The position numbers were made by a program, and so were the translations under genes. From Shimia sagamensis (GTDB lineage Bacteria > Pseudomonadota > Alphaproteobacteria > Rhodobacterales > Rhodobacteraceae), in contig NZ_FXTY01000001.1 of the NCBI RefSeq assembly GCF_900182745.1, positions 310,001-374,000 on the forward strand: a stretch of DNA of 64,000 bases, read 5' to 3'. Position 1 is the stretch's first letter. Each line of letters starts with the position of its first letter. Of this stretch, positions 1 to 64,000 are shown piece after piece. A model generated the notes under the pieces. That model was not told the DNA's origin. It saw nothing but the letters and a program-made list of their open reading frames with translations, and ran no database searches.

Positions 1-395
1 TTCTTGCCCGCCAATTCACCAGCGCTGTCTTTGTCAATTTCCAGTCCCGAGGCGACAACACAGTTGTCATTGTCGGAGTAGCTCACCGCCACATCCACGA
101 TTTGGATATCCTGACCCGCAGAAGCTGCAACCACAAACGGCGGCACACCCTGGCTCACGGAAATCTGCACATCGCCAGAGGCCATGGCCGCGCTCATCGC
201 GGTGCCGGTGTCAAAGCTCACCCAATTGATCGTGGTGCCCATGGCTTCTTCATACATGCCGGTCTGCTTGGCGTATTGGAATGGCATTGGCCATTCCAAG
301 AAATAGGCCACGGTAATTTCGGCGGTCGCCGCTTGCGCACCTACCAGCATGGCAGTGGAGGCCGCTGCGCCCATCAGCATCGTTTTCAAGCTCAT
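1..395 (-). CDS. tauA: Taurine ABC transporter periplasmic binding protein TauA (3' end outside window)
   Basis: Only the first 131 or so residues are present; the frame runs off the left edge without a stop. The protein begins with a Sec signal peptide (MSLKTMLMGAAAS..., cleavage near residue 23 after TAEA/ATA-type residues), followed by a NMT1/SsuA-like start (EITVAYFLEWPMPFQYAK). It then has the SFDTGTAMSAAMASGDVQI stretch typical of taurine-binding proteins. It would capture taurine in the periplasm for a TauBC permease that must lie to the left. The ATG at 395 is preferred over the ATG at 401 because GGGAGAG lies at proper distance only from 395. It diverges from tpa, which fits taurine uptake and catabolism sharing one control region. 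Confidence 0.85.
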   Translation of the reverse strand, partial: MSLKTMLMGAAASTAMLVGAQAATAEITVAYFLEWPMPFQYAKQTGMYEEAMGTTINWVSFDTGTAMSAAMASGDVQISVSQGVPPFVVAASAGQDIQIVDVAVSYSDNDNCVVASGLEIDKDSAGELAGK

Positions 396-799
396 TATCA
401 TCTCTCCCGTTGTCGATTCTGGCGCGAACTTCCTGCCAGGATCATTGGGCCTTGGGCCTCTTTTTTGATCACCGACACTGCGCGTCCTCCTTGAGGGGAG
501 CGGAAATTCCGGCACCGATCAATGTTTTTTTCAGCAATTCAACCTCTCGAACCCGCGTCTTTGGGTGTTTGGACATATTTGACCATTTGGTTGAAAACCT
601 TAAAAACTAGGGGCTTGGTGCCATATTGTCGGTTTTTTTGAGACGCCCAGATACTTTTCTGGCCTTACACGGCTATAATTTTTGGCCCTATAATCTTGCT
701 TGAAAAAGTCGCGAGGATGGCGTGAAGTCTAACGCAGCGGACCGATTTCGCGCTCAACTCACAACCTAAAGTAGATTCTTTACCAGGAGGACTCGCGCC
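396..799. promoter_or_regulatory. tauA-tpa divergent control region
   Basis: This 404-bp spacer holds no convincing gene. It is AT-richer than its flanks. It contains two TATAAT hexamers (674-679 and 689-694) with poor -35 partners, the pair of TauR-like direct repeats described separately, and the tpa ribosome site AGGAGG at 785-790. Promoters for both tauA (leftward) and tpa (rightward) must lie here. Confidence 0.6.
659..691 (+). promoter_or_regulatory. Candidate TauR operator of tpa (two direct repeats, 23-bp period)
   Basis: CTGGCCTTAC at 659-668 and TTGGCCCTAT at 682-691 form a direct repeat whose copies start 23 bp apart. They resemble the CTGGAC(T/C)TAA repeats I recall for TauR of Rhodobacter capsulatus. 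The right copy overlaps a perfect TATAAT (689-694) that lacks a good -35, as expected for a MocR-type activator-dependent promoter. The same arrangement recurs before xsc. Confidence 0.6.
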
Positions 800-2200
800 A
801 TGGATGGCACACTGAAAGATAACGACCTCAGCCACGTCGTAAATGCCGACAAAGCGCACGTTTGGCACCATCTCGTGCAGCACAAGCCATTCGAAACCAA
901 CGATCCTCGCATCATTATCGAAGGCAAAGGTATGCGCGTGTGGGATCAAAATGGTAAAGAATACATCGATGCGGTGTCCGGCGCGGTCTGGACGGTCAAC
1001 GTTGGCTACGGCCGCGAACGCATTGCCAATGCGGTACACGCCAACCTGATGAAGATGTGCTACTTCGCCAATGCCGCCGGCAACGTGCCTGGCGCGCTCT
1101 ATGCGGAAAAGCTGATCGACAAAATGCCCGGCATGAGCCGCGTCTATTTCACCAACTCCGGATCAGAGGCCAATGAAAAAGCCTTCAAGATGATACGGCA
1201 GATTGCGCATAAAAAGTATGGCGGCAAAAAACACAAAATCCTCTACCGCGACCGTGACTATCACGGCAGCACCCTGGCGGCGATGTCGGCCGGCGGCCAG
1301 GATGAGCGCAATATGCAATATGGCCCCTTTGCGCCCGGTTTTGTGCGCGTGCCACATTGTATGGAATATCGCAAAGACGAGCTCGGCCTCGGCCACCTTT
1401 CCGGCCGCGACTTTGGCATTGCTGCCGCCAACCAAATCGAAGACGTCATCCTCAAAGAAGGTCCAGACACCGTCGGCGCACTGTGCCTGGAACCTGTAAC
1501 CGCAGGTGGCGGCGTGATTACCCCGCCAGAAGGCTATTGGGAACGCGTGCAGGAAATCTGCAAGCAGTATGACATCCTGCTGCACATCGACGAAGTGGTT
1601 TGCGGCATTGGACGCACTGGCACCCATTGGTTTGGATACCAACACTACGGCATCAAACCGGATTTTGTGACCATGGCCAAAGGTGTGGCTTCCGGCTACG
1701 CCGCCATCGCCTGCATGGTGACCACCGAAGAAATCTTTGACCTGTTCAAAGCTGACGCATCTGACAAGCTCGACCATTTCCGCGACATCTCCACTTTTGG
1801 GGGCTGCACCGCAGGTCCCGCGGCCGCGCTGGAAAACATGGCCATCATCGAAGAAGAAGGCTTGCTGGAAAACTGCACCGCCATGGGCGAGCGTATGATG
1901 GGCAACCTTCAGGCACTGATGGAAAAGCATGAGGTTATTGGTGACGTGCGCGGCAAAGGTCTCTTCCTTGGCTGCGAACTGGTCAAGGACCGCGACACCA
2001 AAGAACCAGTGGACGAAGCAGACATCACCGCCATCGTCGGGGATTGCGGCGCTCAGGGTGTGATCATTGGCTCTGCCAACCGCTCGGTGCCCGGTCGCAA
2101 CAATGTGATTGCATTTTCTCCTGCACTGATCGCGACGGCAGATGACATCGACGCGATTACAAACGCTGTCGACAATGCGCTGACCAAAGTGTTTGGCTAA
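800..2200 (+). CDS. tpa: Taurine:pyruvate aminotransferase
   Basis: This class III PLP aminotransferase of 466 residues moves the amino group of taurine to pyruvate, giving sulfoacetaldehyde and alanine, the first cytoplasmic step of taurine dissimilation. Visible features are the N-terminal VWHHLVQHKPF segment typical of Tpa, the GSEANEKAFK cofactor-phosphate region, HIDEVVCGIGRTG with the PLP-ring Asp, and the Schiff-base lysine K294 in TMAKGVASGY. The length is normal for the family. The start is fixed by AGGAGG nine bases upstream. Assignment to taurine rather than another omega-amine rests on the neighbours tauA, tauR and xsc. It is probably activated by TauR through the repeats at 659-691. 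Confidence 0.93.
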   Translation: MDGTLKDNDLSHVVNADKAHVWHHLVQHKPFETNDPRIIIEGKGMRVWDQNGKEYIDAVSGAVWTVNVGYGRERIANAVHANLMKMCYFANAAGNVPGALYAEKLIDKMPGMSRVYFTNSGSEANEKAFKMIRQIAHKKYGGKKHKILYRDRDYHGSTLAAMSAGGQDERNMQYGPFAPGFVRVPHCMEYRKDELGLGHLSGRDFGIAAANQIEDVILKEGPDTVGALCLEPVTAGGGVITPPEGYWERVQEICKQYDILLHIDEVVCGIGRTGTHWFGYQHYGIKPDFVTMAKGVASGYAAIACMVTTEEIFDLFKADASDKLDHFRDISTFGGCTAGPAAALENMAIIEEEGLLENCTAMGERMMGNLQALMEKHEVIGDVRGKGLFLGCELVKDRDTKEPVDEADITAIVGDCGAQGVIIGSANRSVPGRNNVIAFSPALIATADDIDAITNAVDNALTKVFG

Positions 2201-2221
2201 CAAAATCATATCACATTCTTG

Positions 2222-2259
2222 CGCCCCCTGCTCCACCAAGAACAGGGGGCGTATTTTCT
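2222..2259 (+). terminator. Hairpin between tpa and the GNAT gene
   Basis: CGCCCCCTG (2222-2230) and CAGGGGGCG (2243-2251) form a perfect 9-bp stem with a 12-nt loop, followed by TATTTTCT. The U tract is weak, so it may only attenuate readthrough from tpa. Confidence 0.55.
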
Positions 2260-2272
2260 GAAAGGACGTCCC

Positions 2273-2857
2273 ATGTGGCCCGCCCCAATCACACTGACCG
2301 GCACCCATGTGTCTTTGGAGCACCTGTCTCAAGACCACGCCAATGACTTGACTGAGGCCTCAGCGGACGGTGACTTGGCAGCACTTTGGTACACAATGGT
2401 CCCCGCCCCCAACGACGTGCCCGCCAACATTGATGCCCGCCTTGCCACTCCCGGCATGACACCTTTTGCCATTCTGGACACATCCGGCAAAGCCGTGGGT
2501 ATGACCACTTACATGAACGCCGACGAAACAAACCGGCGTGTGGAAATTGGCTCCACCTGGTATCGCGCTTCGGTACAACGCAGCCCGATGAATACCGAGT
2601 GCAAACTCTTGATGCTGAGCCACGCCTTTGACGCTCTCGACTGCATCGCAGTCGAATTTCGCACGCATTTCATGAATCGTGCCTCGCGCAATGCCATTGA
2701 GCGTCTTGGCGCAAAATTTGACGGTGTCTTGCGCAACCACATGATTATGGCCAACGGCACCCTGCGCGACACTGCGGTCTATTCCATCTGCCAGCATGAA
2801 TGGCCTGCGGTGCGGGCAAATCTTGAACACAAGCTGACGGAAATGGACCAGCAGTGA
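2273..2857 (+). CDS. GNAT family N-acetyltransferase (RimJ/RimL-like)
   Basis: The 194-residue protein matches RimJ/RimL-type GNAT acetyltransferases. It opens with a beta strand and the WPAPITLTGTHVSLEHL segment. It has the strand pair around VGMTTYMNADETNRRVEIGSTWY, and the acetyl-CoA-site region followed by the NRASRNAIERLGAKFDGVLR motif near the C-terminus. It would transfer acetyl from acetyl-CoA to an unidentified amine. The ATG at 2273 is chosen because AAAGGA lies just upstream. It sits between tpa and tauR on the same strand, separated from tpa by a hairpin. A role in taurine metabolism is possible but nothing in the sequence shows it. Confidence 0.75.
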   Translation: MWPAPITLTGTHVSLEHLSQDHANDLTEASADGDLAALWYTMVPAPNDVPANIDARLATPGMTPFAILDTSGKAVGMTTYMNADETNRRVEIGSTWYRASVQRSPMNTECKLLMLSHAFDALDCIAVEFRTHFMNRASRNAIERLGAKFDGVLRNHMIMANGTLRDTAVYSICQHEWPAVRANLEHKLTEMDQQ

Positions 2858-2901
2858 ACGTCCAGTTTGCCAGCACGATAAGTCCAGTATAGCGTCCCCT
2901 T

Positions 2902-4362
2902 ATGGCCATATCTGTCGAAACATTCTTTCTCGCGCCCGGTTTCCAGGGCACGCTTCAAGCGCAAATCCAGCAACTCATTGCCGAAGGCATCTTGTCCGGA
3001 CGCTTTCGCCGTGGAGAAAAACTGCCGTCGTCGCGTAAATTGGCCACGCATCTCGGGGTGTCCCGCATCACAGTTACGCTTGCCTACACAGAGCTTCTGG
3101 CCAACGATTATCTGACCTCTCGCGGCCGCTCCGGCTATTACGTCAGCGAAAATGCACCTGTTCCGCCGTCCTTTGACCCGCCCAAACCACGCGAAGACCG
3201 CATCGACTGGACTCGCGCGTTAGGCCGTCGGTTTACAGGCGGCGACACGCCAGACAAACCCAAAGACTGGGCCAATTACCGCTTCCCCTTTGTCTACGGT
3301 CAAACCGATCCAAGCCTGTTTGACCATGCCAATTGGCGTCTTTGCGCATTGCAGGCCTTGGGACAAAAAGATTTCACTGCACTAACCGCAGACTACTATG
3401 ATCAAGACGACCCCGAACTGGTCGAATTCATCGCGCGCAACACCCTTCCCCGTCGCGGCATCATTGCCCGTCCCGAAGAAATCCTGATCACCCTTGGCGC
3501 CCAGAACGCCCTTTGGATCGCGGCGCAGATCTTACTGACGCAACGCCGCACGGCCGCCATCGAAAACCCTTGCTACCACGCCCTGCGCGACATCTTGAAT
3601 CAATCGCGCTGCCACGTTGACGCCATCAACGTGGATCGCGACGGCCTCAATCCCGCGCTGATCTCAAACGAAGCCGATGTGATTTTCACTACCCCCAGCC
3701 ACCAATGCCCAACCACCGCCACCATGCCGATGGACCGTCGTCATGCGCTTTTGGAGCACGCCCGCAACATCGATGCGCTGGTGGTCGAAGACGACTACGA
3801 ATTTGAAATGTCCTTCTTGGATGCGCCATCTCCAGCCTTGAAATCACTCGATACCGAAGGCCGCGTGATCTACGTTGGCAGCTTCTCCAAATCACTCTTT
3901 CCGGGCCTGCGCCTCGGCTACCTGGTCGGTTCAGAAGCCTTTATTCGCGAGGCCCGCGCATTGCGGGCATCCGTCATCCGCCACCCGCCCGGTCACATCC
4001 AACGCACCGCCGCCTACTTCCTATCTTTGGGCCACTATGACGCCCTGATCCGCCGCATTCGCGAAGCCCTCAAAGCCCGTCGCGCAGTTATGCAAGACGC
4101 AATTGAGCAATATGGCTTGACGGTTGCGGGCCAAGGCGCTTTTGGCGGCTCCTCCTTTTGGATGCGGGCAAACCCCGAAGTGAACACGGAAATACTGGCA
4201 CAGGCGCTAAAATCTGATGGCGTTCTGATTGAGCCCGGCCACCCGTTTTTCACAGACGAAGCCCCGCCCCAAAACTTCTACCGGCTCGGCTATTCCTCCA
4301 TTCCCTCCGAGCGAATCCCTGAGGGTGTTTCTCGTATCGCCCGCGCCCTCGGTCAGCGCTGA
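2902..4362 (+). CDS. tauR: TauR, MocR/GntR-type regulator of taurine genes
   Basis: This 486-residue protein has an N-terminal GntR winged helix (about residues 15-80, with SGRFRRGEKLPSSRKLATHLGVSRITV) fused to a class I aminotransferase-like domain. The PLP-binding lysine is K330 in GSFSKSLFPGLRLGY, and VVEDDYEFE is present. That is the MocR architecture of TauR, GabR and PdxR. Its position between tpa and xsc identifies it as TauR, the activator of taurine catabolism known from Rhodobacter. I see no strong ribosome site before the ATG at 2902. The ligand is presumably PLP with taurine, by analogy. Matching direct repeats stand before tpa and xsc. Confidence 0.88.
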   Translation: MAISVETFFLAPGFQGTLQAQIQQLIAEGILSGRFRRGEKLPSSRKLATHLGVSRITVTLAYTELLANDYLTSRGRSGYYVSENAPVPPSFDPPKPREDRIDWTRALGRRFTGGDTPDKPKDWANYRFPFVYGQTDPSLFDHANWRLCALQALGQKDFTALTADYYDQDDPELVEFIARNTLPRRGIIARPEEILITLGAQNALWIAAQILLTQRRTAAIENPCYHALRDILNQSRCHVDAINVDRDGLNPALISNEADVIFTTPSHQCPTTATMPMDRRHALLEHARNIDALVVEDDYEFEMSFLDAPSPALKSLDTEGRVIYVGSFSKSLFPGLRLGYLVGSEAFIREARALRASVIRHPPGHIQRTAAYFLSLGHYDALIRRIREALKARRAVMQDAIEQYGLTVAGQGAFGGSSFWMRANPEVNTEILAQALKSDGVLIEPGHPFFTDEAPPQNFYRLGYSSIPSERIPEGVSRIARALGQR

Positions 4363-4363
4363 T

Positions 4364-4396
4364 CTGGATACATTCGGCCACCCATTCTGGCCCTAA
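4364..4396 (+). promoter_or_regulatory. Candidate TauR operator of xsc (two direct repeats, 23-bp period)
   Basis: CTGGATACAT (4364-4373) and CTGGCCCTAA (4387-4396) start 23 bp apart, the same period as the pair before tpa. The right copy matches my recalled TauR consensus CTGGAC(T/C)TAA at nine of ten positions. The site begins two bases after the tauR stop and about 80 bp before the xsc start. Confidence 0.6.
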
Positions 4397-4476
4397 CGCC
4401 AGATTGCCGCAATTCGTAGTTTCAATCAAAATGACCGCCCCACCACAGGAGTCGGGCGCAGCATGGAGTTTGCCTC

Positions 4477-6258
4477 ATGAAAATGACCACCGAAGAAGCC
4501 TTTGTGAAGGTGCTTCAACGCCACGGTATTGAACATGCCTTTGGAATCATTGGCTCTGCGATGATGCCCATCTCGGACCTCTTCCCCAAAGCGGGCATCA
4601 TGTTCTGGGACTGCGCCCACGAAGGCTCCGCCGGCATGATGAGCGACGGTTACACCCGCGCCACCGGCAAAATGTCGATGATGATCGCGCAAAACGGCCC
4701 CGGCATCACCAACTTCGTGACCGCTGTAAAAACCGCTTACTGGAACCACACTCCGCTGCTGTTGGTCACACCACAGGCCGCCAACAAGACCATTGGTCAG
4801 GGTGGTTTCCAGGAAGTTGAACAGATGAAACTGTTTGAGGACATGGTGGCCTATCAGGAAGAGGTGCGTGACCCGACCCGTGTCGCCGAAGTCCTCACCC
4901 GTGTGATCAGCCAAGCCAAACGTCTTTGTGGCCCGGCACAACTCAACATCCCGCGTGATTTCTGGACTCAAGTTGTCGACATCGACATCCCGGATCCAAT
5001 CGAGTTTGAGGCCTCCTCTGGCGGCAGCAACTCCGTCACAGACGCCGCTGCCCTGCTTTCCTCCGCCAAGAACCCGGTGATTCTGAACGGCGCGGGCACT
5101 GTGTTGTCCGAAGGCGGCATTCCCGCCTCCATCGCTCTGGCCGAACGCCTCGATGCGCCGGTGTGCGTTGGCTATCAGCACAACGATGCCTTCCCGGGCA
5201 ACCACCCGCTGTTTGCTGGACCGCTCGGCTACAACGGCTCCAAAGCGGGTATGGAACTGATCAAAGAGGCTGACGTTATTCTGGCCCTTGGCACCCGCCT
5301 GAACCCCTTCTCCACCCTGCCGGGCTACGGCATGGAATACTGGCCAGCGGACGCCAAAATCATTCAGGTGGACATCAACCCCAACCGCATCGGTCTGACC
5401 AAGAAAGTCGAAGTGGGTATCGTGGGCGACGCCGCCAAAGTGGCCACGGGTATCCTGGAACAGCTTGCGGACAACGCTGGTGACGCGGGACGCGAGGATC
5501 GCAAAGCCCACATTTCCAAAACCAAATCCGCCTGGGCACAGCAGCTCTCCTCCATGGACCACGAAGACGACGATCCCGGCACCAGCTGGAACGAACGCGC
5601 CCGCGCTGACAAGCCAGACTGGATGTCCCCACGTATGGCCTGGCGTGCGATCCAATCTGCTCTGCCGCGCGAAGCCATCATCAGCTCCGACATCGGCAAC
5701 AACTGCGCCATCGGCAACGCCTACCCGTCTTTTGAGGAAGGTCGCAAATATCTGGCACCTGGCCTGTTTGGTCCCTGCGGGTACGGCCTGCCAGCTATTG
5801 TTGGCGCCAAAATTGGCCAACCGGATGTACCAGTCTGCGGTTTCGCCGGCGACGGTGCCTTTGGCATCGCGGTGAACGAGTTGACCGCCATCGGCCGCGG
5901 TGAATGGCCTGCCGTGACACAGATCGTCTTCCGCAACTACCAGTGGGGCGCTGAAAAGCGGAACTCCACCCTGTGGTTTGATGACAACTTCGTTGGCACC
6001 GAGCTGGACACATCCGTGTCTTATGCTGGCATCGCTCAGGCCTGTGGCCTGGAAGGCGTTGTCGCCCGCACCATGGACGAGCTGACCGCCGCACTGAACA
6101 AAGCCATCGATGATCAGATGAACCACGGCAAAACCACCCTGATCGAAGCCATGATCAACCAGGAACTGGGTGAACCCTTCCGTCGCGACGCAATGAAAAA
6201 GCCTGTTTCCGTGGCCGGTATCGACGCGGCTGACATGGTCAAACAGACCGGAAGCTGA
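4477..6258 (+). CDS. xsc: Sulfoacetaldehyde acetyltransferase
   Basis: This thiamine-diphosphate enzyme of 593 residues converts sulfoacetaldehyde and phosphate to sulfite and acetyl phosphate, the C-S bond cleavage step of taurine degradation. The N-terminal Pyr domain shows the catalytic glutamate E49 in DCAHEGSAGM. The C-terminal PP domain shows the ThDP/Mg motif starting GDGAFG at about residues 458-463, with the closing FRNYQWG. Length and the FEEGRKYLAPGLFGPCGYG stretch are typical of Xsc rather than of other pyruvate-decarboxylase relatives. GGAG lies eight bases before the ATG. pta follows after four bases, so the two are co-transcribed and acetyl phosphate is passed on directly. Confidence 0.95.
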   Translation: MKMTTEEAFVKVLQRHGIEHAFGIIGSAMMPISDLFPKAGIMFWDCAHEGSAGMMSDGYTRATGKMSMMIAQNGPGITNFVTAVKTAYWNHTPLLLVTPQAANKTIGQGGFQEVEQMKLFEDMVAYQEEVRDPTRVAEVLTRVISQAKRLCGPAQLNIPRDFWTQVVDIDIPDPIEFEASSGGSNSVTDAAALLSSAKNPVILNGAGTVLSEGGIPASIALAERLDAPVCVGYQHNDAFPGNHPLFAGPLGYNGSKAGMELIKEADVILALGTRLNPFSTLPGYGMEYWPADAKIIQVDINPNRIGLTKKVEVGIVGDAAKVATGILEQLADNAGDAGREDRKAHISKTKSAWAQQLSSMDHEDDDPGTSWNERARADKPDWMSPRMAWRAIQSALPREAIISSDIGNNCAIGNAYPSFEEGRKYLAPGLFGPCGYGLPAIVGAKIGQPDVPVCGFAGDGAFGIAVNELTAIGRGEWPAVTQIVFRNYQWGAEKRNSTLWFDDNFVGTELDTSVSYAGIAQACGLEGVVARTMDELTAALNKAIDDQMNHGKTTLIEAMINQELGEPFRRDAMKKPVSVAGIDAADMVKQTGS

Positions 6259-6262
6259 CCCC

Positions 6263-7306
6263 TTGAAGCCGCTCCGCCAAATACTTGGTGCCGCCAGCGG
6301 CTCTGACAAAATCATCGCCCTTTCTGAGGGCGATGATCCCCGCGTAGCAGAGGCTGCGCTTATGATCCGCAAGGAAAAGGTGGCCCGCGTCCTCTTGGTG
6401 GGCAACCCGATTACCATCGCCGAGCATCTCGCATCCCACGGCACCACCCCCGAGGAAGTTGCTGGCGAAATTGAGATCCACGATCCCAGTAACTCACCCC
6501 TAATTGACGAATTTCGCGACACATTGGTGGCCTTACGCGCCCACAAAGGCATGACGCCCGAAAAAGCCGCAGCGCAAGTCCGTCACCGCCTGACCTATGC
6601 GTCGCTTTTGGTGCAAACGGGCCGCGCCCACGGCACCGTCGGCGGCGCTGCTGAAACCACATCTGACACTGTGCGCACCGCGCTTCAGATCATCGGCAAA
6701 GCGCCAAATTCGGCGATGGTCTCCTCTTTCTTTTTCATGCTCTACTGCAAGGAACATCACACTGTGAAAGGCGCGCATATCTTTGCGGATTGCGGCTTGG
6801 TGGTGGATCCTGACGCCAATGAAATGGCCGAAATCGCGCGTGCGTCCGCAGCGTCGTACCGCGCGCTGACCGGCGATACACCGCGCGTCGCTATGCTGTC
6901 TTTCTCCACTGCCGGAAGCGCCGATCATCCCAAAGTGTCCAAGGTTGTGGCGGCAACGCATCTGGCCAAAGTGGCCGATCCCAATCTAATCATCGACGGA
7001 GAGCTTCAGTTCGACGCCGCCTTTGTGCCTGAGGTTGCCGCCTCCAAAGCTGAAAAATCGGCACTTGGCGGCGCAGCCAACGTCTTTGTCTTCCCCAGCC
7101 TGAACGCCGGTAACTTGGGCTACAAAATCGCCCAACGTGTTGGGGGGGCAACCGCCATCGGCCCGGTCCTGCAAGGCTTGGCAAAACCCGCCAATGACCT
7201 ATCCCGCGGTTGCTCCGCTGAAGACATCCTGCACATGGTTGCTGTCACAGTCGCCCAATCCGACGCGTTAGATAAGGCCGAAAAGGCACCCGAGGGGGCC
7301 GCATGA
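6263..7306 (+). CDS. pta: Phosphate acetyltransferase (taurine pathway)
   Basis: This 347-residue phosphotransacetylase turns the acetyl phosphate from Xsc into acetyl-CoA. It has the PTA_PTB fold throughout: ALSEGDDPRVAEAA, RKEKVARVLLVGN, the RAHKGMT segment, GTVGGAAETTSDTVRTALQIIG, IFADCGLVVDPDANEMAEIA, MLSFSTAGSA, and the C-terminal NVFVFPSLNAGNLGYKIAQRVGGATAIGP. It begins with TTG at 6263, four bases after the xsc stop. I see no in-frame ATG that would keep the first strand, so tight translational coupling to xsc is likely. It converges on a second Pta-like gene 14 bp downstream. Confidence 0.9.
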   Translation: MKPLRQILGAASGSDKIIALSEGDDPRVAEAALMIRKEKVARVLLVGNPITIAEHLASHGTTPEEVAGEIEIHDPSNSPLIDEFRDTLVALRAHKGMTPEKAAAQVRHRLTYASLLVQTGRAHGTVGGAAETTSDTVRTALQIIGKAPNSAMVSSFFFMLYCKEHHTVKGAHIFADCGLVVDPDANEMAEIARASAASYRALTGDTPRVAMLSFSTAGSADHPKVSKVVAATHLAKVADPNLIIDGELQFDAAFVPEVAASKAEKSALGGAANVFVFPSLNAGNLGYKIAQRVGGATAIGPVLQGLAKPANDLSRGCSAEDILHMVAVTVAQSDALDKAEKAPEGAA

Positions 7307-7320
7307 CCGCCGCCCCTGCA

Positions 7321-8172
7321 TCAATCCAGCGCCAGTGTCACAATGGTCGCAGCAACGATATCCTGCGCACTGGCTCCACGGCTCAAATCACAAACCGGTT
7401 TGCGGAACCCCTGCAGGATCGGCCCCAAGGCTTGCGCCCCGCCCAAAGCAACCGCCAATTTGTACGCAATATTGCCGGCATCCAAGTTGGGGAAGACCAG
7501 AATATTTGCGTCCCCCGCTCCAGCACCCTTTCGCGCGGCGACTTCAGGGATCAGAGCGGCGTCACCTTGCACCGGCCCTGTGAAACCGCTCAACTCGGCC
7601 GCCTCACGCACTTTGTCGACACTTGCGCCCGCACCGCTGGTGCCGGTGGAAAACGACAGCAATGCCACCCGCGCCTCGCCCAACAACGCTTCTCCACTGC
7701 GCGCCGAAGCTGTGGCAATTGCCGCCAAACCTTCGGCATCAGGGTCCACTGTCAAACCGCAGTCGGCAAAAATCAACGACCGGCCATCCGCGAAGTTCAT
7801 CAGGAAGAAACTCGACGGCACGCTCACCTCATCGGCCAAGCCAATCGCCATGGATGCCGCCTCGATCACACGTCGTGTTGGAGCTTCCGCCCCTGCGGTC
7901 ATCGCGTCTGCCTCGCCAGCCGCCACCATGGCGGCCGCCCGATAGAGCGGTTTCTCGACAAGACGTCGGGCGATCCGCTCTTTCATGCCACGCGTATCCA
8001 TCAGCGCCTGCACATAGCGTTCTGTGTTATCACCAAGCGTCACAGGCCGGCACAGGCCATCCCGATCCAACGCCCGCATCGCCTCAGCTGTGCGCGGCTC
8101 TTTGTGTTCGGGGAACACAACCCGCGCGTTTTTCGCCGCCACCTTGGTCGACAGCGCATCCATAAACTTCAT
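7321..8172 (-). CDS. Second, shortened phosphate acetyltransferase-family protein
   Basis: This 283-residue paralogue keeps the catalytic half of the family: GEADAMTAGAEAPTRRVIEAA, IFADCGLTVDPDAEGLAAIA, LLSFSTGTSGAG, and NILVFPNLDAGNIAYKLAVALGGAQALGPILQG. By eye it lacks several tens of residues between the first strand region (RPVTLGDN) and YVQALMDTRGM, where Pta normally has 40 or more. It may use acetyl phosphate or another acyl phosphate. The ATG at 8172 has GGAGG seven bases upstream. It diverges from a citrate-synthase-family gene with only 32 bp between starts and converges on pta. Confidence 0.8.
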   Translation of the reverse strand: MKFMDALSTKVAAKNARVVFPEHKEPRTAEAMRALDRDGLCRPVTLGDNTERYVQALMDTRGMKERIARRLVEKPLYRAAAMVAAGEADAMTAGAEAPTRRVIEAASMAIGLADEVSVPSSFFLMNFADGRSLIFADCGLTVDPDAEGLAAIATASARSGEALLGEARVALLSFSTGTSGAGASVDKVREAAELSGFTGPVQGDAALIPEVAARKGAGAGDANILVFPNLDAGNIAYKLAVALGGAQALGPILQGFRKPVCDLSRGASAQDIVAATIVTLALD

Positions 8173-8188
8173 GTATACCTCCGTATAC
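8173..8188. promoter_or_regulatory. Double GTATAC dyad between divergent starts
   Basis: GTATAC at 8173-8178 and again at 8183-8188 are separated by CTCC. Each is a self-complementary palindrome and the centres are 10 bp apart, about one helical turn. The intervening bases are the GGAG ribosome site of the leftward gene, so in its mRNA the two copies could pair with the ribosome site in the loop. GTATAC cores are common in operators of FadR/GntR-type regulators. Confidence 0.45.
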
Positions 8189-8204
8189 GCAACAGGAGCC
8201 ATCC

Positions 8205-9341
8205 GTGACCGAAAACGTCAAGATCAACCGCGGCCTCAAGGGCATTTATTTCGAACGTTCTGGCGTCTCCCACATCGATGGCGCCAAAGGCGAGCTGTCT
8301 TATCGTGGCTATTCCATTCACGACCTCGCCACACAATCCACTTTTGAGGAAGTCTGCTATCTGCTGATCCACGGTGAACTGCCTTCCGAAGCAGAATTGG
8401 CCACGTTTGACGCCGCTCTCAAGGCCGCCCGTGAGTTGCCCGAACAAGTCTATGACATCATCCGCGCCACCAAAGACGGCCACCCGATGGACGTACTGCG
8501 CACCGCCGTCTCCGCCCTCGCTGCGCTGGAGGCCGACAGCCAGAAAACCGGTCCGGAAGCCTTCCTCGCCAACGGCCTACGCCTGACTTCTCAGGTCCCG
8601 ATGATCATCGCCGCGCATGAGCACATCCGCAACGGTCGCGATCCTGTTCCCGCCGACAAAACGCTTTCGCACGCCGCCAACTGGCTCTGGATGCTGAAAG
8701 GCGAAAAGCCGTCTGAGGATGCCGCCAAACTGGCCGATGTGGATTTCATCCTGCACGCCGAACACGGTGCCAACGCGTCGTCCTTTGCGGCCCGCGTCAC
8801 AATTGGTACAGACACCAACCTGCACGGCGGCATCGTGACTGCGCTCTCCACGCTCGCAGGCCCCGCCCACGGCGGCGCAGCTGAAGACGTGATGAAAATG
8901 GTGCAGGAAATCGGCACGCCTGACAACGCCGCTGCCTATGTAAAAAACAAACGTAAAAACCGCGAAGCTGTCACCGGCTTTGGCCACCGCGTCTACCGCG
9001 CCGAAGACCCCCGCGCCCGCCACATGCGAGACGGCGTCAAGAAACTCGGCGATGAAATGGGCGCACCGGAGTGGTACGAAATCCTGCAAGGCGTTGTGGA
9101 AGCGATGAAGCCCTACGCCCGCCATGGCCTCAACGTGAACGTCGATTTCTACTCCGGCGTGATCTACCAGCTGCACGGCATCCCAATGGACCTCTACGTG
9201 CCCATCTTTGCCATTGGCCGCATGCCCGGCTGGATCATCCAATGTATCGATCAACAGGAAAGCAACATCCTGATCCGTCCGCTGACGCTCTATAACGGGC
9301 CGGACATGCGCGCCTATACACCGATGAAAGAGCGTTCATGA
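8205..9341 (+). CDS. Citrate synthase-family protein (citrate or 2-methylcitrate synthase)
   Basis: This 378-residue protein condenses acetyl-CoA (or propionyl-CoA) with oxaloacetate. Family marks are the N-terminal GLKGIYFERSGVSHIDGAKGELSYRGYSI, the HAEHGANASSFAAR region, the substrate histidine in LAGPAHGGAAEDV, and TGFGHRVYR. Its length matches the short CitZ/PrpC type, not the about 430-residue GltA type. The start is GTG at 8205 with AGGAG at 8194-8198. Next to pta it could drain acetyl-CoA from taurine into the TCA cycle. No prpB, prpD or other methylcitrate gene is near, so citrate is favoured but not proven. Its stop overlaps the TSUP start by four bases (ATGA). Confidence 0.85.
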   Translation: MTENVKINRGLKGIYFERSGVSHIDGAKGELSYRGYSIHDLATQSTFEEVCYLLIHGELPSEAELATFDAALKAARELPEQVYDIIRATKDGHPMDVLRTAVSALAALEADSQKTGPEAFLANGLRLTSQVPMIIAAHEHIRNGRDPVPADKTLSHAANWLWMLKGEKPSEDAAKLADVDFILHAEHGANASSFAARVTIGTDTNLHGGIVTALSTLAGPAHGGAAEDVMKMVQEIGTPDNAAAYVKNKRKNREAVTGFGHRVYRAEDPRARHMRDGVKKLGDEMGAPEWYEILQGVVEAMKPYARHGLNVNVDFYSGVIYQLHGIPMDLYVPIFAIGRMPGWIIQCIDQQESNILIRPLTLYNGPDMRAYTPMKERS

Positions 9342-10093
9342 TCGACGCCCTGGCCCTGCCAACAGACCACTTTATCTGGCTCACCCTGATTTGCTTCGTC
9401 GCCGGTGTGGTACGCGGCTTCTCAGGCTTTGCCCTGTCGGCAGTTGTTATGGCCATCGCGGTGATGTTTCTCGCTCCGATCACCCTTATCCCAATCCTCT
9501 GGTTTCAGGAAATGACCGCCTCTCTGCTGATGGTGCGCGGCGGCATGAAAGAGGCCAACCGCCGTGTGGTCACCGGCCTTGTTCTCGGCTCTGCTTTTGG
9601 CCTGCCCATGGGCCTCAGCCTGACGCAAGAGTTGCCAGTGGACACCTCCAAACTGGTGGCGCTGTCGGTGATTGTTGTGCTGGCCGCCACGCAGCTTGCC
9701 AAATTGCGCCTGCCGATCCTGGCGACCCGACCCGGCCTCTGGGGCTCCGGCATTTTGGCGGGCATTGTCACTGGCCTGGCTGGCGTGGGTGGCATGGTGG
9801 TCGCCCTTTACGTTCTGGCCTCCAACGCGCCTGCCCGCGAAATGCGCGCCTCTCTGGTGATGTTCCTCTTTGCCTCCTCTGTGATCTCGCTGGCAACCCT
9901 GACATACTTTGGTGTGATGAACACCCAATCCGCCCTGCGCGGCCTTGCCCTTGCCCCGGCCTCCGCAATTGGCGTGATTGCCGGGAAGGCCTTTTTCCGC
10001 CCCAACTGGGAGCCCTACTACAAACCGTTCTGCCTGTGCCTGCTGATTGGGCTCGCCACCCTTGGCATCCTCCGCCAGGGCATGGGCGCGTGA
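9338..10093 (+). CDS. TSUP-family (TauE/SafE) sulfite/sulfonate exporter
   Basis: The 251-residue integral membrane protein has about seven or eight hydrophobic segments. It shows the repeated TSUP signature: VAGVVRGFSGFALSAVV near the N-terminus and ILAGIVTGLAGVGGMVVALYVLAS in the second half. TauE proteins next to xsc are thought to export the sulfite set free from taurine. Translation is coupled to the citrate-synthase-like gene through an ATGA overlap. Together with soeABC downstream it gives the cell two ways to dispose of sulfite: efflux and oxidation. Substrate assignment is from context. Confidence 0.82.
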   Translation: MIDALALPTDHFIWLTLICFVAGVVRGFSGFALSAVVMAIAVMFLAPITLIPILWFQEMTASLLMVRGGMKEANRRVVTGLVLGSAFGLPMGLSLTQELPVDTSKLVALSVIVVLAATQLAKLRLPILATRPGLWGSGILAGIVTGLAGVGGMVVALYVLASNAPAREMRASLVMFLFASSVISLATLTYFGVMNTQSALRGLALAPASAIGVIAGKAFFRPNWEPYYKPFCLCLLIGLATLGILRQGMGA

Positions 10094-10100
10094 ACCGACG

Positions 10101-10139
10101 TTGACGGATGACAACAATGTTCTACTGTAAATCAACATT
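10101..10139 (+). promoter_or_regulatory. Candidate promoter with inverted repeat upstream of soeA
   Basis: TTGACG (10101-10106) and TACTGT (10123-10128) are 16 bp apart and could be a sigma70-type promoter. An inverted repeat AATGTT (10116-10121) / AACATT (10134-10139) brackets the -10. Nothing else notable lies in the spacer 10094-10237. Confidence 0.35.
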
Positions 10140-10237
10140 TGAGAATGACCTCCCAACTTCGGGCCGGCATTCAAAAGAAACCACCCACCCCTCCTTAGAG
10201 GCACTCACCCGGCACTTTGGCTGGAAAGGCACCCTTC

Positions 10238-13048
10238 ATGGCTGACGGACAACCGCAACTCGATCTTTCCCCCAAAGTCTCCGACGAGGTCCGCAAGACC
10301 ACCTGCTACATGTGCGCCTGCCGCTGCGGCATCAATGTGCACATGAAAGACGGCAAAGTGGCCTACATCGAAGGCAACCGCGACCACCCGGTCAACAAGG
10401 GTGTGCTCTGTGCCAAAGGCTCAGCTGGCATCATGCAGGTCAACGCCCCCTCACGCCTCAAAAAGCCTCTCAAACGGGTCGGCCCCCGTGGCTCCGGCGA
10501 ATACGAAGAAATTTCTTGGGAAGAAGCGATCAACACAGCGGTGGGTTGGCTCACCGAGCTGCACGAAACGGCGCCCCATAAACTGGCCTTTTTCACCGGT
10601 CGCGACCAATCCCAAAGCTTCACCAGCTTTTGGGCGCAACACTTTGGCACTCCCAACTATGCCGCACACGGTGGTTTCTGCTCGGTCAACATGGCCGCCG
10701 CAGGCATCTACACCATGGGCGGTGCCTTTTGGGAGTTTGGCCAGCCCGATTGGGATCACACCAAGCTTTTCATGATTTTTGGTGTCGCTGAAGATCACGA
10801 CAGCAACCCGATCAAAGCAGGCATTGGCAAGATCAAAGCCAACGGCGCCAAGGTCATTGGCGTGAACCCGGTGCGCTCCGGTTACAACGCTGTGGCCGAT
10901 GAATGGGTCAGCATCACACCCGGCACCGATGGGCTGTTTATTCTCGCACTGGTGCATGAGCTGATGAAGGCGGGCAAAATCGACCTTCACTACCTCGCGC
11001 AATACACCAACGCCGCCGTGCTGGTGGACGCCGAAACCGGTCTGTTGCTGCGCGATGATGACGGCAAACAGCTGGTGATCGATCGAAATACCGGCAAGCC
11101 TGCGCCGTTTGACCAAAAAGGCGTGCGCCCTGACCTGTCGGCCACCTATCGCAGCGCCGGACAAACCCATCGCACCGTGATGCACCTCATGGCCGAGAAA
11201 TATCTCGACCCACAATATGCGCCAGAAAACGTCGCAGAGAAAACCGGCATCTCCGCCCAAAAGATCAAAACCATCGCCGCTGAACTGGCGCGTGTGGCCT
11301 TTGACGAAGCCTTCGAGTTGGACCAGGAATGGACCGACTTCCGCGGCGAAACCCACAAAACCATGACGGGCCGCCCGGTCAGCTTCCATGCCATGCGCGG
11401 TATCTCTGCCCACTCCAATGGCTTCCAAACCTGCCGTGCGCTGCACGTGCTGCAAATCCTCTTGGGCACCGTCGAAGTCCCCGGCGGGTTCCGATTTAAA
11501 CCGCCCTACCCCAAGCCGGTCGAGGCGCATCCAACGCCGCACGGCATCGGTCGCCCTGGCAAACCGCTTGCAGGTCCGCACCTCGGTTTCCCCCGTGGTC
11601 CTGAAGACCTTCAAATTGCCGATGACGGCAGCGCCTGTCGCATCGACAAAGCTTTCACATGGCAAAACCCCATGTCTGTACATGGTTTGATGCATATGGT
11701 GATCTCCAACGCCCACGCCCAAGACCCGTACCCCATCGACACTCTGTTCATGTACATGGCCAATATGTCGTGGAACTCAAGCATGAACACTTCCGGCGTG
11801 ATCAAGATGCTGACCGACCGCAATGACGACGGTGGTTACCGCATCCCGCGCATCATCTATTCCGATGCCTACAGCTCTGAAATGGTCGCTTATGCCGACC
11901 TGATCCTGCCGGACACCACCTATTTGGAACGCCACGACTGTATCTCGCTCTTGGACCGTCCGATCTGCGAAGCAGACGGCGCGGCGGACGCCATCCGCTG
12001 GCCCGTGGTGGAGCCGGATCGTGACGTGCGCGGCTTCCAATCCGTGCTGATCGAACTTGGCGCCCGCATCGGCCTGCCCGGTTTCCTCAACGAAGACGGC
12101 ACGCCAAAGTGGAAAGACTACGCTGATTACATCGTGAACCACGAACGCCGCCCCGGCGTTGGTCCTCTCGCAGGCTTCCGCGGGGAAGATGGCGACCAAT
12201 TTGGTCGTGGCACGGTGAACCCGGAACAATTGGACAAATACATCGAGAACGGCGGCTTTGCGATTGAGCATGTGCCAGACGCCGCGCGCTACATGAAGCC
12301 TTGGAACCAAGACTATCAAGATTGGGCCGTGAAAATCGGCCTGTTTGATGCGCCGCAGCCTTTCTTGTTCCAACTTTATGTCGAGCCCATGCGCAAATTC
12401 CAGCGCGCTGCCGAGGGTCACGGGGATATCCAACCGCCAGACCACCTGCGCGAGCGATTGAAAGAGGTCATGGACCCGCTGCCCATCTGGTATGCGCCGC
12501 TCGAAGACAGCAGCGTTGATCCTGATGAGTTTGACGTGCACGCCCTCACCCAGCGCCCGATGGCAATGTATCACAGCTGGGGCACGCAAAACGCATGGCT
12601 GCGGCAATTGCATGGCGAGAACCCGCTCTACCTCCCAACCAAACTTTGGGAAAAACACAACTTCTCCGAAGGCGACTGGGCGCGTGTGACCTCGGTGCAT
12701 GGCGAAATCACCGTGCCAGTTGCCCATCAGGCGGCGCTCAACGAAAACACAGTCTGGACCTGGAACGCCATCGGCAAGCGCAAAGGCACCTGGGCACTCT
12801 CTGAAGACGCACCGGAGGGCAACAAGGGTTTCCTGCTCAATCACCTGATCCATGAGTTGTTGCCGCCCAAAGGTGACGGCCTCCGCTGGGCCAATTCGGA
12901 CCCCATCACCGGCCAAGCCGCTTGGTTCGATTTGCGCGTGAAACTCGAGAAAGCAGATCCACCATCTGAAAGCCAACCGGCCTTTGATTCCATCAAGTCA
13001 CCGGTGCCTCAGGGTCCGGATAATCTGGAATGGAAGGTGGGTAAATGA
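10238..13048 (+). CDS. soeA: Molybdopterin catalytic subunit of a SoeA-type sulfite dehydrogenase
   Basis: This 936-residue protein belongs to the DMSO-reductase superfamily. The N-terminal cysteines C23, C26, C30 and C58 (CYMCACRCG ... GVLCAKG) hold an [4Fe-4S] cluster. Molybdopterin-binding and C-terminal dinucleotide-binding domains follow (PMAMYHSWGTQNAWLRQLHGENPLY, EGDWARVTS). There is no twin-arginine signal, which suits a cytoplasmic enzyme. With soeB and soeC it forms a membrane-bound complex expected to oxidise sulfite to sulfate and reduce quinone. The ATG at 10238 follows GGAAAGG. The choice of sulfite over formate or thiosulfate rests on the taurine context and the subunit set, as in roseobacters where soeABC sits by taurine genes. 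Confidence 0.87.
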   Translation: MADGQPQLDLSPKVSDEVRKTTCYMCACRCGINVHMKDGKVAYIEGNRDHPVNKGVLCAKGSAGIMQVNAPSRLKKPLKRVGPRGSGEYEEISWEEAINTAVGWLTELHETAPHKLAFFTGRDQSQSFTSFWAQHFGTPNYAAHGGFCSVNMAAAGIYTMGGAFWEFGQPDWDHTKLFMIFGVAEDHDSNPIKAGIGKIKANGAKVIGVNPVRSGYNAVADEWVSITPGTDGLFILALVHELMKAGKIDLHYLAQYTNAAVLVDAETGLLLRDDDGKQLVIDRNTGKPAPFDQKGVRPDLSATYRSAGQTHRTVMHLMAEKYLDPQYAPENVAEKTGISAQKIKTIAAELARVAFDEAFELDQEWTDFRGETHKTMTGRPVSFHAMRGISAHSNGFQTCRALHVLQILLGTVEVPGGFRFKPPYPKPVEAHPTPHGIGRPGKPLAGPHLGFPRGPEDLQIADDGSACRIDKAFTWQNPMSVHGLMHMVISNAHAQDPYPIDTLFMYMANMSWNSSMNTSGVIKMLTDRNDDGGYRIPRIIYSDAYSSEMVAYADLILPDTTYLERHDCISLLDRPICEADGAADAIRWPVVEPDRDVRGFQSVLIELGARIGLPGFLNEDGTPKWKDYADYIVNHERRPGVGPLAGFRGEDGDQFGRGTVNPEQLDKYIENGGFAIEHVPDAARYMKPWNQDYQDWAVKIGLFDAPQPFLFQLYVEPMRKFQRAAEGHGDIQPPDHLRERLKEVMDPLPIWYAPLEDSSVDPDEFDVHALTQRPMAMYHSWGTQNAWLRQLHGENPLYLPTKLWEKHNFSEGDWARVTSVHGEITVPVAHQAALNENTVWTWNAIGKRKGTWALSEDAPEGNKGFLLNHLIHELLPPKGDGLRWANSDPITGQAAWFDLRVKLEKADPPSESQPAFDSIKSPVPQGPDNLEWKVGK

Positions 13049-13070
13049 GACACCAAAACCTCAAAATACG

Positions 13071-13112
13071 CACCTCCGCGATACAGTCGCAATACAGACG
13101 CAATACCGACGG
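13071..13112 (+). repeat. Interspersed element, copy 1: CACCTCCGC plus three 11-bp units
   Basis: CACCTCCGC (13071-13079) is followed by GATACAGTCGC, AATACAGACGC and AATACCGACGG, exactly 11 bp each. It lies inside the soeA-soeB spacer and ends six bases before the soeB ATG, so it is part of the operon mRNA. Two more copies occur at 35374-35415 and 61833-61874. Confidence 0.75.
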
Positions 13113-13118
13113 GGCAAA

Positions 13119-13880
13119 ATGACCGAATTACCCACCAAAACCGACCGCACCCTCGGCCTTGTAATCGACCTGGACACCTGCGTCGGCTGCCACGCTTGTG
13201 TGATCTCCTGCAAAGGCTGGAACACCGAAAACTACGGCGCACCGCTGAGTGATCAACGCCCATATGGCACCGAACCCATGGGCACATTCCTGAACCGCGT
13301 CCACAGCTACGAGGTTCAGCCAGAGACGGGCCCTGCGCAAACCGTACATTTCCCAAAGTCTTGTTTACATTGCGAAAACGCCCCCTGCGTCACCGTTTGC
13401 CCCACTGGCGCAAGCTACAAGCGGGTTGAGGATGGCATTGTCCTGGTGAACGAAGACCACTGCATCGGCTGCGGCCTCTGCGCCTGGGCCTGCCCCTATG
13501 GCGCGCGCGAGTTGGATCAAGCGGAAGGCGTAATGAAAAAATGCACCCTCTGCGTGGACCGCATCTACAATGAAAACCTGCCTGAAGAGGACCAAATCCC
13601 GTCGTGCGTGCGCACCTGCCCCGCCGGCGCAAGACACTTTGGAGACCTCTCAGATCCAAATTCCGATGTCAGCCAACTTGTTGAATCCAGAGGTGGTTTT
13701 GACCTCATGCCAGAAATGGGCACCCTTCCTGTGAACAAATACCTCCCGCCGCGTCTCAAAGATTCTTGGGACGATCAGAGCCTTTTGGCCCCACTTTTGG
13801 AACCGGTCGCGGAAGAAGCTCAAGGCTTCCTTGGCTGGCTCGACAAAGCCCTCGATAAATTGCCCGGAGGGACCGCCTGA
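13119..13880 (+). CDS. soeB: Iron-sulfur electron-transfer subunit of SoeABC
   Basis: This 253-residue ferredoxin-like subunit has the DmsB/NrfC pattern of four cysteine clusters: CVGCHACVISCKGWN, CLHCENAPCVTVCPTGA, CIGCGLCAWACPYGAR, and CTLCVDRIYN...CVRTCPAGA. It therefore carries four cubane centres wiring the SoeA active site to the membrane subunit. The ATG at 13119 is the plausible start; the frame stays open further upstream, but there it overlaps the soeA end and the 11-bp repeat element. No classic ribosome site is visible, only GGGG within the end of the repeat element, which is unusual for a middle gene of an operon. Confidence 0.88.
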   Translation: MTELPTKTDRTLGLVIDLDTCVGCHACVISCKGWNTENYGAPLSDQRPYGTEPMGTFLNRVHSYEVQPETGPAQTVHFPKSCLHCENAPCVTVCPTGASYKRVEDGIVLVNEDHCIGCGLCAWACPYGARELDQAEGVMKKCTLCVDRIYNENLPEEDQIPSCVRTCPAGARHFGDLSDPNSDVSQLVESRGGFDLMPEMGTLPVNKYLPPRLKDSWDDQSLLAPLLEPVAEEAQGFLGWLDKALDKLPGGTA

Positions 13881-14752
13881 TGCATCCAGCCCCATCTGTC
13901 ATTGTCTTCTCAACCCTCTCCGGCCTCGGCTTCGGTCTGCTGTTCTGGCTAGGCATAGATGCAAATCCCCCAACCGGTCTTGCAGCTTTCATATTCTTTG
14001 CAATCGCTTTCGCGCTTGCAGTGGGTGGATTGCTTTCGTCAACCTTTCACCTAGGCCACCCCGAACGCGCTTGGCGCGCACTCAGCCAATGGCGCAGCAG
14101 TTGGCTGTCCCGCGAAGGCGTCTGCGCCATCCTCGCCCTGCTTTGCATGGGAATCTACGCAATTGATCTTATCTTCCTGCAGATCCACGCCACCGCCTTG
14201 GGTCTGATCGGAGCAGCCCTGTCGCTGTTCACGGTCTTCACAACATCAATGATCTACGCCCAGCTCGACACCGTGCCGCGTTGGAAAACCCCTTTGACAC
14301 CAGCGCTTTACCTGAGCTTTTCTTTGGCTGGCGGGGCGCTGCTTTCTGGTCGGGTGAACATGGCGATCCTGCTTCTGGTGATCGCCGCAATATGCCAATT
14401 CATCTGGTGGCAACGCGGAGACGTTGCCCTCTCTGACAGCGGTACCGACCTTGGCACAGCCACGGGGCTAGGCGAACGCGGCACCGTGCGCTCCATGGCA
14501 CATCCCCACACCGCTCCGAACTATTTGGTGAAAGAGTTCATCTTCGTAATCGGTCGAAAACACGCTCAAAAGCTGCGCCGCATTGCCTTTGGCCTCACTT
14601 TTGTGCTGCCCATCATTTGCCTGCTGCTGCCGTTCAGCCACGTTTTGGCGATCATCGCGGTGCTCAGCCATGTCGCCGGTGTCGCCACCTCGCGCTGGCT
14701 GTTCTTTGCAGAGGCCGAACACGTCGTCGGCCTCTACTATGGTGCTCGCTGA
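13880..14752 (+). CDS. soeC: DmsC-like membrane anchor subunit of SoeABC
   Basis: The 290-residue protein has about eight hydrophobic helices and a DmsC-family N-terminus (VIVFSTLSGLGFGLLFWLG, then STFHLGHPERAWRALSQWR). DmsC-type subunits anchor the complex and exchange electrons with the quinone pool. The start codon overlaps the soeB stop in a TGATG, so the two are translationally coupled. The stop abuts the end of the convergent DUF1523 gene with no spacer, marking the end of the sulfur block. Confidence 0.85.
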   Translation: MHPAPSVIVFSTLSGLGFGLLFWLGIDANPPTGLAAFIFFAIAFALAVGGLLSSTFHLGHPERAWRALSQWRSSWLSREGVCAILALLCMGIYAIDLIFLQIHATALGLIGAALSLFTVFTTSMIYAQLDTVPRWKTPLTPALYLSFSLAGGALLSGRVNMAILLLVIAAICQFIWWQRGDVALSDSGTDLGTATGLGERGTVRSMAHPHTAPNYLVKEFIFVIGRKHAQKLRRIAFGLTFVLPIICLLLPFSHVLAIIAVLSHVAGVATSRWLFFAEAEHVVGLYYGAR

Positions 14753-15403
14753 TTAGCGTGCTTTTCCGCGCCAGGTGTCCAGCCAGGCGCGGAACCGCCC
14801 CCGCTTCTCTGCCAGATTGTCACCAGCCGCTTCAAAGCTGTCCCCCATGTCTTCCAGCACAGGATCAATCCGCGCCTGCCGGAACCGACGCCAACGCACA
14901 TAAATCGCCCAAACAATTGCGAAAAACACCGTCAAAATCAGGATGTTAAGCCAGGGAATGAACGTCACATCCGGGCTTTCAACGGCTTTCACCCCCACCG
15001 CATTTGGATAGATCGACAGAAACTCGTTGCGCCAGCCATAGTGCTTCACCGCCACCCAATTCGGCGCATCCGAGCTCGATTTCAGGTCGCCAGCTTCAGC
15101 CTGAAGGTTGGCAGTATCAAACTTGAAATACGGCGGCCAACCAGCGCTGGTGTCCTCGTTGCGATAGACCATCACGCGATCATTGGGCATCTTCGTCTCG
15201 ATAAAGAACACGTCACGATTGACCGTTGTCTCGGCATTGCCTGCATCCGATTTGGCCCAAAAGATCGAGTTCTCACCAAAATCGATCCGCTTCTCATAGG
15301 TGTCCGTGATCCGCACCACATCATGCTGCGGCAACGTGTAGTGAAAGAACGCCGCCACAAAAATCCAGAACAGTGTCCAGAAACCCCATTTCACATAGAC
15401 CAT
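14753..15403 (-). CDS. DUF1523-family membrane-anchored protein
   Basis: The 216-residue protein has a membrane segment at about residues 5-25, a loop domain with HYTLPQHDVVRITDTYEKRIDFG typical of DUF1523, a second membrane segment at about 150-170 (WLNILILTVFFAIVWAIYVRW), and a charged cytoplasmic tail. Function is unknown. It is the last gene of the ten-gene minus-strand operon and follows the 88-residue protein by 13 bp. The loop between the helices is probably periplasmic. It could contribute an envelope-sensing or anchoring part to whatever the operon does. Confidence 0.75.
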   Translation of the reverse strand: MVYVKWGFWTLFWIFVAAFFHYTLPQHDVVRITDTYEKRIDFGENSIFWAKSDAGNAETTVNRDVFFIETKMPNDRVMVYRNEDTSAGWPPYFKFDTANLQAEAGDLKSSSDAPNWVAVKHYGWRNEFLSIYPNAVGVKAVESPDVTFIPWLNILILTVFFAIVWAIYVRWRRFRQARIDPVLEDMGDSFEAAGDNLAEKRGRFRAWLDTWRGKAR

Positions 15404-15416
15404 GTCGTCGGTCCCC

Positions 15417-15683
15417 CTAGTGGAAATTCATAAAGTAGATCAACGCGATCACGATGGTCACAGGGATTATATAGACACCCCAGATCAATTTGCGACGCAA
15501 AGAGCCGTCATAGTCCTGCAACCCTTGCTCGATGAAGGCATCCCGATCACCGCTCATGCCCTCACGGTCCCACTCCGCCTCCAGCTTGTCGCGCCGTTTA
15601 GAGCGCGAATACAGCGACAGACAAATGTAGACAATGGTGAGCACAACAAAGCCCACAACCGACAATCTCGCCAATGCAAACAT
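15417..15683 (-). CDS. Small two-helix membrane protein
   Basis: I do not recognise this 88-residue protein. It has a membrane helix near residues 5-25, a highly charged middle (SRSKRRDKLEAEWDREGMSGDRDAF), and a second helix at about 65-85. It lies 13 bp before the DUF1523 gene and 11 bp after the DUF6638-like gene, so it is clearly within the operon. The charged middle probably faces the cytoplasm with the positive-inside rule, where it could contact the soluble members. Confidence 0.65.
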   Translation of the reverse strand: MFALARLSVVGFVVLTIVYICLSLYSRSKRRDKLEAEWDREGMSGDRDAFIEQGLQDYDGSLRRKLIWGVYIIPVTIVIALIYFMNFH

Positions 15684-15694
15684 GACCTACCTCC

Positions 15695-17050
15695 TCACCG
15701 TCCCGATTTGACTGCGCCCCACGGGCCAACCCGCGATATCATATCCTCAGATGCCCGCCGCATCACACGGGGCATTTCCAACGGCGCGTCAAAGCCAAAT
15801 AGCGCCTCACGCGCCCCCGCCTTGTCGACCTGATACTCTCGCTCCAGAAAATCTGCCACAAAGCTTTTCTTGGTGTCTGACCAGCCTTGATACAGGCGGT
15901 AAAACACCTCTTTGTGGCAGATAAACAGCTGCCGGATATCTTTGGGCGCCAGCTCGGCCAAAAGCATATTCACCAAATCCCGCTGATCCGTGGCGGTTGC
16001 GCGCAGCGTGTAGAAATAGGCGGGATGATCGCTGGTAATCTTGGGCCACTTGCCATCACTCTCCGCCCAATCCACCATCTTGCGAAGCTCATGGTATTCG
16101 GGGGGCAATTGCTCTGCATGATTGCGGGCCAGACGACGGATATCACTGCGCGTCGCCCCGGTCAGGTCCACACCCGCCTCCTGCGCCGCATCCACAACAA
16201 TGAAATCCATCTTCTGACGCAGAATGGCCGCGCCATCCACACCCCGCGCTTTCACAATTGGCTCGGCCAGATCGTTGTAGTCCAGAAACTTCGCAATCTG
16301 ATTTCGGTCTTTGAAATCAAATGTATATTTGATCGGAAGCTTGCCCAACTCAGCCTTGTCGCCCGCCGTGATCACGGCTGGATGCGCCAAGCCGCGGAAC
16401 AGGTAGACGCCGCCAAAATGCGCGGTCCAATAATCCTGCTGATCAAACGCCATATGTTTGAGTGTCACTGGATTGCGCGTCACATCGCCGGTGCGTTTGG
16501 CCAGCGTGATCATGTCGGCAATCAGCACATCGTCAAACCAGCCATCTTCCTCCTGTTTGAACCGATCCGCCAGCGCGCCGAGCTTCTCTGCATCGCGCAG
16601 CGTACCTTCGGTCGTGTCCGCCTCAATCGTGACCTTTCGAATGTCCATCAGATTGCTGGGCTGGCTGACTGAGAACACCGAATTCACCAACTCGCCCGCC
16701 ACCGCATCCCGCGCGGTCAGGGCGAAGAGCTGCGGCTCGTTTTCCTCAATGAAATGTCGCAGAATATCTCGGCTGGTGGAGAACTTGATGTTCAAAAGCG
16801 GCGCGGATTTCTGATCCGTGGTCAGCAGGATGAACTGACGGTTGCAGCCCCCGTGGTTGAGGTAGAGATGATCGTCCAACTCATCGCCAATTTCCGGCGA
16901 ATAGCCCGAGATATCGATGTGAAAATCGGTGAGATTGGTGGTCTTACCCGTCAAATGTTTCAGCGCCCGATTATAGCGCTCCACCAACACCGGCGAGGCC
17001 ACTTCGATCAGGTTGCCAAACATCAGGCCGCGTTGGATCAGTCTATGCAT
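15695..17050 (-). CDS. DUF6638-like conserved protein
   Basis: This soluble protein of about 451 residues starts MHRLIQRGLMFGNLIEVASP and contains HLTGKTTNLTDFHIDISGYSPEIG. I associate it from memory with DUF6638, a family seen in Rhodobacteraceae. No catalytic motif is evident and there is no signal or membrane segment. The ATG at 17050 is preferred; an in-frame TTG at 17062 would add four residues. The start overlaps the end of the abortive-infection-like gene by eight bases. Function is unknown; its place beside the AAA ATPase suggests a shared task. Confidence 0.68.
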   Translation of the reverse strand: MHRLIQRGLMFGNLIEVASPVLVERYNRALKHLTGKTTNLTDFHIDISGYSPEIGDELDDHLYLNHGGCNRQFILLTTDQKSAPLLNIKFSTSRDILRHFIEENEPQLFALTARDAVAGELVNSVFSVSQPSNLMDIRKVTIEADTTEGTLRDAEKLGALADRFKQEEDGWFDDVLIADMITLAKRTGDVTRNPVTLKHMAFDQQDYWTAHFGGVYLFRGLAHPAVITAGDKAELGKLPIKYTFDFKDRNQIAKFLDYNDLAEPIVKARGVDGAAILRQKMDFIVVDAAQEAGVDLTGATRSDIRRLARNHAEQLPPEYHELRKMVDWAESDGKWPKITSDHPAYFYTLRATATDQRDLVNMLLAELAPKDIRQLFICHKEVFYRLYQGWSDTKKSFVADFLEREYQVDKAGAREALFGFDAPLEMPRVMRRASEDMISRVGPWGAVKSGR

Positions 17051-17966
17051 CAGAAGCCCCAAAACATTTCAAAGTAAACGAATCCCTATGCGCAGAACTT
17101 GCCAATCTGTTGAGCGGCAAGTTGTCAAACAGCTCAAAGCTCTCAATATATGGGACAAAGTTTTTTCCACGTTCAGTGAGCGCGTTGTAAAAAAGAACCA
17201 AAAGCTCATCATCTGAAAACAGAGAGCGCACCAATTTTCGATGCTTAGGTTGAACTTCCGGTGCTTCATCCAAAACGCGCAACATATTATATACATACCT
17301 AAAATATTGACTTAGACCGGAACTATGCTTGTTGAACATCGAGTCATAGCGCACCAACGTCTCATCTACCGTTTCGGCGCGCGAGAACAATCTATCACCC
17401 GTCGGCCTTTCTCTGACTTGACGATAAAAGAAACCGAAGCAATCCCGCCCCTTATAAAGTATCGGTTTGTTTTCACCTCTTTCCTGAATGTCTAGGTTGC
17501 CCACAATCGAATTCAAACTTGCAATCATTTCAAAAACGAAATTGTCGAAATTCTGGCGATTAGCCGTGTTCGCCAACTCCTGTGTAGCTTCTTTTTGCTC
17601 ACTCATCTCAATCCGAGTAAGGCGAAGTTCTTCCCTTTGCGCAGCAAGTTCCTTGCTCTGCAACATCACCGTCACGATAATCCAAAGAAATGCTAGAGCC
17701 CCAGCGACTCCTGCCAAGGTATCGCCGATCTCATTTGGCGGCGCGGTTAGAAAAGACCAAATGCGCCACGACCAGTCAGCATCCGTTCTCTGGGGCAAAA
17801 GAGCAAAGACCGCGATCCCAGCAAAGAAAAGCTTTGTACTCCCAATGCCAATAAACAAGGGATTTCCACGCCTTGCTCCAACTCGCACTAATCGAATTTG
17901 GCGCTTCACCCATTCAAACACTTGCATGCATAAAAGAAACGATTTCTGAAAAATGCCTTGAGCCAT
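17043..17966 (-). CDS. Putative phage abortive infection (putAbiC-like) membrane protein
   Basis: The 307-residue protein has two membrane helices (about residues 33-50 and 68-88), a coiled-coil stretch rich in Glu and Gln after the second helix, then a helical domain (NRQNFDNFVFEMIASLNSIVGN, GLSQYFRYVYNMLRVLDE, FSDDELLVLFYNALTERGKNFVPYIESF). That order resembles the putative phage abortive infection family (PF16872). G+C is low: I count 23 of 60 at 17161-17220 against 33 of 60 at 16201-16260. Its ATG overlaps the previous stop in TGATG and its end overlaps the next gene, so it is co-translated with resident operon genes although it looks acquired. Confidence 0.65.
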   Translation of the reverse strand: MAQGIFQKSFLLCMQVFEWVKRQIRLVRVGARRGNPLFIGIGSTKLFFAGIAVFALLPQRTDADWSWRIWSFLTAPPNEIGDTLAGVAGALAFLWIIVTVMLQSKELAAQREELRLTRIEMSEQKEATQELANTANRQNFDNFVFEMIASLNSIVGNLDIQERGENKPILYKGRDCFGFFYRQVRERPTGDRLFSRAETVDETLVRYDSMFNKHSSGLSQYFRYVYNMLRVLDEAPEVQPKHRKLVRSLFSDDELLVLFYNALTERGKNFVPYIESFELFDNLPLNRLASSAHRDSFTLKCFGASDA

Positions 17967-18346
17967 CACCGCTCCCTCGCCGCAATGTCCTGCCCGCGCC
18001 GCGCTTCCACGCCCTGCGCATGACCAAACCACACCAACCCCAAGATCGGCACCCAGACAATTGCTGTCATCGCAGCCAATCTCAGGTGCATCTGAAGCGG
18101 CGGACCGGTCCGCCCGTCGCTGCCAAACGCCAAGGCATGCGCCCCGCGCAAATACACAAGCAGAAGCGACAGACCGCAGGCAACCGCAAACAGAATCAAG
18201 GCGGACAGCAAAATGCCCGTTGCAACCTTGCCATGCGACCGTGTCTCCCGTTCGACCAGCATACGCGGCAACAGCATCGCCAAAATGGCCAGAACCACCA
18301 GCGGCGCACCCGTATTCCAAAACCCAACGCTGTCGATCACAAACAC
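17966..18346 (-). CDS. Small multi-helix membrane protein
   Basis: I do not recognise this 126-residue protein. It has about three hydrophobic helices (residues 12-28, 40-67 and 88-110) and a charged C-terminus. It begins with GTG inside a TAGTG that is also the ATPase stop, and it ends in a TGATG shared with the next gene. Such tight coupling suggests equimolar production with the ATPase, for which it could be a membrane tether. Confidence 0.6.
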   Translation of the reverse strand: MFVIDSVGFWNTGAPLVVLAILAMLLPRMLVERETRSHGKVATGILLSALILFAVACGLSLLLVYLRGAHALAFGSDGRTGPPLQMHLRLAAMTAIVWVPILGLVWFGHAQGVEARRGQDIAARER

Positions 18347-20283
18347 TAGGCTTTGCCCTCCAAATACCGCCGCTTCGCCGCCTCGGACCGTTGCATGTCG
18401 CGCACCATATTGGAGATCGCAACCTCGTCGGATTTGTCGGCATAGCGGAACTCGCTATCGGCGTAGCGGTTGATTTCTTGCACCACCATCTCGGTGGTGA
18501 TCGGTACCCGCAGCTCGCTGATCATCGCAGACTTGGTGTCATAATCTTTCTGCAAAAACAGCTCCGGCTGCTCCATCCACACATCCGGCAATTCAAAGTC
18601 CATCGCGCGCACTTTTACCGCATCGGTGATGTTTTTGATCGCACGTCCGGTGAAGCGCGGATCGGCCTCCTGAATGGCCTTCAGGTACGTGCCCATCTTA
18701 GCAATGGTATCCAACTCGCCAACCTGCCCGTGCACGTTATCAAACACATTCAGAAGTCCCGGTTCATGTGGTCGGGAATGACTCTCAAAGCTTGCGGCCA
18801 CGGCCTTCTGAATGGCCTGCGCTTCAAACAACGTATGGTCACCCAGCGCGATGTCGTGGTTCTTGCCCATCAGCAGCGCCAAAATATCGATGTAGTCTTC
18901 TTGCGTTTGCGGCCCATCCACCAGGAACCGCGCCCCGGCCCGTTGGCGCAGCGCGTCGTCCACGTTCTCCGGATAGTTGGAGAACATGCCAAAGGTACAG
19001 TTACCGCGCACCACGGTATTGGCGCCCGCAAAGGCCTCCATAAACACCGCTGTGACTTCCTGTTGGCCAGCCGATGATTGTCGATCGCCACGCTTGCCTG
19101 CAATCTGGTCGATGTCGTCAATTGTGCCAAAGCCAATCACCTGCGGATCAAGCACATTCTGCACAAACGCCTTGGCGTTCTGCCCCGATTTACCCTGATA
19201 GCTGTCGATATTGTCGATGCCAAAGTTCTGATACCGGAAGGCATAGCCCGCCACCTGACAGTAGTCGTTGATCAACCCCGCCATCATCTGGATCAGCGTG
19301 GTTTTCCCGGTGCCCGGCGCGCCATCGCCCATAAAGGTAAAGATAAAGCCGCCCAGCTCTGCAAAGGGGTTGAGCCGTCGATCAAAGTCATAGGCCATCA
19401 GCATTTTGGCCAGTTTCATCGCCTGATATTTGGCGATGTGGTTGCCGACCACTTCATTCGGCTTCTTGAAACTCATGGTCAGCGTGGAGCCCTTCGCCGC
19501 CCGCGCTGGCGTAAACCCGTTGATGGTCAGCGCATCGGCCTCAACCTTCCAACTTGCCCCGACAAACGCCCCCAACTGTGGCGCATTCTGCGCCCGCAAC
19601 GCGACCTTCTCCATCAACTGCTCGGCAAAGGCACAGATACAGGCGACCAACCGATCCTCATCAGAGACCAACGCCGCAATATCCTGATCCAGCTCCCACA
19701 ACGCGCCATGCAACGCCAGCTGCGCATTGTCAGTCAGAACTTCTTCAACCTCGCCGACTTCAACCTGCGCCTCACCCAACAATGGCGCCAGAAGGAACGA
19801 GGTTGCATTGGCAAAGACATAGCCGACTGCCAGCGCCTCCGCCGCCAAAAGCTCCGAAAACGCCGTCTTCTTGTCCGCGCCCAGCGCACCTGCGAGATTG
19901 TCCCGCTTCAAATCCGCCAGACCGGAGCCTTCGGCAAAATTCTCGCCCACGGCCAAAGCAATCGCCAAAGCTCGGCGCATCCCGTGCAGCACATTGGCTT
20001 GCACGGGCGACACCAGCGGATCTTCCCCGCCTGCGCCCTCAATCCGTTCCACCAGATGCACGCCTTCAGGCCGAGCGGTTGAGCGGGTCACCAACCCCGG
20101 CGTGGTGCTGCGAAACCGCCGCCTTGCACCAATCCCGCTGGACCGTTCCGGCGTGGCCACTGGGTCTTTGCCTTTGGCAATCCGCGGTGTGTGATCAAAG
20201 CCATCCAGCATCGCCACAGCCGCATCATAATGCTTGCGAATATCCTCTTCGCGCAGCTCCATCTGATCACTTGTCAGGCTCAT
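18346..20283 (-). CDS. AAA ATPase of Vps4/katanin-like type, central gene of unknown operon
   Basis: In this 645-residue protein the first 300 residues are helical and unfamiliar. An AAA module follows with Walker A GAPGTGKTT (K327), Walker B GTIDDIDQI (D389, D390, D392) and a sensor-1 asparagine near 436 in SNYPENVDDALRQRAGARF, whose arginines could act as fingers. The DDIDxxxGKRGD and NxPxxxDDALRQR patterns recall classical AAA proteins such as Vps4 and katanin more than AAA+ regulators. The usual Walker B Asp-Glu is Asp-Asp, which may slow hydrolysis. It is expected to remodel a protein partner, perhaps the coiled-coil protein encoded at the head of the operon. Confidence 0.8.
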   Translation of the reverse strand: MSLTSDQMELREEDIRKHYDAAVAMLDGFDHTPRIAKGKDPVATPERSSGIGARRRFRSTTPGLVTRSTARPEGVHLVERIEGAGGEDPLVSPVQANVLHGMRRALAIALAVGENFAEGSGLADLKRDNLAGALGADKKTAFSELLAAEALAVGYVFANATSFLLAPLLGEAQVEVGEVEEVLTDNAQLALHGALWELDQDIAALVSDEDRLVACICAFAEQLMEKVALRAQNAPQLGAFVGASWKVEADALTINGFTPARAAKGSTLTMSFKKPNEVVGNHIAKYQAMKLAKMLMAYDFDRRLNPFAELGGFIFTFMGDGAPGTGKTTLIQMMAGLINDYCQVAGYAFRYQNFGIDNIDSYQGKSGQNAKAFVQNVLDPQVIGFGTIDDIDQIAGKRGDRQSSAGQQEVTAVFMEAFAGANTVVRGNCTFGMFSNYPENVDDALRQRAGARFLVDGPQTQEDYIDILALLMGKNHDIALGDHTLFEAQAIQKAVAASFESHSRPHEPGLLNVFDNVHGQVGELDTIAKMGTYLKAIQEADPRFTGRAIKNITDAVKVRAMDFELPDVWMEQPELFLQKDYDTKSAMISELRVPITTEMVVQEINRYADSEFRYADKSDEVAISNMVRDMQRSEAAKRRYLEGKA

Positions 20284-20352
20284 CTAAATCTCCACCCAAA
20301 CTTCTTTCTTGCCAAATTACTCGCGCCGCGGGTGTGGCCGCGTCACGTTCAT

Positions 20353-20832
20353 TTAACTCTGCTTCGCGGTATCAAAAACGCACCACTTCTGTTCATTATA
20401 GTCTTCAGGCAACAAAGCGCCTTCCCACGTTCCGGCGGGCCAGTCTTTGTCTACATGCGCAATTGCGAGGTTGTCATATCGCTGCTCAGAACGGGACAGG
20501 CAGACCAAAAGCACCTCGCCCATGTTGCGCGATCCAGTACCAACAGCGCGTTCGAAACAATCAACTCGGTCAGGCTTTTCGAGCATCCAGTCAATGGGTT
20601 CCATCGAACAGGGCAGACGCCAACCTGCTTGCGCTTGGTCATAGAGTTCATTTGCGGGTTCAAATTCGTTCTCCACCGCCCAGCTCTCAAACTCCGTCAG
20701 TGAGAATGTGTTGGCGAAAGCGAAAACCACATCCAGCCGCAGCCTTTGAACTTTTTTACCAGACCAAAAAGCCATACCACCGACAGCAACTGCCAATACA
20801 GACAGACCAATTATCCAAGTGAACCGTCTCAA
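20353..20832 (-). CDS. Membrane-anchored protein of unknown function
   Basis: This 159-residue protein has one N-terminal hydrophobic segment (RRFTWIIGLSVLAVAVGGMAFW) and an extra-cytoplasmic-looking domain with four or five cysteines (PCSMEP, VDCFERA, LLVCLSR, KWCVFD) that may form disulfides. I do not recognise the family. Its ATG overlaps the stop of the upstream gene by four bases, so both are translated together. The ATPase gene follows after 69 bp. Confidence 0.6.
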   Translation of the reverse strand: MRRFTWIIGLSVLAVAVGGMAFWSGKKVQRLRLDVVFAFANTFSLTEFESWAVENEFEPANELYDQAQAGWRLPCSMEPIDWMLEKPDRVDCFERAVGTGSRNMGEVLLVCLSRSEQRYDNLAIAHVDKDWPAGTWEGALLPEDYNEQKWCVFDTAKQS

Positions 20833-21950
20833 TACCGCAGCACCCGCCCTTGCGGGCTCACCACATATTTCGTTACGTTGCCAAACCCCGGCGGGTTAAG
20901 CTCTTCAAGCGCCTGAAACGGCCTCTGCGGCAGAATGACAGCACGCTCCAAGCTGGTCGCGCCGGTGTCCACGCCGCGCCCGGAAAACGGGTCCAATGCA
21001 AACACCTCCCGCTCCACCGTGCCAAACCAGCCAGAGCGCTCATCTTGCACCCGCTCACTGACCAAATCTTCAGTGGTCCAGGCCAACGTCCAATCGTCGC
21101 CCTCAGGCGCTCGCGCGGCGTCTAAAACCTCCCGGATTGGCCCGCTCTGCTTGGTAAACGCGCTTGAATACATCGGCCCCACATGAATGCGCCGCAGCCG
21201 TTTCGGGTGCAGATCGTCAAAGCTTTCATCAAAGCCTTTGGCGATGGTTACCAGTTTCAAGCCACCCACGGCTTGCCCCATAAGATGCGCTTGCACCTCC
21301 GGCCAGCGCCGCTCATCCTTGGGCAACGCCCGCCGCCCGGTGTCCTCAAGGCCCATGAGGTAGATCGTCGGCAGGTTCACCTGACTGTCGTAAACCGCCC
21401 AATGCAGCAAATACTTGCGCCGCCGCTCCGACAGATTGCCTTGCCAGCGTACCTCCGGATGGTTCTGCGCCCAGAACAGCTCGCCTTTAAGCAATTCTTC
21501 ATAGTAGAGCCGCTGGCTCAGCGCGAATTGCAGCTTGGTCGGGATCTCCTGATCGCCAATAATGCCGCGCAGCATGTCGTCTTTGAGCTGCTCTGCACTG
21601 GGCATATTGCGCAAATGGCTTTCGGCCTGCTGCGCGTCATTGGCCATGACCAACAACTCATTGAACACCGGAAATCCACTCTCCACAGCGTCCATAGAGA
21701 GACTGCCAAAGAACTGACCCGTCTGGCGCCCCACCAGCAGGTATTTCATGCTCAGCGCTTTGAAAGTGTAGCCAATCGAGGCCAGATAACGCGTAAGGAT
21801 TTCCACCTCATTCTGCCCAATCGCCCCCTCAGCCGCCCGCGCCGCCGCAACCTGAGTCAGATGCTCGGTGATGCGCTCAAACTTCTGAAAATACCGCCGC
21901 GACGCGCGGGTCTCCATCAGAGCTGTGTGGTCTTTGGTTGTGTCGTTCAT
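20829..21950 (-). CDS. Soluble protein of unknown function in the ATPase operon
   Basis: I do not recognise this 373-residue protein. It appears cytoplasmic. The N-terminal half is helical (TRASRRYFQKFERITEHLTQVAAARAA, LRNMPSAEQLKDDMLRGIIGDQ). The C-terminal half has strand-like stretches and short motifs such as HVGPMYSSAFT and the end KYVVSPQGRVLRY. The ATG at 21950 is used because AGGAG lies just upstream; the frame stays open to 21968. A 171-bp gap separates it from the small membrane gene before it, so a second promoter is possible there. Confidence 0.65.
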   Translation of the reverse strand: MNDTTKDHTALMETRASRRYFQKFERITEHLTQVAAARAAEGAIGQNEVEILTRYLASIGYTFKALSMKYLLVGRQTGQFFGSLSMDAVESGFPVFNELLVMANDAQQAESHLRNMPSAEQLKDDMLRGIIGDQEIPTKLQFALSQRLYYEELLKGELFWAQNHPEVRWQGNLSERRRKYLLHWAVYDSQVNLPTIYLMGLEDTGRRALPKDERRWPEVQAHLMGQAVGGLKLVTIAKGFDESFDDLHPKRLRRIHVGPMYSSAFTKQSGPIREVLDAARAPEGDDWTLAWTTEDLVSERVQDERSGWFGTVEREVFALDPFSGRGVDTGATSLERAVILPQRPFQALEELNPPGFGNVTKYVVSPQGRVLRY

Positions 21951-22121
21951 TTTACTCCTCTGGGACACGCAGTGTCACGGATCGCGCCCGACCCCGCCCC
22001 CCAGGGCGGGCGCGATTTTGCAACGTTGGTAACAATCAGTGCTGTTGAAGACTGCTGGAAAGGCTGCGCCAAACCGACAGCCGCCCTCGGGTTCGGGCGC
22101 AATCCTGCGGTATTCTGAAGC

Positions 22122-22433
22122 TTAGTTTTCACCAGAATGTTTCCCTCGGTTTAAGATCCTGCGTCTCATAAGGCTGCTTGCAAAAATCATCGCAACGGCT
22201 ACGGCCGCAAAAACTCCCCAACCGAGCAGATCATGCTCATGCGCCGGAAAGTTCTGTGTTTGCTTGGCCAACCGCCAAGTCAGAAATCCGGCAAGAAACA
22301 GAACAGTGGCACTCGCTGTCCAGAATCTGTCCGCACGCCCCAAAAAAAGCGCCAAAAAGGAATCCATTGCGCACAGCATTGACAAACCCACTGCACGAAA
22401 AAAATTGTCTATGTAGCTCTGCGACCGTTTCAT
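22122..22433 (-). CDS. Small two- or three-helix membrane protein
   Basis: This 103-residue hypothetical protein has hydrophobic segments near residues 12-32, 38-54 and 70-88 and a basic tail (MRRRILNRGKHSGEN). It starts 15 bp after the coiled-coil gene and is surely co-transcribed with it. No family assignment can be made from the sequence alone. Confidence 0.55.
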   Translation of the reverse strand: MKRSQSYIDNFFRAVGLSMLCAMDSFLALFLGRADRFWTASATVLFLAGFLTWRLAKQTQNFPAHEHDLLGWGVFAAVAVAMIFASSLMRRRILNRGKHSGEN

Positions 22434-22448
22434 CACTTCAAAGAGCCA

Positions 22449-23525
22449 TCACGCCCCATACAGATTCTTATCGTGCTTCTCGACAATCTTCTGGAACCGC
22501 CGCGCAAAGCGTTCATCCGCCTTGGCCTTCGCCTCCAACACATCGCGTGCAAACACCATGTGCTCTTCATGCGCTTCCATCATGTCGGCCATCTTCTGGT
22601 TGGTCGCCGTTCCAATCGCCGCCATTGAGGCCTGTGCTTCTTTGTCGGTCTCTACACCAATCTCGTTGATCCGGTGGGCCACATCCTGCTGCTGCGCGGT
22701 CTTCAACGATTTGGTCAGCGCATCATACAGCACAACACGCTGCTTGGTGTCTGTCTGCAACTTGTTGATCAGCACCATCTGCGTTGCGGCCTGATTTTGC
22801 AGCGAGTCAACCCAGGTCTTGCCTTTCTCGATATAACGCTCAAGCGTCTGGCTCTGCGCGAGCTTCACCTGCTCCTGCTGCACCAAATCGTTGTAAGACT
22901 TGTTCAAGTCGGCCAATTCGGTTTCCAGTTTGGTCCGCGCCGCCGCGTCTTGTTCCACCGCAATCTTGTTCTCAACCTCGATGATCTTGGGGTCCATGCC
23001 CATGATCTCCGCCCGTAGGCTTTCCAGCTCGCCGACGGTGAACTCACGCTCATCCAGCGTCTCGGTCAGATTTTGCTCCACCTTTACCTTCTGCTCTTCG
23101 AGCACAGCCAGTTGGCTTTCCAAAAGCTTGGTGATCACATCGGATTTGGCAATCAGGTCCTGCAGTTTGTCATCAATATTGGCAGTCTTGATGCGTTCCG
23201 CGCGCATGGAGTCGGACTTCCCGCGGCTGAACACACCTACAAAACTCTCCCAGCCGGTCTTGTCCCGCATCTGGTCAAAGTCTTTGGAGAAAGCTGATGT
23301 CACATCGTCCAGCCCCATGATCAGCTCAGCAATGTTGGAGTTCATCACATCCGTATGTGCATGCACATCGTCCAGCGTTGCGTTTTCAATATCGATCGCA
23401 ATGTCGTCGCCGGTTTTCATCTTCGCCCGCGCCGCATCAATACGACCGGTCAACTCAGCAATCTTGTTTTGTGCTTCGGCCACCTGCGCTTGAGACTCAC
23501 GCACTTGGGTTTCAAAATTCGCCAT
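22449..23525 (-). CDS. Long coiled-coil protein, TelA/PspA-like in character
   Basis: This 358-residue protein is almost wholly helical, with heptad-rich stretches at about 5-40, 125-240 and 290-350, no membrane segment and no cysteine. The middle part (WESFVGVFSRGKSDSMRAERIKT followed by a run of DKLQDLIAKSDVITKLLES type) recalls the layout of TelA toxic-anion-resistance proteins. The general make-up also recalls PspA/ESCRT-III filaments. Both links are impressions, not alignments. It heads the ten-gene operon and could be the polymer or membrane-associated scaffold handled by the AAA ATPase. Confidence 0.65.
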   Translation of the reverse strand: MANFETQVRESQAQVAEAQNKIAELTGRIDAARAKMKTGDDIAIDIENATLDDVHAHTDVMNSNIAELIMGLDDVTSAFSKDFDQMRDKTGWESFVGVFSRGKSDSMRAERIKTANIDDKLQDLIAKSDVITKLLESQLAVLEEQKVKVEQNLTETLDEREFTVGELESLRAEIMGMDPKIIEVENKIAVEQDAAARTKLETELADLNKSYNDLVQQEQVKLAQSQTLERYIEKGKTWVDSLQNQAATQMVLINKLQTDTKQRVVLYDALTKSLKTAQQQDVAHRINEIGVETDKEAQASMAAIGTATNQKMADMMEAHEEHMVFARDVLEAKAKADERFARRFQKIVEKHDKNLYGA

Positions 23526-23722
23526 AAAACACTCCCTCTTTCCAATACCTTGAGCCTGATATGGGGAATGTTACTTCCATTTACATCGGACTCGAATTCA
23601 ATTTGGTCAGAGTGTTGCAAATGTGCATGGCAAAAGAAAGGGGTCGTAGACACGCACCCGCATTTCGCGAGGTTTTGGCCGCTCTTTCACGCGGCCAAAA
23701 CCAAGTTTGGTCTTATGCCGGC

Positions 23723-24931
23723 TTAACCAACGACGTTGAAGTCCGGCCCATAGGGGTAGCCGGTGATATTCTCATTGCCATCCTCGTTGATCACCAGGAT
23801 GTCATGTTCGCGATAGCCGCCCGCACCGGGCTGACCGTTCGCAATGGTCAACATCGGCTCCATGGAAATCACCATGCCGGGCTCTAACACTGTCGGAATG
23901 TCTTCACGCAATTCCAACCCTGCTTCGCGACCATAATAGTGGCTCAACACGCCAAAGCTGTGGCCATAACCAAAGGTGCGATATTGCAGCAAATCCCGCT
24001 CCGCAAAGAAGTCATTGATCTGCTCGGTCACCTCGGCACAGCTCGCACCGGGTTTTAGCAGAGAAATCCCCAGCTCATGCGCGCCTACATTCGCTTCCCA
24101 AATTTTCAGGCTGGCGTCATCCACCTCGCCTACAAACAGGGTTCGCTCCAGCGCGGTGTAATACCCGGAAATCATCGGGAACGTGTTGAGTGACAGGATA
24201 TCCCCGCGCTGCAATTTTCGGGATGTCACCGGATTGTGGGCCCCATCTGTGTTGATGCCCGATTGGAACCACACCCAGGTGTCACGATATTCGGCATCTG
24301 GAAACCGCTTTGCGATCTCCAACTCCATCGCATCCCGACCGGCCATGGCCACATCGATTTCACGCACGCCTTCTTTGATGGCATCCCGAATGGCATAGCC
24401 GCCCACATCTGCCACAGCGGCCCCTGCGCGGATCATCTCGATCTCCGCCGCACTCTTGTGCATGCGCTGGCGCATCGTGGCCTCATACAGATCGACAACT
24501 TTGGACGGAGACAAGAAGCTCACCAATTTGCCCTGCTGCATCAGAGTTAGGTGATCGCCTTCAATGCCGATCACCGCGCCACCACCGGTGATAGATTTGA
24601 TCGCCCGCCAGTAATTGTCGCGCTGCCAATCGGTGTAGGTGATGTTGTCGCCATAGCACCGCCGCCAAGGCTGTCCCGCGTCGATGCCAGCTGAAATGGT
24701 AACGCATTCGGTTGGCGTCACCACCACCGCATAGGGCCGCCCAAAGGCGCAGTATGTGAAGCCCGAATAGTAGGACACATTATGCATGGACGTGAACACA
24801 GCCGCGTCGACACCCTGCTCAACCATAATGGCCCGCAGACCGGCCACGCGGCTGGCATATTCAGCCTCGGCAAATTGCAACGGCGCTTTCTCGCCATTGT
24901 GGAAACGATAGAATTCTGGACGTGCAGTCAT
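23723..24931 (-). CDS. creA: Creatinase (creatine amidinohydrolase)
   Basis: This 402-residue enzyme hydrolyses creatine to sarcosine and urea. It has the pita-bread fold of M24 metallopeptidase relatives, and it matches the Pseudomonas putida enzyme I recall along nearly the whole length: FTSMHNVSYYSGFTYCAFGRPYA, QPWRRCYGDNITYTDWQRDNY, TWVWFQSGINTDGAHNPVT, and QYRTFGYGHSFGVLSHYYGREAG. The catalytic histidine falls at H232, the same number as in P. putida. The start follows a GGAGG. No creatininase or sarcosine oxidase gene is adjacent, so the pathway must be completed elsewhere. Confidence 0.92.
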   Translation of the reverse strand: MTARPEFYRFHNGEKAPLQFAEAEYASRVAGLRAIMVEQGVDAAVFTSMHNVSYYSGFTYCAFGRPYAVVVTPTECVTISAGIDAGQPWRRCYGDNITYTDWQRDNYWRAIKSITGGGAVIGIEGDHLTLMQQGKLVSFLSPSKVVDLYEATMRQRMHKSAAEIEMIRAGAAVADVGGYAIRDAIKEGVREIDVAMAGRDAMELEIAKRFPDAEYRDTWVWFQSGINTDGAHNPVTSRKLQRGDILSLNTFPMISGYYTALERTLFVGEVDDASLKIWEANVGAHELGISLLKPGASCAEVTEQINDFFAERDLLQYRTFGYGHSFGVLSHYYGREAGLELREDIPTVLEPGMVISMEPMLTIANGQPGAGGYREHDILVINEDGNENITGYPYGPDFNVVG

Positions 24932-25141
24932 TTTGACCTCCGATAAAAGAGGTCCCGGCGTTCAGGACTGTAAAGATTTGTGCGCATTCCCAAAAGGAAT
25001 GTGGCGACGCCATCGCCAGTGCTGCGGGCATTTTGCCAAAACAAGCATCACGGCGACAAGCAGAATCCGACACAGATGTTTCAACCGCGACCTTGCGCAT
25101 CAGATTTCCGCGCCTACTGTGACCGCAATAGGAGACAGACC

Positions 25142-26113
25142 ATGCAGACCGGACCCAAAAACCTGATCACTGATGTCGCTGGCCTGCGCGTCGGCAACGC
25201 ACAGGATGACAGCATCAAAACCGGCGCCACTGTGCTGATCGGCGATGCGCCGTTCATCTGTGGGGTTTCTGTGATGGGAGGTGCCCCTGGCACCCGTGAA
25301 ACCGATCTTTTGGCGCCTGACAAAACCGTGCAGCAAGTGGACGCCCTCACCTTGTCCGGCGGTTCTGCCTTTGGTTTAGACGCCCCGTCCGGCGTCGCAG
25401 ATACCCTTCGCACCCAAGGCCGGGGGTTTCCCGTCGGGGATCAAACAGTACCAATTGTGCCAGGCGCAATCCTGTTCGATCTTTTGAATGGTGGCGACAA
25501 GAATTGGACCGAAAACCCCTACAAGGCCCTTGGTGCAATGGCGCTGGCTGACGCCAGTGCGGATTTTGAATTGGGCTCGATTGGCGCAGGCACCGGCGGA
25601 ACACTCGCCACCCACAAAGGTGGGCTTGGCTCCGCCTCGATGGTGCTCCCATCCGGCCACACCGTTGGTGCATTGGTCGCCGTAAATGCTCTTGGTGACG
25701 CCTCGCCGGATGGCGAACACTTCTGGGCTGCACCATGGGAAGTAGACAATGAGTTTGGCGGCAATGGCCTCCTGCCATCCGCCCCATCTGAATTGCCCAA
25801 AACCAAACTGTCTACCCACAACACCACCATTGCCATTGTCGCCACCGATGCAGATCTCACGCAAGCTCAATGTACGCGTATGGCGACGGCTGCGCATGAC
25901 GGTATGGCCCGCGCATTGGTGCCGTCACACACCCCCATGGATGGCGATCTCATCTTTGGTGTCAGCACAAGTGCCAAGCCGCTTGCCGATGAAATCGCGG
26001 ACGCGCTCTGGCTTGGTCACGCCGCCGCCACCTGCCTTGCCCGCGCCATTGCCCGAGGTGTCTGGCACGCCACCCCAAGAGAAGGGGACACGTTGCCGTG
26101 CTTCCGGCCTTAG
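25142..26113 (+). CDS. P1 family peptidase (S58, DmpA-like)
   Basis: This 323-residue protein of the DmpA/P1 Ntn-hydrolase family is made as one chain that normally self-cleaves before a catalytic serine or threonine. Marks are ITDVAGLRVGNAQDD, GGAPGTRETDLL, LTLSGGSAFGLDAPSGV, GAGTGGTLATHKGGLGSAS, and the KLSTHNTTIAIVATDA strand around the usual cleavage site (here SThr rather than Ser may act). The ATG at 25142 follows GGAGACAG; an upstream in-frame ATG at 24980 lacks a ribosome site. Substrates are unknown, possibly D-amino-acid or beta-peptides. Its 3' end overlaps the convergent hydrolase gene by four bases. Confidence 0.82.
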   Translation: MQTGPKNLITDVAGLRVGNAQDDSIKTGATVLIGDAPFICGVSVMGGAPGTRETDLLAPDKTVQQVDALTLSGGSAFGLDAPSGVADTLRTQGRGFPVGDQTVPIVPGAILFDLLNGGDKNWTENPYKALGAMALADASADFELGSIGAGTGGTLATHKGGLGSASMVLPSGHTVGALVAVNALGDASPDGEHFWAAPWEVDNEFGGNGLLPSAPSELPKTKLSTHNTTIAIVATDADLTQAQCTRMATAAHDGMARALVPSHTPMDGDLIFGVSTSAKPLADEIADALWLGHAAATCLARAIARGVWHATPREGDTLPCFRP

Positions 26114-26889
26114 GGGAACAACATCTGCGCCATGTCGCTGTCCGGATCAGAGAACGCATCGATCACATCAAAATGGTGCTTGCCGCCTGCCACAACCATG
26201 TCGCAGCTCCAAGCTTCTGACAGCCAGCGCGCCTGATCCAAGAATACGGGTCGTTCTTTGGCTCCGACCAACACGGTCACATCCACACCCGCACGCGGGG
26301 TCTGCAACACCGGGCTTTCAGCTGCGCACTCCGTCTCATCAAGTTTGAGGTCGTTGTTCATCGACGTGTTCATAAGTGGGCGCAAGTCTGCCACTGGTGA
26401 GATTGGCACCACACGTGAGATCCGTGCCGCCACATCCTCTGGCAAAACCCCGTCGCACGCCATACGCGCCACCAGATGCCCACCAGCGGAATGGCCGGCC
26501 AACATTATCGGGCCCTCCACATGTTCAGCAGCCTTAGTGACTGCCGCCGCGACCTGCTCTGTGATCTCAGAAATCCGCGCCGAAGGCGCAAGATCATACG
26601 ACGGCAAAACAACGGCCCAGCCTCGTGAAATCGCTGCCCGTGCAAAATGGCTCCAGTATGATTTGTCAAACGCCATCCAATAACCGCCGTGCACAAACAC
26701 CAACAGCCCCTTGGCGTCGCCGTTTGGCTGGATCAGGTCAAATTTGTGCCGCTCACCATCCCCATAAGCAATATCTTCTTCGGCGTTAGACGAAGCTCGA
26801 TAGGCCGCCGCTTCGCTTGCCCAGCGCGGCGGATAGGCCTCCGCGCCCTCAATATAGGCTCCGTTGGAATATGCGTCGTCCCAATCCAT
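26110..26889 (-). CDS. Alpha/beta hydrolase (esterase / kynurenine-formamidase-like)
   Basis: This 259-residue alpha/beta hydrolase has the oxyanion-hole motif HGGYWMAFDKSYWSH, the nucleophile elbow GHSAGGH, and the catalytic histidine in KHHFDVIDAF near the end. These features, and the N-terminal AYSNGAYIEGAEAYPPRW, resemble the bacterial kynurenine-formamidase or arylformamidase branch. No tryptophan-degradation gene is nearby, so the substrate is undecided. No signal peptide is visible. Confidence 0.78.
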   Translation of the reverse strand: MDWDDAYSNGAYIEGAEAYPPRWASEAAAYRASSNAEEDIAYGDGERHKFDLIQPNGDAKGLLVFVHGGYWMAFDKSYWSHFARAAISRGWAVVLPSYDLAPSARISEITEQVAAAVTKAAEHVEGPIMLAGHSAGGHLVARMACDGVLPEDVAARISRVVPISPVADLRPLMNTSMNNDLKLDETECAAESPVLQTPRAGVDVTVLVGAKERPVFLDQARWLSEAWSCDMVVAGGKHHFDVIDAFSDPDSDMAQMLFP

Positions 26890-26969
26890 AACTCTCTCCC
26901 CGGCGTTTTAAGGCACTCTGGGCGAAACTATTTCAAACCTCAAACATCTTTTGTGACCAATATCAGGGC

Positions 26970-28172
26970 TTAAGCTTTGAATCGCACCGCCAAGAGGTAG
27001 GCTGCGACGCTCAACGCCGCCAAACTTCCGGTCCAAATCAATGCGGTCTGATAGCCCAGCCAATCCGCCAATAGCCCCATGGCGCCTGCGCCCAGCGCCG
27101 AACCGCCAGCGGCAATCACCGCCCACAAACTCATCACTCGCCCACGCATATCATCCTCAAGATCAAGCTGAATGGCTGTTTGCGTAGAAATGGCCGTTAT
27201 CGTGGTGACAAAAGACATGCCTGCAGCCACAGCAAGCGCTACCTCCCACGTTGGTGATAGCCCCAGCATTGCGACCAATATCAACCCAAAAACAATCGCC
27301 ATCCGAGTGGTCAATGGCAGGCGTCCCGGCTCTTGGGGCGGCATTATCGCTTGTGAAAACCCGCCCAGGATCGCCCCAAACCCGGTCACACTCATCAGAA
27401 CACCAAGCCCCTCCGCGCCGCGTTCAAAAACCCCGTCGGCCAAAGGCGGCAACACCTCAAGCGCCCCACGCGCCACCAACGCCAACACGCCCGCTATAAG
27501 CATAGCCTCTCGCACGGTTTGAGAGTGCCAAACATATCTGACGCCGGCCCCCAGTGCGCGAAAAAACGGCTCTTGCGCACTCCCGCTATCGCGCCGGGGT
27601 CGCAACGACAGCCGAGTGATGACAAACAGATAGGGCGCAAACAACATTGTCTGCACAAACAGAGTTTCAGCCACCCCAATTGTCGCAATCAGTACCCCGC
27701 CCAACGCCGGTCCAACCATCCGAGCGATGTTGAAGTTGATTGCCACAATTGTGACCACTGAGCCCACTTGATGGCGCCGCACAAGCCGGGGTGTCAGTGC
27801 CATGCGCACCGGATGATTGGCGGCAATCACCATGCCAATCAAAAGGGTGATCAGGGCAATAACCAACGGAGTCGCCCAACCCAACGCGACCACCGCCCAA
27901 AGCACAGCACTCAGCGTCGCATTGATGCTTTGCAGAACCAGCATAGTCTGCTTCACACGCCACCGATCCACCCAGACGCCAAACAATGGCGACAACACAA
28001 TAGACGGCGCAAACAACAAGAACGCCACCGCACCTACAAAACTAGCGGAGTCGGTCATGTCCCAGGCCAACCAGCCAATCGTGATGCGCTGCATCCAGAT
28101 CCCCAACAGGCCAAAGGCAGAGCCAAAGACATAGGTGCGGAAATTACCCGACTTCAAAGCGCCCAGATTCAC
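26970..28172 (-). CDS. MFS transporter (EntS-like exporter family)
   Basis: This 400-residue protein has twelve likely membrane helices, with the N-terminal ALKSGNFRTYVFGSAFGLLGIWMQRITIGWLAWDMTDS segment and a loop near FGVWVDRWRVKQTM, as in the DHA3/EntS exporter group. It probably exports a small molecule using the proton gradient; the substrate cannot be told. It stands alone between the hydrolase gene and hsp20. Confidence 0.8.
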   Translation of the reverse strand: MNLGALKSGNFRTYVFGSAFGLLGIWMQRITIGWLAWDMTDSASFVGAVAFLLFAPSIVLSPLFGVWVDRWRVKQTMLVLQSINATLSAVLWAVVALGWATPLVIALITLLIGMVIAANHPVRMALTPRLVRRHQVGSVVTIVAINFNIARMVGPALGGVLIATIGVAETLFVQTMLFAPYLFVITRLSLRPRRDSGSAQEPFFRALGAGVRYVWHSQTVREAMLIAGVLALVARGALEVLPPLADGVFERGAEGLGVLMSVTGFGAILGGFSQAIMPPQEPGRLPLTTRMAIVFGLILVAMLGLSPTWEVALAVAAGMSFVTTITAISTQTAIQLDLEDDMRGRVMSLWAVIAAGGSALGAGAMGLLADWLGYQTALIWTGSLAALSVAAYLLAVRFKA

Positions 28173-28229
28173 GCGCCACTCCCGATGTTGGAAAACACGC
28201 CAACACCATGCCCTTCACAGGTTAAGAAC

Positions 28230-28268
28230 ACAACAAAACAAAAACGCGCGCTCCGTTGGGAACGCGCG
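28230..28268 (-). terminator. Rho-independent terminator of hsp20
   Basis: Read on the minus strand, a 10-bp stem (plus-strand arms 28245-28254 and 28259-28268) with a four-base loop is followed by a T-rich tract of 12 or so bases (plus 28232-28244). It lies 45 bp beyond the hsp20 stop. Confidence 0.82.
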
Positions 28269-28312
28269 CCTGACAACAAGAGAAGAATTGTTATGTCAGT
28301 TTGGGATGGAGG

Positions 28313-28786
28313 TCAGTTGACTGCTTTAGCGTCAACCACATCTTGCTCCACAGCTTTGGATGAACCACTGGAAATCTCAATCCGGCGTGGCTTTAGCGCC
28401 TCAGGGATTTCACGTTCCAAGTTGATGTGCAGCATGCCGTCTTCATGGCTTGCGCCAGTCACACGCACATGGTCCGCCAAATGGAAGCGGCGTTCAAACG
28501 CGCGGGTGGCAATCCCACGATGCAAATAGGTTTTATCCGAGGCTTCGTCGCCTTTTTTGGCGGTCACCACCAAAGCGTTTTGCTTGACTTCGATGTTCAG
28601 ATCATCCGCCGAAAAACCGGCCACAGCCAGCGAGATGCGATAGGCGTCATCAGCGGTTTTTTCGATGTTATACGGTGGGTAGCTCGGCTGGGCGACGTCA
28701 TTGGACAAAACGCGGTCCATCATGTTTGCCAATTGGTCAAAACCAACGGTCGACCGGTACAGCGGAGCGAGATCAAAAGTGCGCAT
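28313..28786 (-). CDS. Small heat-shock protein of the Hsp20 family (IbpA-like)
   Basis: This 157-residue protein has an N-terminal arm (RTFDLAPLYRSTVGFDQLANMMD), an alpha-crystallin domain at about residues 38-130 (YPPYNIEKTADDAYRISLAVAGFS, HRGIATRAFERRFHLADHVRV), and a C-terminal anchor region with RRIEIS. It binds unfolding proteins to prevent aggregation. It is a single-gene unit with its own terminator and a candidate heat-shock promoter. The start follows GGAGGAT. Confidence 0.9.
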   Translation of the reverse strand: MRTFDLAPLYRSTVGFDQLANMMDRVLSNDVAQPSYPPYNIEKTADDAYRISLAVAGFSADDLNIEVKQNALVVTAKKGDEASDKTYLHRGIATRAFERRFHLADHVRVTGASHEDGMLHINLEREIPEALKPRRIEISSGSSKAVEQDVVDAKAVN

Positions 28787-28885
28787 GGTTTATCCTCCAT
28801 TGAGCGACAACGATATGTAGGTGCCTTCCATTTGGACAGGCGATGAATGTGTAAGACCCGATCATCGGCGCCTCACTCAAACTCA

Positions 28886-28912
28886 GGTATGGTATCGAAA
28901 TGGAGTTTCAAC
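28886..28912 (-). promoter_or_regulatory. Candidate RpoH-type promoter of hsp20
   Basis: On the minus strand GTTGAAA (plus 28906-28912) and CCATACC (plus 28886-28892) are 13 bp apart, similar to the heat-shock pattern CTTGAAA / CCCAT. It leaves a leader of roughly 90 bases before the hsp20 start. Confidence 0.4.
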
Positions 28913-28920
28913 CCCGCGAT

Positions 28921-29739
28921 TTAGGGACGCACAAATTTAGCACCACCACCGCTGCGGGTGCCAACCTGTATGCGGGTCACCCCTGTCGCCGCCTGAACTG
29001 CCGGTCGATCCCCAACACGCATGCGCCTTTTCAACTCGGCGACAACGTCCGGCAACTCCATGCCGTAGGACACTTGTTGTCCTTGTCCGGTTTCGCCCGT
29101 CGCCGAAACCACCGACAGGATTCGCACCCGGTTACCATACCGCACAAACACCGGTGCACCGGACGAGCCAAACGTTACGTTACAGTCGAAGGTCAACACA
29201 CCCCAGCCACGCTGCAATATCGAACAATCTCGCTGCCAGGACAGGTGCTCGCTACGTCCACGCCCATAGCTTAGAACGGACACTTTCTCCCCTTCCTGAG
29301 GATCAACGTGAATGGAAAACGGATCTGCTTCACCAGTGGAAATCGGAGAGTTCAAGCGCAGCAGGGCCACATCGTGCGGGATCATCTTGCCACTAATTTT
29401 TCCGTCCGCGTTATCTTTATAATTGGCATCAACCACCACTCGGTTGACCTTTCGTTCGGCCAAGGCATCACCAGAGACATATCCGGCTCGAAATGTGATG
29501 TGTTCAGGTGCAATTGGCGTGCCGTTGTTGTCAAAAACACAATGCGCCGCGGTCAGCACTTGGTCCGGTGCAATCAACGCGGCCGAACAAAACCCGGTGC
29601 CGCGCATATCCAACCTTCCCAAAGCCTCCCAGCCCAGAAGATCACCGCGACTTGTCAGCGGCTGAAGCCGTTCGCCCGCGGTCACCGGCAACGCAGACAA
29701 ACATGCTATCAACGCACCTAAGAATTTCGAAACCCGCAT
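28921..29739 (-). CDS. Secreted trypsin-like serine protease (S1), copy A
   Basis: This 272-residue protein has a signal peptide (RVSKFLGALIACLSALPVTAG) and an S1 protease domain with the catalytic triad visible as LTAAHC, HDVALLRL and GSSGAP. Cysteines fit the CxxxxxLIAPDQVLTAAHC and CxxTFGSSGAP disulfides. It ends with a Gly-rich tail and the heptapeptide GAKFVRP, shared with its neighbour. The ATG at 29739 is favoured by AGGAG upstream. It lies 20 bp after copy B on the same strand, so they form a two-gene operon. Substrates are unknown. Confidence 0.85.
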   Translation of the reverse strand: MRVSKFLGALIACLSALPVTAGERLQPLTSRGDLLGWEALGRLDMRGTGFCSAALIAPDQVLTAAHCVFDNNGTPIAPEHITFRAGYVSGDALAERKVNRVVVDANYKDNADGKISGKMIPHDVALLRLNSPISTGEADPFSIHVDPQEGEKVSVLSYGRGRSEHLSWQRDCSILQRGWGVLTFDCNVTFGSSGAPVFVRYGNRVRILSVVSATGETGQGQQVSYGMELPDVVAELKRRMRVGDRPAVQAATGVTRIQVGTRSGGGAKFVRP

Positions 29740-29759
29740 ACTCACCACTCCTAAGTCAA

Positions 29760-30551
29760 CTAAGGACGTACAAATTTGGCACCTGTGCTGTTGCGCTTCT
29801 GTAACGACATCAAGCCACCAGATTTGACGGATGACTTGCCTCTTTCCGCAAACAACTCGAGCAGTGCGTGATCCAATGCCGCGCCCAATGCCACTTTGGT
29901 GCCTTTCACTTCCGCTTTTGCGGCAACCACAGAAGCGATCCGTACCTTACCATCTTCAAAAACAAAAACCGGCGCGCCACTGCTGCCAAAATCAATGTTG
30001 CAAGACAACACGTAGACACCGCGCTGTCGCCCCATCACCTGACACACCTCTTGGAAGGAGGGCGCTTCTTCACGGCCAACAGCATAAGACACCACCCCAA
30101 TCTGGGACCCTTTTCGCAGCCCAGCCGCGGTTTCAAACGGCGCAACGGTTGTATTTTTAATGGGATGATGCAGTTCCAGAAGCGCAAGGTCATTTTGCAC
30201 ATTCTCAATCTTAACCTCGGAACTATAGGCATACTTGGGATGCACAACGGCCCGCCGCACGGATCGGTAGGCCTCCGCACGGCCATTGCGCCAGCCCGCA
30301 CGGAATTCAACTTGCCGCACATCGTAAGCCGCGCCACTGGACTTTTCGTAGAGACAATGCGCAGCGGTCAGCACCAAGTCCGGCGCGATCAGCGCACCAG
30401 TGCAAAACCCCCTGCCGTCAATTTCAAGTCGCCCGACAGCCCCCCAATCGCGGCTGTCCTCACCGGTGTCCAGTCGCTGAAGTGCGCTGTCTTGTGCGGT
30501 GGCCATCCCACCCCAAAAGATCACGCTTAGAATTGTCAGTAACCGAACCAC
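29760..30551 (-). CDS. Secreted trypsin-like serine protease (S1), copy B
   Basis: This 263-residue paralogue of the next gene has a signal peptide (LLTILSVIFWGGMATAQ), and triad segments LTAAHC, QNDLALLEL and GSSGAP. It starts with GTG at 30551, preceded by GGAGG. The C-terminus STGAKFVRP repeats the tail of copy A although the sequence before it differs, which suggests the tail is under selection, for instance for secretion or maturation. The Asp of the triad is in NDLALL instead of HDVALL. Confidence 0.85.
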   Translation of the reverse strand: MVRLLTILSVIFWGGMATAQDSALQRLDTGEDSRDWGAVGRLEIDGRGFCTGALIAPDLVLTAAHCLYEKSSGAAYDVRQVEFRAGWRNGRAEAYRSVRRAVVHPKYAYSSEVKIENVQNDLALLELHHPIKNTTVAPFETAAGLRKGSQIGVVSYAVGREEAPSFQEVCQVMGRQRGVYVLSCNIDFGSSGAPVFVFEDGKVRIASVVAAKAEVKGTKVALGAALDHALLELFAERGKSSVKSGGLMSLQKRNSTGAKFVRP

Positions 30552-30656
30552 GTCAGGCCTCCACGCTCTGATTTCCTCTGCTCTACCGCCCCCCTGCGGC
30601 GGAAATAGGGCGCGACCTTGGCACAGCTTTGATCAAAGGAACAAGTGAGGGGCGCG

Positions 30657-31979
30657 TCACCGCAAAATAGGAATTTCCGGAACCCGCTTGCCTGGTTCCG
30701 TGAGCGCACGTGGCTGAGGCCCGCCGGTGACCCAATCCAACAGTTCAACTGTGTGCACGATAGGCACGTCGGTGGCACTGCCGATCTGCATCATGCAGCC
30801 AATGTTTCCTGCCGCAATGATGTCCGGCTTTTTGGCCTCCAGCGTACGCACTTTTCGCGCCTTAAGCTGCGCGGATATCTCCGGCTGCATCAAATTATAC
30901 GTCCCCGCAGAGCCGCAACACAAATGGCTGTCCGCTGGTTCCACCACAGTAAACCCGGCCTTCTTAAGCAGGTCCTTGGGATAGGTCTTGATCTGCTGTC
31001 CATGCTGCAAGGAACAGGCAGCATGATAGGCTACGACGGCGCCCCGATCCGCGCCGTTTGGCAGATCAAGTTTCATCAACACTTCAGACACATCCATCGC
31101 AATGCCGCTGACCCGAGCCGCATCTTCAGCCAAGGCCTCATTGCGAAACATATGGCCATAATCCTTCACCGTGGTGCCGCAGCCCGATGTGTTGATCACA
31201 ATGGCGTCCAGTCCTGCGTCGTCCATCTCCGCACACCAAGCGGTGATGTTTTTGGCCGCTGTCGCGTGGCTGGCATCGGTTTTGCCCATGTGATGCGTCA
31301 GTGCCCCACAACAGCCAGCGCCCTCGGCCACCACAACTTCGCATCCCAAGCGTGTGAGCAAACGGATAGTTGCGTCATTGATATCGGTATTGAGAGCCTT
31401 TTGCGCACAGCCTGTCATCAGGGCCACGCGCATTTTCTGCTTTGCTTGAGGCGCAAAACTCTGCGGATCGTCATTACGGCTCACTGGCGGGATCGACTTA
31501 GGCGCCATGTCCAACATGGCCCGCAGGCGCGCATCCGGCATCAAGAAGCGAAATGGCCTGCCCAGCTTAGCGCCAATCAGGGCCCAACGAAACCGCATCG
31601 GATAGGGCAAAATCTGCGCCAGAATCCAGCGTAGCAAGCGATCAGTGAAGGGCCGCTTGTAGGTGTCTTCAATATACTCCCGCGCATGATCCACCAGATG
31701 CATGTAATGAACCCCACTGGGGCACGTGGTCATGCACGCCAGACAGCTCAGACACCGATCAATATGTTTGACCGTTTTGGCATCTGGCACGCGCTCGTTT
31801 TCCAGCATGTCCTTGATCTGATAAATCCGCCCGCGCGGGCTGTCGAGTTCATCGCCCAAGACCTGATAGGTGGGGCAAGTGGCGGTGCAAAAACCGCAGT
31901 GCACACAGGCACGCAAAATCTCATTGGCCCGTTGAATGCCGGGGTCTTTGAGCTGGTCCTCGGTGAAAGTTGTCTGCAT
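30657..31979 (-). CDS. glcF: Glycolate oxidase iron-sulfur subunit GlcF
   Basis: This 440-residue subunit has two ferredoxin-type motifs near the N-terminus (CVHCGFCTATCPTY and CLSCLACMTTCPSG) and two CCG domains (GCCGALTHHMG and CCGSAGTYN with their upstream cysteines). It passes electrons from the GlcD flavin to the respiratory chain during oxidation of glycolate to glyoxylate. It is the last of three genes and begins four bases after the GlcE stop. glcB and other glyoxylate genes are not in view. Confidence 0.92.
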   Translation of the reverse strand: MQTTFTEDQLKDPGIQRANEILRACVHCGFCTATCPTYQVLGDELDSPRGRIYQIKDMLENERVPDAKTVKHIDRCLSCLACMTTCPSGVHYMHLVDHAREYIEDTYKRPFTDRLLRWILAQILPYPMRFRWALIGAKLGRPFRFLMPDARLRAMLDMAPKSIPPVSRNDDPQSFAPQAKQKMRVALMTGCAQKALNTDINDATIRLLTRLGCEVVVAEGAGCCGALTHHMGKTDASHATAAKNITAWCAEMDDAGLDAIVINTSGCGTTVKDYGHMFRNEALAEDAARVSGIAMDVSEVLMKLDLPNGADRGAVVAYHAACSLQHGQQIKTYPKDLLKKAGFTVVEPADSHLCCGSAGTYNLMQPEISAQLKARKVRTLEAKKPDIIAAGNIGCMMQIGSATDVPIVHTVELLDWVTGGPQPRALTEPGKRVPEIPILR

Positions 31980-31983
31980 CGGA

Positions 31984-33123
31984 TTACCCCATCAATCCCG
32001 CGTTCAGGATCCCGCGCGGATCAAACTTTGCGCGCAGACCAGTTGATAACGCTGCCAACGGCGCAGGCTCCGGCTGAAACACCGGGATGGTGGATCGAGT
32101 TAGCTCTGAACCACGGATCAATGTCGCATGTCCCGCAAATAACTCGGCCCGTACGTCCGTACCCTCGGCCACTTGTATCCAAACAAGTCCGCCACCCCAA
32201 TCATAGAGCACACTTACATCTGCGTGCTTGGCTCTCAGCTTTGCAACAAATTCTGGCCCATCACTTGGCTTCACAGACACCCGCCACACATCTCCAGCTT
32301 GCCCTTGCATCAAAGCCACATCCCGTACCCAAGCCCATCCAGCCCCAACTTTTGTCGGATCACGCTCGACAAGCACCTCACCCCCAAGTTTTTCCAATAA
32401 TTCTGTTATCTTCGCAGCCCGATAGGCCACAGACGCCTCCAGCCCTTCGATCCGGATCATGGTCACCGGATGACCATCCACACCAGACGGCGCATGGGCA
32501 GCACCAGTCACATCATAAGGAGACCCAAGCGCCGCGCTCATCGCTGCCACTGCATCCACATCCGAAAGCCCATTTACAAGCACGCAACCAACAGCCTCCG
32601 GAATCGCTTGTACCTTGAGACTAACCTCAGTCAGCACCCCAAGCGTGCCCCAGCTCCCTGCCATCAGCTTCACCAAATCGTAGCCGGTGACATTTTTCAT
32701 CACTCGCCCGCCGTTCTTCAGAACACGCCCCATGCCATCGACAAACCGCACACCCAACAGACTGTCTCGACAGGCGCCAACCTGAATACGGCGCGGGCCA
32801 CTGACATTGGCAGCCACCACACCGCCAATGGTGGACGTCCCTGCGGTGCCCAATAGTTCTCGGTGGTCCATCGGTTCAAAAGCAAGCCTTTGACCTTCTG
32901 CTGCCAGCTTACCCTCAATCTCCGCCAAAGGTGTGCCAGCTGCGGCAACCACCGTGAGCGCGCCGGGCTCATACAGAGAAATCCCTGACAGGTTTGCGGT
33001 CGACAGTTTGGTGCCCGCCACCGGCCGCCCGATATCTCGTGTACCGCCCCCTTCAATGCGCAGCGGTCCATCGGCGCTCGCGACAAACTCTGCCAGTTCA
33101 GCTTCGTTGGAAGGTCTCATCAT
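31984..33123 (-). CDS. glcE: Glycolate oxidase FAD-binding subunit GlcE
   Basis: This 379-residue FAD/PCMH-domain protein has the short first half RPSNEAELAEFVASADGPLRIEGGGT, the flavin-contact region GVVAANVSGPRRIQVGACRDSLLG, and NVTGYDLVKLMAGSWGTLGVLTEV. It is shorter than GlcD, as usual. The start is MM at 33123/33120, which overlies neither the GlcD stop nor a good ribosome site. It functions only with GlcD and GlcF. Confidence 0.9.
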   Translation of the reverse strand: MMRPSNEAELAEFVASADGPLRIEGGGTRDIGRPVAGTKLSTANLSGISLYEPGALTVVAAAGTPLAEIEGKLAAEGQRLAFEPMDHRELLGTAGTSTIGGVVAANVSGPRRIQVGACRDSLLGVRFVDGMGRVLKNGGRVMKNVTGYDLVKLMAGSWGTLGVLTEVSLKVQAIPEAVGCVLVNGLSDVDAVAAMSAALGSPYDVTGAAHAPSGVDGHPVTMIRIEGLEASVAYRAAKITELLEKLGGEVLVERDPTKVGAGWAWVRDVALMQGQAGDVWRVSVKPSDGPEFVAKLRAKHADVSVLYDWGGGLVWIQVAEGTDVRAELFAGHATLIRGSELTRSTIPVFQPEPAPLAALSTGLRAKFDPRGILNAGLMG

Positions 33124-33131
33124 TTGCTGTC

Positions 33132-34571
33132 TCACTCTGCCGCCATGCGTCGCACGTCGCTCGCCGCCAAAGGAAATACTTTGGCGGGATTCAGCAACCA
33201 CTTGGGATCAAACACATCTTTCACGGCCATCTGGATATCGAGATCCTCCGGCAGGTACTGATCCACCATCAAATCACGCTTTTCGATGCCAACGCCATGC
33301 TCGCCGGTCAAACAGCCGCCCACCTCCACACAGAGCCGCAGAATATCCGCCCCAAAAGCCTCACACTTCTCCAAGTCACCTGGCTTGTTGGCGTCAAACA
33401 GGATCAACGGATGCATATTGCCATCCCCCGCATGGAATACATTGCCGACATCTAGCCCATAGTCTGTGCTCAGCTCACCAATACGGCGCAGCACGTACGG
33501 CAGTTGGCTCACCGGGATCGTCCCATCCAGACACATGTAGTCATTGATCTGCCCCATCGCGCCAAAGGCAGATTTACGCCCTAACCAAATCCGCGCGCTC
33601 TCATCTGCACTGGTGCTTTCGCGCAATTCCACCGGATTGTGCGTCCGCGCGATCGCCAAAATTCGCTCCAATTGCGCGTCAATTTCTGCGTCCGATCCTT
33701 CTACCTCGACAATCAACAGCGCCTCACAGTCAGGATAGCCCGCGCCTGCAAAAGCTTCGGTGGCGCGAATGCAGGGTCGGTCCATAAACTCAATCGCTAC
33801 TGGTATAATCCCAGATTTGATGATGTCCGACACGCATTGCCCAGCCACCTCATTGCTGTCAAACCCCATCAAAACAGGTCGCGCACCTTCTGGCTTGTGC
33901 AGGATGCGCAGTGTGGCCTCGGTCACCACACCCAACTGGCCTTCACTACCGCAAATCACGCCAAGCAAATCCAAACCACCAGCGTCCAGATATGCGCCGC
34001 CAATCTCAACAACCTCGCCGTTCATGGTGACCATCGTCACGCCCATCAAGTTGTTGGTGGTCACACCGTATTTCAGGCAATGCGCCCCACCAGAATTCAT
34101 CGCGATATTGCCTGCAATTGCACAGGCCAATTGGCTTGATGGATCAGGCGCATAGAAGAAGCCTTCTTCCTCCACGGCACCGGACACGCTGAGATTTGTG
34201 CGGCCGGTCTGCACACGGATGAAGCGGTTTTCATAATCTGTTTCAAGCACTTCAGTCATGCGGGCCACCCCAAGGATCACCGAATCTGCTGTGGGCATAG
34301 AGCCGCCTGCCAAAGACGTCCCTGCGCCGCGCGGGACCACCGGAACGTTCTCCGCATGGCACACTTTTAGAATCGCCGCGACCTCTTCCGTTGAGGCCGG
34401 AAGCACCGCAGCGAGCGGCGGGCATCGGTAAGCCGTCAGCGCGTCACACTCATAGGCCCGCACTTCGACCTCGTCAGAGATCACCGCATCCGGCGGCAGG
34501 ACCTCTTTCAAACGCGCCACAATGCGCGCCTTATTGGCAAGCACCTCGGGGTTTGGGATTGGCATGTCCAT
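33132..34571 (-). CDS. glcD: Glycolate oxidase catalytic subunit GlcD
   Basis: This 479-residue FAD-linked oxidase has the PCMH signature VPVVPRGAGTSLAGGS, IAGNIAMNSGGAHCLKYG, and the C-terminal GNVFHAGDGNMHPLILFD with a metal-site histidine typical of GlcD and D-lactate dehydrogenases. It oxidises glycolate, a common algal exudate. The ATG at 34571 follows CGGAGG. It is the promoter-proximal gene of glcDEF and lies behind an AT-rich region with an ATTGGT/ACCAAT inverted repeat. No glcC regulator is encoded next to it. Confidence 0.92.
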   Translation of the reverse strand: MDMPIPNPEVLANKARIVARLKEVLPPDAVISDEVEVRAYECDALTAYRCPPLAAVLPASTEEVAAILKVCHAENVPVVPRGAGTSLAGGSMPTADSVILGVARMTEVLETDYENRFIRVQTGRTNLSVSGAVEEEGFFYAPDPSSQLACAIAGNIAMNSGGAHCLKYGVTTNNLMGVTMVTMNGEVVEIGGAYLDAGGLDLLGVICGSEGQLGVVTEATLRILHKPEGARPVLMGFDSNEVAGQCVSDIIKSGIIPVAIEFMDRPCIRATEAFAGAGYPDCEALLIVEVEGSDAEIDAQLERILAIARTHNPVELRESTSADESARIWLGRKSAFGAMGQINDYMCLDGTIPVSQLPYVLRRIGELSTDYGLDVGNVFHAGDGNMHPLILFDANKPGDLEKCEAFGADILRLCVEVGGCLTGEHGVGIEKRDLMVDQYLPEDLDIQMAVKDVFDPKWLLNPAKVFPLAASDVRRMAAE

Positions 34572-34588
34572 GGCTGACCTCCGTTGTA

Positions 34589-34626
34589 ATTGGTAAATTA
34601 ATATAACCAATAATCCAAGTTGGCAA
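34589..34626 (-). promoter_or_regulatory. Candidate glc promoter and operator
   Basis: Inverted repeat ATTGGT (34589-34594) / ACCAAT (34606-34611) has an 11-bp AT-only spacer. On the minus strand TTGCCA (plus 34621-34626) and TATATT are about 15 bp apart and could be the promoter. TTGGT...ACCAA dyads are typical of FadR/GntR-type regulators such as GlcC and PdhR. Confidence 0.45.
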
Positions 34627-34655
34627 GTGAGGCCGCTTCACGTTAGGGTGCAAAC

Positions 34656-35354
34656 ATGACTCCAAACATGCTTCTCGCCCAGTTCTCCACCCTTGATTAC
34701 ACCGCTGTTGGCACCATCTTTTTGGCCTGGGCGCTTGCCACGCATCTTATTGAAAACCCACCTAAAAGCCGACCTTCCGTGTCACGGTTGATGGCGTTTT
34801 ACCGGCAGGAATGGATGGTGCATTATGTGAAGCGCGAGACGCGGGTTTTTGACGCACAAATCATGGGAAATCTACGCCAAAGCACGGCGTTTTTTGCCTC
34901 ATCTTCGATGATTGCGATTGGTGGTTTGGTGGCATTGATCGGAAATACGGACCAAATTGCCGGTGTTACCAAAGACCTGACCCAGACTGCTGAACCGGCC
35001 TCCGTTCTGGAGCTCAAGCTGGTGCTGGTGCTGCTGTTTATTGGCAATGCATTTCTGAAATTTGTGTGGTCTCACAGGCTCTTCGGCTATTGCTCGGTGC
35101 TTATGGCCGCCGTGCCAAACGACGCCAATGACCCGACCGCACTGTCGCGGGCTAGGAAAGCTGGAACCATCAACATCACCGCCTCGCGCAGTTTCAACCG
35201 CGGGATTCGGGCGATCTATTTTGGCCTTGCTGCGGCTGCGTGGATATTGGGTCCGATGATGCTTATTCTGGGCGTTTTGGTGACTGTGATTGTGCTCGGA
35301 CGGCGTGAATTTGCCTCCCAATCACGGGCCGCTTTGCTGCAAGAACCGCGCTGA
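34656..35354 (+). CDS. DUF599-family membrane protein
   Basis: This 232-residue protein has four likely helices: TIFLAWALATHLI near the N-terminus, SSMIAIGGLVALIG, KLVLVLLFIGNAFLKFVWSHRLFGYCSVLMAA and FGLAAAAWILGPMMLILGVLVTVIVLGRREF. The order and the RxFNRGIRAIYFGLAA motif are those of DUF599. Function is not established for the family. It stands alone, divergent from the glc operon and convergent with rlmH. Confidence 0.8.
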   Translation: MTPNMLLAQFSTLDYTAVGTIFLAWALATHLIENPPKSRPSVSRLMAFYRQEWMVHYVKRETRVFDAQIMGNLRQSTAFFASSSMIAIGGLVALIGNTDQIAGVTKDLTQTAEPASVLELKLVLVLLFIGNAFLKFVWSHRLFGYCSVLMAAVPNDANDPTALSRARKAGTINITASRSFNRGIRAIYFGLAAAAWILGPMMLILGVLVTVIVLGRREFASQSRAALLQEPR

Positions 35355-35373
35355 ATTAACACCTCAAAATCCA

Positions 35374-35415
35374 CGTCGGTATCGCGTCGGTATCACGACT
35401 GCTTTGCGGAGGTGC
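35374..35415 (-). repeat. Interspersed element, copy 3 (minus orientation)
   Basis: Read on the minus strand: CACCTCCGC (35415-35407), then AAAGCAGTCGT, GATACCGACGC and GATACCGACGT, 11 bp each. It lies in the spacer between the DUF599 gene and the convergent rlmH gene, 19 bp after the DUF599 stop. Confidence 0.75.
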
Positions 35416-35463
35416 ACTTTCGCAAACCTCGTGCGCATTAACTTTTCAAAGGCTAAATGAAAT

Positions 35464-35940
35464 TTAGACGCGGTGGTACGGCGCGCCAGCCAAAATGCTG
35501 GCCGCGCGATAAAGCTGCTCACTCAGCATCACCCGCGCCAGCATATGTGGCCAAACCATTTTACCAAAACTCAATTTGGCATCGGCCCGCGCCCGCAAGG
35601 TTGGATCAATGCCGTCCGCCCCGCCGATTACGAAGGCCAGATCCCCACGCCCATCGTCGCGCCAGCCACCCAGCATAGTGGCAAAGTCAGGACTGCTCAT
35701 CAGCTTGCCACGTTCATCCAGCGCACAGATCACCGCGCCTTTGGGAATGACACCATCCAGCAAGCCGGCCTCAGCCGCCATGCCGCCACCTTTGCGGTCC
35801 TCAACCTCATGCACCGCAACCGGACCAAGGCCCAAGGCCCGTCCGGTGCGATCAAATCGAGTGAGGTAGTCGTCAAGAAGGTCGCGCTCGGGACCAGACC
35901 GCAGCCGCCCAACGGCGCAGATGTGCACCTTGAGTGCCAT
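35464..35940 (-). CDS. rlmH: 23S rRNA pseudouridine-1915 N3-methyltransferase RlmH
   Basis: This SPOUT methyltransferase has 158 residues, the standard length. Visible marks are KVHICAVGRLRSGPERDLLDDYL, ALDERGKLMSS, the SAM-knot FVIGGADGID, and the C-terminal MVWPHMLARVMLSEQLYRAASILAGAPYHR. The ATG at 35940 is chosen because MALKVHI is the usual family start; the frame is open further upstream. It lies 44 bp after rsfS, the frequent neighbour. Confidence 0.95.
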   Translation of the reverse strand: MALKVHICAVGRLRSGPERDLLDDYLTRFDRTGRALGLGPVAVHEVEDRKGGGMAAEAGLLDGVIPKGAVICALDERGKLMSSPDFATMLGGWRDDGRGDLAFVIGGADGIDPTLRARADAKLSFGKMVWPHMLARVMLSEQLYRAASILAGAPYHRV

Positions 35941-35984
35941 GTCATGCCCTCCCGACCTGCGAACAACGCAGGTCACCCAAATGC

Positions 35985-36410
35985 TTATGCGGCGCCGCCG
36001 GGGACCCACATCTTTTCGAGCTGGTAGAACTCGCGCACTTCCGGACGGAAGATGTGCAAAATCACGTCACCAGTGTCCACAAGAACCCAGTCACCTGTTT
36101 CCTTGCCTTCAACTTTGGCGCCGCGCCCAAACTCAGCCTTCAGCCGTTCAATCAGCTTCTCGGCAATCGCGGTCACCTGACGCGAGGAGCGCCCGGTGCA
36201 GATCACCATGTAGTCGCCAATAGACGTTTTGCCGCGCAGATCGATCTGCACCACATCTTCAGCTTTGTCTTCATCCAGAGAGGTGAGGATACGGGCAAGC
36301 AGTGCCTCGCTTGTCGTATCCGGAGAGTCCGACGTTACAATCGAACCAGTGTCAGTAGCATTGGCCACGTCGTTGTTCAGAGACAGAAGTCTGTCCTCCT
36401 TAAATCGCAC
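35985..36410 (-). CDS. rsfS: Ribosomal silencing factor RsfS
   Basis: This RsfS/Iojap protein binds ribosomal protein uL14 and blocks subunit joining. The core ILTSLDEDKAEDVVQIDLRGK, MVICTGRSSRQVTAIAEKL and DWVLVDTGDVILHIFRPEVREFYQLEKMW is clear. The start is uncertain: the ATG at 36410 has no ribosome site, while AAGGAGG lies inside codons 4-6 and points to CTG at 36386 (eight bases after it). An ATG-started frame is given here. A nadD gene, a common neighbour, is not seen. It precedes rlmH. Confidence 0.9.
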   Translation of the reverse strand: MRFKEDRLLSLNNDVANATDTGSIVTSDSPDTTSEALLARILTSLDEDKAEDVVQIDLRGKTSIGDYMVICTGRSSRQVTAIAEKLIERLKAEFGRGAKVEGKETGDWVLVDTGDVILHIFRPEVREFYQLEKMWVPGGAA

Positions 36411-36577
36411 CCGTTTGCCCCGGTGCCGAGCATAAATTCAAGATAGCACCGGTTGGCGCTTTTCTCAACGAAAGGCAAGGGGGATTCGCCTTCAAAGCAA
36501 TCAAACCTTGTGAACTGGCCCATTCCTTTTAGGGTGAGCGAGATTAAATCACCTTCCGATCTTTGAAAGATATTGTC

Positions 36578-36952
36578 ATGCGTAGCCTCCGTTTTGCTCC
36601 CTTCATCGTTGCCCTCTCCGCCTTGCCAGCCTTTGCAGAAGGGGACTGTGTTGCCAAAATTTCCAATGAACATGTCAATTCCACCGCTCACATGCTCATT
36701 GAGCTGAATGATTTGGGAGAGTGGAGCGACGACGCCTTTCAGGTGAGCGTCATGGCGGCCACGCGGTTTGTCGAAAAAATGGGGTGCAAAAGCGGCGATC
36801 TAAAAGTTTCCCCAAGACGAAATGAGGGAAGCTGCGTGCATTTGGTGAAAAACACACCCGCCACTTGTCTGTTTCACAGCAACCTTGGTGTGTTCAGCAC
36901 GCAGGAAACCTATGATTCCTTGATCAACGTTGTCTGGTTCAATCTGGACTAG
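36578..36952 (+). CDS. Small secreted cysteine-containing protein
   Basis: The product is about 124 residues. A Sec signal peptide (RSLRFAPFIVALSALPAFA) is followed by a mature part that begins EGDCVAKISNEH and contains four cysteines (EGDC, MGCKSG, GSCVHL, ATCLF) that could make two disulfides. I do not recognise the family. The ATG at 36578 gives a normal signal peptide; an earlier in-frame start at 36563 is possible. Its 3' end overlaps the convergent channel gene by 14 bases. Confidence 0.65.
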   Translation: MRSLRFAPFIVALSALPAFAEGDCVAKISNEHVNSTAHMLIELNDLGEWSDDAFQVSVMAATRFVEKMGCKSGDLKVSPRRNEGSCVHLVKNTPATCLFHSNLGVFSTQETYDSLINVVWFNLD

Positions 36953-38384
36953 GCGTCATTGACGGTGCTGGAATGGTCGCCCCTTCGTCCTCCAACATAC
37001 GCACCTCTCGCTGAGGGAACGGCAACGAAATGCCATTCTCATGGAACGCATCCCACAGCGCCAGGTACACATTGCCGCGAATGTTGGTCAGCCCGCCGGT
37101 TGGGTCTTCAATCCAGAAACGCAGGATATAGTCCACGCTGCTGTCGCCAAATCCAACGATGTGGCAGACAGGTGTGTTGGGATAATGCAGCACGCGCTGT
37201 ACCGATTTTGCCGCCTCAATCGCCACTTTGCGCACCACGTGCGGGTCGTCGCCATAGGCCGTGCCAAAAAAGATATCAAGCCGCACATAGCTGTCCGAAT
37301 GGGACCAGTTCACCACTTGATTGGTGATCAGGTCTTCATTGGGGATCAGGAACTCTTTGCCGTCCCGTGTGACCACAGAGATGTAGCGCGCACCCAGGGA
37401 GTTGATCCAGCCAAAGGTCTCGCCAAGTGAGATCACATCGCCAGGCTTGATCGATTTATCCATCACGATAATCAGGCCCGAGACCAGATTGGACACCACC
37501 TTTTGCAGACCAAAACCAAGGCCCACACCGATGAACCCGGTCAAGAAGGCGAGGCCTTTGAGATCAAAGCCAATGATGCGCAATCCAACAAAGAAAGCGG
37601 CGGTGTAGAGAAACACCTGTAACAGCTTGCCAAACAACACCCGCATGGAAGGCGAGATGTCTTCGCTACGCTTGAGCCTCGCATCCGCTTGGCGTGACAA
37701 CAGGCGGGTGATGGCAAAGGTCAGGCCAAGCAACACAACCGCCTGCGCGATCATCCAAAGGGACAGTCGGGAGTCGCCAAACACCAACGCCATGCTGTCC
37801 ATCAGCTGCACCGCGTCGTCGCGCAATCCGGTCAAAACAAGCGTGACCCAAATCCATGCGCCATAGCGCAGAAAGGTCCGCAGTGTGGTGTTCTGAACCA
37901 CGCGCAATACCGCGACAACAACCAACCACGCCAAGGCCAAGTTAGCCAAGCCCACCAACAGGTAAGACCGGCTCGGCCATGTCACCGCCTGCATCAGCCA
38001 GACAGTGAACCAAATCAACAGGTTGAACACAAACAGCGGCATGCGCCGATGCACCATCATGGCATAGCGGTAGCGCAGCTTGGACCAGCCTTCGCGCGAT
38101 TTTAGCCAAGCGTAGAACCGCGGTTTGAGCCAGGCAGCAATGGCAAAGGACAGCCCGAATAAACCAAGCGCTATGACAACTTGATAAAACGCCCAGGGCC
38201 GCAGCAGGCTTTCGCCAAAATTTACAACCTGCTCCCAAATGCCCAAGGCAATTTCTGTGGTTTCCGTGGTGGTTTCAGACTCCGGCGTCGACGTGACCTG
38301 CCGTTCGGCTCCGGCGATACGGTCCAACTCGGATTCCTGCGTGTCGCCAACGCCTTGTGTCTCTGCGGTGTTCTCCTCAGCCAT
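36939..38384 (-). CDS. MscS-family mechanosensitive ion channel
   Basis: This 481-residue protein has five or six membrane helices, the last followed by the MscS core: GLKGLAFLTGFIGVGLGFGLQKVVSNLVSGLIIVMDKSIKPGDVISL, then FGWINSLGARYISVVTRDGKEFLIPN and the cytoplasmic cage region ending LPFPQREVRML. It relieves turgor on hypo-osmotic shock. The acidic N-terminus (EENTAETQGVGDTQESELD) is extra to minimal MscS. The ATG at 38384 is preferred over upstream in-frame codons because it starts the acidic tail without overlap of the small gene region. Confidence 0.88.
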   Translation of the reverse strand: MAEENTAETQGVGDTQESELDRIAGAERQVTSTPESETTTETTEIALGIWEQVVNFGESLLRPWAFYQVVIALGLFGLSFAIAAWLKPRFYAWLKSREGWSKLRYRYAMMVHRRMPLFVFNLLIWFTVWLMQAVTWPSRSYLLVGLANLALAWLVVVAVLRVVQNTTLRTFLRYGAWIWVTLVLTGLRDDAVQLMDSMALVFGDSRLSLWMIAQAVVLLGLTFAITRLLSRQADARLKRSEDISPSMRVLFGKLLQVFLYTAAFFVGLRIIGFDLKGLAFLTGFIGVGLGFGLQKVVSNLVSGLIIVMDKSIKPGDVISLGETFGWINSLGARYISVVTRDGKEFLIPNEDLITNQVVNWSHSDSYVRLDIFFGTAYGDDPHVVRKVAIEAAKSVQRVLHYPNTPVCHIVGFGDSSVDYILRFWIEDPTGGLTNIRGNVYLALWDAFHENGISLPFPQREVRMLEDEGATIPAPSMTPSPD

Positions 38385-38484
38385 AGAGGCATCCTTGCAC
38401 GTCCGATCCCCTTGCGGCAACGCAGCAGTCACGGATTGTGCGCTTCTGCTTGAAGGAATCTGCGCGACCCTGTAGGGGAGAGCC

Positions 38485-38571
38485 ATGAAACGCATCTATG
38501 ATATTGCTGACCACGCCTTTTTGCCTTGGCGCTTCTTTGGTCAGAGCAAATCCATCATCGCCGCGCTATGA
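38485..38571 (+). CDS. Candidate small protein of 28 residues upstream of leuC
   Basis: ATG at 38485 is preceded by GGGGAG at good distance, and 28 codons follow before TGA: MKRIYDIADHAFLPW, then RFFGQSKSIIAAL. It lies alone in the 260-bp spacer between the divergent channel gene and leuC, 73 bp before the leuC ATG. Leucine codons are only two, so a classic leu attenuator peptide is unlikely. The composition (aromatic, basic) could suit a membrane-surface microprotein. Confidence 0.5.
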   Translation: MKRIYDIADHAFLPWRFFGQSKSIIAAL

Positions 38572-38644
38572 GCTTTTGGCGCAGCTTCGCTGTGCCCGTT
38601 AGTCAGCCATAACTTCAGCTATCCAAACAGAATGGAGAGGACCT

Positions 38645-40051
38645 ATGTCCCCCAAAACGCTCTATGATAAGATCTGGGATGCCCATGTTGCGCATGAAGC
38701 CGACGATGGCACCTGCCTTTTGTACATCGACCGTCACCTTGTACACGAAGTGACCAGCCCGCAGGCCTTTGAAGGGCTGCGCATGACTGGTCGCAAAGTA
38801 CGCGCGCCGGAGAAAACCATCGCAGTGCCGGATCACAACGTGCCAACCACCGAAGGCCGGGATGATCCGTCCCAGATGACCGAGGAAAGCCGCATTCAGG
38901 TGGCTGCACTGGACACCAACGCCCGCGAGTTTGGCGTGCATTACTATCCGGTGTCTGACGTGCGTCAGGGCATCGTGCATATTGTTGGTCCAGAGCAGGG
39001 CTGGACCTTGCCCGGCATGACCGTGGTCTGTGGTGACAGCCACACGGCGACGCATGGCGCATTTGGGTCTTTGGCCCACGGCATTGGCACCTCTGAGGTC
39101 GAGCACGTACTTGCCACGCAGACGCTGATCCAGAAGAAATCCAAAAACATGAAAGTGGAGATCACTGGCAAATTGAAGCCGGGCGTGACCGCCAAAGACA
39201 TCACCCTGGCGGTGATTGGTGAAACCGGCACTGGTGGTGGCACTGGGTATGTCATCGAGTATTGTGGCGAAGCGATCCGCGATCTGTCGATGGAAGGCCG
39301 CATGACCGTCTGTAACATGGCCATCGAAGGCGGCGCGCGCGCTGGTCTGATTGCACCGGATGAAACCACGTTCAACTACGTCAAAGGCCGCCCACACGCG
39401 CCAAAGGCGGGTGCATTTGAGCAGGCCCTGGAGTACTGGAAAACACTCTTCACCGACGAAGGTGCGCATTTCGACAAGGTTGTCACGCTGAAAGGCGAAG
39501 ACATTCAGCCGGTTGTCACATGGGGCACCTCGCCCGAGGATGTGCTGCCAATCACCGGAGTTGTGCCAAACCCGGAAGATTTTGAAGGCGGCAAGATTGA
39601 AGCGGCCCGTCGTTCCATCGAATACATGGGTCTGACGCCAGGTCAGAAACTGACCGACATCGAGATCGACACCGTGTTCATCGGCTCCTGCACCAACGGC
39701 CGGATCGAAGACTTCCGCGCTGTGGCTGAGGTTGTCAAAGGCAAGAAGATCAAAGACGGCATGCGGGCAATGATTGTACCGGGCTCTGGCCTTGTACGGG
39801 CGCAAGCCGAAGAAGAAGGTCTGGCGGACATCTTCCGCGAGGCGGGCTTTGAATGGCGTCTGGCTGGCTGCTCCATGTGTCTGGCGATGAACCCTGATCA
39901 GTTGAGCGAAGGGGAGCGTTGCGCCGCAACGTCCAACCGCAACTTCGAAGGCCGTCAGGGCTATAAGGGACGCACACACCTTGTGTCCCCTGCCATGGCT
40001 GCCGCCGCTGCCCTCACCGGCAAGCTGACTGATATTCGGGAGATGATGTAA
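38645..40051 (+). CDS. leuC: 3-isopropylmalate dehydratase large subunit
   Basis: This 468-residue aconitase-family subunit isomerises 2- to 3-isopropylmalate in leucine synthesis. It holds the [4Fe-4S] cluster; ligand regions GSCTNGR and [10 protein letters not shown] are visible, along with [14 protein letters not shown] near the N-terminus. The start follows GGAGAGG. Its stop overlaps the leuD ATG (TAATG). leuB is 7 kb downstream. Confidence 0.97.
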
Positions 40052-40656
40052 TGGAAAAGTTTGAAAAACTGCAGGGTATCGCAGCACCCATGCCGCTGGT
40101 GAATATCGACACCGACATGATCATCCCGAAGGTGCACCTAAAATCGATCAAGCGCACCGGGTTTGGCAAAAACCTGTTTGATGAGATGCGGTTTAACCGC
40201 GACGGCACCGAAATTGCAGATTTTGTGCTGAACAAGCCGCAATATCGCAGTGCGGAAATTCTCGTGGCCGGTGACAACTTTGGCTGTGGCTCGTCGCGTG
40301 AGCACGCGCCTTGGGCGATTGCGGATTTTGGCATCAAATGTGTGATCTCAACATCCTTTGCGGACATCTTCTTCAACAACTGCTTCAAGAACGGCATCTT
40401 GCCAATTGTCTTGCCGCAGGAGCAGGTCGACCTGTTGATGAAAGACGCAGAAAAAGGCGCCAACGCGCGTATGACTGTGGATCTGGAAGCCCAGGAAATC
40501 ACTTCGTCCGATGGGGATGTGGTGAAGTTTGACGTGGATGCATTCAAAAAGCACTGCTTGTTGAACGGTCTGGATGACATTGGCCTGACCATGGAGAAAG
40601 CAGCTTCCATCGACGCCTATGAAGCCAAAGCGGGTGCCGCGCGTCCGTGGGTGTAA
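40051..40656 (+). CDS. leuD: 3-isopropylmalate dehydratase small subunit
   Basis: This 201-residue swivel-domain partner of LeuC shows [16 protein letters not shown], the [17 protein letters not shown] active-site loop, and [17 protein letters not shown]. The length is normal. It is translationally coupled to leuC and followed at once by a strong terminator, so leuCD form a closed two-gene unit apart from leuB. Confidence 0.97.
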
Positions 40657-40683
40657 TCTGCTCGGCCTTTGATTGACATAGCT

Positions 40684-40720
40684 CCGCACAACCGTTCAAG
40701 TTGTGCGGGGTTTTCTTTTT
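40684..40720 (+). terminator. Rho-independent terminator after leuD
   Basis: CCGCACAAC (40684-40692) and GTTGTGCGG (40700-40708) pair perfectly across a seven-base loop, followed by GGTTTTCTTTTT. It ends seven bases before the start of the next small gene. Confidence 0.92.
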
Positions 40721-40726
40721 GGATTG

Positions 40727-41050
40727 ATGTGCATGTTTAAAGACTTGTTCAGACGGAAAAGCCGGGTTGAACGTATCCACGACGAACTAAAGGTGTTGAT
40801 CGGGCTAATAGAGAGTTCCGAAGGGCGGGAGTTTTGGGCCAGCCAATTGCGCAGTCTGAAGAAGGTCACAAACGAAACCCAGCTGTGTCATGGCATCCAG
40901 ACAATGTACGGCGGCATGGGGTCATTCAATGACATCGTGTTTCACAAATTGAATGGAGATACGGGCACCGAAGAGGAGCTCAACCTTTTGAATGAACGTT
41001 TTTGTCACCACAAGAGTCGCCTATATGGCTTTACCCAAAAACACACGTGA
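40727..41050 (+). CDS. Small helical protein of unknown function (DUF6966-like motif)
   Basis: The product is about 107 residues with a basic N-terminus (MFKDLFRRKSRVERI) and then helices (HDELKVLIGLIESSEGREFWASQLRSL). A MYGGMGSFNDIVFHKL segment reminds me of DUF6966, though I am unsure. ATG codons at 40727 and 40733 are both possible. It begins just after the leuD terminator and the next gene starts three bases after its stop, so the two may be co-transcribed. Confidence 0.6.
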   Translation: MCMFKDLFRRKSRVERIHDELKVLIGLIESSEGREFWASQLRSLKKVTNETQLCHGIQTMYGGMGSFNDIVFHKLNGDTGTEEELNLLNERFCHHKSRLYGFTQKHT

Positions 41051-41052
41051 GG

Positions 41053-41631
41053 ATGGAAGAAACAACGGCGACCATCGGTCCCCTCGATTGGTTTATGGAT
41101 ACCTCCATTGAAACCGAACGCCTTCTGCTCCGCCCCTGTCGGAAGGAAGACGCAGACGCGCTCACCACCTTGATGACACCGGAGATCAGCCAGTCGGTGG
41201 CCGTTTGGCCGACCCCGCTTTTGAAACAAGACACTCAAGAGATCCTCCGCAACAACATCGAAGCCATGCAGCAGGACGCGGTGTTTGCCACCGTGGTGAT
41301 GTGCAAAGACAGCGGTGACATCATCGGCTGGTGCAAGCTCGACATTGCCGATGATCAAGCTGAACTGGGCTATTGGATTGGCGCAGCCTTTCAGCGCAAA
41401 GGTTATGCAATTGAGCTGTCGCGGGGCGCGATTGCGTTTGCCTTTGACCAGCTGGGCGTGACGTCGGTGCGTGCCGGTGCGCAGGTTGGCAATACAGCAT
41501 CCTTGGCGTTGCTGGCAAAGCTCGGGATGACACGAGACGGCGTGGAAGCAATTTGGGCCCCTGCCCGACAGAGGTTCGAGGACTGCGCGTTCTGGCATCT
41601 GAGCCGAGACGATTGGCGTCGGCTTCAGTAG
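41053..41631 (+). CDS. GNAT family N-acetyltransferase (RimJ/RimL-like)
   Basis: The product is about 192 residues. The family start TSIETERLLLRPCRKEDAD, the strand-helix VATVVMCKDSGDIIGWCKLDIADDQAELGYWIGAAFQRKGYA (acetyl-CoA loop QRKGYA) and NTASLALLAKLGMTRDGV are clear. Substrate unknown. ATGs at 41053 and 41095 are both in frame; the second gives the usual short N-terminus. It is followed by two GC-rich hairpins. Confidence 0.75.
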   Translation: MEETTATIGPLDWFMDTSIETERLLLRPCRKEDADALTTLMTPEISQSVAVWPTPLLKQDTQEILRNNIEAMQQDAVFATVVMCKDSGDIIGWCKLDIADDQAELGYWIGAAFQRKGYAIELSRGAIAFAFDQLGVTSVRAGAQVGNTASLALLAKLGMTRDGVEAIWAPARQRFEDCAFWHLSRDDWRRLQ

Positions 41632-41683
41632 GCAACCTCCGAAGTCTTCGCAGCGACCGAGCCGAGGGGCGAAAGCGAAGCGC

Positions 41684-41731
41684 CCGCCCCGTGGGGGCGG
41701 TTCGGACGCTCGCCAAAGCGTCGCTTTGGCG
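41684..41731. repeat. Two adjacent GC-rich hairpins
   Basis: CCGCCCC / GGGGCGG (41684-41700) and CGCCAAAGCG / CGCTTTGGCG (41711-41731) are perfect stems in the convergent spacer 41632-41754. Neither has a U tract, so they look like structural or REP-like elements that may protect both mRNA ends. Confidence 0.55.
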
Positions 41732-41754
41732 TCTTATCGCAATCTACATCCACA

Positions 41755-42969
41755 TCACTCCGCAGGTACTGCCACCTGACGATCCGTGCCGCCCATATGC
41801 TTGGCGTTGAGCTTCAGCACCAGCCAGATCATCGTGACTTGCAGCGCGATCGCCACGGCGGAAATCAGCAGATAGGCCAGCGAGAACTTATCGACCAAGC
41901 CGCTCGCCACCAGCCCTTTGTTGAGCCAGAAGTGCAACATCACCGACAGCGCCACGCCGGGGCAGACCAGCGCATAGGAGCCAGCAGACTTTTCCGGTCC
42001 GGTCACAAATTTGGACACATAGCCAAAGCGACGCAGCACGGTCAGGCCAAGCGCAAACACAGCCAACTGCACCATCAGCAAGGTGGTCAACATCGACAGG
42101 GTTTCGCCAGCACCACCATGCACGTCAAAATGCACATGTAACCCGTGGTTCTGGCGCATCCAGGCAATTGTGATCACCGTGATCAGCGGCACGATGATCA
42201 GCAGTGTGGGCGCGCTTTCGGCGTTGGCACCGTTTTCCATCATCGACCGCAAGCCTAGGATCACGTTGGCAACCGCCAACAGGATCGCAACCACGATGAA
42301 GAAACTCGACAGGATGAAGGACAGGCCTGCGATCATGGCTGACCCGCTCATCGCGGACGGCGCTGCGAGGCCAACACCCACCATGGCAAAGGCAAACGCC
42401 GGAAGCACCTGCGCAAAACTGTTGTTTTTGGCGCAGTTAAAGCCGCCGTTGATCAACACGCGACCAAAGAAGTCCCGCATGATCATCAAGCCATAGCCGC
42501 CGATCAGCACAAAGGCGATCATCGCCAGCGGGAACAGATATTCGACGACGTTCCACAATCCCGGAACAAACACCAAACCCACAATGAAACCGCCGTTCAC
42601 AACCATCGCCAAGGCGAGCGGGATGGCCATCAATTGTGTTTCCGCATTGGAGGTGCGCAGCGCCGCATAGGCGTCGGTTGTTTTGAAGGCAGCGACACCG
42701 CGCAAGTTCCAGATCAACGATTTGATCATTAGGAAGGCAAGCCCGGCGATGCCAACCATGGCCGCCACAATGGCAGCCTTGAGCGGTACGGCGCCACTGG
42801 CAAACGCCCCCATTATGTCTTCAAAAATGGGCACGGGGCGGCCCGGATGCGGCACCCAGAACATCAGAAACATAAAGAAGGTGACCATCAGGCCACCGGC
42901 ACCAAGTGTGGCGAGAAAGTAGAGGGGAGAGTATGGCGGGCGCATCTGCGCCTCAGAGGGGGATGACAT
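41755..42969 (-). CDS. TsoY/SLAC1-like multi-helix membrane protein
   Basis: This 404-residue protein has ten or so hydrophobic helices. The start PPYSPLYFLATLGAGGLMVTFFMFLMFWVPHPG resembles the TsoY family and, more broadly, the TDT/SLAC1 anion channels. A lone cysteine stands in GGFNCAKNNS. The ATG at 42969 is chosen because AAAGGA lies inside the alternative longer frame (42984) just before it. An FNR-type box 54 bp upstream suggests expression under low oxygen. The transported ion is unknown. Confidence 0.7.
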   Translation of the reverse strand: MSSPSEAQMRPPYSPLYFLATLGAGGLMVTFFMFLMFWVPHPGRPVPIFEDIMGAFASGAVPLKAAIVAAMVGIAGLAFLMIKSLIWNLRGVAAFKTTDAYAALRTSNAETQLMAIPLALAMVVNGGFIVGLVFVPGLWNVVEYLFPLAMIAFVLIGGYGLMIMRDFFGRVLINGGFNCAKNNSFAQVLPAFAFAMVGVGLAAPSAMSGSAMIAGLSFILSSFFIVVAILLAVANVILGLRSMMENGANAESAPTLLIIVPLITVITIAWMRQNHGLHVHFDVHGGAGETLSMLTTLLMVQLAVFALGLTVLRRFGYVSKFVTGPEKSAGSYALVCPGVALSVMLHFWLNKGLVASGLVDKFSLAYLLISAVAIALQVTMIWLVLKLNAKHMGGTDRQVAVPAE

Positions 42970-43401
42970 GACATTTCCTTTCATATTCTAATTTCAGCAT
43001 ATGATGAAAATTTGGGGCCGCATTGACATAAATCAATACACATTCCTCTTTTGGAATGTTTTGAGAACCAAATAAGGCGGAAATGTGGCGCAGCTGGGTG
43101 CACAGAGCCTCTCCCGCTGGAGGCGCCTTGTTGTCACCCCAAACACCACCACCAGATTTAGTACAGCCCTGAAAAATTGTGCTTTTTCCAGAGACCCAAT
43201 TGATGCATTCGCGCACCAGTCCCCCCCGCTCACTTGGATATCTTGGACAATTTCCAAACAAAACCTTGAGGCCCGCCGACATCCGATGCCACAATAAGGC
43301 ATAAATGAGGCACCTCGTCGCAAAGACGGGATCAAGTTGGAACAAGATCGCACGGCCAAAGAGCCACAAAACGCGACATCCGGTTTGAAGGGACACGAGC
43401 T
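42970..43401. promoter_or_regulatory. 432-bp divergent spacer
   Basis: It contains the FNR-type box at 43023-43036 and AT-rich stretches suited to promoters on both strands. I see no convincing gene in it; the longer open frames have no ribosome site and no protein-like composition. Confidence 0.5.
43023..43036 (-). promoter_or_regulatory. FNR/FnrL-type box upstream of the TsoY-like gene
   Basis: TTGACATAAATCAA fits the TTGAT-N4-ATCAA dyad at nine of ten fixed positions. It lies about 54 bp before the TsoY-like start. On the minus strand a CATCAT that could be a -10 begins 16 bp after the box, as for class II activation. Confidence 0.65.
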
Positions 43402-44247
43402 GTGATAGGCAGAATCATTGGCGCGGCAACGCGCGCGGGACTGGTGGCATTGCTGTTTGCCTTGCCAGCCATCATCTTGCCATCGGTGAGCGAAGACGTG
43501 GTGCATATTGTGCTGCTGTTTGCGATCTTCTCCTCGTTGCTGGTGTTCATCGAATATGTGACCACCGCGCCGTCTTTCATCGAATTCCGCCACGCCCCGC
43601 CGTTCAACCGGCTGCGGTTCCTGGCAATTTTCTTCACTGTCTTTGCGCTCTCTGTGATTGCGCGCGGCGAAGTGGCACCCAATGCCTTCACCGCTTTTCT
43701 GCATGCGCTTGGCATCATTGTGGGTGACGCGATTGATTTCCCCTACTCCCCTGTGCGCCTGATGGTGATCATGCTGCCAGAGGACGCCACACGGGAATTG
43801 ATCACCGAGGTGCGGACGGCGTCTGGCCTCAGCTATTTGATCTCGCTGATGACGCTGGCGGTGTTCTACTTCTTTGTGCGCGTGCTGGAATGGCCCGCAC
43901 GCAATGGGGCGTTTAACGTCTGGATCAACCTGCCGCTGTTTGACCCGACCGCGGGCGGCGATGTGCTGCCACGGCTGCAGCGGGATGGCCGTCTTAACAT
44001 TGCGTTAGGATTTCTTATGCCATTCTTAATCCCGGCGATCATTCAGATGATGTCGGACCTGATTGATCCGATCTACTTAAGCGATCCGATGACAATGATT
44101 TGGACCATCAGCGCATGGGCATTCATTCCCGCCAGCATGATCATGCGCGGCATCGCCATGACCCGCGTGGCCACCATGATCGACGAAAACCGCCGTCGCG
44201 CCTATGCCGCGTCACGCGGCGCACATCCGGTGTCCTCAGCCGCCTGA
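43402..44247 (+). CDS. Conserved multi-helix membrane protein
   Basis: I do not recognise this 281-residue protein. It has about six hydrophobic helices (residues 4-27, 30-50, 70-88, 140-160, 200-222, 230-250) and a basic C-terminus. It starts with GTG at 43402. Its last codons overlap the start of the following phosphodiesterase-fold gene, so the two form an operon and the pair may act together at the membrane. Confidence 0.65.
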   Translation: MIGRIIGAATRAGLVALLFALPAIILPSVSEDVVHIVLLFAIFSSLLVFIEYVTTAPSFIEFRHAPPFNRLRFLAIFFTVFALSVIARGEVAPNAFTAFLHALGIIVGDAIDFPYSPVRLMVIMLPEDATRELITEVRTASGLSYLISLMTLAVFYFFVRVLEWPARNGAFNVWINLPLFDPTAGGDVLPRLQRDGRLNIALGFLMPFLIPAIIQMMSDLIDPIYLSDPMTMIWTISAWAFIPASMIMRGIAMTRVATMIDENRRRAYAASRGAHPVSSAA

Positions 44248-45260
44248 TCGGCCTTCTTTTCTTTGTGACATGCGCCCATGCGGAAACCATCCGCGTGGCG
44301 ACTTATGATGTGGAGCTGTCCCGCAAGGGGCCGGGGTTGATGCTGCGCGACATCACGCGAGATGATCCGCAGGTTGTGGCGATCACGCAGGTGGTGACCC
44401 ACCTCAGGCCAGACGTGCTGTTTCTGCAAGGTGTGGACTATGACGCCGATTTGCTAGGAGCCAAGGCGCTGCGCGATCAGTTTGGGAAAGGCGGCTTGTA
44501 CTATCCGCATGTCTTTGCACTGCCTCCCAACACCGGCATTCCCACTGGCTTGGACATGAACGGCGACGGACGGCTACACACGCCTGCAGATGCGCAAGGC
44601 TATGGCAAGTTTCGCGGGGCAAGCGGCATGGTGGTGCTGTCACGCTGGCCGTTTGGGGATGCGCGGGATTTCAGTACGCTGCTGTGGCGCGAGTTGCCCG
44701 AGGCCACGCTGCCCGAAGTGAATGGGCAACCGTTCCCCTCCGAGGAGGCGCAAGACATTCAGCGCCTGTCGTCCAAAGGCCATTGGGTATTGCCGGTTCA
44801 GCATCCAGTCAAGCTGGTGACGCTATTTCTATTTGCTGCGGGACCTCCGGTATTTGACGGACCAGAGGATCAGAACGGGCTCCGCAATGCCGACGAAATC
44901 CGGCTGTGGACTCATCTAATGAACGGTAAACTTGGCCCCATGCCCGAGCCGCCGTTTGTCTTGATGGGCGGGGCGAACCTTGATCCAGAAAAAGGCGAAG
45001 GGCAACACGCGGCCATTCAGGCGCTGCTCAACGATCCACGTCTACAAGACCCGTTGGCACAAGCTGGCCCAACTGTGGATTGGCGCGAGCCGACGCCGGG
45101 AGATCTGCGGGTCGATTATGTCTTGCCCGGCATCGATCTGAAGGTGACCGACGCCGGGGAATTTTGGCCCAAACCCGATGAACCGGCCTATGAGCTGCTG
45201 GCAAAAAAAGACATCAAAGCCAGCCGCCATCATATGGTTTGGGTCGACATCGATTTTTGA
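44244..45260 (+). CDS. Endonuclease/exonuclease/phosphatase-fold protein with altered active site
   Basis: The product is about 338 residues. The signal peptide IGLLFFVTCAHA leads directly into ETIRVATYDVELSRKGPG. The fold marks DVLFLQGVDYDADLLG, GKFRGASGMVVLSRWP, LMGGANLDP and ASRHHMVWVDIDF are all there. The metal-binding Glu (usually LQE) is Gly, and GDxN is GGAN. No ATG or GTG gives a sensible signal peptide; a CTG at 44244 overlaps the upstream stop as CTGA and is the likely start. It is exported. Its 3' end overlaps the convergent epimerase-like gene by 31 bp. Confidence 0.65.
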   Translation: MIGLLFFVTCAHAETIRVATYDVELSRKGPGLMLRDITRDDPQVVAITQVVTHLRPDVLFLQGVDYDADLLGAKALRDQFGKGGLYYPHVFALPPNTGIPTGLDMNGDGRLHTPADAQGYGKFRGASGMVVLSRWPFGDARDFSTLLWRELPEATLPEVNGQPFPSEEAQDIQRLSSKGHWVLPVQHPVKLVTLFLFAAGPPVFDGPEDQNGLRNADEIRLWTHLMNGKLGPMPEPPFVLMGGANLDPEKGEGQHAAIQALLNDPRLQDPLAQAGPTVDWREPTPGDLRVDYVLPGIDLKVTDAGEFWPKPDEPAYELLAKKDIKASRHHMVWVDIDF

Positions 45261-46126
45261 GGCACAGCTGTCTCTGGCAGCGCAGAGGCCAACGCCTTGT
45301 GTAGCTCCGTGGCTGCAAACTCCGGCAACAGCTCCTTAAACCGTGCGCCGTCCAAGCGATGGGGGGTGTTCCACAGGTAGCGCATCTCCAGCAGATGTGG
45401 CGCCAGTTTCCACACTGGTGAAGCCAGCTGAATAGCCCACCACGCCATGGATTTGACCTTCAGCGACTGCCCCAAAACCTGCTCCAGCGCCTGAGTTAAC
45501 GCATTCCCGGTCAAGGTGTACCCCGGAAACGGCACATCCTCGAACCGGTTCAGCTGGTCGCGCTTTTCCGCCAACATCACGGCCGCACGACACAAATCTG
45601 GCAGGTACGCCCAAGCATGATCCACATCCCGCTTGCCGGGGTAGGTCAGCACGCCACGGCCAATCTTCGGCGTCATGATCATGTCAAACCAATTGCCTGA
45701 GGCTTCAGTGTCGATGAAATCTCCGGCGCGCAGAATGATCGTGCGCACCTCACTAAAGCGATAGGCCCGCTCCATCTCTCGCCGGATTTGGCCCAGAGGG
45801 TTTTGCGCTTGATGCGGTGTGGTCACGCCCCAAGGGCTTGGAGTGCCTTTGCCAAAAACATAGACATTGCCGGGAACAATCACTGTCGCATCAACCAACC
45901 TTGCCGCGGCGATCACCTCGTCATGCAATCTCGGCACTTGGGTGGCCCAATCAAAATACTGTGGGTTCCAGGCGTTCACGATCACCTGCACCCCGTGCAC
46001 GGCCTCTCGCAGTTTATCTCTGCTGCGATCAAAGCGGCGCACGTTCCAACCTGCCTTGGCAAAAGCCTGCGCGGCGTTGCGTCCAAACCGGCCATTTGCG
46101 CCAAGTATCAAAACGGTGTCTGCCAT
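45230..46126 (-). CDS. NAD(P)-dependent epimerase/dehydratase-family protein
   Basis: This 298-residue Rossmann-fold protein starts ADTVLILGANGRFGRNAAQAFAKAGW with the NAD(P) motif GANGRFG. It continues with VNAWNPQYFDWA and the late-SDR-type NVYVFGKGTPSPW. The YxxxK dyad is not evident. It probably acts on a nucleotide sugar or works as a small-molecule reductase. It is divergent from a LysR-type gene, its likely regulator. The ATG at 46126 is the family start. Confidence 0.78.
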   Translation of the reverse strand: MADTVLILGANGRFGRNAAQAFAKAGWNVRRFDRSRDKLREAVHGVQVIVNAWNPQYFDWATQVPRLHDEVIAAARLVDATVIVPGNVYVFGKGTPSPWGVTTPHQAQNPLGQIRREMERAYRFSEVRTIILRAGDFIDTEASGNWFDMIMTPKIGRGVLTYPGKRDVDHAWAYLPDLCRAAVMLAEKRDQLNRFEDVPFPGYTLTGNALTQALEQVLGQSLKVKSMAWWAIQLASPVWKLAPHLLEMRYLWNTPHRLDGARFKELLPEFAATELHKALASALPETAVPQKSMSTQTI

Positions 46127-46211
46127 GGTCTGTCTCCTGCTGTCTGGCGTCCTGAAACAAACATGCGGCATACGCCTGCAGATAGGTATTGGCGAAATTC
46201 GCAGCCGTGCT

Positions 46212-46225
46212 ATTCATAAATGAAT
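46212..46225. promoter_or_regulatory. ATTCAT/ATGAAT dyad at the LysR start
   Basis: ATTCAT-AA-ATGAAT overlaps the LysR start codon (46224). The divergent spacer is only 97 bp. It could be an autoregulatory site or part of the LysR box; no ribosome site is seen before the ATG. Confidence 0.4.
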
Positions 46226-47120
46226 GGAAAAGACCCTCTCAAACCTCGACTGGTCATTGATCCAGTCCTTCCTGGCTGTGGCCCAAACTGGCTCCCTGTC
46301 AGGCGCCGCGCGGCAGCTCAACGCCTCTCAACCCACATTGGGCCGCCACATCAAAACCCTGGAAGACACGCTGAAGGTCGAAGTATTTCATCGGCACGCC
46401 CGCGGCTTTGAATTGACGGACACCGGCCAAGCCTTGTTGGCCCCTGCCCAACGCATGGCGGCCGCAATGGCCGATCTGTCGCTGGCTGCAGCGGGCGGGG
46501 AAACCGACCTTGCCGGCACCGTGCGCATCGCCACCTCTGTCTTCATGGCACATCACGTGATGCCCGACATCCTTGCCGACCTGCGTCAACAGGAACCGCA
46601 AATCCAGATTGAGCTGGTGCCGTCTGATGACTCCCAAAACCTTCTGTTTCGCGAAGCCGACATTGCTGTGCGCATGTACCGGCCTGAGCAGCTCGACATG
46701 ATCACCAAACATCTGGGTGACATCGAACTGGGCATGTTTGCCGCCGAGAGCTACATCGCTCGCAAAGGCCGTCCCACGGGAGCCGAGGATCTGCCGCACC
46801 ACGACATTGTCGGCTATGACGCCAATGACGACATCATCCGCGAAATGCGCCGCATGGGTATCCCTGCCAATCGGGACTGGTTTGCGGTGCGCTGTGACCA
46901 TCAAACCACCTATTGGGAATTGGTGCGCGCAGGCTGTGGCTTGGGGTTTTGTCAGAGCCACATTGCCCGCCAAACTCTGGGAATCGAAGAGATCCCGCTT
47001 GGCTTTCCACTGCCACTTCTGCCGGTTTGGCTCACCGCCCATGAAAGCCTGCGCCACACCCCGCGCATTTCCCGCGTTTGGAGCCTGCTTGAGAGCGCAT
47101 TAAAGCCCTTTGTTTCTTGA
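46224..47120 (+). CDS. LysR-type transcriptional regulator
   Basis: The 298-residue protein has an N-terminal winged helix (LSNLDWSLIQSFLAVAQTGSLSGAARQLNASQPTLGRHIKTLED) and a periplasmic-binding-like effector domain (TVRIATSVFMAHHVMP). It is shorter on the effector side than many LTTRs but complete. Being divergent from the epimerase-like gene it probably controls that gene and itself. Confidence 0.85.
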   Translation: MEKTLSNLDWSLIQSFLAVAQTGSLSGAARQLNASQPTLGRHIKTLEDTLKVEVFHRHARGFELTDTGQALLAPAQRMAAAMADLSLAAAGGETDLAGTVRIATSVFMAHHVMPDILADLRQQEPQIQIELVPSDDSQNLLFREADIAVRMYRPEQLDMITKHLGDIELGMFAAESYIARKGRPTGAEDLPHHDIVGYDANDDIIREMRRMGIPANRDWFAVRCDHQTTYWELVRAGCGLGFCQSHIARQTLGIEEIPLGFPLPLLPVWLTAHESLRHTPRISRVWSLLESALKPFVS

Positions 47121-47178
47121 TCTTTCACACGTCACTCGGTAACCCGTAGCGAACCTATTTGATCAAGGACGCATCCCA

Positions 47179-48282
47179 ATGAGCACCCCTTCGCTTCTCA
47201 TCCTCGCTGGCGACGGCATCGGCCCCGAAGTCATGACCGAAGTTCAGCGCATTATTGGCTGGTTTGGTGACAAACGTGGCCTGAAATTTGACGTGAGCGA
47301 AGACCTTGTTGGCGGCGCAGCGTATGACAAACACGGCGTGCCGCTGCATGACGACACCATGGCGAAAGCGCAAGAAGTGGACGCGGTTCTGCTTGGTGCT
47401 GTGGGTGGCCCTAAATACGACGATCTCGACTTCTCCGTGAAGCCAGAGCGCGGCCTGCTGCGCCTGCGCAAAGAGATGGATCTGTTTGCCAACCTGCGCC
47501 CGGCACAGTGTTTTGACGCGCTGGCAGATTTTTCCTCGCTGAAAACCGACATCGTTGCTGGCCTGGACATCATGATCGTGCGCGAGCTGACCTCCGGCGT
47601 CTATTTCGGTGAGCCGCGCGGTATCTTTGAAGAAGGCAACGAACGGGTTGGCATCAACACCCAGCGCTACACCGAATCCGAGATCGAGCGTGGCGCACGT
47701 GCGGCGTTTGAACTGGCTATGAAGCGCGACAAGCGTCTGTGCTCCATGGAAAAAGCCAACGTGATGGAAAGCGGCATTCTGTGGCGCGACGTTGTGACCG
47801 AAGTCTCCAAAGACTACCCAGAGGTCGAGCTGTCCCATATGTATGCCGACAACGGCGCGATGCAGCTGGTGCGCGCACCTAAGCAGTTTGACGTGATCTA
47901 CACCGACAACCTGTTTGGCGACATTCTCTCAGATTGTGCGGCGATGCTAACCGGTTCGCTGGGCATGCTGCCCTCCGCCTCCCTTGGTGCGCCAATGGAT
48001 AACGGCCGTCCAAAAGCCATGTATGAGCCCGTACATGGCTCCGCACCAGACATCACAGGTCAGGCCAAAGCCAACCCATGTGCCTGTGTGCTCTCCTTCG
48101 CTATGGCCCTGCGTTACTCCTTTGATCAAGGTGCAGAAGCCGACCGACTGGAAGCGGCTGTGGAGAAAGTTCTCGCCGATGGTGTGCGCACCGCGGACCT
48201 GATGCAAGCGGATGGTGGCACCCCGGTGTCCACCTCTGAGATGGGCGACGCCCTGCTGGCCGCTCTGGACGCCAGCCTGTAA
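47179..48282 (+). CDS. leuB: 3-isopropylmalate dehydrogenase
   Basis: This 367-residue enzyme oxidises 3-isopropylmalate in leucine synthesis with NAD. Marks are [60 protein letters not shown], and [28 protein letters not shown]. It is separated from leuCD by about 6.5 kb of unrelated genes but lies on the same strand. A hairpin terminator follows 27 bp after the stop. Confidence 0.96.
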
Positions 48283-48308
48283 GCACAGGCGTTATCTGCG
48301 AAAAAACA

Positions 48309-48332
48309 AAAGGCGTCCTTTGGGGCGCCTTT
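48309..48332 (+). terminator. Terminator after leuB
   Basis: A 10-bp stem (48309-48318 with 48323-48332, one G-T pair) with loop TTTG is followed by ACCTTATT. The U tract is weak. Confidence 0.7.
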
Positions 48333-48396
48333 ACCTTATTGGCAATTTGTTTTCCGACAGAATGTGCAACCTGCTACGTTTTATCATAAGTGGTTT

Positions 48397-49047
48397 ATGA
48401 GGACGGTTATGAAGCATCTGATTGGGGGCGCCCTGACGCTTGTATTAAGCACTGCAGCCTCCGCAGAAACGTTCAAGGCCGATGTCTGGGCGGACAACTG
48501 GTTTGCGCTATACGCCAATCGGTCGTTGGTGGCGGAGGACCGGATTTCCATCAACACAGAACGTTCGTTTAATGCCGAAAGCTTCACCTTCCAGGCCGAA
48601 CGTCCCTTTATGTTGGCGCTGATTGCCAAGGATTTCAAAGAGAACGATACCGGCTTGGAATACATCGGCACCAACAAACAACAGATGGGGGATGGCGGTG
48701 TGATCCTGCAGGTCAAGGATGCAGCCGGAAACATTGTGGCTGTGTCAGACAAGGACTGGCGCTGCAAAGTCATCCATGAAGCCCCACTCAACAAATCTTG
48801 CGCCAAAGAACGCACCCCTCGTGTTGGCGAAGGCCCTTGTGGATTTGAGGCAAGTGAACCACCACGCGGTTGGACAGCAGAATACTTCGACGATTCCGAT
48901 TGGCCCCGCGCCACGGAATACAAAAAGCGTCAGGTCCGTCCCAAAGATGGCTACGACAAAGTCGATTGGCACCGCAAAGCGGAGTTCATCTGGGGACCGG
49001 ATCTGGAAACCAACAACACGCTGATTTGTCGACTGATTGTGAACTGA
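48397..49047 (+). CDS. Secreted protein with galactose-binding-like features
   Basis: The product is about 216 residues. A signal peptide (MKHLIGGALTLVLSTAASA) precedes a beta-rich mature domain: WADNWFALYANRSLVAEDR, RPFMLALIAKDF, and PRGWTAEYFDDSDWPRATEY...EFIWGPDLETNNTLICR. The YFDDSDWP segment is reminiscent of galactose-binding-like modules. I cannot name the family. Start 48397 (MRTVMKH) or 48409 (MKH). Confidence 0.65.
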   Translation: MRTVMKHLIGGALTLVLSTAASAETFKADVWADNWFALYANRSLVAEDRISINTERSFNAESFTFQAERPFMLALIAKDFKENDTGLEYIGTNKQQMGDGGVILQVKDAAGNIVAVSDKDWRCKVIHEAPLNKSCAKERTPRVGEGPCGFEASEPPRGWTAEYFDDSDWPRATEYKKRQVRPKDGYDKVDWHRKAEFIWGPDLETNNTLICRLIVN

Positions 49048-49167
49048 TCACTCCTTTGCCTGGCCCCCGCGCCCGCCTTATTGGGGTGCCGCCCGCGTCA
49101 GTGCTATTTATGGTTGATTTATTGCTTTAGCCTGATATCCAAAATTGAACTGGATTAAGGCATTGCT

Positions 49168-50061
49168 ATGAAACGTATACTTTCGGCTATTGTGCTGAGT
49201 TGTCTGGCCCACACGGGCCTGGCGAAACCCTTTGAAACGGTTTTTCCCGATGTTGAGTTTCAGGACAAATCCGACCCAATTTTCGCAATTTTATCCTCCA
49301 TGGATTACCAACAGGGGCGGATCGACCTGCCCGGCGGACAGGCCTATCTGGATGTGCCAGACGACTACTATTATCTGTCCCCAGCCGACACGAACACGGT
49401 TTTGGTGGATCTTTGGGGCAACCCCAACGGCGACAGCCTAGGCATGATTTTCCCCGTCAGCTACACGCCACTGGACGAAAACGCCTGGGGCGCAATTTTG
49501 AGCTGGGATGATATCGGTTATGTGTCTGACAAAGACGCCGCCACCATCGATTATGACGACCTGCTGCGCTCCATGCAGAAAGACACTTTGGCAGAAAACG
49601 AGTGGCGGGTGTCCAACGGCTACGAGAAAATCACTCTGGAGGGCTGGGCCGAGGCGCCCAAATACGACGTCGCTGTGCGCAAACTACACTGGGCGCAAGA
49701 ACTGGCCTTTGACGGCGCGCCGGTGAATACGCTCAACTACAATCTGCGTGCGCTTGGCCGAAAAGGGGTGTTGCAGCTGAATTTTGTGGCCGGCATGTAT
49801 CAGTTGGAAGAGGTCAAGACAGCCTTGCCTTCTGTGGCCAAGATGACCGCATTTCAGGAAGGCGCCCGCTATGCTGATTTTGACCCCTCCATCGATCAAG
49901 TGGCCGCCATTGGCATTGGTGGATTGATCGCTGGCAAGGTGGCCGCCAAAACCGGCCTAATTGCCGTGGCATTGATCTTTCTGAAAAAGTTCTGGTTTTT
50001 TGCCCTGCTCCCAATTGCTTGGTTGCGCAGCTGGGTCGCAAAGCGCAAGACCGGAGCCTGA
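49168..50061 (+). CDS. DUF2167-family membrane protein
   Basis: The 297-residue protein has a signal peptide (KRILSAIVLSCLAHTGLA), an extracytoplasmic domain (GRIDLPGGQAYLDVPDDYYYLSPADTNTVLVDLWGNP, YVSDKDAATIDYDDLLRSMQK, VRKLHWAQELAF) and C-terminal membrane helices (LIAVALIFLKKFWFFALLPIAWL). The pattern is that of DUF2167, whose function is not established. It stands alone before the convergent MCE operon. Confidence 0.82.
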   Translation: MKRILSAIVLSCLAHTGLAKPFETVFPDVEFQDKSDPIFAILSSMDYQQGRIDLPGGQAYLDVPDDYYYLSPADTNTVLVDLWGNPNGDSLGMIFPVSYTPLDENAWGAILSWDDIGYVSDKDAATIDYDDLLRSMQKDTLAENEWRVSNGYEKITLEGWAEAPKYDVAVRKLHWAQELAFDGAPVNTLNYNLRALGRKGVLQLNFVAGMYQLEEVKTALPSVAKMTAFQEGARYADFDPSIDQVAAIGIGGLIAGKVAAKTGLIAVALIFLKKFWFFALLPIAWLRSWVAKRKTGA

Positions 50062-50083
50062 CAGAGCCCGCGCCAAAGCCTTG

Positions 50084-50746
50084 TTAGCGCAGGGCGGGAC
50101 GCGGATTGCGTTGGCCGTGGCTGTAGATTGTTTTCACGCTCCACTCCACTGCACGGCGCATGGTTTTGCCCAAGGCATCATCAAATGCCACCACCACGTC
50201 GCTCATCTCATCACTTGGCGACATCACGACCTTTTCAAAGGACTTGGAGCCAATAATGTGGTCGTCGTAGGCATCCACAATCTTGAGATTCATGCGCACG
50301 TGTATTTCCAGCGCACCACTTTCGGTCTCCACCGCTGGCAGGCGCGCTTGAAACTCCCGCAGATCTGACACAATCAGGAAATCCGGGCGCAACGCCACAG
50401 ACGAGCGGCCCACAGCGGCCACCTTGCCGCTGTTTTCAAAGCTCTCGATCAGCAATGTCTGCACAATCACCGGTGCGCGGTCGACCCAGCGGGCCACCGG
50501 CAGATACTCAAACTGATAGGGCGTTGGCTGCACCGCAATCTGGTCCGTGTCCACAGCGGCATGGGCAGTCGGCTCTTCGATCACAAGCTGATGACTGAGC
50601 CGGGGAAGCCCAGCGGAAAACGTGCTTTTGGGCGTCAATGTGTAGAGGTCCGTTGGCGCTGCGGCCCGGTTCAGTGTGCCCAGACTGCTGCATCCAGAAA
50701 GCACCACTGCGCCAATCAGCAATCCTGCCCATCTACATTGTGTCAT
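50084..50746 (-). CDS. ABC-type transport auxiliary lipoprotein (PqiC-like)
   Basis: The 220-residue lipoprotein has the lipobox VVLSGCSS near residue 20, then PTDLYTLTPKSTF and the family segment TPYQFEYLPVARWVDRAPVIVQTLLIESFENS. Such proteins sit at the outer membrane and complete MCE-type lipid transporters. It is the last gene of the four-gene operon and overlaps the MCE gene by four bases. Confidence 0.85.
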   Translation of the reverse strand: MTQCRWAGLLIGAVVLSGCSSLGTLNRAAAPTDLYTLTPKSTFSAGLPRLSHQLVIEEPTAHAAVDTDQIAVQPTPYQFEYLPVARWVDRAPVIVQTLLIESFENSGKVAAVGRSSVALRPDFLIVSDLREFQARLPAVETESGALEIHVRMNLKIVDAYDDHIIGSKSFEKVVMSPSDEMSDVVVAFDDALGKTMRRAVEWSVKTIYSHGQRNPRPALR

Positions 50747-52857
50747 CGGCTAAACTCCGATCCTTGCGTGCCCAGAAGAAACCGTGCCGGGTCGCGTTTG
50801 ATGCGTGCCACCAACCGGTCCAGATTGCCGACCAGATAGCGGGATTCTTCTATGAATTTCACAGTTTGCGGCAAACCTAGCCGCAAGAACTCAGACACCT
50901 GTCGCTCGTTGCGTTGCACAATACCGTCCACTGTACCCAACAGATTGGAAGCCGACTTGGACGCCGCAAGCACCTCATCTGCTGCCTTGTTGATGTCATC
51001 CGACACGCCGGTGACAGTGCCTGAGACGGCCGCAACAGCGCCGCTGATATCCGTCATGATCTGATCCACATCTTCGTCCAAAATGCGGTTCACGCCGCTG
51101 AAAGTGTCGCCTGCCGTATCTAGTGTGGCGTCTGCGGTTTCCATCGCCTGATAGATCGCTTCCAGCGTGCGGTTGGAGCGCTCAAACGTGTCGATTGCGG
51201 TCACCAAGGCCTCGCTGGCCTGTGGCGACAGCGTTGCCATTTGCCCGGTTGCATCCACGGCCAGCGTGTCGATGCTGGCGATCATCGTGTTGGCTGCCTG
51301 CGCGGCCTCAGAGATGTTTTCCACCACTTCCGGCAGGCGTTCATCCACGGTCACGTGAATGGCGTCTAATGCGCTGCGTGCACTGGCGGCAGCCTCGCGG
51401 GCATCCTCTACCATGTCTGTTGCGCCGCCGCGTACCAGCGTGTTCACCGCATCCGCTGTGTCATCCAGCGACCGCAGCATTTCATCAGACAGCTCCAACG
51501 CCTCGTTGAAATTCGCCAACGTGCCACGCGCCTCAACCAACCGCGCCGTCGCGGTTTCCAGCATCACGGTGCCTTGGTCCGTGATCTCCTGCACACCAGT
51601 TTCAATTGCCACCAGAGTTTCATTGGTTTGATCAATCAGCGGCGAGACCTTGGTGGTGGCCAAATCCCGCACCGTGGTCAGGGCTGCTGTCGCCTCATCC
51701 GCAAGCGGTTGCAGGTCCGTGTTCATAACGGTGGTGGCCGTATCCGAGGCCACCCGCACCGAATTGAGCGTGTCGGTCGCCGCATTTGTGGCCGTTTCAA
51801 AAGCGGAAATCGCGGTTTGGGTCTGCTCCACACGCGCCTGCACGCTGGTGCCCACTTCTTCATATCGTGTCATCAGGCTGGAGGCATCGGTGCCAACTTG
51901 GGCGATCTGAGTTTCCATCACGGCAGCCGTGTCCTGCACCTGCTGCACCAAGGCAGGCAAGCGCTCATCAATCAACGCCTGCGCTGATTGCATCGCGGAA
52001 ATCGCAGAAGGCTCCAAAACCGCAACCACATTTTCCAAGGCTGCCGCCGCATCCGCGCCACGTTGGATGAAATCTTTGAGGTCCTCTTTCATCAGGCCAT
52101 CAGCAGTGGCAAAGGCGCTTTCAGCATTTTCCAATGTGCCTTTGGTGCGGTCTGCCGCCTCCTTGATGGAGCCCAGCGCGCCCGTCGCCTCCACGAGTGT
52201 TTCCTCCGCCGTATCAGACAACGTCTCCAGCCGTGTGGTAAACGCCGCAATTTCCCGCGCCGCGCTGCCGACATCTTCAGACAGCTCTTCAAATTCCGCC
52301 AGCGTGCGATCCAGCCGTCCAGACGCACTTGCCAGATTGGCCAACAACTCATTCACCGCAGCGGTGTTTTCCTCGCTGACCACACTTTGCAAGTTTTCCA
52401 GCAGGCCAATCGCCTTTTCCATCAACTGCGGGGCGCCTTCGACCACCGATTGTAGGGCACTCTTCTCGGTGATGATTTCACCATATTGTGGCAAAGCAGC
52501 CGCGTCGATTGTGCCTCCTGACAGCGCCACAATGCTCACGCCCGTGACCCCCTGCCCCTGCAGTTTCGCAATCGTGTCGGTTTTTACCGGCGTGTCTGCC
52601 CCAACCTCGATGCGCACCCGCACCAGCGAAGGGTTCTCGTCATCCAGTTCCAGCATCACAACTTGGCCCACCGGCAGGCCATTGTAGCGCACGCTGCCCG
52701 CCATCCCGAGGCCGCCAACGTTCTCAAACAGCACGTCGTAGTAGGCGTATTGCTTTTCCAGATCGATCTTCGCGAGCCAGAGCACAAACAGGAACGAGCC
52801 AATCAGGCCGACCAGCGCGAACACCCCAATCAGGAGGTAGTTTGCCCGTGTCTCCAT
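50743..52857 (-). CDS. Long MCE (MlaD-like) protein
   Basis: This 704-residue protein has a membrane helix at residues about 8-28 (LLIGVFALVGLIGSFLFVLWLA), one MCE domain (ENVGGLGMAGSVRYNGLPVGQV...TKLQGQGVTGVSIVALSGG), and then about 550 residues of Ala/Glu/Thr-rich helices. Classical MlaD has about 180 residues, so the tail may form a long hydrophobic tube or coil spanning the periplasm, as proposed for MCE proteins such as PqiB-like or LetB-like. It is expected to shuttle lipids between membranes. Confidence 0.9.
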   Translation of the reverse strand: METRANYLLIGVFALVGLIGSFLFVLWLAKIDLEKQYAYYDVLFENVGGLGMAGSVRYNGLPVGQVVMLELDDENPSLVRVRIEVGADTPVKTDTIAKLQGQGVTGVSIVALSGGTIDAAALPQYGEIITEKSALQSVVEGAPQLMEKAIGLLENLQSVVSEENTAAVNELLANLASASGRLDRTLAEFEELSEDVGSAAREIAAFTTRLETLSDTAEETLVEATGALGSIKEAADRTKGTLENAESAFATADGLMKEDLKDFIQRGADAAAALENVVAVLEPSAISAMQSAQALIDERLPALVQQVQDTAAVMETQIAQVGTDASSLMTRYEEVGTSVQARVEQTQTAISAFETATNAATDTLNSVRVASDTATTVMNTDLQPLADEATAALTTVRDLATTKVSPLIDQTNETLVAIETGVQEITDQGTVMLETATARLVEARGTLANFNEALELSDEMLRSLDDTADAVNTLVRGGATDMVEDAREAAASARSALDAIHVTVDERLPEVVENISEAAQAANTMIASIDTLAVDATGQMATLSPQASEALVTAIDTFERSNRTLEAIYQAMETADATLDTAGDTFSGVNRILDEDVDQIMTDISGAVAAVSGTVTGVSDDINKAADEVLAASKSASNLLGTVDGIVQRNERQVSEFLRLGLPQTVKFIEESRYLVGNLDRLVARIKRDPARFLLGTQGSEFSR

Positions 52858-52860
52858 GCC

Positions 52861-53661
52861 CTATGCGCCCCCAATACCTTTGACCTGCGCCGCCCGCGCA
52901 CGTGGGCCGGTGAAATACTCCTGCACCCACGGATGATCGACATCTGTCATTGTTTCTATTGGACCTTCTACCAGAACACGCTTCTCGGCAAGCACCGCAA
53001 TGCGATCACAAATCGCATAAAGGCTGTCCAAATCATGCGTGACCATAAAGACCGTGATACCCAGACTGCGCTGTAACTCGCCAATCAGATCATCATAAGC
53101 CGCCGCGCCCACCGGATCGAGGCCCGCTGTGGGCTCGTCCAGAAACACAATCTGCGGGTCGAGCGCGAGGGCGCGGGCCAAGGCTGCGCGTTTGCGCATC
53201 CCGCCGGACAGCTCACTGGGCAGCTTGTCACAGGCCAGTTGCGGCAGGCCGACAAGGCTGATCTTGAGCGCGCCCAGCTCTTTCATCAGATTGGTCGACA
53301 GCTTCAGATGCTCGCGCATCGGCGCCATCACGTTTTGCAAAACCGTGAGCGAGGAAAACAGCGCGCCGTCCTGAAAGGCCACGCCCCAGCGGGTCTCCAC
53401 CTTGCGCCGCTCTTCCTCCGGTGCGGTCAGCACATTGGTGCCCAGCACTTCAATGGTGCCCGCCGCCGGTTTGTTCAATCCAACAATGGTGCGCAGCAGC
53501 ACCGACTTGCCGGTGCCCGAGCCGCCAACAATACCCAGCACTTCGCCGCGCCAGACATTCAAGTCCAGATTGTCATGCACCACCTGCGGCCCAAACTGAT
53601 TGCGCAACCCGCGCACTTTGATGATGGCGTCACGCTGTGGGGTATCATCTTTCATGCTCAC
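52861..53661 (-). CDS. ABC transporter ATPase (MlaF-like)
   Basis: The 266-residue ATPase has Walker A GGSGTGKSVL, signature LSGGMRKRAALARAL, Walker B IVFLDEPTAGLDP and switch histidine VTHDLDSL. It powers the lipid transporter with the permease and the MCE protein. The ATG overlaps the permease stop (ATGA). The MCE gene follows after three bases. Confidence 0.93.
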   Translation of the reverse strand: MSMKDDTPQRDAIIKVRGLRNQFGPQVVHDNLDLNVWRGEVLGIVGGSGTGKSVLLRTIVGLNKPAAGTIEVLGTNVLTAPEEERRKVETRWGVAFQDGALFSSLTVLQNVMAPMREHLKLSTNLMKELGALKISLVGLPQLACDKLPSELSGGMRKRAALARALALDPQIVFLDEPTAGLDPVGAAAYDDLIGELQRSLGITVFMVTHDLDSLYAICDRIAVLAEKRVLVEGPIETMTDVDHPWVQEYFTGPRARAAQVKGIGGA

Positions 53662-54788
53662 ACCCCCAACTGCGCGAAAAAGATCGAGAAAAGCGCATCC
53701 AGCGCGATCACAAGAAAGATACCCTGCACCACGCTAGAGGTGGTGCGCTTGCCCACACTGGTGGAGCTGCCCTGAACTTGGAAAGCCTGCCAACAGGCGA
53801 CCACCCCAATCACCAGCGCAAAGAACGGTGCTTTCACCATGCCGACCAGCAGGTGTTTCACAGCAATGTTGTCATGTAGACGCGTGACAAACATGCCGGG
53901 GTTCACATCCAAGCTGACCCAGCTCATCAACGCACCGCCAAACAGGCCAAACAGATTGGCCACAAATCCCAATAGCGGCAGCATGATCAATAACGCCAGC
54001 ACGCGCGGCACCACCAGCACCCGCACAGGATCAAGGCCAAGCGTCTGCATCGCATCTATTTCCTGCTGCACCTTCATTGATCCAACCGAGGCGGTGAAAG
54101 CCGACCCCGAACGACCGGCCACAATGATGGCGGTCAACAAAATGCCCAGCTCGCGCAGCACCGAAATACCAATCAGCTCAACCACAAAGACCTCGGCGCC
54201 AAACTGCTGCAATTGGCTTGCGCCTTGAAAGCCCAACACAACACCAATCAAGAACCCCATAAGGGCAATGATTGGCACCGCGTTAAACCCCACGTCTTGC
54301 ATATGCGTGACCAAACTGGCCCAGCGAACTTTATGTGGTCGCACAATTATATCCGCCAAACCGACAAGGGTTTGGCCCAGAAAACTCACCAGCGATAGCG
54401 CGTCCTGCCAGCCAAACACCAGGTTGCGCCCAATGTTGGCCACCCACTCCAAGCGTCCGTGTTCGGGCAGGTCCTGAGGTGTCACTTCTGGCGTGGCCGT
54501 TGTGACGGTTTCAAGTAGCGCCAAGTGATCAACCGCACCCGCAATCTGCACCTCTGCGCCGCCTTGCTGCAACCGCCTGCGCAGTTGCGACACTAGCCAC
54601 GCGCCGCCGGTGTCAAAGGCCGGCACGTCCGTCAGATCAATTTGCACGTGCTTTTCAGCGGGCGCGGCTTGCGCAAACGCCGCTTCGATATCGGCCAAAT
54701 AGGCTGTCAGCAAAGCACCGGACACGTGCACCACTGCACGCCCGTCCTGGGGCTCGACCCGGAGGTCAGGCGCGCCCAAAACGGTCAT
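53658..54788 (-). CDS. ABC permease (MlaE-like) with N-terminal STAS domain
   Basis: This 376-residue protein carries an extra STAS-like domain at about residues 1-95 (VHVSGALLTAYLADIEAAFA, VQIDLTDVPAFDTGGAWLVSQLRRRL). The MlaE domain follows with GFLIGVVLGFQGASQLQQFGAEVFVVELIGISVLRELG and AGRSGSAFTASVGSMKVQQEIDAM. STAS plus MlaE fusions are known among alphaproteobacterial MCE operons and replace a separate MlaB. It heads the operon. Confidence 0.93.
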   Translation of the reverse strand: MTVLGAPDLRVEPQDGRAVVHVSGALLTAYLADIEAAFAQAAPAEKHVQIDLTDVPAFDTGGAWLVSQLRRRLQQGGAEVQIAGAVDHLALLETVTTATPEVTPQDLPEHGRLEWVANIGRNLVFGWQDALSLVSFLGQTLVGLADIIVRPHKVRWASLVTHMQDVGFNAVPIIALMGFLIGVVLGFQGASQLQQFGAEVFVVELIGISVLRELGILLTAIIVAGRSGSAFTASVGSMKVQQEIDAMQTLGLDPVRVLVVPRVLALLIMLPLLGFVANLFGLFGGALMSWVSLDVNPGMFVTRLHDNIAVKHLLVGMVKAPFFALVIGVVACWQAFQVQGSSTSVGKRTTSSVVQGIFLVIALDALFSIFFAQLGV

Positions 54789-54874
54789 GCGATACGCACC
54801 CCGCCATCCCTCAAGTCCGTCAAAAACCGGATCATCCTGCCCAATTTTGTTGCCTCAACCCATTTTATAGAAGC

Positions 54875-55663
54875 CTAGCCCAGCCCCACTTGCCGCTCAA
54901 GCTCTGCCACATCGGGCCGCCCCAACCGCGTCAATGCCTGCATCACCAGCCGTTGCGCCCTTGCGCCCGACCAATCAGATGGCAACACCGCGTCTTGCAC
55001 TTCGCCATGGCGCAACCGCAACCGCCGCCAGTGATGCAAAATCACCAAACGCAATGCCGCTCGATCCAGAATCCCCTCGGGTGTGGTATGGGCCAGCACG
55101 TACTCTACCGCCGTCGACAAAGCGTTGTATTCTGCTGACATCTCATCGGGAATCAATGCGGCCACCGCCCATTTCGGCAAGCGCTCCGGTGCAAAGCGGC
55201 TGAGCAATACGTCTTCGTTGGACCGCACCGATCCTGCCACCAAAGCGCTGCGTGCAGACAAGGACACCGCCTGCGCTGGCAGCGTTTCAAGAAATTCCGC
55301 CGCGGTCAAACTTGGCCCGCCAACCGCCAGCCAGACAACCTCTGTGGCCTCTGCGAACCCATAAATTTGCGCCCGCACCGCCTCAGTTTCATCCCAACCT
55401 TTTGGGGTCAGTTTATGCGCAGACAAACGCCCGCGTTTTTCCGAAATGATCCAGCCATCACGGCGCAACCGGTGTACCGCAACCCGCAGCGCCTGATTGT
55501 TGATGCCCAGCCGACCAACCAAAGCGTCCAGCACCGGCCCAGACAGCCAGGCCTCTTCGCTCTGAAGCAGGTCCCCCAAAATGGTGACCACAACCGACCA
55601 GACCTTAAGCGGGCCACAACCGGAAACGACATTGATATCTTCTTGCAGATCAACAGTTTGCAT
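54875..55663 (-). CDS. PaaX-family transcriptional regulator
   Basis: The 262-residue repressor-type protein has a winged helix at about residues 15-90 (GPLKVWSVVVTILGDLLQSEEAWLSGPVLDALVGRLGINNQALRVAVHRLRRDGWI), then the PaaX central domain with WLAVGGPSL and a C-terminal domain with LRLVILHHWRRLRLRH. PaaX itself senses phenylacetyl-CoA. This gene is divergent from the acyl-CoA carboxylase operon and is probably its regulator, sensing a CoA ester. The ATG at 55663 is favoured over an upstream ATG at 55699. Confidence 0.82.
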   Translation of the reverse strand: MQTVDLQEDINVVSGCGPLKVWSVVVTILGDLLQSEEAWLSGPVLDALVGRLGINNQALRVAVHRLRRDGWIISEKRGRLSAHKLTPKGWDETEAVRAQIYGFAEATEVVWLAVGGPSLTAAEFLETLPAQAVSLSARSALVAGSVRSNEDVLLSRFAPERLPKWAVAALIPDEMSAEYNALSTAVEYVLAHTTPEGILDRAALRLVILHHWRRLRLRHGEVQDAVLPSDWSGARAQRLVMQALTRLGRPDVAELERQVGLG

Positions 55664-55798
55664 GGTGCCAATCTTACGCCTCTCTGGCTGCAACGACAAG
55701 CATAGGCCGCAGCGTCACATTCACACTCTCTTGATGCGCTTACCCCTCCGGCCCACAGTGGTCGCATCCATCGGGACCGCTCAGGAGGAGGAGCCCCC

Positions 55799-57418
55799 AT
55801 GTCTTTTGAGACACAGATCACGCCCAACGCGCCTGCGTTTGGGGAAAACCGAGACGCCATGTTGAACGCTGTTGCGGAGCTGCGCACGCTCGAAAATCGC
55901 ACGGCCGAGAAATCCGAACAACGCCGCGAGCGTTTTGCAGCGCGTGGACAAATCACGCCACGTGAACGGCTTGCTCAACTGCTCGATCCAGGCCTGCCTT
56001 TCTTGCGACTGCATAGCCTTGCTGGATACTTGCAAGACAGCGACGATCCCGAAAAATCCCTGCCGGGCAGCACTTTCCTGATGGGGATTGGCTTTGTGTC
56101 TGGTGTGCGCAGCATGATTCTGGTGGATGACAGCGGTATCAACGCCGGGGCCCTCTCCCCCATGTCTTTGCAAGCGATGTTATCGGCCCAAGACATCGCC
56201 CTGCGCCAGAAGCTGCCCTTTGTGCATCTGGTGGAAAGCGCCGGTGCCAACCTAATGAATTACCGCGTGGAAGACTGGGCCTTGGGTGGCGGTGTGTTCC
56301 GCAATCTTGCCCGCCTGTCTGCGGCGGGCCTGCCCACGATTGCGGTTTTGCACGGCCCCTCCACCGCAGGTGGGGCCTATATGCCCGGCCTGTCAGACTA
56401 CGTGATTGGCGTGAAGAAAAACGGCATGGCGGCACTCGCAGGTGCCGCGCTGGTGCATGCCGCGACTGGCGAGGTGGCGAAAGATGCCGACCTTGGCGGC
56501 ACAGAGATGCACGCGACCACCTCCGGTCTGGTGGAATACCTCGCCGAAGACGACGGGCACGCCATCGCACTGGCCCGACGCGTGATGGCGCGTCTGGATT
56601 GGAACCGCGACATGGTCCAGCCTCCTGCGCGCAGCTTTGACGAACCGCGCTTTGACGTAGAGGAAATCGCCGGCGTGGTGCCCGCCGACTGGTCCACGCC
56701 TTATGATGCGCGCGAACTGGTTGCCCGGCTTGTGGACAGCTCCGATTTTGACGAATTTAAGCTGGATTTTGGCCCCGCCACACTCTGCATTCAGGCACAA
56801 ATCCACGGCCACACCGTCGGCATTCTCGCCAACAACGGCCCAATCGATCCCGCTGGAGCCAACAAAGCGACCCATTTCATTCAGGCCTGTGATCAGGCGG
56901 GAACCCCGCTTGTCTTCCTCAACAACACCACCGGCTACATGGTGGGCACGGCGTATGAACAGGCCGGGATGATCAAACACGGCTCCAAGATGATCCAAGC
57001 CGTGTCCAACGCCCGCGTACCCAAGATCACGCTCTACTGTGGGGCCAGTTTTGGCGCGGGCAACTACGGTATGTGCGGCATCGCGTATCAGCCGGATTTC
57101 CTGTTTGCCTGGCCGACCTCCCGCTCTGGCGTGATGGGGGGCGCACAGGCTGCGAAAACCATGAGCCATGTCGCCCGCGCTGGCGCTGCCCGCAAAGGTG
57201 TCGAGGTCGATGAGGCCCGTATGGCCAAACAGGAAGCCGCCATCCAAGGGCTGTTTGACGCGCAATCCTCGCCGTTTTTCACCTCAGGAAAAATACTCGA
57301 CCACGGCGTGATCGATCCGCGCGACAGCCGCAAAGTGATTGCTTTCTGCCTCGGCACGGTGGCCGAGGCGCGACGTCGCGACCTCAACCCCAACAGTTTT
57401 GGCGTGGCGAGGATGTGA
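55799..57418 (+). CDS. Acyl-CoA carboxylase carboxyltransferase subunit
   Basis: This 539-residue subunit has the two-half carboxyltransferase fold. Visible are ARGQITPRERLAQLLDPG, HGPSTAGGAYMPGLSDYVIGVK, and AGAARKGVEVDEARMAKQEA near the end, with GCNGS-like CoA-contact regions FGAGNYGMCGIAY. Methylcrotonyl-, geranyl- and related carboxylases look alike, so the acyl substrate is not determined. GGAGGAGG precedes the ATG. It is followed with overlap by the biotin subunit. Confidence 0.9.
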   Translation: MSFETQITPNAPAFGENRDAMLNAVAELRTLENRTAEKSEQRRERFAARGQITPRERLAQLLDPGLPFLRLHSLAGYLQDSDDPEKSLPGSTFLMGIGFVSGVRSMILVDDSGINAGALSPMSLQAMLSAQDIALRQKLPFVHLVESAGANLMNYRVEDWALGGGVFRNLARLSAAGLPTIAVLHGPSTAGGAYMPGLSDYVIGVKKNGMAALAGAALVHAATGEVAKDADLGGTEMHATTSGLVEYLAEDDGHAIALARRVMARLDWNRDMVQPPARSFDEPRFDVEEIAGVVPADWSTPYDARELVARLVDSSDFDEFKLDFGPATLCIQAQIHGHTVGILANNGPIDPAGANKATHFIQACDQAGTPLVFLNNTTGYMVGTAYEQAGMIKHGSKMIQAVSNARVPKITLYCGASFGAGNYGMCGIAYQPDFLFAWPTSRSGVMGGAQAAKTMSHVARAGAARKGVEVDEARMAKQEAAIQGLFDAQSSPFFTSGKILDHGVIDPRDSRKVIAFCLGTVAEARRRDLNPNSFGVARM

Positions 57419-57420
57419 GC

Positions 57421-59382
57421 ATGAGAACATTTGACACACTGCTGATTGCCAACCGTGGCGAAATTGCCTGCCGCATCATCCGCACCGCCCGAGACCTCGG
57501 GCTGCGTACTGTCGCGGTGTACTCAAAGGCCGACGCACGCGCGCTGCACGTGTCCATGGCAGATGAGGCACATCACATCGGCGCGTCACAAGCGGCCGAA
57601 AGCTACCTCAACATCGACGCGATCCTAGCAGCCGCCAAAGCCTCCGGCGCGGGAGCGATCCATCCCGGCTATGGCTTTTTGTCCGAAAACGCGACCTTCG
57701 CCCGCGCAGTTGCGGAGGCTGGCCTCACCTTTATTGGCCCATCACCTGGATCCATCGAGATCATGGGCGACAAGGCCATCGCCAAAGCCCATATGCTGGC
57801 AGCGGGTGTGCCTTGTGTGCCCGGCTATCAAGGCGCGGACCGTTCTGATGCGACGCTAATGTCTCACGCGCAGGACATCGGTGTGCCACTTATGGTTAAG
57901 GCGGCGGCTGGCGGTGGCGGCAAAGGGATGCGGCTGGTCACCACGCTAGACGATCTGCCAGAGGCGCTCACCTTGGCACGCTCAGAGGCCAGCGCAGCTT
58001 TTGGCAACGACACCTTGATCCTTGAGCGCGCGGTGCAAAACGCCCGCCACATCGAAATTCAGGTCTTTGCGGATCATGCGGGCAATACCATTGCTTTGGG
58101 CGAACGGGATTGCTCTGTGCAGCGCCGCCATCAGAAGGTGATCGAAGAAGCCCCCGCGCCCGGCATGGGGCAAACCATACGCAAGCGTATGGAAAAGGCC
58201 GCCATCGCCGTAGCAAAATCGGTAGGCTACGTTGGCGCAGGCACGGTTGAGTTCTTGCTCGATCAAAACGGCAAGGATTTCTATTTCCTTGAGATGAACA
58301 CCCGGCTTCAGGTTGAGCATCCGGTCACCGAAATGGTCACCGGTCTGGACCTCGTGGCGCTGCAACTCGCCGTCGCCCAAGGCAAGCCCCTTCCCCTGTC
58401 TCAAGAGGACGTAACGCTTCAAGGCCACGCCATTGAAGTCCGACTTTATGCGGAAGACCCCACCAGTGGCTTTCTGCCGTCTATTGGAAAAATCCATCAA
58501 TTTGAGATAGATAACGCTATCCGCGTGGACCGTGGCGTGCAAAGCGGAGACGCGGTCTCTCCCTTTTATGACCCCATGCTGGCCAAGCTCGTTGCTTATG
58601 GGGACACCCGCGATGCGGCGTTGCGCAAGTTGATCCAGGCGCTCGACAACACCGCGATCTTGGGTGTGACCACCAACCTACCCTTCCTGCGTGGTCTACT
58701 GGATCACCCAGAGGTGAAAGCCGGCACCGCCAGCACCACATTTCTAGATAACACCTACCCCAATGGGCCATCCAAACCCGCGCTCACGTCCAAAACAATC
58801 GCCCTTGCGACCGCGCAATTGCTGCGCAGCGAAAGTCAAACCGCACAGCGACAAAGCTTGCTATCAGACACATCCCTGTTGGGGTTTTCCAGCGACGGTG
58901 GCTTGCCCATCCCGCTGGACCTCTCAATTGACGGGGACACGCACAACCTCACCGCCACTGGTGTTGGCACGGATCACATCACGGTCGCTGGCGCTGGCGA
59001 TGGCTGGTCCCACACGATCTCGACCGATCTCCGCATCGATGGACTGCGCACCCAAGCGCACCATACAGCCGATGACACCGGTGGCCTCTACTTGCAAACC
59101 GCAGGTCACCATCTGCACGTCACCCGAGCGCAGCCCTGGGACACAACCGATGCCGCCTCAACCGGCGCTCTAACCGCGCCGATGCCGGGCCTGCTGGTCG
59201 CGCTTAATATCTCGGCAGGCGACAGCGTCACAAAGGGTGATACGCTCGCCGTGCTCGAAGCCATGAAAATGCAACACCAATTGAGCGCGCCCGCTGATGG
59301 CATTGTCGTCGACCTTCACGCCGAAGCAGGCCAGCAGCTGACCAAAGGTGCACTGATCCTGACTATGGAAGACCCATCATGA
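57421..59382 (+). CDS. Acyl-CoA carboxylase biotin carboxylase/carrier subunit
   Basis: The 653-residue subunit contains a biotin carboxylase N-terminus (FDTLLIANRGEIACRIIRTARDLGLRTVAVYS, HPGYGFLSENATFA), the ATP-grasp segment MVKAAAGGGGKGMR, EMNTRLQVEHPVTEMV, and a C-terminal biotinyl domain with biotinylation lysine K616 in LEAMKMQHQL. The ATG at 57421 lies two bases after the stop of the partner; a GTG at 57415 is less likely. Together they carboxylate an acyl-CoA. Confidence 0.93.
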   Translation: MRTFDTLLIANRGEIACRIIRTARDLGLRTVAVYSKADARALHVSMADEAHHIGASQAAESYLNIDAILAAAKASGAGAIHPGYGFLSENATFARAVAEAGLTFIGPSPGSIEIMGDKAIAKAHMLAAGVPCVPGYQGADRSDATLMSHAQDIGVPLMVKAAAGGGGKGMRLVTTLDDLPEALTLARSEASAAFGNDTLILERAVQNARHIEIQVFADHAGNTIALGERDCSVQRRHQKVIEEAPAPGMGQTIRKRMEKAAIAVAKSVGYVGAGTVEFLLDQNGKDFYFLEMNTRLQVEHPVTEMVTGLDLVALQLAVAQGKPLPLSQEDVTLQGHAIEVRLYAEDPTSGFLPSIGKIHQFEIDNAIRVDRGVQSGDAVSPFYDPMLAKLVAYGDTRDAALRKLIQALDNTAILGVTTNLPFLRGLLDHPEVKAGTASTTFLDNTYPNGPSKPALTSKTIALATAQLLRSESQTAQRQSLLSDTSLLGFSSDGGLPIPLDLSIDGDTHNLTATGVGTDHITVAGAGDGWSHTISTDLRIDGLRTQAHHTADDTGGLYLQTAGHHLHVTRAQPWDTTDAASTGALTAPMPGLLVALNISAGDSVTKGDTLAVLEAMKMQHQLSAPADGIVVDLHAEAGQQLTKGALILTMEDPS

Positions 59383-60179
59383 CCCTCACCCAAGCTGACG
59401 ATTTTCTGACCGAGTCCGAAGTCCTGTATGACGCCTTGTCTGGATTGTCGGATGCGGACCTGCGTGCCAAAACTCAGTTCAAAGGCTGGACCATCGAAGA
59501 CGTGGTGGTGCATCTGCATTTCTGGAACACCGGCGCGGACCTTTCCGCCAGCGATGTGACCACGTTCAAGAACCGCATGGGTGCCGCACTGGCATCCCTG
59601 AAAAAAACTGGATCCTTGCGCGGCTTCGAAGATCAAACCGTTGTACAACGTGGAACAGAACTGCGTGATCTCTGGATCCATACGGCCCGCGACATCGCCG
59701 CACGCTGGCGCGACAAAGACCCAAAAACCCGCCTGCCATGGGTTGGCCCATCCATGTCCGCGCGATCCTCCATGACAGCCCGGCAAATGGAGACCTGGGC
59801 ACATGGGTTTGAAGTCTTCGACACGCTTGGCAAAAGTCGGGCTGAGAGCGACCGGGTCAAAAACATTGTGGTGCTGGGCATAAACACCTTTGGCTGGTCA
59901 CATCAGGTGCACGGCCTGCCGGTACCAGAAGCGATGCCCAAACTCGCGCTGACATCCCCCTCAGGTGAGTTGTGGGCGTTTGGCGAAGACGACAACTGCG
60001 CCATCACCGGGTCCGCGTTGGATTTCGCCGCAGTGGTCACACAAACCCGCGCTCTGAGTGACACCAGCCTCGTGGTCCACGGCGCGGCTGCACAAACCTG
60101 GATGGCCAACGCCCAATGTTTTGCTGGCCCAGCCGAAACACCACCCGCTCCGGGCAGCCGCCACAAGCTGGAGTGCTGA
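59379..60179 (+). CDS. TIGR03084-family metal-binding protein (maleylpyruvate-isomerase-like fold)
   Basis: The 266-residue protein has the DinB/MPI-like metal site pattern: KGWTIEDVVVHLHFW supplies one histidine and MSARSSMTARQMETWAHGFEV the Glu/His pair. The PWVGPSMSARSSMTARQMETWAHG block is typical of TIGR03084, which often accompanies acyl-CoA carboxylase genes. It overlaps the biotin subunit by four bases (ATGA). A thiol-dependent step is possible by fold, but the reaction is not known. Confidence 0.82.
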   Translation: MTLTQADDFLTESEVLYDALSGLSDADLRAKTQFKGWTIEDVVVHLHFWNTGADLSASDVTTFKNRMGAALASLKKTGSLRGFEDQTVVQRGTELRDLWIHTARDIAARWRDKDPKTRLPWVGPSMSARSSMTARQMETWAHGFEVFDTLGKSRAESDRVKNIVVLGINTFGWSHQVHGLPVPEAMPKLALTSPSGELWAFGEDDNCAITGSALDFAAVVTQTRALSDTSLVVHGAAAQTWMANAQCFAGPAETPPAPGSRHKLEC

Positions 60180-60180
60180 A

Positions 60181-61038
60181 ATGGACAAGGCCATTCTCAC
60201 CTGTGCGCTCAACGGCGTTCTGACCGATCCGACACAGCACCCCGTGCCGGTCACGCCCGCGCAATGCGCCGCTTCAGCACGCGAAGCCATGGACGCGGGC
60301 GCCGCCGTGATCCACATCCACTTCCGCCAGCAGGAAAAAGGCAAAACCCACCTGCCAAGCTGGAACCCGAAAGTGGCCAGAGAGATTGTTGATGCCATCC
60401 GCGACGCCTGCCCCGACATCCTGATCAACGCCACCACCGGAGTTGTTGGCCCGGATTATTCTGGCGCACTCGACTGTCTTCGTGCGCTCAAACCTGAAAT
60501 CGCCGCCTGCAACGCTGGATCGCTCAACTACCTCAAACTGCGCAGCAATGGGGAGTGGGCCTGGCCGCCGATGGTGTTTGAAAACACTCCTTCTAAAATC
60601 CAGGACCACCTGGATGTGATGGCGGAGACCAATACGCTCCCCGAACTTGAGTGCTTTGACACGGGTATTGTGCGCTCGGTGGCGATGTATGTGAAAAATG
60701 GCATGACCACCCGCGCACAGTACAATCTGGTGATGGGCGTGGCGTCCGGCATGCCGGTGGAGCCCAAGCTTCTGGAGTTTCTCATGCCGTATCTGCTGGA
60801 AGGCAGCTTCTGGCAGGCCACGTTGATTGGCCGCAGCGAAATTTGGCCAACCCATCAAAAGGCCGCAGAGCTTGGCGGCATGTTGCGCACTGGCGTGGAG
60901 GACACGTTTTACCTGCCCAGTGGTGACAAAACGCGCTCCAATGGGCAATTGATTGAAGCTTTGGCCACCTGCGCCACCAACGCAGGGCGAGGAATTGCCA
61001 GCCCGGCAGAAGCGCGTGAGATGTTGGGGATCGGGTGA
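60181..61038 (+). CDS. BKACE (DUF849) beta-keto acid cleavage enzyme
   Basis: The 285-residue zinc-dependent enzyme usually turns a beta-keto acid and acetyl-CoA into acetoacetate and a CoA ester. Zinc ligands show in GAAVIHIHFR; NATTGVVGPDYSGALDCL, CNAGSLNYLK, and TGVEDTFYLPSG are family marks. The start at 60181 is one base after the previous stop, with GGAG upstream. With the carboxylase and TIGR03084 gene it suggests a catabolic route for an unknown branched or cyclic acid. Confidence 0.88.
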   Translation: MDKAILTCALNGVLTDPTQHPVPVTPAQCAASAREAMDAGAAVIHIHFRQQEKGKTHLPSWNPKVAREIVDAIRDACPDILINATTGVVGPDYSGALDCLRALKPEIAACNAGSLNYLKLRSNGEWAWPPMVFENTPSKIQDHLDVMAETNTLPELECFDTGIVRSVAMYVKNGMTTRAQYNLVMGVASGMPVEPKLLEFLMPYLLEGSFWQATLIGRSEIWPTHQKAAELGGMLRTGVEDTFYLPSGDKTRSNGQLIEALATCATNAGRGIASPAEAREMLGIG

Positions 61039-61077
61039 AAGACTTGATCCTCCGATCAATCACCGCATAGTGGCGCC

Positions 61078-61827
61078 ATGATTGACCTCCTTCCGCCAGA
61101 CCTGTCTCAGGCCCATGCAGTTTTCCTGTTGGGCGTAAGCTTTGCCACCTCGCTTATGACCGCCGCGCTTGGCATTGGTGGCGGGGCGGTCTTCCTCGCT
61201 GTGGCCGCAGTCATCCTGCCCCCGGCCGCGCTGATCCCGGTGCATGGCGTGGTGCAGTTGGGGTCCAACGCCGTGCGCGCCACGATGTTTCGCGGCCATA
61301 TCCTGCGCAGCGCCTTGCCCGCCTTTACCCTCGGCGCGCTGATTGGCGTGGCGATTGGCGGCAGCGTTGCGGTGAGCCTACCGCCGGCAACCGTTCAAAT
61401 TGGCATTGGCCTGTTCTTGTTGTGGGTGGTGCTTGGCAAAACCCCGGCATGGATTGGCAAATGGCCGATTGGTGCGGGGGCGTTTTCTTCGTTCCTGACC
61501 ATGTTCTTTGGCGCCACCGGCCCGTTTGTGGCGGCTTACGTGAAAACCATGAAGTTGGACCGCCACACCCATGTCGCCACCCACGCCGCCTTGATGACCG
61601 TGCAACACGGCCTCAAAGTAGCGATGTTTGCGGCGCTTGGATTTGGTTTTGCGCCTTGGGCACTGTTCATTATCGGTCTCATCGCTTGCGGAGCCGCAGG
61701 CACGTGGATTGGCAAACACGTGCTTGGCCGCATGAGTGACCACGGATTTCACAAAGTGCTCAACGTGCTTCTGATCCTGATTGCCCTGCGTCTTTTGTGG
61801 GCTGGCCTGTCTGATTTTCTGTCGTAA
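61078..61827 (+). CDS. TSUP-family (TauE/SafE) membrane transporter, second copy
   Basis: The 249-residue protein has about eight helices and the TSUP repeats FATSLMTAALGIGGGAVFLAVAAVILPPAALIPVHGVVQLGSNAVR and FSSFLTMFFGATGPFVAAYVK. It is distinct from the taurine-linked copy at 9338. It may export an organic or sulfur anion; substrate unknown. It begins 39 bp after the BKACE gene and may belong to that operon. Confidence 0.83.
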   Translation: MIDLLPPDLSQAHAVFLLGVSFATSLMTAALGIGGGAVFLAVAAVILPPAALIPVHGVVQLGSNAVRATMFRGHILRSALPAFTLGALIGVAIGGSVAVSLPPATVQIGIGLFLLWVVLGKTPAWIGKWPIGAGAFSSFLTMFFGATGPFVAAYVKTMKLDRHTHVATHAALMTVQHGLKVAMFAALGFGFAPWALFIIGLIACGAAGTWIGKHVLGRMSDHGFHKVLNVLLILIALRLLWAGLSDFLS

Positions 61828-61832
61828 ATCCA

Positions 61833-61874
61833 CACCTCCGCAATACAGACATAATACCGACGCATTGCAGATGT
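61833..61874 (+). repeat. Interspersed element, copy 2
   Basis: CACCTCCGC (61833-61841), then AATACAGACAT, AATACCGACGC and a degenerate third unit ATTGCAGATGT. It begins five bases after the TSUP stop and ends about 70 bp before the U32 gene. Confidence 0.7.
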
Positions 61875-61946
61875 GCCGATCCGTCCCCATTTGCCCCAAA
61901 GCGGGGATCGGTGTATGACGCCCCTCTGATCAGGAAAGCGCGTGCG

Positions 61947-63602
61947 ATGACCCAACACAGATCCGAACTTTTGATGCCAGCTGGCAACCTCCGCAAACTC
62001 AAAATGGCGGTTCTCTATGGCGCTGATGCCGTGTATCTCGGCACGCCCGACATGAGCCTGCGCACCAAGTCAGAGTTCTCTTTGGCTGATGTGATCGAAG
62101 GCGTGAAATTCTGCCACGAGCACGGTCGCCGTGCCTACCTGACGCTGAATTTGTTCAGCCATAACAAAGACATTCCCAAGCTCGATGAGTACATCGACAC
62201 CGTCCGCCAAGTGAACCCCGACGGGTTGATCATCTCTGACCCCGGCGTGTTCCAATACGTGAAAGACCGCGCGCCAGAGATCCCGTTGCATGTCTCCACA
62301 CAGGCCAATATCGCCAGCTGGCTCACCACGCAGTTTTGGCAATCCCAAGGCGCCGATCTGGTGGTTCTGGCCCGCGAGGTAAGCTTCCCTGAGCTCGAAG
62401 AGATTCGCGAGAAATGCCCCGACATCAAGCTTGAAGCCTTTGTGCACGGCGCCATGTGCATGACCTATTCTGGTCGCTGCTTACTGTCGAATTTCATGGC
62501 CGAGCGCGGCGCCAACCAGGGCAACTGTGCCAACTCCTGCCGCTGGAACTACAAGTTCCACATGCGTCTAAAAGACGGCACCGTGCAGGAACTGATTGTC
62601 GACGAAGACAACCTGCATATGTTTGAATTCCTGCTTGAGGAAGGCGTGCGCCCCGGCGAATTCCTCCCGATTCAGGAAGACGAACGTGGCAGCTATATCC
62701 TCAATTCCAAAGACTTGTGCCTGATGCCCAAGCTTGATGACTACCTGCGCATTGGCGTGGACAGTCTCAAGGTCGAAGGGCGCGGAAAATCGGAGTATTA
62801 CGCCGCCGTGGTCGCCCGCGCGTACCGCATGGCAATTGATGACTACTACGCCGATCCAGAGAACTGGAACGCCGCCGACTACATGGAAGAGCTGGGCACC
62901 GTGGGCAACCGCGGCTACACGCTGGCCTTCCACAAAGGCCGTTTGACCAATCTTGCCCATGGCTATGAGCAAACCCAAGCGATTGCCCAATGGGAATATG
63001 CCGGCTTTGTCACCGATGTTGCTGATGACGCCTTCCTTGTCGAAGTGAAAAACAAGCTAGAGCCCGGTGACGTTCTGGAAATTGTCTCGCCCATCGCCCG
63101 CAACACCATTCTTTTGCGCGCTTATGACTACGAGATCGCCGCAACAGGCGAGACCAAAGAGGTCATCCACGGCTCCACCAAATCGGTGATCCGCCTGCCA
63201 TTCTCGCTGTTTGAGCATGAAGACATCGACGACCTGCGCACCAACTTCCCGCCCATGACCGTGATCCGCAAGGAGCGTGCGCTGACCGAAGAGCAGTGGA
63301 AACGCCTGCAACTCGACAAGACCACGCTGGCGATGGAAGTCAAAGACAGCACCGGTGAGACCGCTTACAAACGTCGCCGCGATGCGCTGGTCGAGGCGAT
63401 TGAAGCTGACACCAACACCAAGCGGTTCAAAACCAATCGCAAAGGCACCGAAGGCTGCTGCGGCAAAGGCTGCAACGGCTGTTTGATTTTCTGGGAAGAT
63501 CCGATTTACGCCAAAGCGCGGGAGGTTCTGAAAGAACGCAAGATGGGCTCGATGCTGAGCCGCGCGGAAGCTGCCGAATTTAAGCTTCCTGCCGCTGAAT
63601 AA
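61947..63602 (+). CDS. U32-family protein, TrhP-like tRNA hydroxylation enzyme
   Basis: This 551-residue protein follows TrhP (YegQ) over most of its length: ELLMPAGNLRKLKMAVLYGADAVYLG, ISDPGVFQYVKDRAPEIPLHVSTQAN, EAFVHGAMCMTYSGRCLLS, NCANSCRWNY, and SLKVEGRGKSEYYAA. TrhP makes 5-hydroxyuridine at tRNA U34 in enterobacteria. Here a C-terminal extension ends with the cysteine-rich GCCGKGCNGCLIFWEDP. Cysteines of the U32 core fit an iron-sulfur site. The ATG at 61947 gives the normal start; the frame opens earlier. Confidence 0.85.
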   Translation: MTQHRSELLMPAGNLRKLKMAVLYGADAVYLGTPDMSLRTKSEFSLADVIEGVKFCHEHGRRAYLTLNLFSHNKDIPKLDEYIDTVRQVNPDGLIISDPGVFQYVKDRAPEIPLHVSTQANIASWLTTQFWQSQGADLVVLAREVSFPELEEIREKCPDIKLEAFVHGAMCMTYSGRCLLSNFMAERGANQGNCANSCRWNYKFHMRLKDGTVQELIVDEDNLHMFEFLLEEGVRPGEFLPIQEDERGSYILNSKDLCLMPKLDDYLRIGVDSLKVEGRGKSEYYAAVVARAYRMAIDDYYADPENWNAADYMEELGTVGNRGYTLAFHKGRLTNLAHGYEQTQAIAQWEYAGFVTDVADDAFLVEVKNKLEPGDVLEIVSPIARNTILLRAYDYEIAATGETKEVIHGSTKSVIRLPFSLFEHEDIDDLRTNFPPMTVIRKERALTEEQWKRLQLDKTTLAMEVKDSTGETAYKRRRDALVEAIEADTNTKRFKTNRKGTEGCCGKGCNGCLIFWEDPIYAKAREVLKERKMGSMLSRAEAAEFKLPAAE

Positions 63603-63607
63603 GATAA

Positions 63608-63628
63608 CGCCCGGTCACTGACCGGGCG
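63608..63628 (+). terminator. Terminator after the U32 gene
   Basis: CGCCCGGT (63608-63615) and ACCGGGCG (63621-63628) pair perfectly with loop CACTG, followed by CTTCTTTATG. It also lies at the end of the convergent methyltransferase gene. Confidence 0.8.
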
Positions 63629-63633
63629 CTTCT

Positions 63634-64000
63634 TTATGTTCTGTAGAAATAATACCGTTCTGGCGCCACGGTGGTTGGCCCGCGCACCTGCTCAAAGCCG
63701 ACCAGCGGCTGACCAGACACAAGCACACCTCCGGCCAGCATGATCTCTTTGATGAACGCAGACAGGCGCGCCGCCTCGGCCACGTCTTTGGCCTTATCTC
63801 CAAAGCCAAAATCGTAATGCGCCATGGCAACTTTCGTGCCATCGGTGGCCATTTTCTTGAGCATCTCTTCTGCCTCACCTTGCAGGAAATCTTCCTTAGG
63901 TGGCACACAGGAAGGGTGGCAGTTCAACGCGCGGTCGATCACCCAAATCCGGCGATCTGGCGCAATCTCGCGAATGTGGTCATAGGTGCGGCCATTGCCC
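63634..64000 (-). CDS. SAM-dependent methyltransferase-like protein (5' part outside window)
   Basis: The gene enters from the right edge. The visible 121 or so residues run GNGRTYDHIREIAPDRRIWVIDRALNCHPSCVPP at the left of the protein, then DFLQGEAEEMLKKM and a C-terminal YYFYRT. The GNGRTYDHIRE and IWVIDR segments look like motif I and II of class I methyltransferases. Substrate unknown. It converges on the U32 gene. Confidence 0.68.
   Translation of the reverse strand, partial: GNGRTYDHIREIAPDRRIWVIDRALNCHPSCVPPKEDFLQGEAEEMLKKMATDGTKVAMAHYDFGFGDKAKDVAEAARLSAFIKEIMLAGGVLVSGQPLVGFEQVRGPTTVAPERYYFYRT

Follow-up and report, generated by a model that had tools for sequence, protein, structure and literature searches.

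Results

The window, that is, the whole stretch of 64,000 nucleotides of Shimia sagamensis analysed here (contig NZ_FXTY01000001.1), carries at positions 14753-23525 a leftward run of ten genes, g1 to g10, with all ten open reading frames on the minus strand. The layout given in the original prediction is accurate, coordinates included: as read from the sequence, neighbours mostly overlap (g8/g7, g7/g6, g6/g5 and g4/g3) or lie no more than 15 bp apart (13 bp for g10/g9, 11 bp for g9/g8, and 12 or 15 bp for g2/g1 according to the choice of start), and two larger gaps of 69 bp (g5/g4) and 171 bp (g3/g2) interrupt the run. The membrane proteins expected in it were found as well, since hydropathy predicts membrane segments in g2, g4, g6, g7, g9 and g10, with a marginal one in g5. 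The two expected families of unknown function proved to be DUF6638 (PF20343; 807 bits) and DUF1523 (PF07509; 227 bits), of which g8 and g10 are clear members. The idea of one ten-gene unit, however, did not hold: only six of the genes are conserved in relatives, and the other four are exchangeable cargo. Rfam gave no match in the window, and on reading, no defence genes were recognised among the neighbours of the operon.

The conserved core consists of the coil gene g1, g3, the AAA gene g5, the DUF6638 gene g8, g9 and the DUF1523 gene g10. Their order is the same in all 20 loci of a first sample, where g1 is always the first gene. After deduplication by identical AAA DNA (101 loci, 5 of them duplicates), 96 unique loci, L044 among them, were available; all five profiled core genes were present in 87 of these and collinear in 87 of 87, which confirms that the collinearity exceeds chance. 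The remaining nine lack some core gene: seven lie near contig ends, L089 has no g8-g10 within 10 kb downstream and L122 has the AAA gene alone. The survey of gene order proposed at the outset thus found the core order kept in Rhodobacteraceae and beyond. The four cytosolic core genes also co-occur in Vibrio and in rhizobia, where DUF2333 takes the place of DUF1523, and the core is present in the Halomonas records L093 and L101. Compact operons are found in Vibrio, G404, L204 and L205. As for single genes, g3 was found in 26 of 398 genomes of a phylum sample and DUF6638 in 113 of the 196 genomes sampled from the order, and a search of 50,697 phage records returned no match to g1. When the core proteins were compared with PADLOC 2023, they gave at most weak scores and no match to a defence model (g5, 1.6e-4 for TRIP13 and 0.0026 for IetA; g9, 0.055; g1, 0.15 or worse; no score for g3, g8 and g10), and none of the core genes was identified as one for recognising or modifying nucleic acid.

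The AAA ATPase gene g5 (18346..20283) matches the Pfam AAA model with 46.2 bits for a cut-off of 21.2 (8e-12). The Walker B motif reads TIDDID, and GDGxPGTGKT, Y362-x-G364, D389-D390, N436, R446 and R448 are invariant in 22 homologues; these residues were placed by alignment to i-AAA and Rpt2, and we take sensor and arginine-finger residues to be among them. At the level of sequence, Walker A, the Asp-Asp Walker B and a Tyr-x-Gly at the expected pore loop 1 support a classical AAA type, for which Walker A/B, an aromatic-x-Gly in pore loop 1 and SRH-type residues are all present. The best solved match is an i-AAA protease, followed by weaker ones to proteasomal ATPases, fidgetin-like 1, katanin and Msp1, in an order that varies with the alignment; Vps4 appears in neither PDB list among the matches listed. 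Pfam models accepted at E up to 10 were of the ATPase type only, an MIT domain having been sought by sequence profiles alone. The earlier description of g5 as a Vps4/katanin-like ATPase with an Asp-Asp Walker B is therefore right as to the classical type and the Asp-Asp pair, whereas the best solved match is an i-AAA protease, katanin being a weak match and Vps4 unlisted.

The first gene, g1 (22449..23525), encodes a highly conserved protein of 358 aa that is helical/coiled-coil and has no membrane segment. It had been assigned a TelA/PspA character; the AF2 model is indeed all-helical, with a long helical hairpin (pLDDT 70.5), but homology to either family is not detectable. No Pfam family matches g1, PspA and TelA included. 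With three successively deeper alignments, hhalign gave E values of 0.2-0.4 and probabilities below 1%, and both candidates were rejected: TelA (PF05816) on comparison with 26 TelA proteins of relatives (E 0.2-0.33), and the PspA family on comparison with a 7-protein alignment (probability 0.1-0.2%, E 0.3-0.4). TelA and a PspA-family protein are encoded elsewhere in the same genome. The fold matches of the model are of a generic long-helix kind, with alpha-pore-forming toxins, SNAREs and chemoreceptors among the matches listed, and with Z at most 11.9, below the level, roughly 13, stated by the tool for helical bundles; no PspA, Vipp1 or ESCRT-III chain is named among the best 50 matches of either program, which by itself excludes nothing.

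Among the other core products, g3 (20829..21950; 373 aa) has no Pfam family and was found in 20 of 20 loci. The DUF6638 protein g8 (15695..17050; 451 aa from the ATG at 17050, no membrane segment) scores far above the cut-off of 27 bits (4e-243), and its AF2 model is confident (pLDDT 85.7) and has no significant solved or viral structural match. PDB sequence searches with g1, g3 and g8 returned nothing significant, and a mutual homology of g3 and g8 was not supported (hhalign E 0.15-0.35). Both g9 (15417..15683; 88 aa, two membrane segments), which is core in Rhodobacteraceae, and g10 (14753..15403) are present in 20 of 20 loci. The latter is well above the DUF1523 cut-off of 23 bits (1.3e-67) and is membrane-anchored, with a probable periplasmic part as judged from its predicted topology. 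Pfam assigns no function to DUF6638 or DUF1523.

Upstream of the operon, a 19-bp dyad, ATGTAAATGGAAGTAACAT, lies at 23568..23586 on the minus strand, 42 bp from g1, and adjoins a -10-like CCCCATAT; it is a candidate operator. The pattern ATGTAA-N7-TNACAT occurs in 46 of 92 such upstream regions (shuffled mean 0.06 for 91 of them), and ATGTAA-N7-TWACAT is found at the dyad and nowhere else in the 4.5-Mb genome. A heat-shock-type promoter had been considered, as CCCCATNT is enriched (12/91, L044 being left out; shuffled mean 0.9), but a matching -35 is missing and the dyad was found instead.

In related marine bacteria, three slots of the core operon receive swapped, co-directional genes: slot A between g1 and g3, slot B between g3 and g5, and slot C between g5 and g8, occupied in the window by g2, by g4, and by g6 and g7, respectively. 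In 34 close pairs of relatives, whose AAA genes are at least 85% identical, the content of occupied slots was replaced in 31/31 (A), 10/11 (B) and 31/32 (C), against none of the 34 for the stretch from g8 to g10 in that operon. Since these pairs share genomes, 12 disjoint pairs give the fairer figure, namely 10/10, 4/5 and 9/10 for the three slots and 0/12 for g8-g10. The flanks of the operon change as well, with 48 breaks counted along about 276 kb in 32 pairs (L044 being left out). All three slots are shorter than 180 bp in 12 of the 87 complete loci, so that the core can persist without cargo. Cargo follows the direction of the operon in 174 of 175 open reading frames, which fall into 113 families, 95 of them singletons; these counts are approximate and partly circular, because the codon-model gene caller had missed AT-rich cargo and was retrained with cargo chosen by eye, whereas the gap lengths and DNA alignments do not depend on the caller. 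Slot C genes of at least 125 aa have a mean GC of 0.496 against 0.602 for g5, and the value is below that of g5 in 40 of 44 loci (p 2e-11). The locus therefore shows the hotspot pattern of variable, lower-GC genes between conserved core genes, GC having been tested on these larger slot C genes only. In Sinorhizobium, slot C holds an IS4-type transposase.

The cargo consists mostly of small membrane proteins without a family. A membrane segment is present in 58 of 60 slot A products, and 4 of 10 slot B products have a lipobox and are lipoprotein-like. In the window, g2 (22122..22433; 103 aa, two membrane segments) and g4 (20353..20832; 159 aa from a TTG, one N-terminal hydrophobic segment) are not conserved, and neither has a tblastn match in the 20 first-sample loci. 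Immediately after the AAA gene, g6 (17966..18346; 126 aa, three membrane segments) belongs to a recurrent slot C family of 22-23 members, with relatives in L036, L039 and L044. It is followed by g7 (17043..17966; 307 aa), a membrane-anchored putative phage abortive infection protein, putAbiC (PF16872; 4.9e-15, 56.2 bits for a cut-off of 22). The original prediction had missed this assignment, as well as the restriction of conservation to six of the ten genes. Fifteen aligned slot C proteins, g7 among them, have a common N-terminal membrane-plus-coil module and divergent C-termini. Relatives of the putAbiC type occur on phages and on plasmids; the 8 plasmid records concerned do not overlap with the 10 that have a core AAA match.

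Abi, HEPN-like, nuclease or TA types can be recognised in some of the larger, AT-rich slot C genes. The domains above cut-off are AbiJ_NTD4, Mrr, PIN_10 beside DUF433 (the single TA-like pair recognised), DUF2971 (2 of 49 proteins) and DUF3825, with DUF559 and Fic in rhizobial cargo, and a HEPN-like R-x5-H motif is found in 5 of 5 aligned cargo proteins. The scan set comprised the 49 slot C proteins of at least 125 aa on the operon strand other than g7 of the window, which was scanned separately as the 50th. PADLOC scores below 1e-6 were obtained for four of them (two PDC-S31, one mREase_IV/PDC-S02 and one DrmA) and for none of 49 flanking control genes (best 8e-5), a small contrast with a control set that includes some near-duplicates. 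Most of the 49 have no family, and the defence label accordingly rests on a minority. The 105 smaller cargo proteins (at least 70 aa in slots A and B, 70-124 aa in slot C, with L044 and the window left out) gave one weak PADLOC score (0.0011), none below 1e-6, and ten single Pfam matches, none of defence type. Measured by PADLOC scores below 1e-6, the anti-phage share of the slot content is 4/49 and 0/105, most cargo being without a family. Finally, a single hydrophobic segment at the N-terminus, in some cases resembling a signal peptide, is seen in 6 of the 50 larger slot C proteins.

Discussion

The machine formed around the AAA ATPase and the long helical protein has apparently not been described so far. 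Our best guess, a tentative one held at less than even confidence, is an AAA machine that is tethered to the envelope and coupled to anti-phage partners open to exchange. The core would be an envelope-associated machine in which the pore loops of the AAA ring serve to thread or remodel a partner, g1 being the likeliest one. In the cytosol g3 and g8 would act as adaptors, and DUF1523 (in rhizobia, DUF2333) together with g9 may serve as membrane anchor or periplasmic sensor. The slot products would be exchangeable partners, either membrane exclusion or effector proteins against phages, whose dosage and control follow the machine because they would be made from its transcript. Upon phage entry or membrane damage, the machine might change state and release or activate the slot C effector, here putAbiC, leading to exclusion or abortive infection. 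Against such a coupling stand the small cargo, which carries no defence signal, and the core, which has no defence match beyond weak scores; moreover, the N-terminal segment seen in 6 of the 50 larger slot C proteins fits a periplasmic role better than that of an intracellular effector. If the coupling is real, an uncharacterised, DUF6638-marked AAA machine reaching rhizobia and Vibrio serves several types of partner through fixed slots, the 95 singleton cargo families of 96 loci form a catalogue of anti-phage or membrane genes of unknown kind, and the locus offers a direct test of how single genes plug into existing operons.

The main rival, a reading of real weight although we would not give it an even chance either, is that a housekeeping envelope machine, engaged in membrane or protein-quality work, happens to offer a permissive, transcribed site for insertions or defence genes, where recombination brings in single genes time and again, with no functional coupling. 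The loci in which every slot is empty, the compact operons, the transposase in slot C, the putAbiC-type relatives on phages and on plasmids that carry no core AAA match, the changing flanks and the lack of a defence signal in the small cargo all speak for it. There is also a precedent in Pseudomonas aeruginosa, where the core defence hotspots cDHS1 and cDHS2 are intergenic regions that hold whole systems (PMC10250203). Fixed core genes flank exchanged, lower-GC, mostly unknown and partly immune genes in both cases, but the present locus takes up single genes at three fixed slots within one co-directional operon, and the genes that flank the slots look like one machine. The sparing of g8-g10, the near-uniform direction of the inserts and the use of three slots with differing cargo profiles (membrane segments in A, lipoboxes in B) are harder to reconcile with a mere hotspot. 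Even without coupling, the operon would be a sharply bounded hotspot for single-gene insertion and a source of new small membrane and Abi-type proteins.

A more elaborate form of immunity, which we consider rather unlikely, would be modular: a machine of AAA, coil, g3 and DUF6638, tethered to the envelope by DUF1523/DUF2333 and governed by a dedicated operator, would work as a sensor-actuator with plug-in partners in the three slots. The candidate partners are small membrane proteins, lipoproteins and Abi, HEPN, nuclease or Fic effectors. Makarova et al. 2012 reportedly described immunity loci to which suicide or toxin genes are coupled, these genes lying in or next to another machine's operon, an arrangement said to suggest coupling. 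The slots resemble those loci in this placement of suicide-type genes, and differ from them in that no gene for nucleic-acid recognition or modification could be identified in the present core.

The layout had originally suggested an ESCRT-III/Vps4-like or PspA-type remodelling system, in which g1 would form membrane-bound filaments that the AAA protein disassembles. The classical-type AAA, with its invariant pore-loop Tyr-x-Gly and SRH-like residues, and the membrane proteins remain in favour of this scheme, as does the all-helical model of g1 with its long hairpin; bacterial PspA and Snf7 relatives are occasionally encoded beside AAA ATPases, in operons that likewise combine a helical protein, a classical AAA and membrane proteins (PMC11237479). 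What fails is the filament protein, for which sequence profiles find no homology to Snf7, PspA or Vipp1: the hhalign comparisons of g1 are insignificant, Pfam gives no PspA or TelA match, the fold matches are generic, and Vps4 is not among the listed matches of the AAA protein. In addition, that report, in the parts available, describes no counterpart of g3 or of DUF6638. As the ESCRT-III analogy then rests on having a classical-type AAA, we regard it as improbable. An interbacterial competition module, with toxin and immunity genes in the slots exported or controlled by the core, is the least probable of all, for although the common N-terminal module with divergent C-termini, the small membrane and lipoprotein-like partners and the N-terminal segments of six slot C proteins would suit it, Mrr, PIN, Abi and HEPN-like proteins usually act within the producing cell, just one TA-like pair was recognised and no secretion apparatus gene was noticed on reading the operon.

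We recognised no description of this operon among the open-licence papers listed. DUF6638 is named in no paper of that literature, and DUF1523 is mentioned in some of its papers.

Results

The AAA-centred operon at 14753-23525 combines a conserved core with hypervariable cargo that is bounded by three slots. Its ten leftward ORFs lie in a single run with the spacing claimed for them, and encode on the minus strand, in transcription order, proteins of 358 (g1), 103 (g2), 373 (g3), 159 (g4), 645 (g5, the AAA protein), 126 (g6), 307 (g7), 451 (g8), 88 (g9) and 216 aa (g10). Above the cut-off, Pfam recognized only the AAA domain, putAbiC (g7), DUF6638 (g8) and DUF1523 (g10) in these products, NCBIfam gave no name, and PADLOC returned weak scores only. 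A three-gene molybdopterin oxidoreductase operon (10217-14752; catalytic, Fe-S and membrane anchor subunits, by reading alone) converges on the run.

The expected conservation of gene order in relatives was borne out for the core, g1-g3-g5-g8-g9-g10, whose order and strand were identical in 20/20 fetched loci, and failed for g2, g4, g6 and g7, which are not core. Together with the window and the best 80 relatives of a named-genome scan (more existed), these loci made a set of 101, of which 96 were unique. All five profiled core genes were present in 87 of the 96 and collinear in 87/87. A core gene was absent from nine: seven near contig ends, one (L089) that keeps g1-g3-g5 without g8-g10 within 10 kb, and a MAG locus (L122) with the AAA gene alone; the last two possibly reflect partial loss of the core. 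Of 196 genomes sampled from the order, 113, among them that of the window, carried DUF6638, at a single place per genome save one fragmented case. Elsewhere in the class it was rare, with six matches in 289 sampled genomes: four from the window's own family, one clear outsider (G404) and one below the cut-off.

In the AAA protein, GDGxPGTGKT, Y362-x-G364, D389-D390, N436, R446 and R448 were invariant in 22 homologues of both branches. Since Y362-x-G364 aligns, against i-AAA and Rpt2, at the position expected of pore loop 1, it is plausible that this protein threads its substrate. The model of DUF6638 was good (pLDDT 85.7, pTM 0.83), and the search for a solved relative gave nothing significant (Foldseek best E 1.3; best Z 4.0 over 37 residues).

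Upstream of g1, a 19-bp dyad, ATGTAA-N7-TNACAT, was found in 46/92 upstream regions, the shuffled mean being 0.06 for 91 of these. The window copy (23568-23586) is the sole exact match to ATGTAA-N7-TWACAT in the 4.5-Mb genome. A dedicated regulator likely acts on this candidate operator.

The junctions measured at least 180 bp in 56/92 loci for slot A (between g1 and g3), 18/95 for slot B (g3 and g5) and 75/90 for slot C (g5 and g8); the g8-g10 interval, containing g9, had a median of 281 bp and was clearly longer in 3/90. All three slot junctions were 70-90 bp in one same-genus relative (L035). The slots held 175 ORFs of at least 60 aa, in 113 families with 95 singletons, and 174 were co-directional with the operon. 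The sole opposing one, of 412 aa in slot C of L097, adjoins a co-directional 240-aa protein of the g7-module family. Between close pairs (AAA-gene identity 85% or more), occupied slots were replaced in 31/31 (A), 10/11 (B) and 31/32 (C) cases over 34 pairs, and in 10/10, 4/5 and 9/10 over the 12 disjoint pairs; the g8-g10 interval gave 0/34 and 0/12. The operon flanks also change (48 breaks in ~276 kb of syntenic flank, 32 pairs). Against a Shimia sp. MAG (L055), which has g6 in common with the window, the alignment was broken at the three slots only and unbroken for ~3 kb on each side. Slot C genes of at least 125 aa had a GC content below that of g5 of the same locus in 40/44 loci.

Discussion

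What the slots carry depends on the slot: hydropathy gave a membrane segment in 58/60 slot A proteins, a lipobox occurred in 4/10 of slot B, and two or more membrane segments in 72/105 of slot C. Because the kind of cargo differs by slot, the inserts are co-directional and replacement spares g8-g10, we infer that co-expression of core and cargo serves a function. The best mechanism, which we hold only tentatively, is an AAA machine that would be tethered to the envelope and whose exchangeable partners would act against phages. Just as likely is a housekeeping machine that harbours a miniature hotspot.

Most cargo is family-less. At least two membrane segments were found in 25 of the 50 larger slot C proteins, none in 17 and a single N-terminal one in six. 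In g7 and 14 other aligned slot C proteins, an N-terminal membrane-plus-coil module is common and the C-terminal parts differ; relatives of g7 came from eight plasmid and five phage records, mostly partial. Pfam placed AbiJ_NTD4 (L043), Mrr (L111), DUF3825 (L046), PIN_10 adjoining DUF433 (L062) and, in 2/49 larger proteins, DUF2971 (L069, plus L087 by cluster) above the cut-off in slot C, with HNH (L113) and HATPase (L061) below it. One larger protein is thioredoxin-like, and five share an R-x5-H motif that we take to be of the HEPN type, with a presumed HEPN function. PADLOC scored below 1e-6 for 4/49 larger slot C proteins vs 0/49 flanking control genes (control best 8e-5). However, the defence reading is weakened by the 105 smaller cargo proteins, since among them one protein alone scored in PADLOC, weakly (0.0011), and each of the ten Pfam families with a match hit a single protein, no family being of defence type. 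In the rhizobial branch, a DUF559 gene lies in slot C of 6/10 loci by reading (Pfam confirmation in L195) and a Fic gene in slot B of L202; slot C of a Sinorhizobium locus also contains an ISRm16 transposase. The g6 family (17966-18346 in the window) is a recurrent small multi-TM one whose 22-23 members occupy slot C (in L036, L041, L055, L071 and L105 among others), often immediately after the AAA gene, and it may be a semi-core component.

An ESCRT-like reading, as in the original prediction, is possible as an analogy, with a low probability. For g1, modelling (pLDDT 70.5, pTM 0.60) gave a long helical hairpin that matched generic helical bundles, and homology to TelA or PspA, whose character g1 had been given, was not detectable. 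The same genome has TelA and PspA-family genes elsewhere, on contigs C3 and C5 (L152, L166).

In the phylum sample, the g3 profile matched 26/398 genomes, 12 of which belong to families other than the window's. Ten of these 12 belong to family f160 and keep the g1-g3-g5-g8 order; DUF1523 was looked for in the ten f160 loci and not found. These four genes are compactly arranged in Vibrio parahaemolyticus and V. vulnificus records and match the profiles of g1 (E 5e-94 and 7e-93), g3 (5e-78 and 4e-78), g5 (2e-201 and 6e-202) and g8 (2e-81 and 3e-81). As junctions are short in Vibrio, G404, L204 and L205, the compact core is probably the ancestral form. Two Halomonas records (L093, L101) have g1-g3-g5-g8-g10 with overlapping g5 and g8, and a g3-g5 junction of 456 bp in L093. 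Their core is Rhodobacteraceae-like (~75% AAA identity) and probably arrived by transfer between classes, contamination being possible for the draft L093. By reading, the gene after g8 in L193, L195, L198 and L200 encodes a DUF2333 protein (Pfam confirmation in L195), a layout also seen on Sinorhizobium meliloti pSymB. In rhizobia-type loci (L193-L202, L207), DUF2333 occupies the position that DUF1523 has in Rhodobacteraceae.
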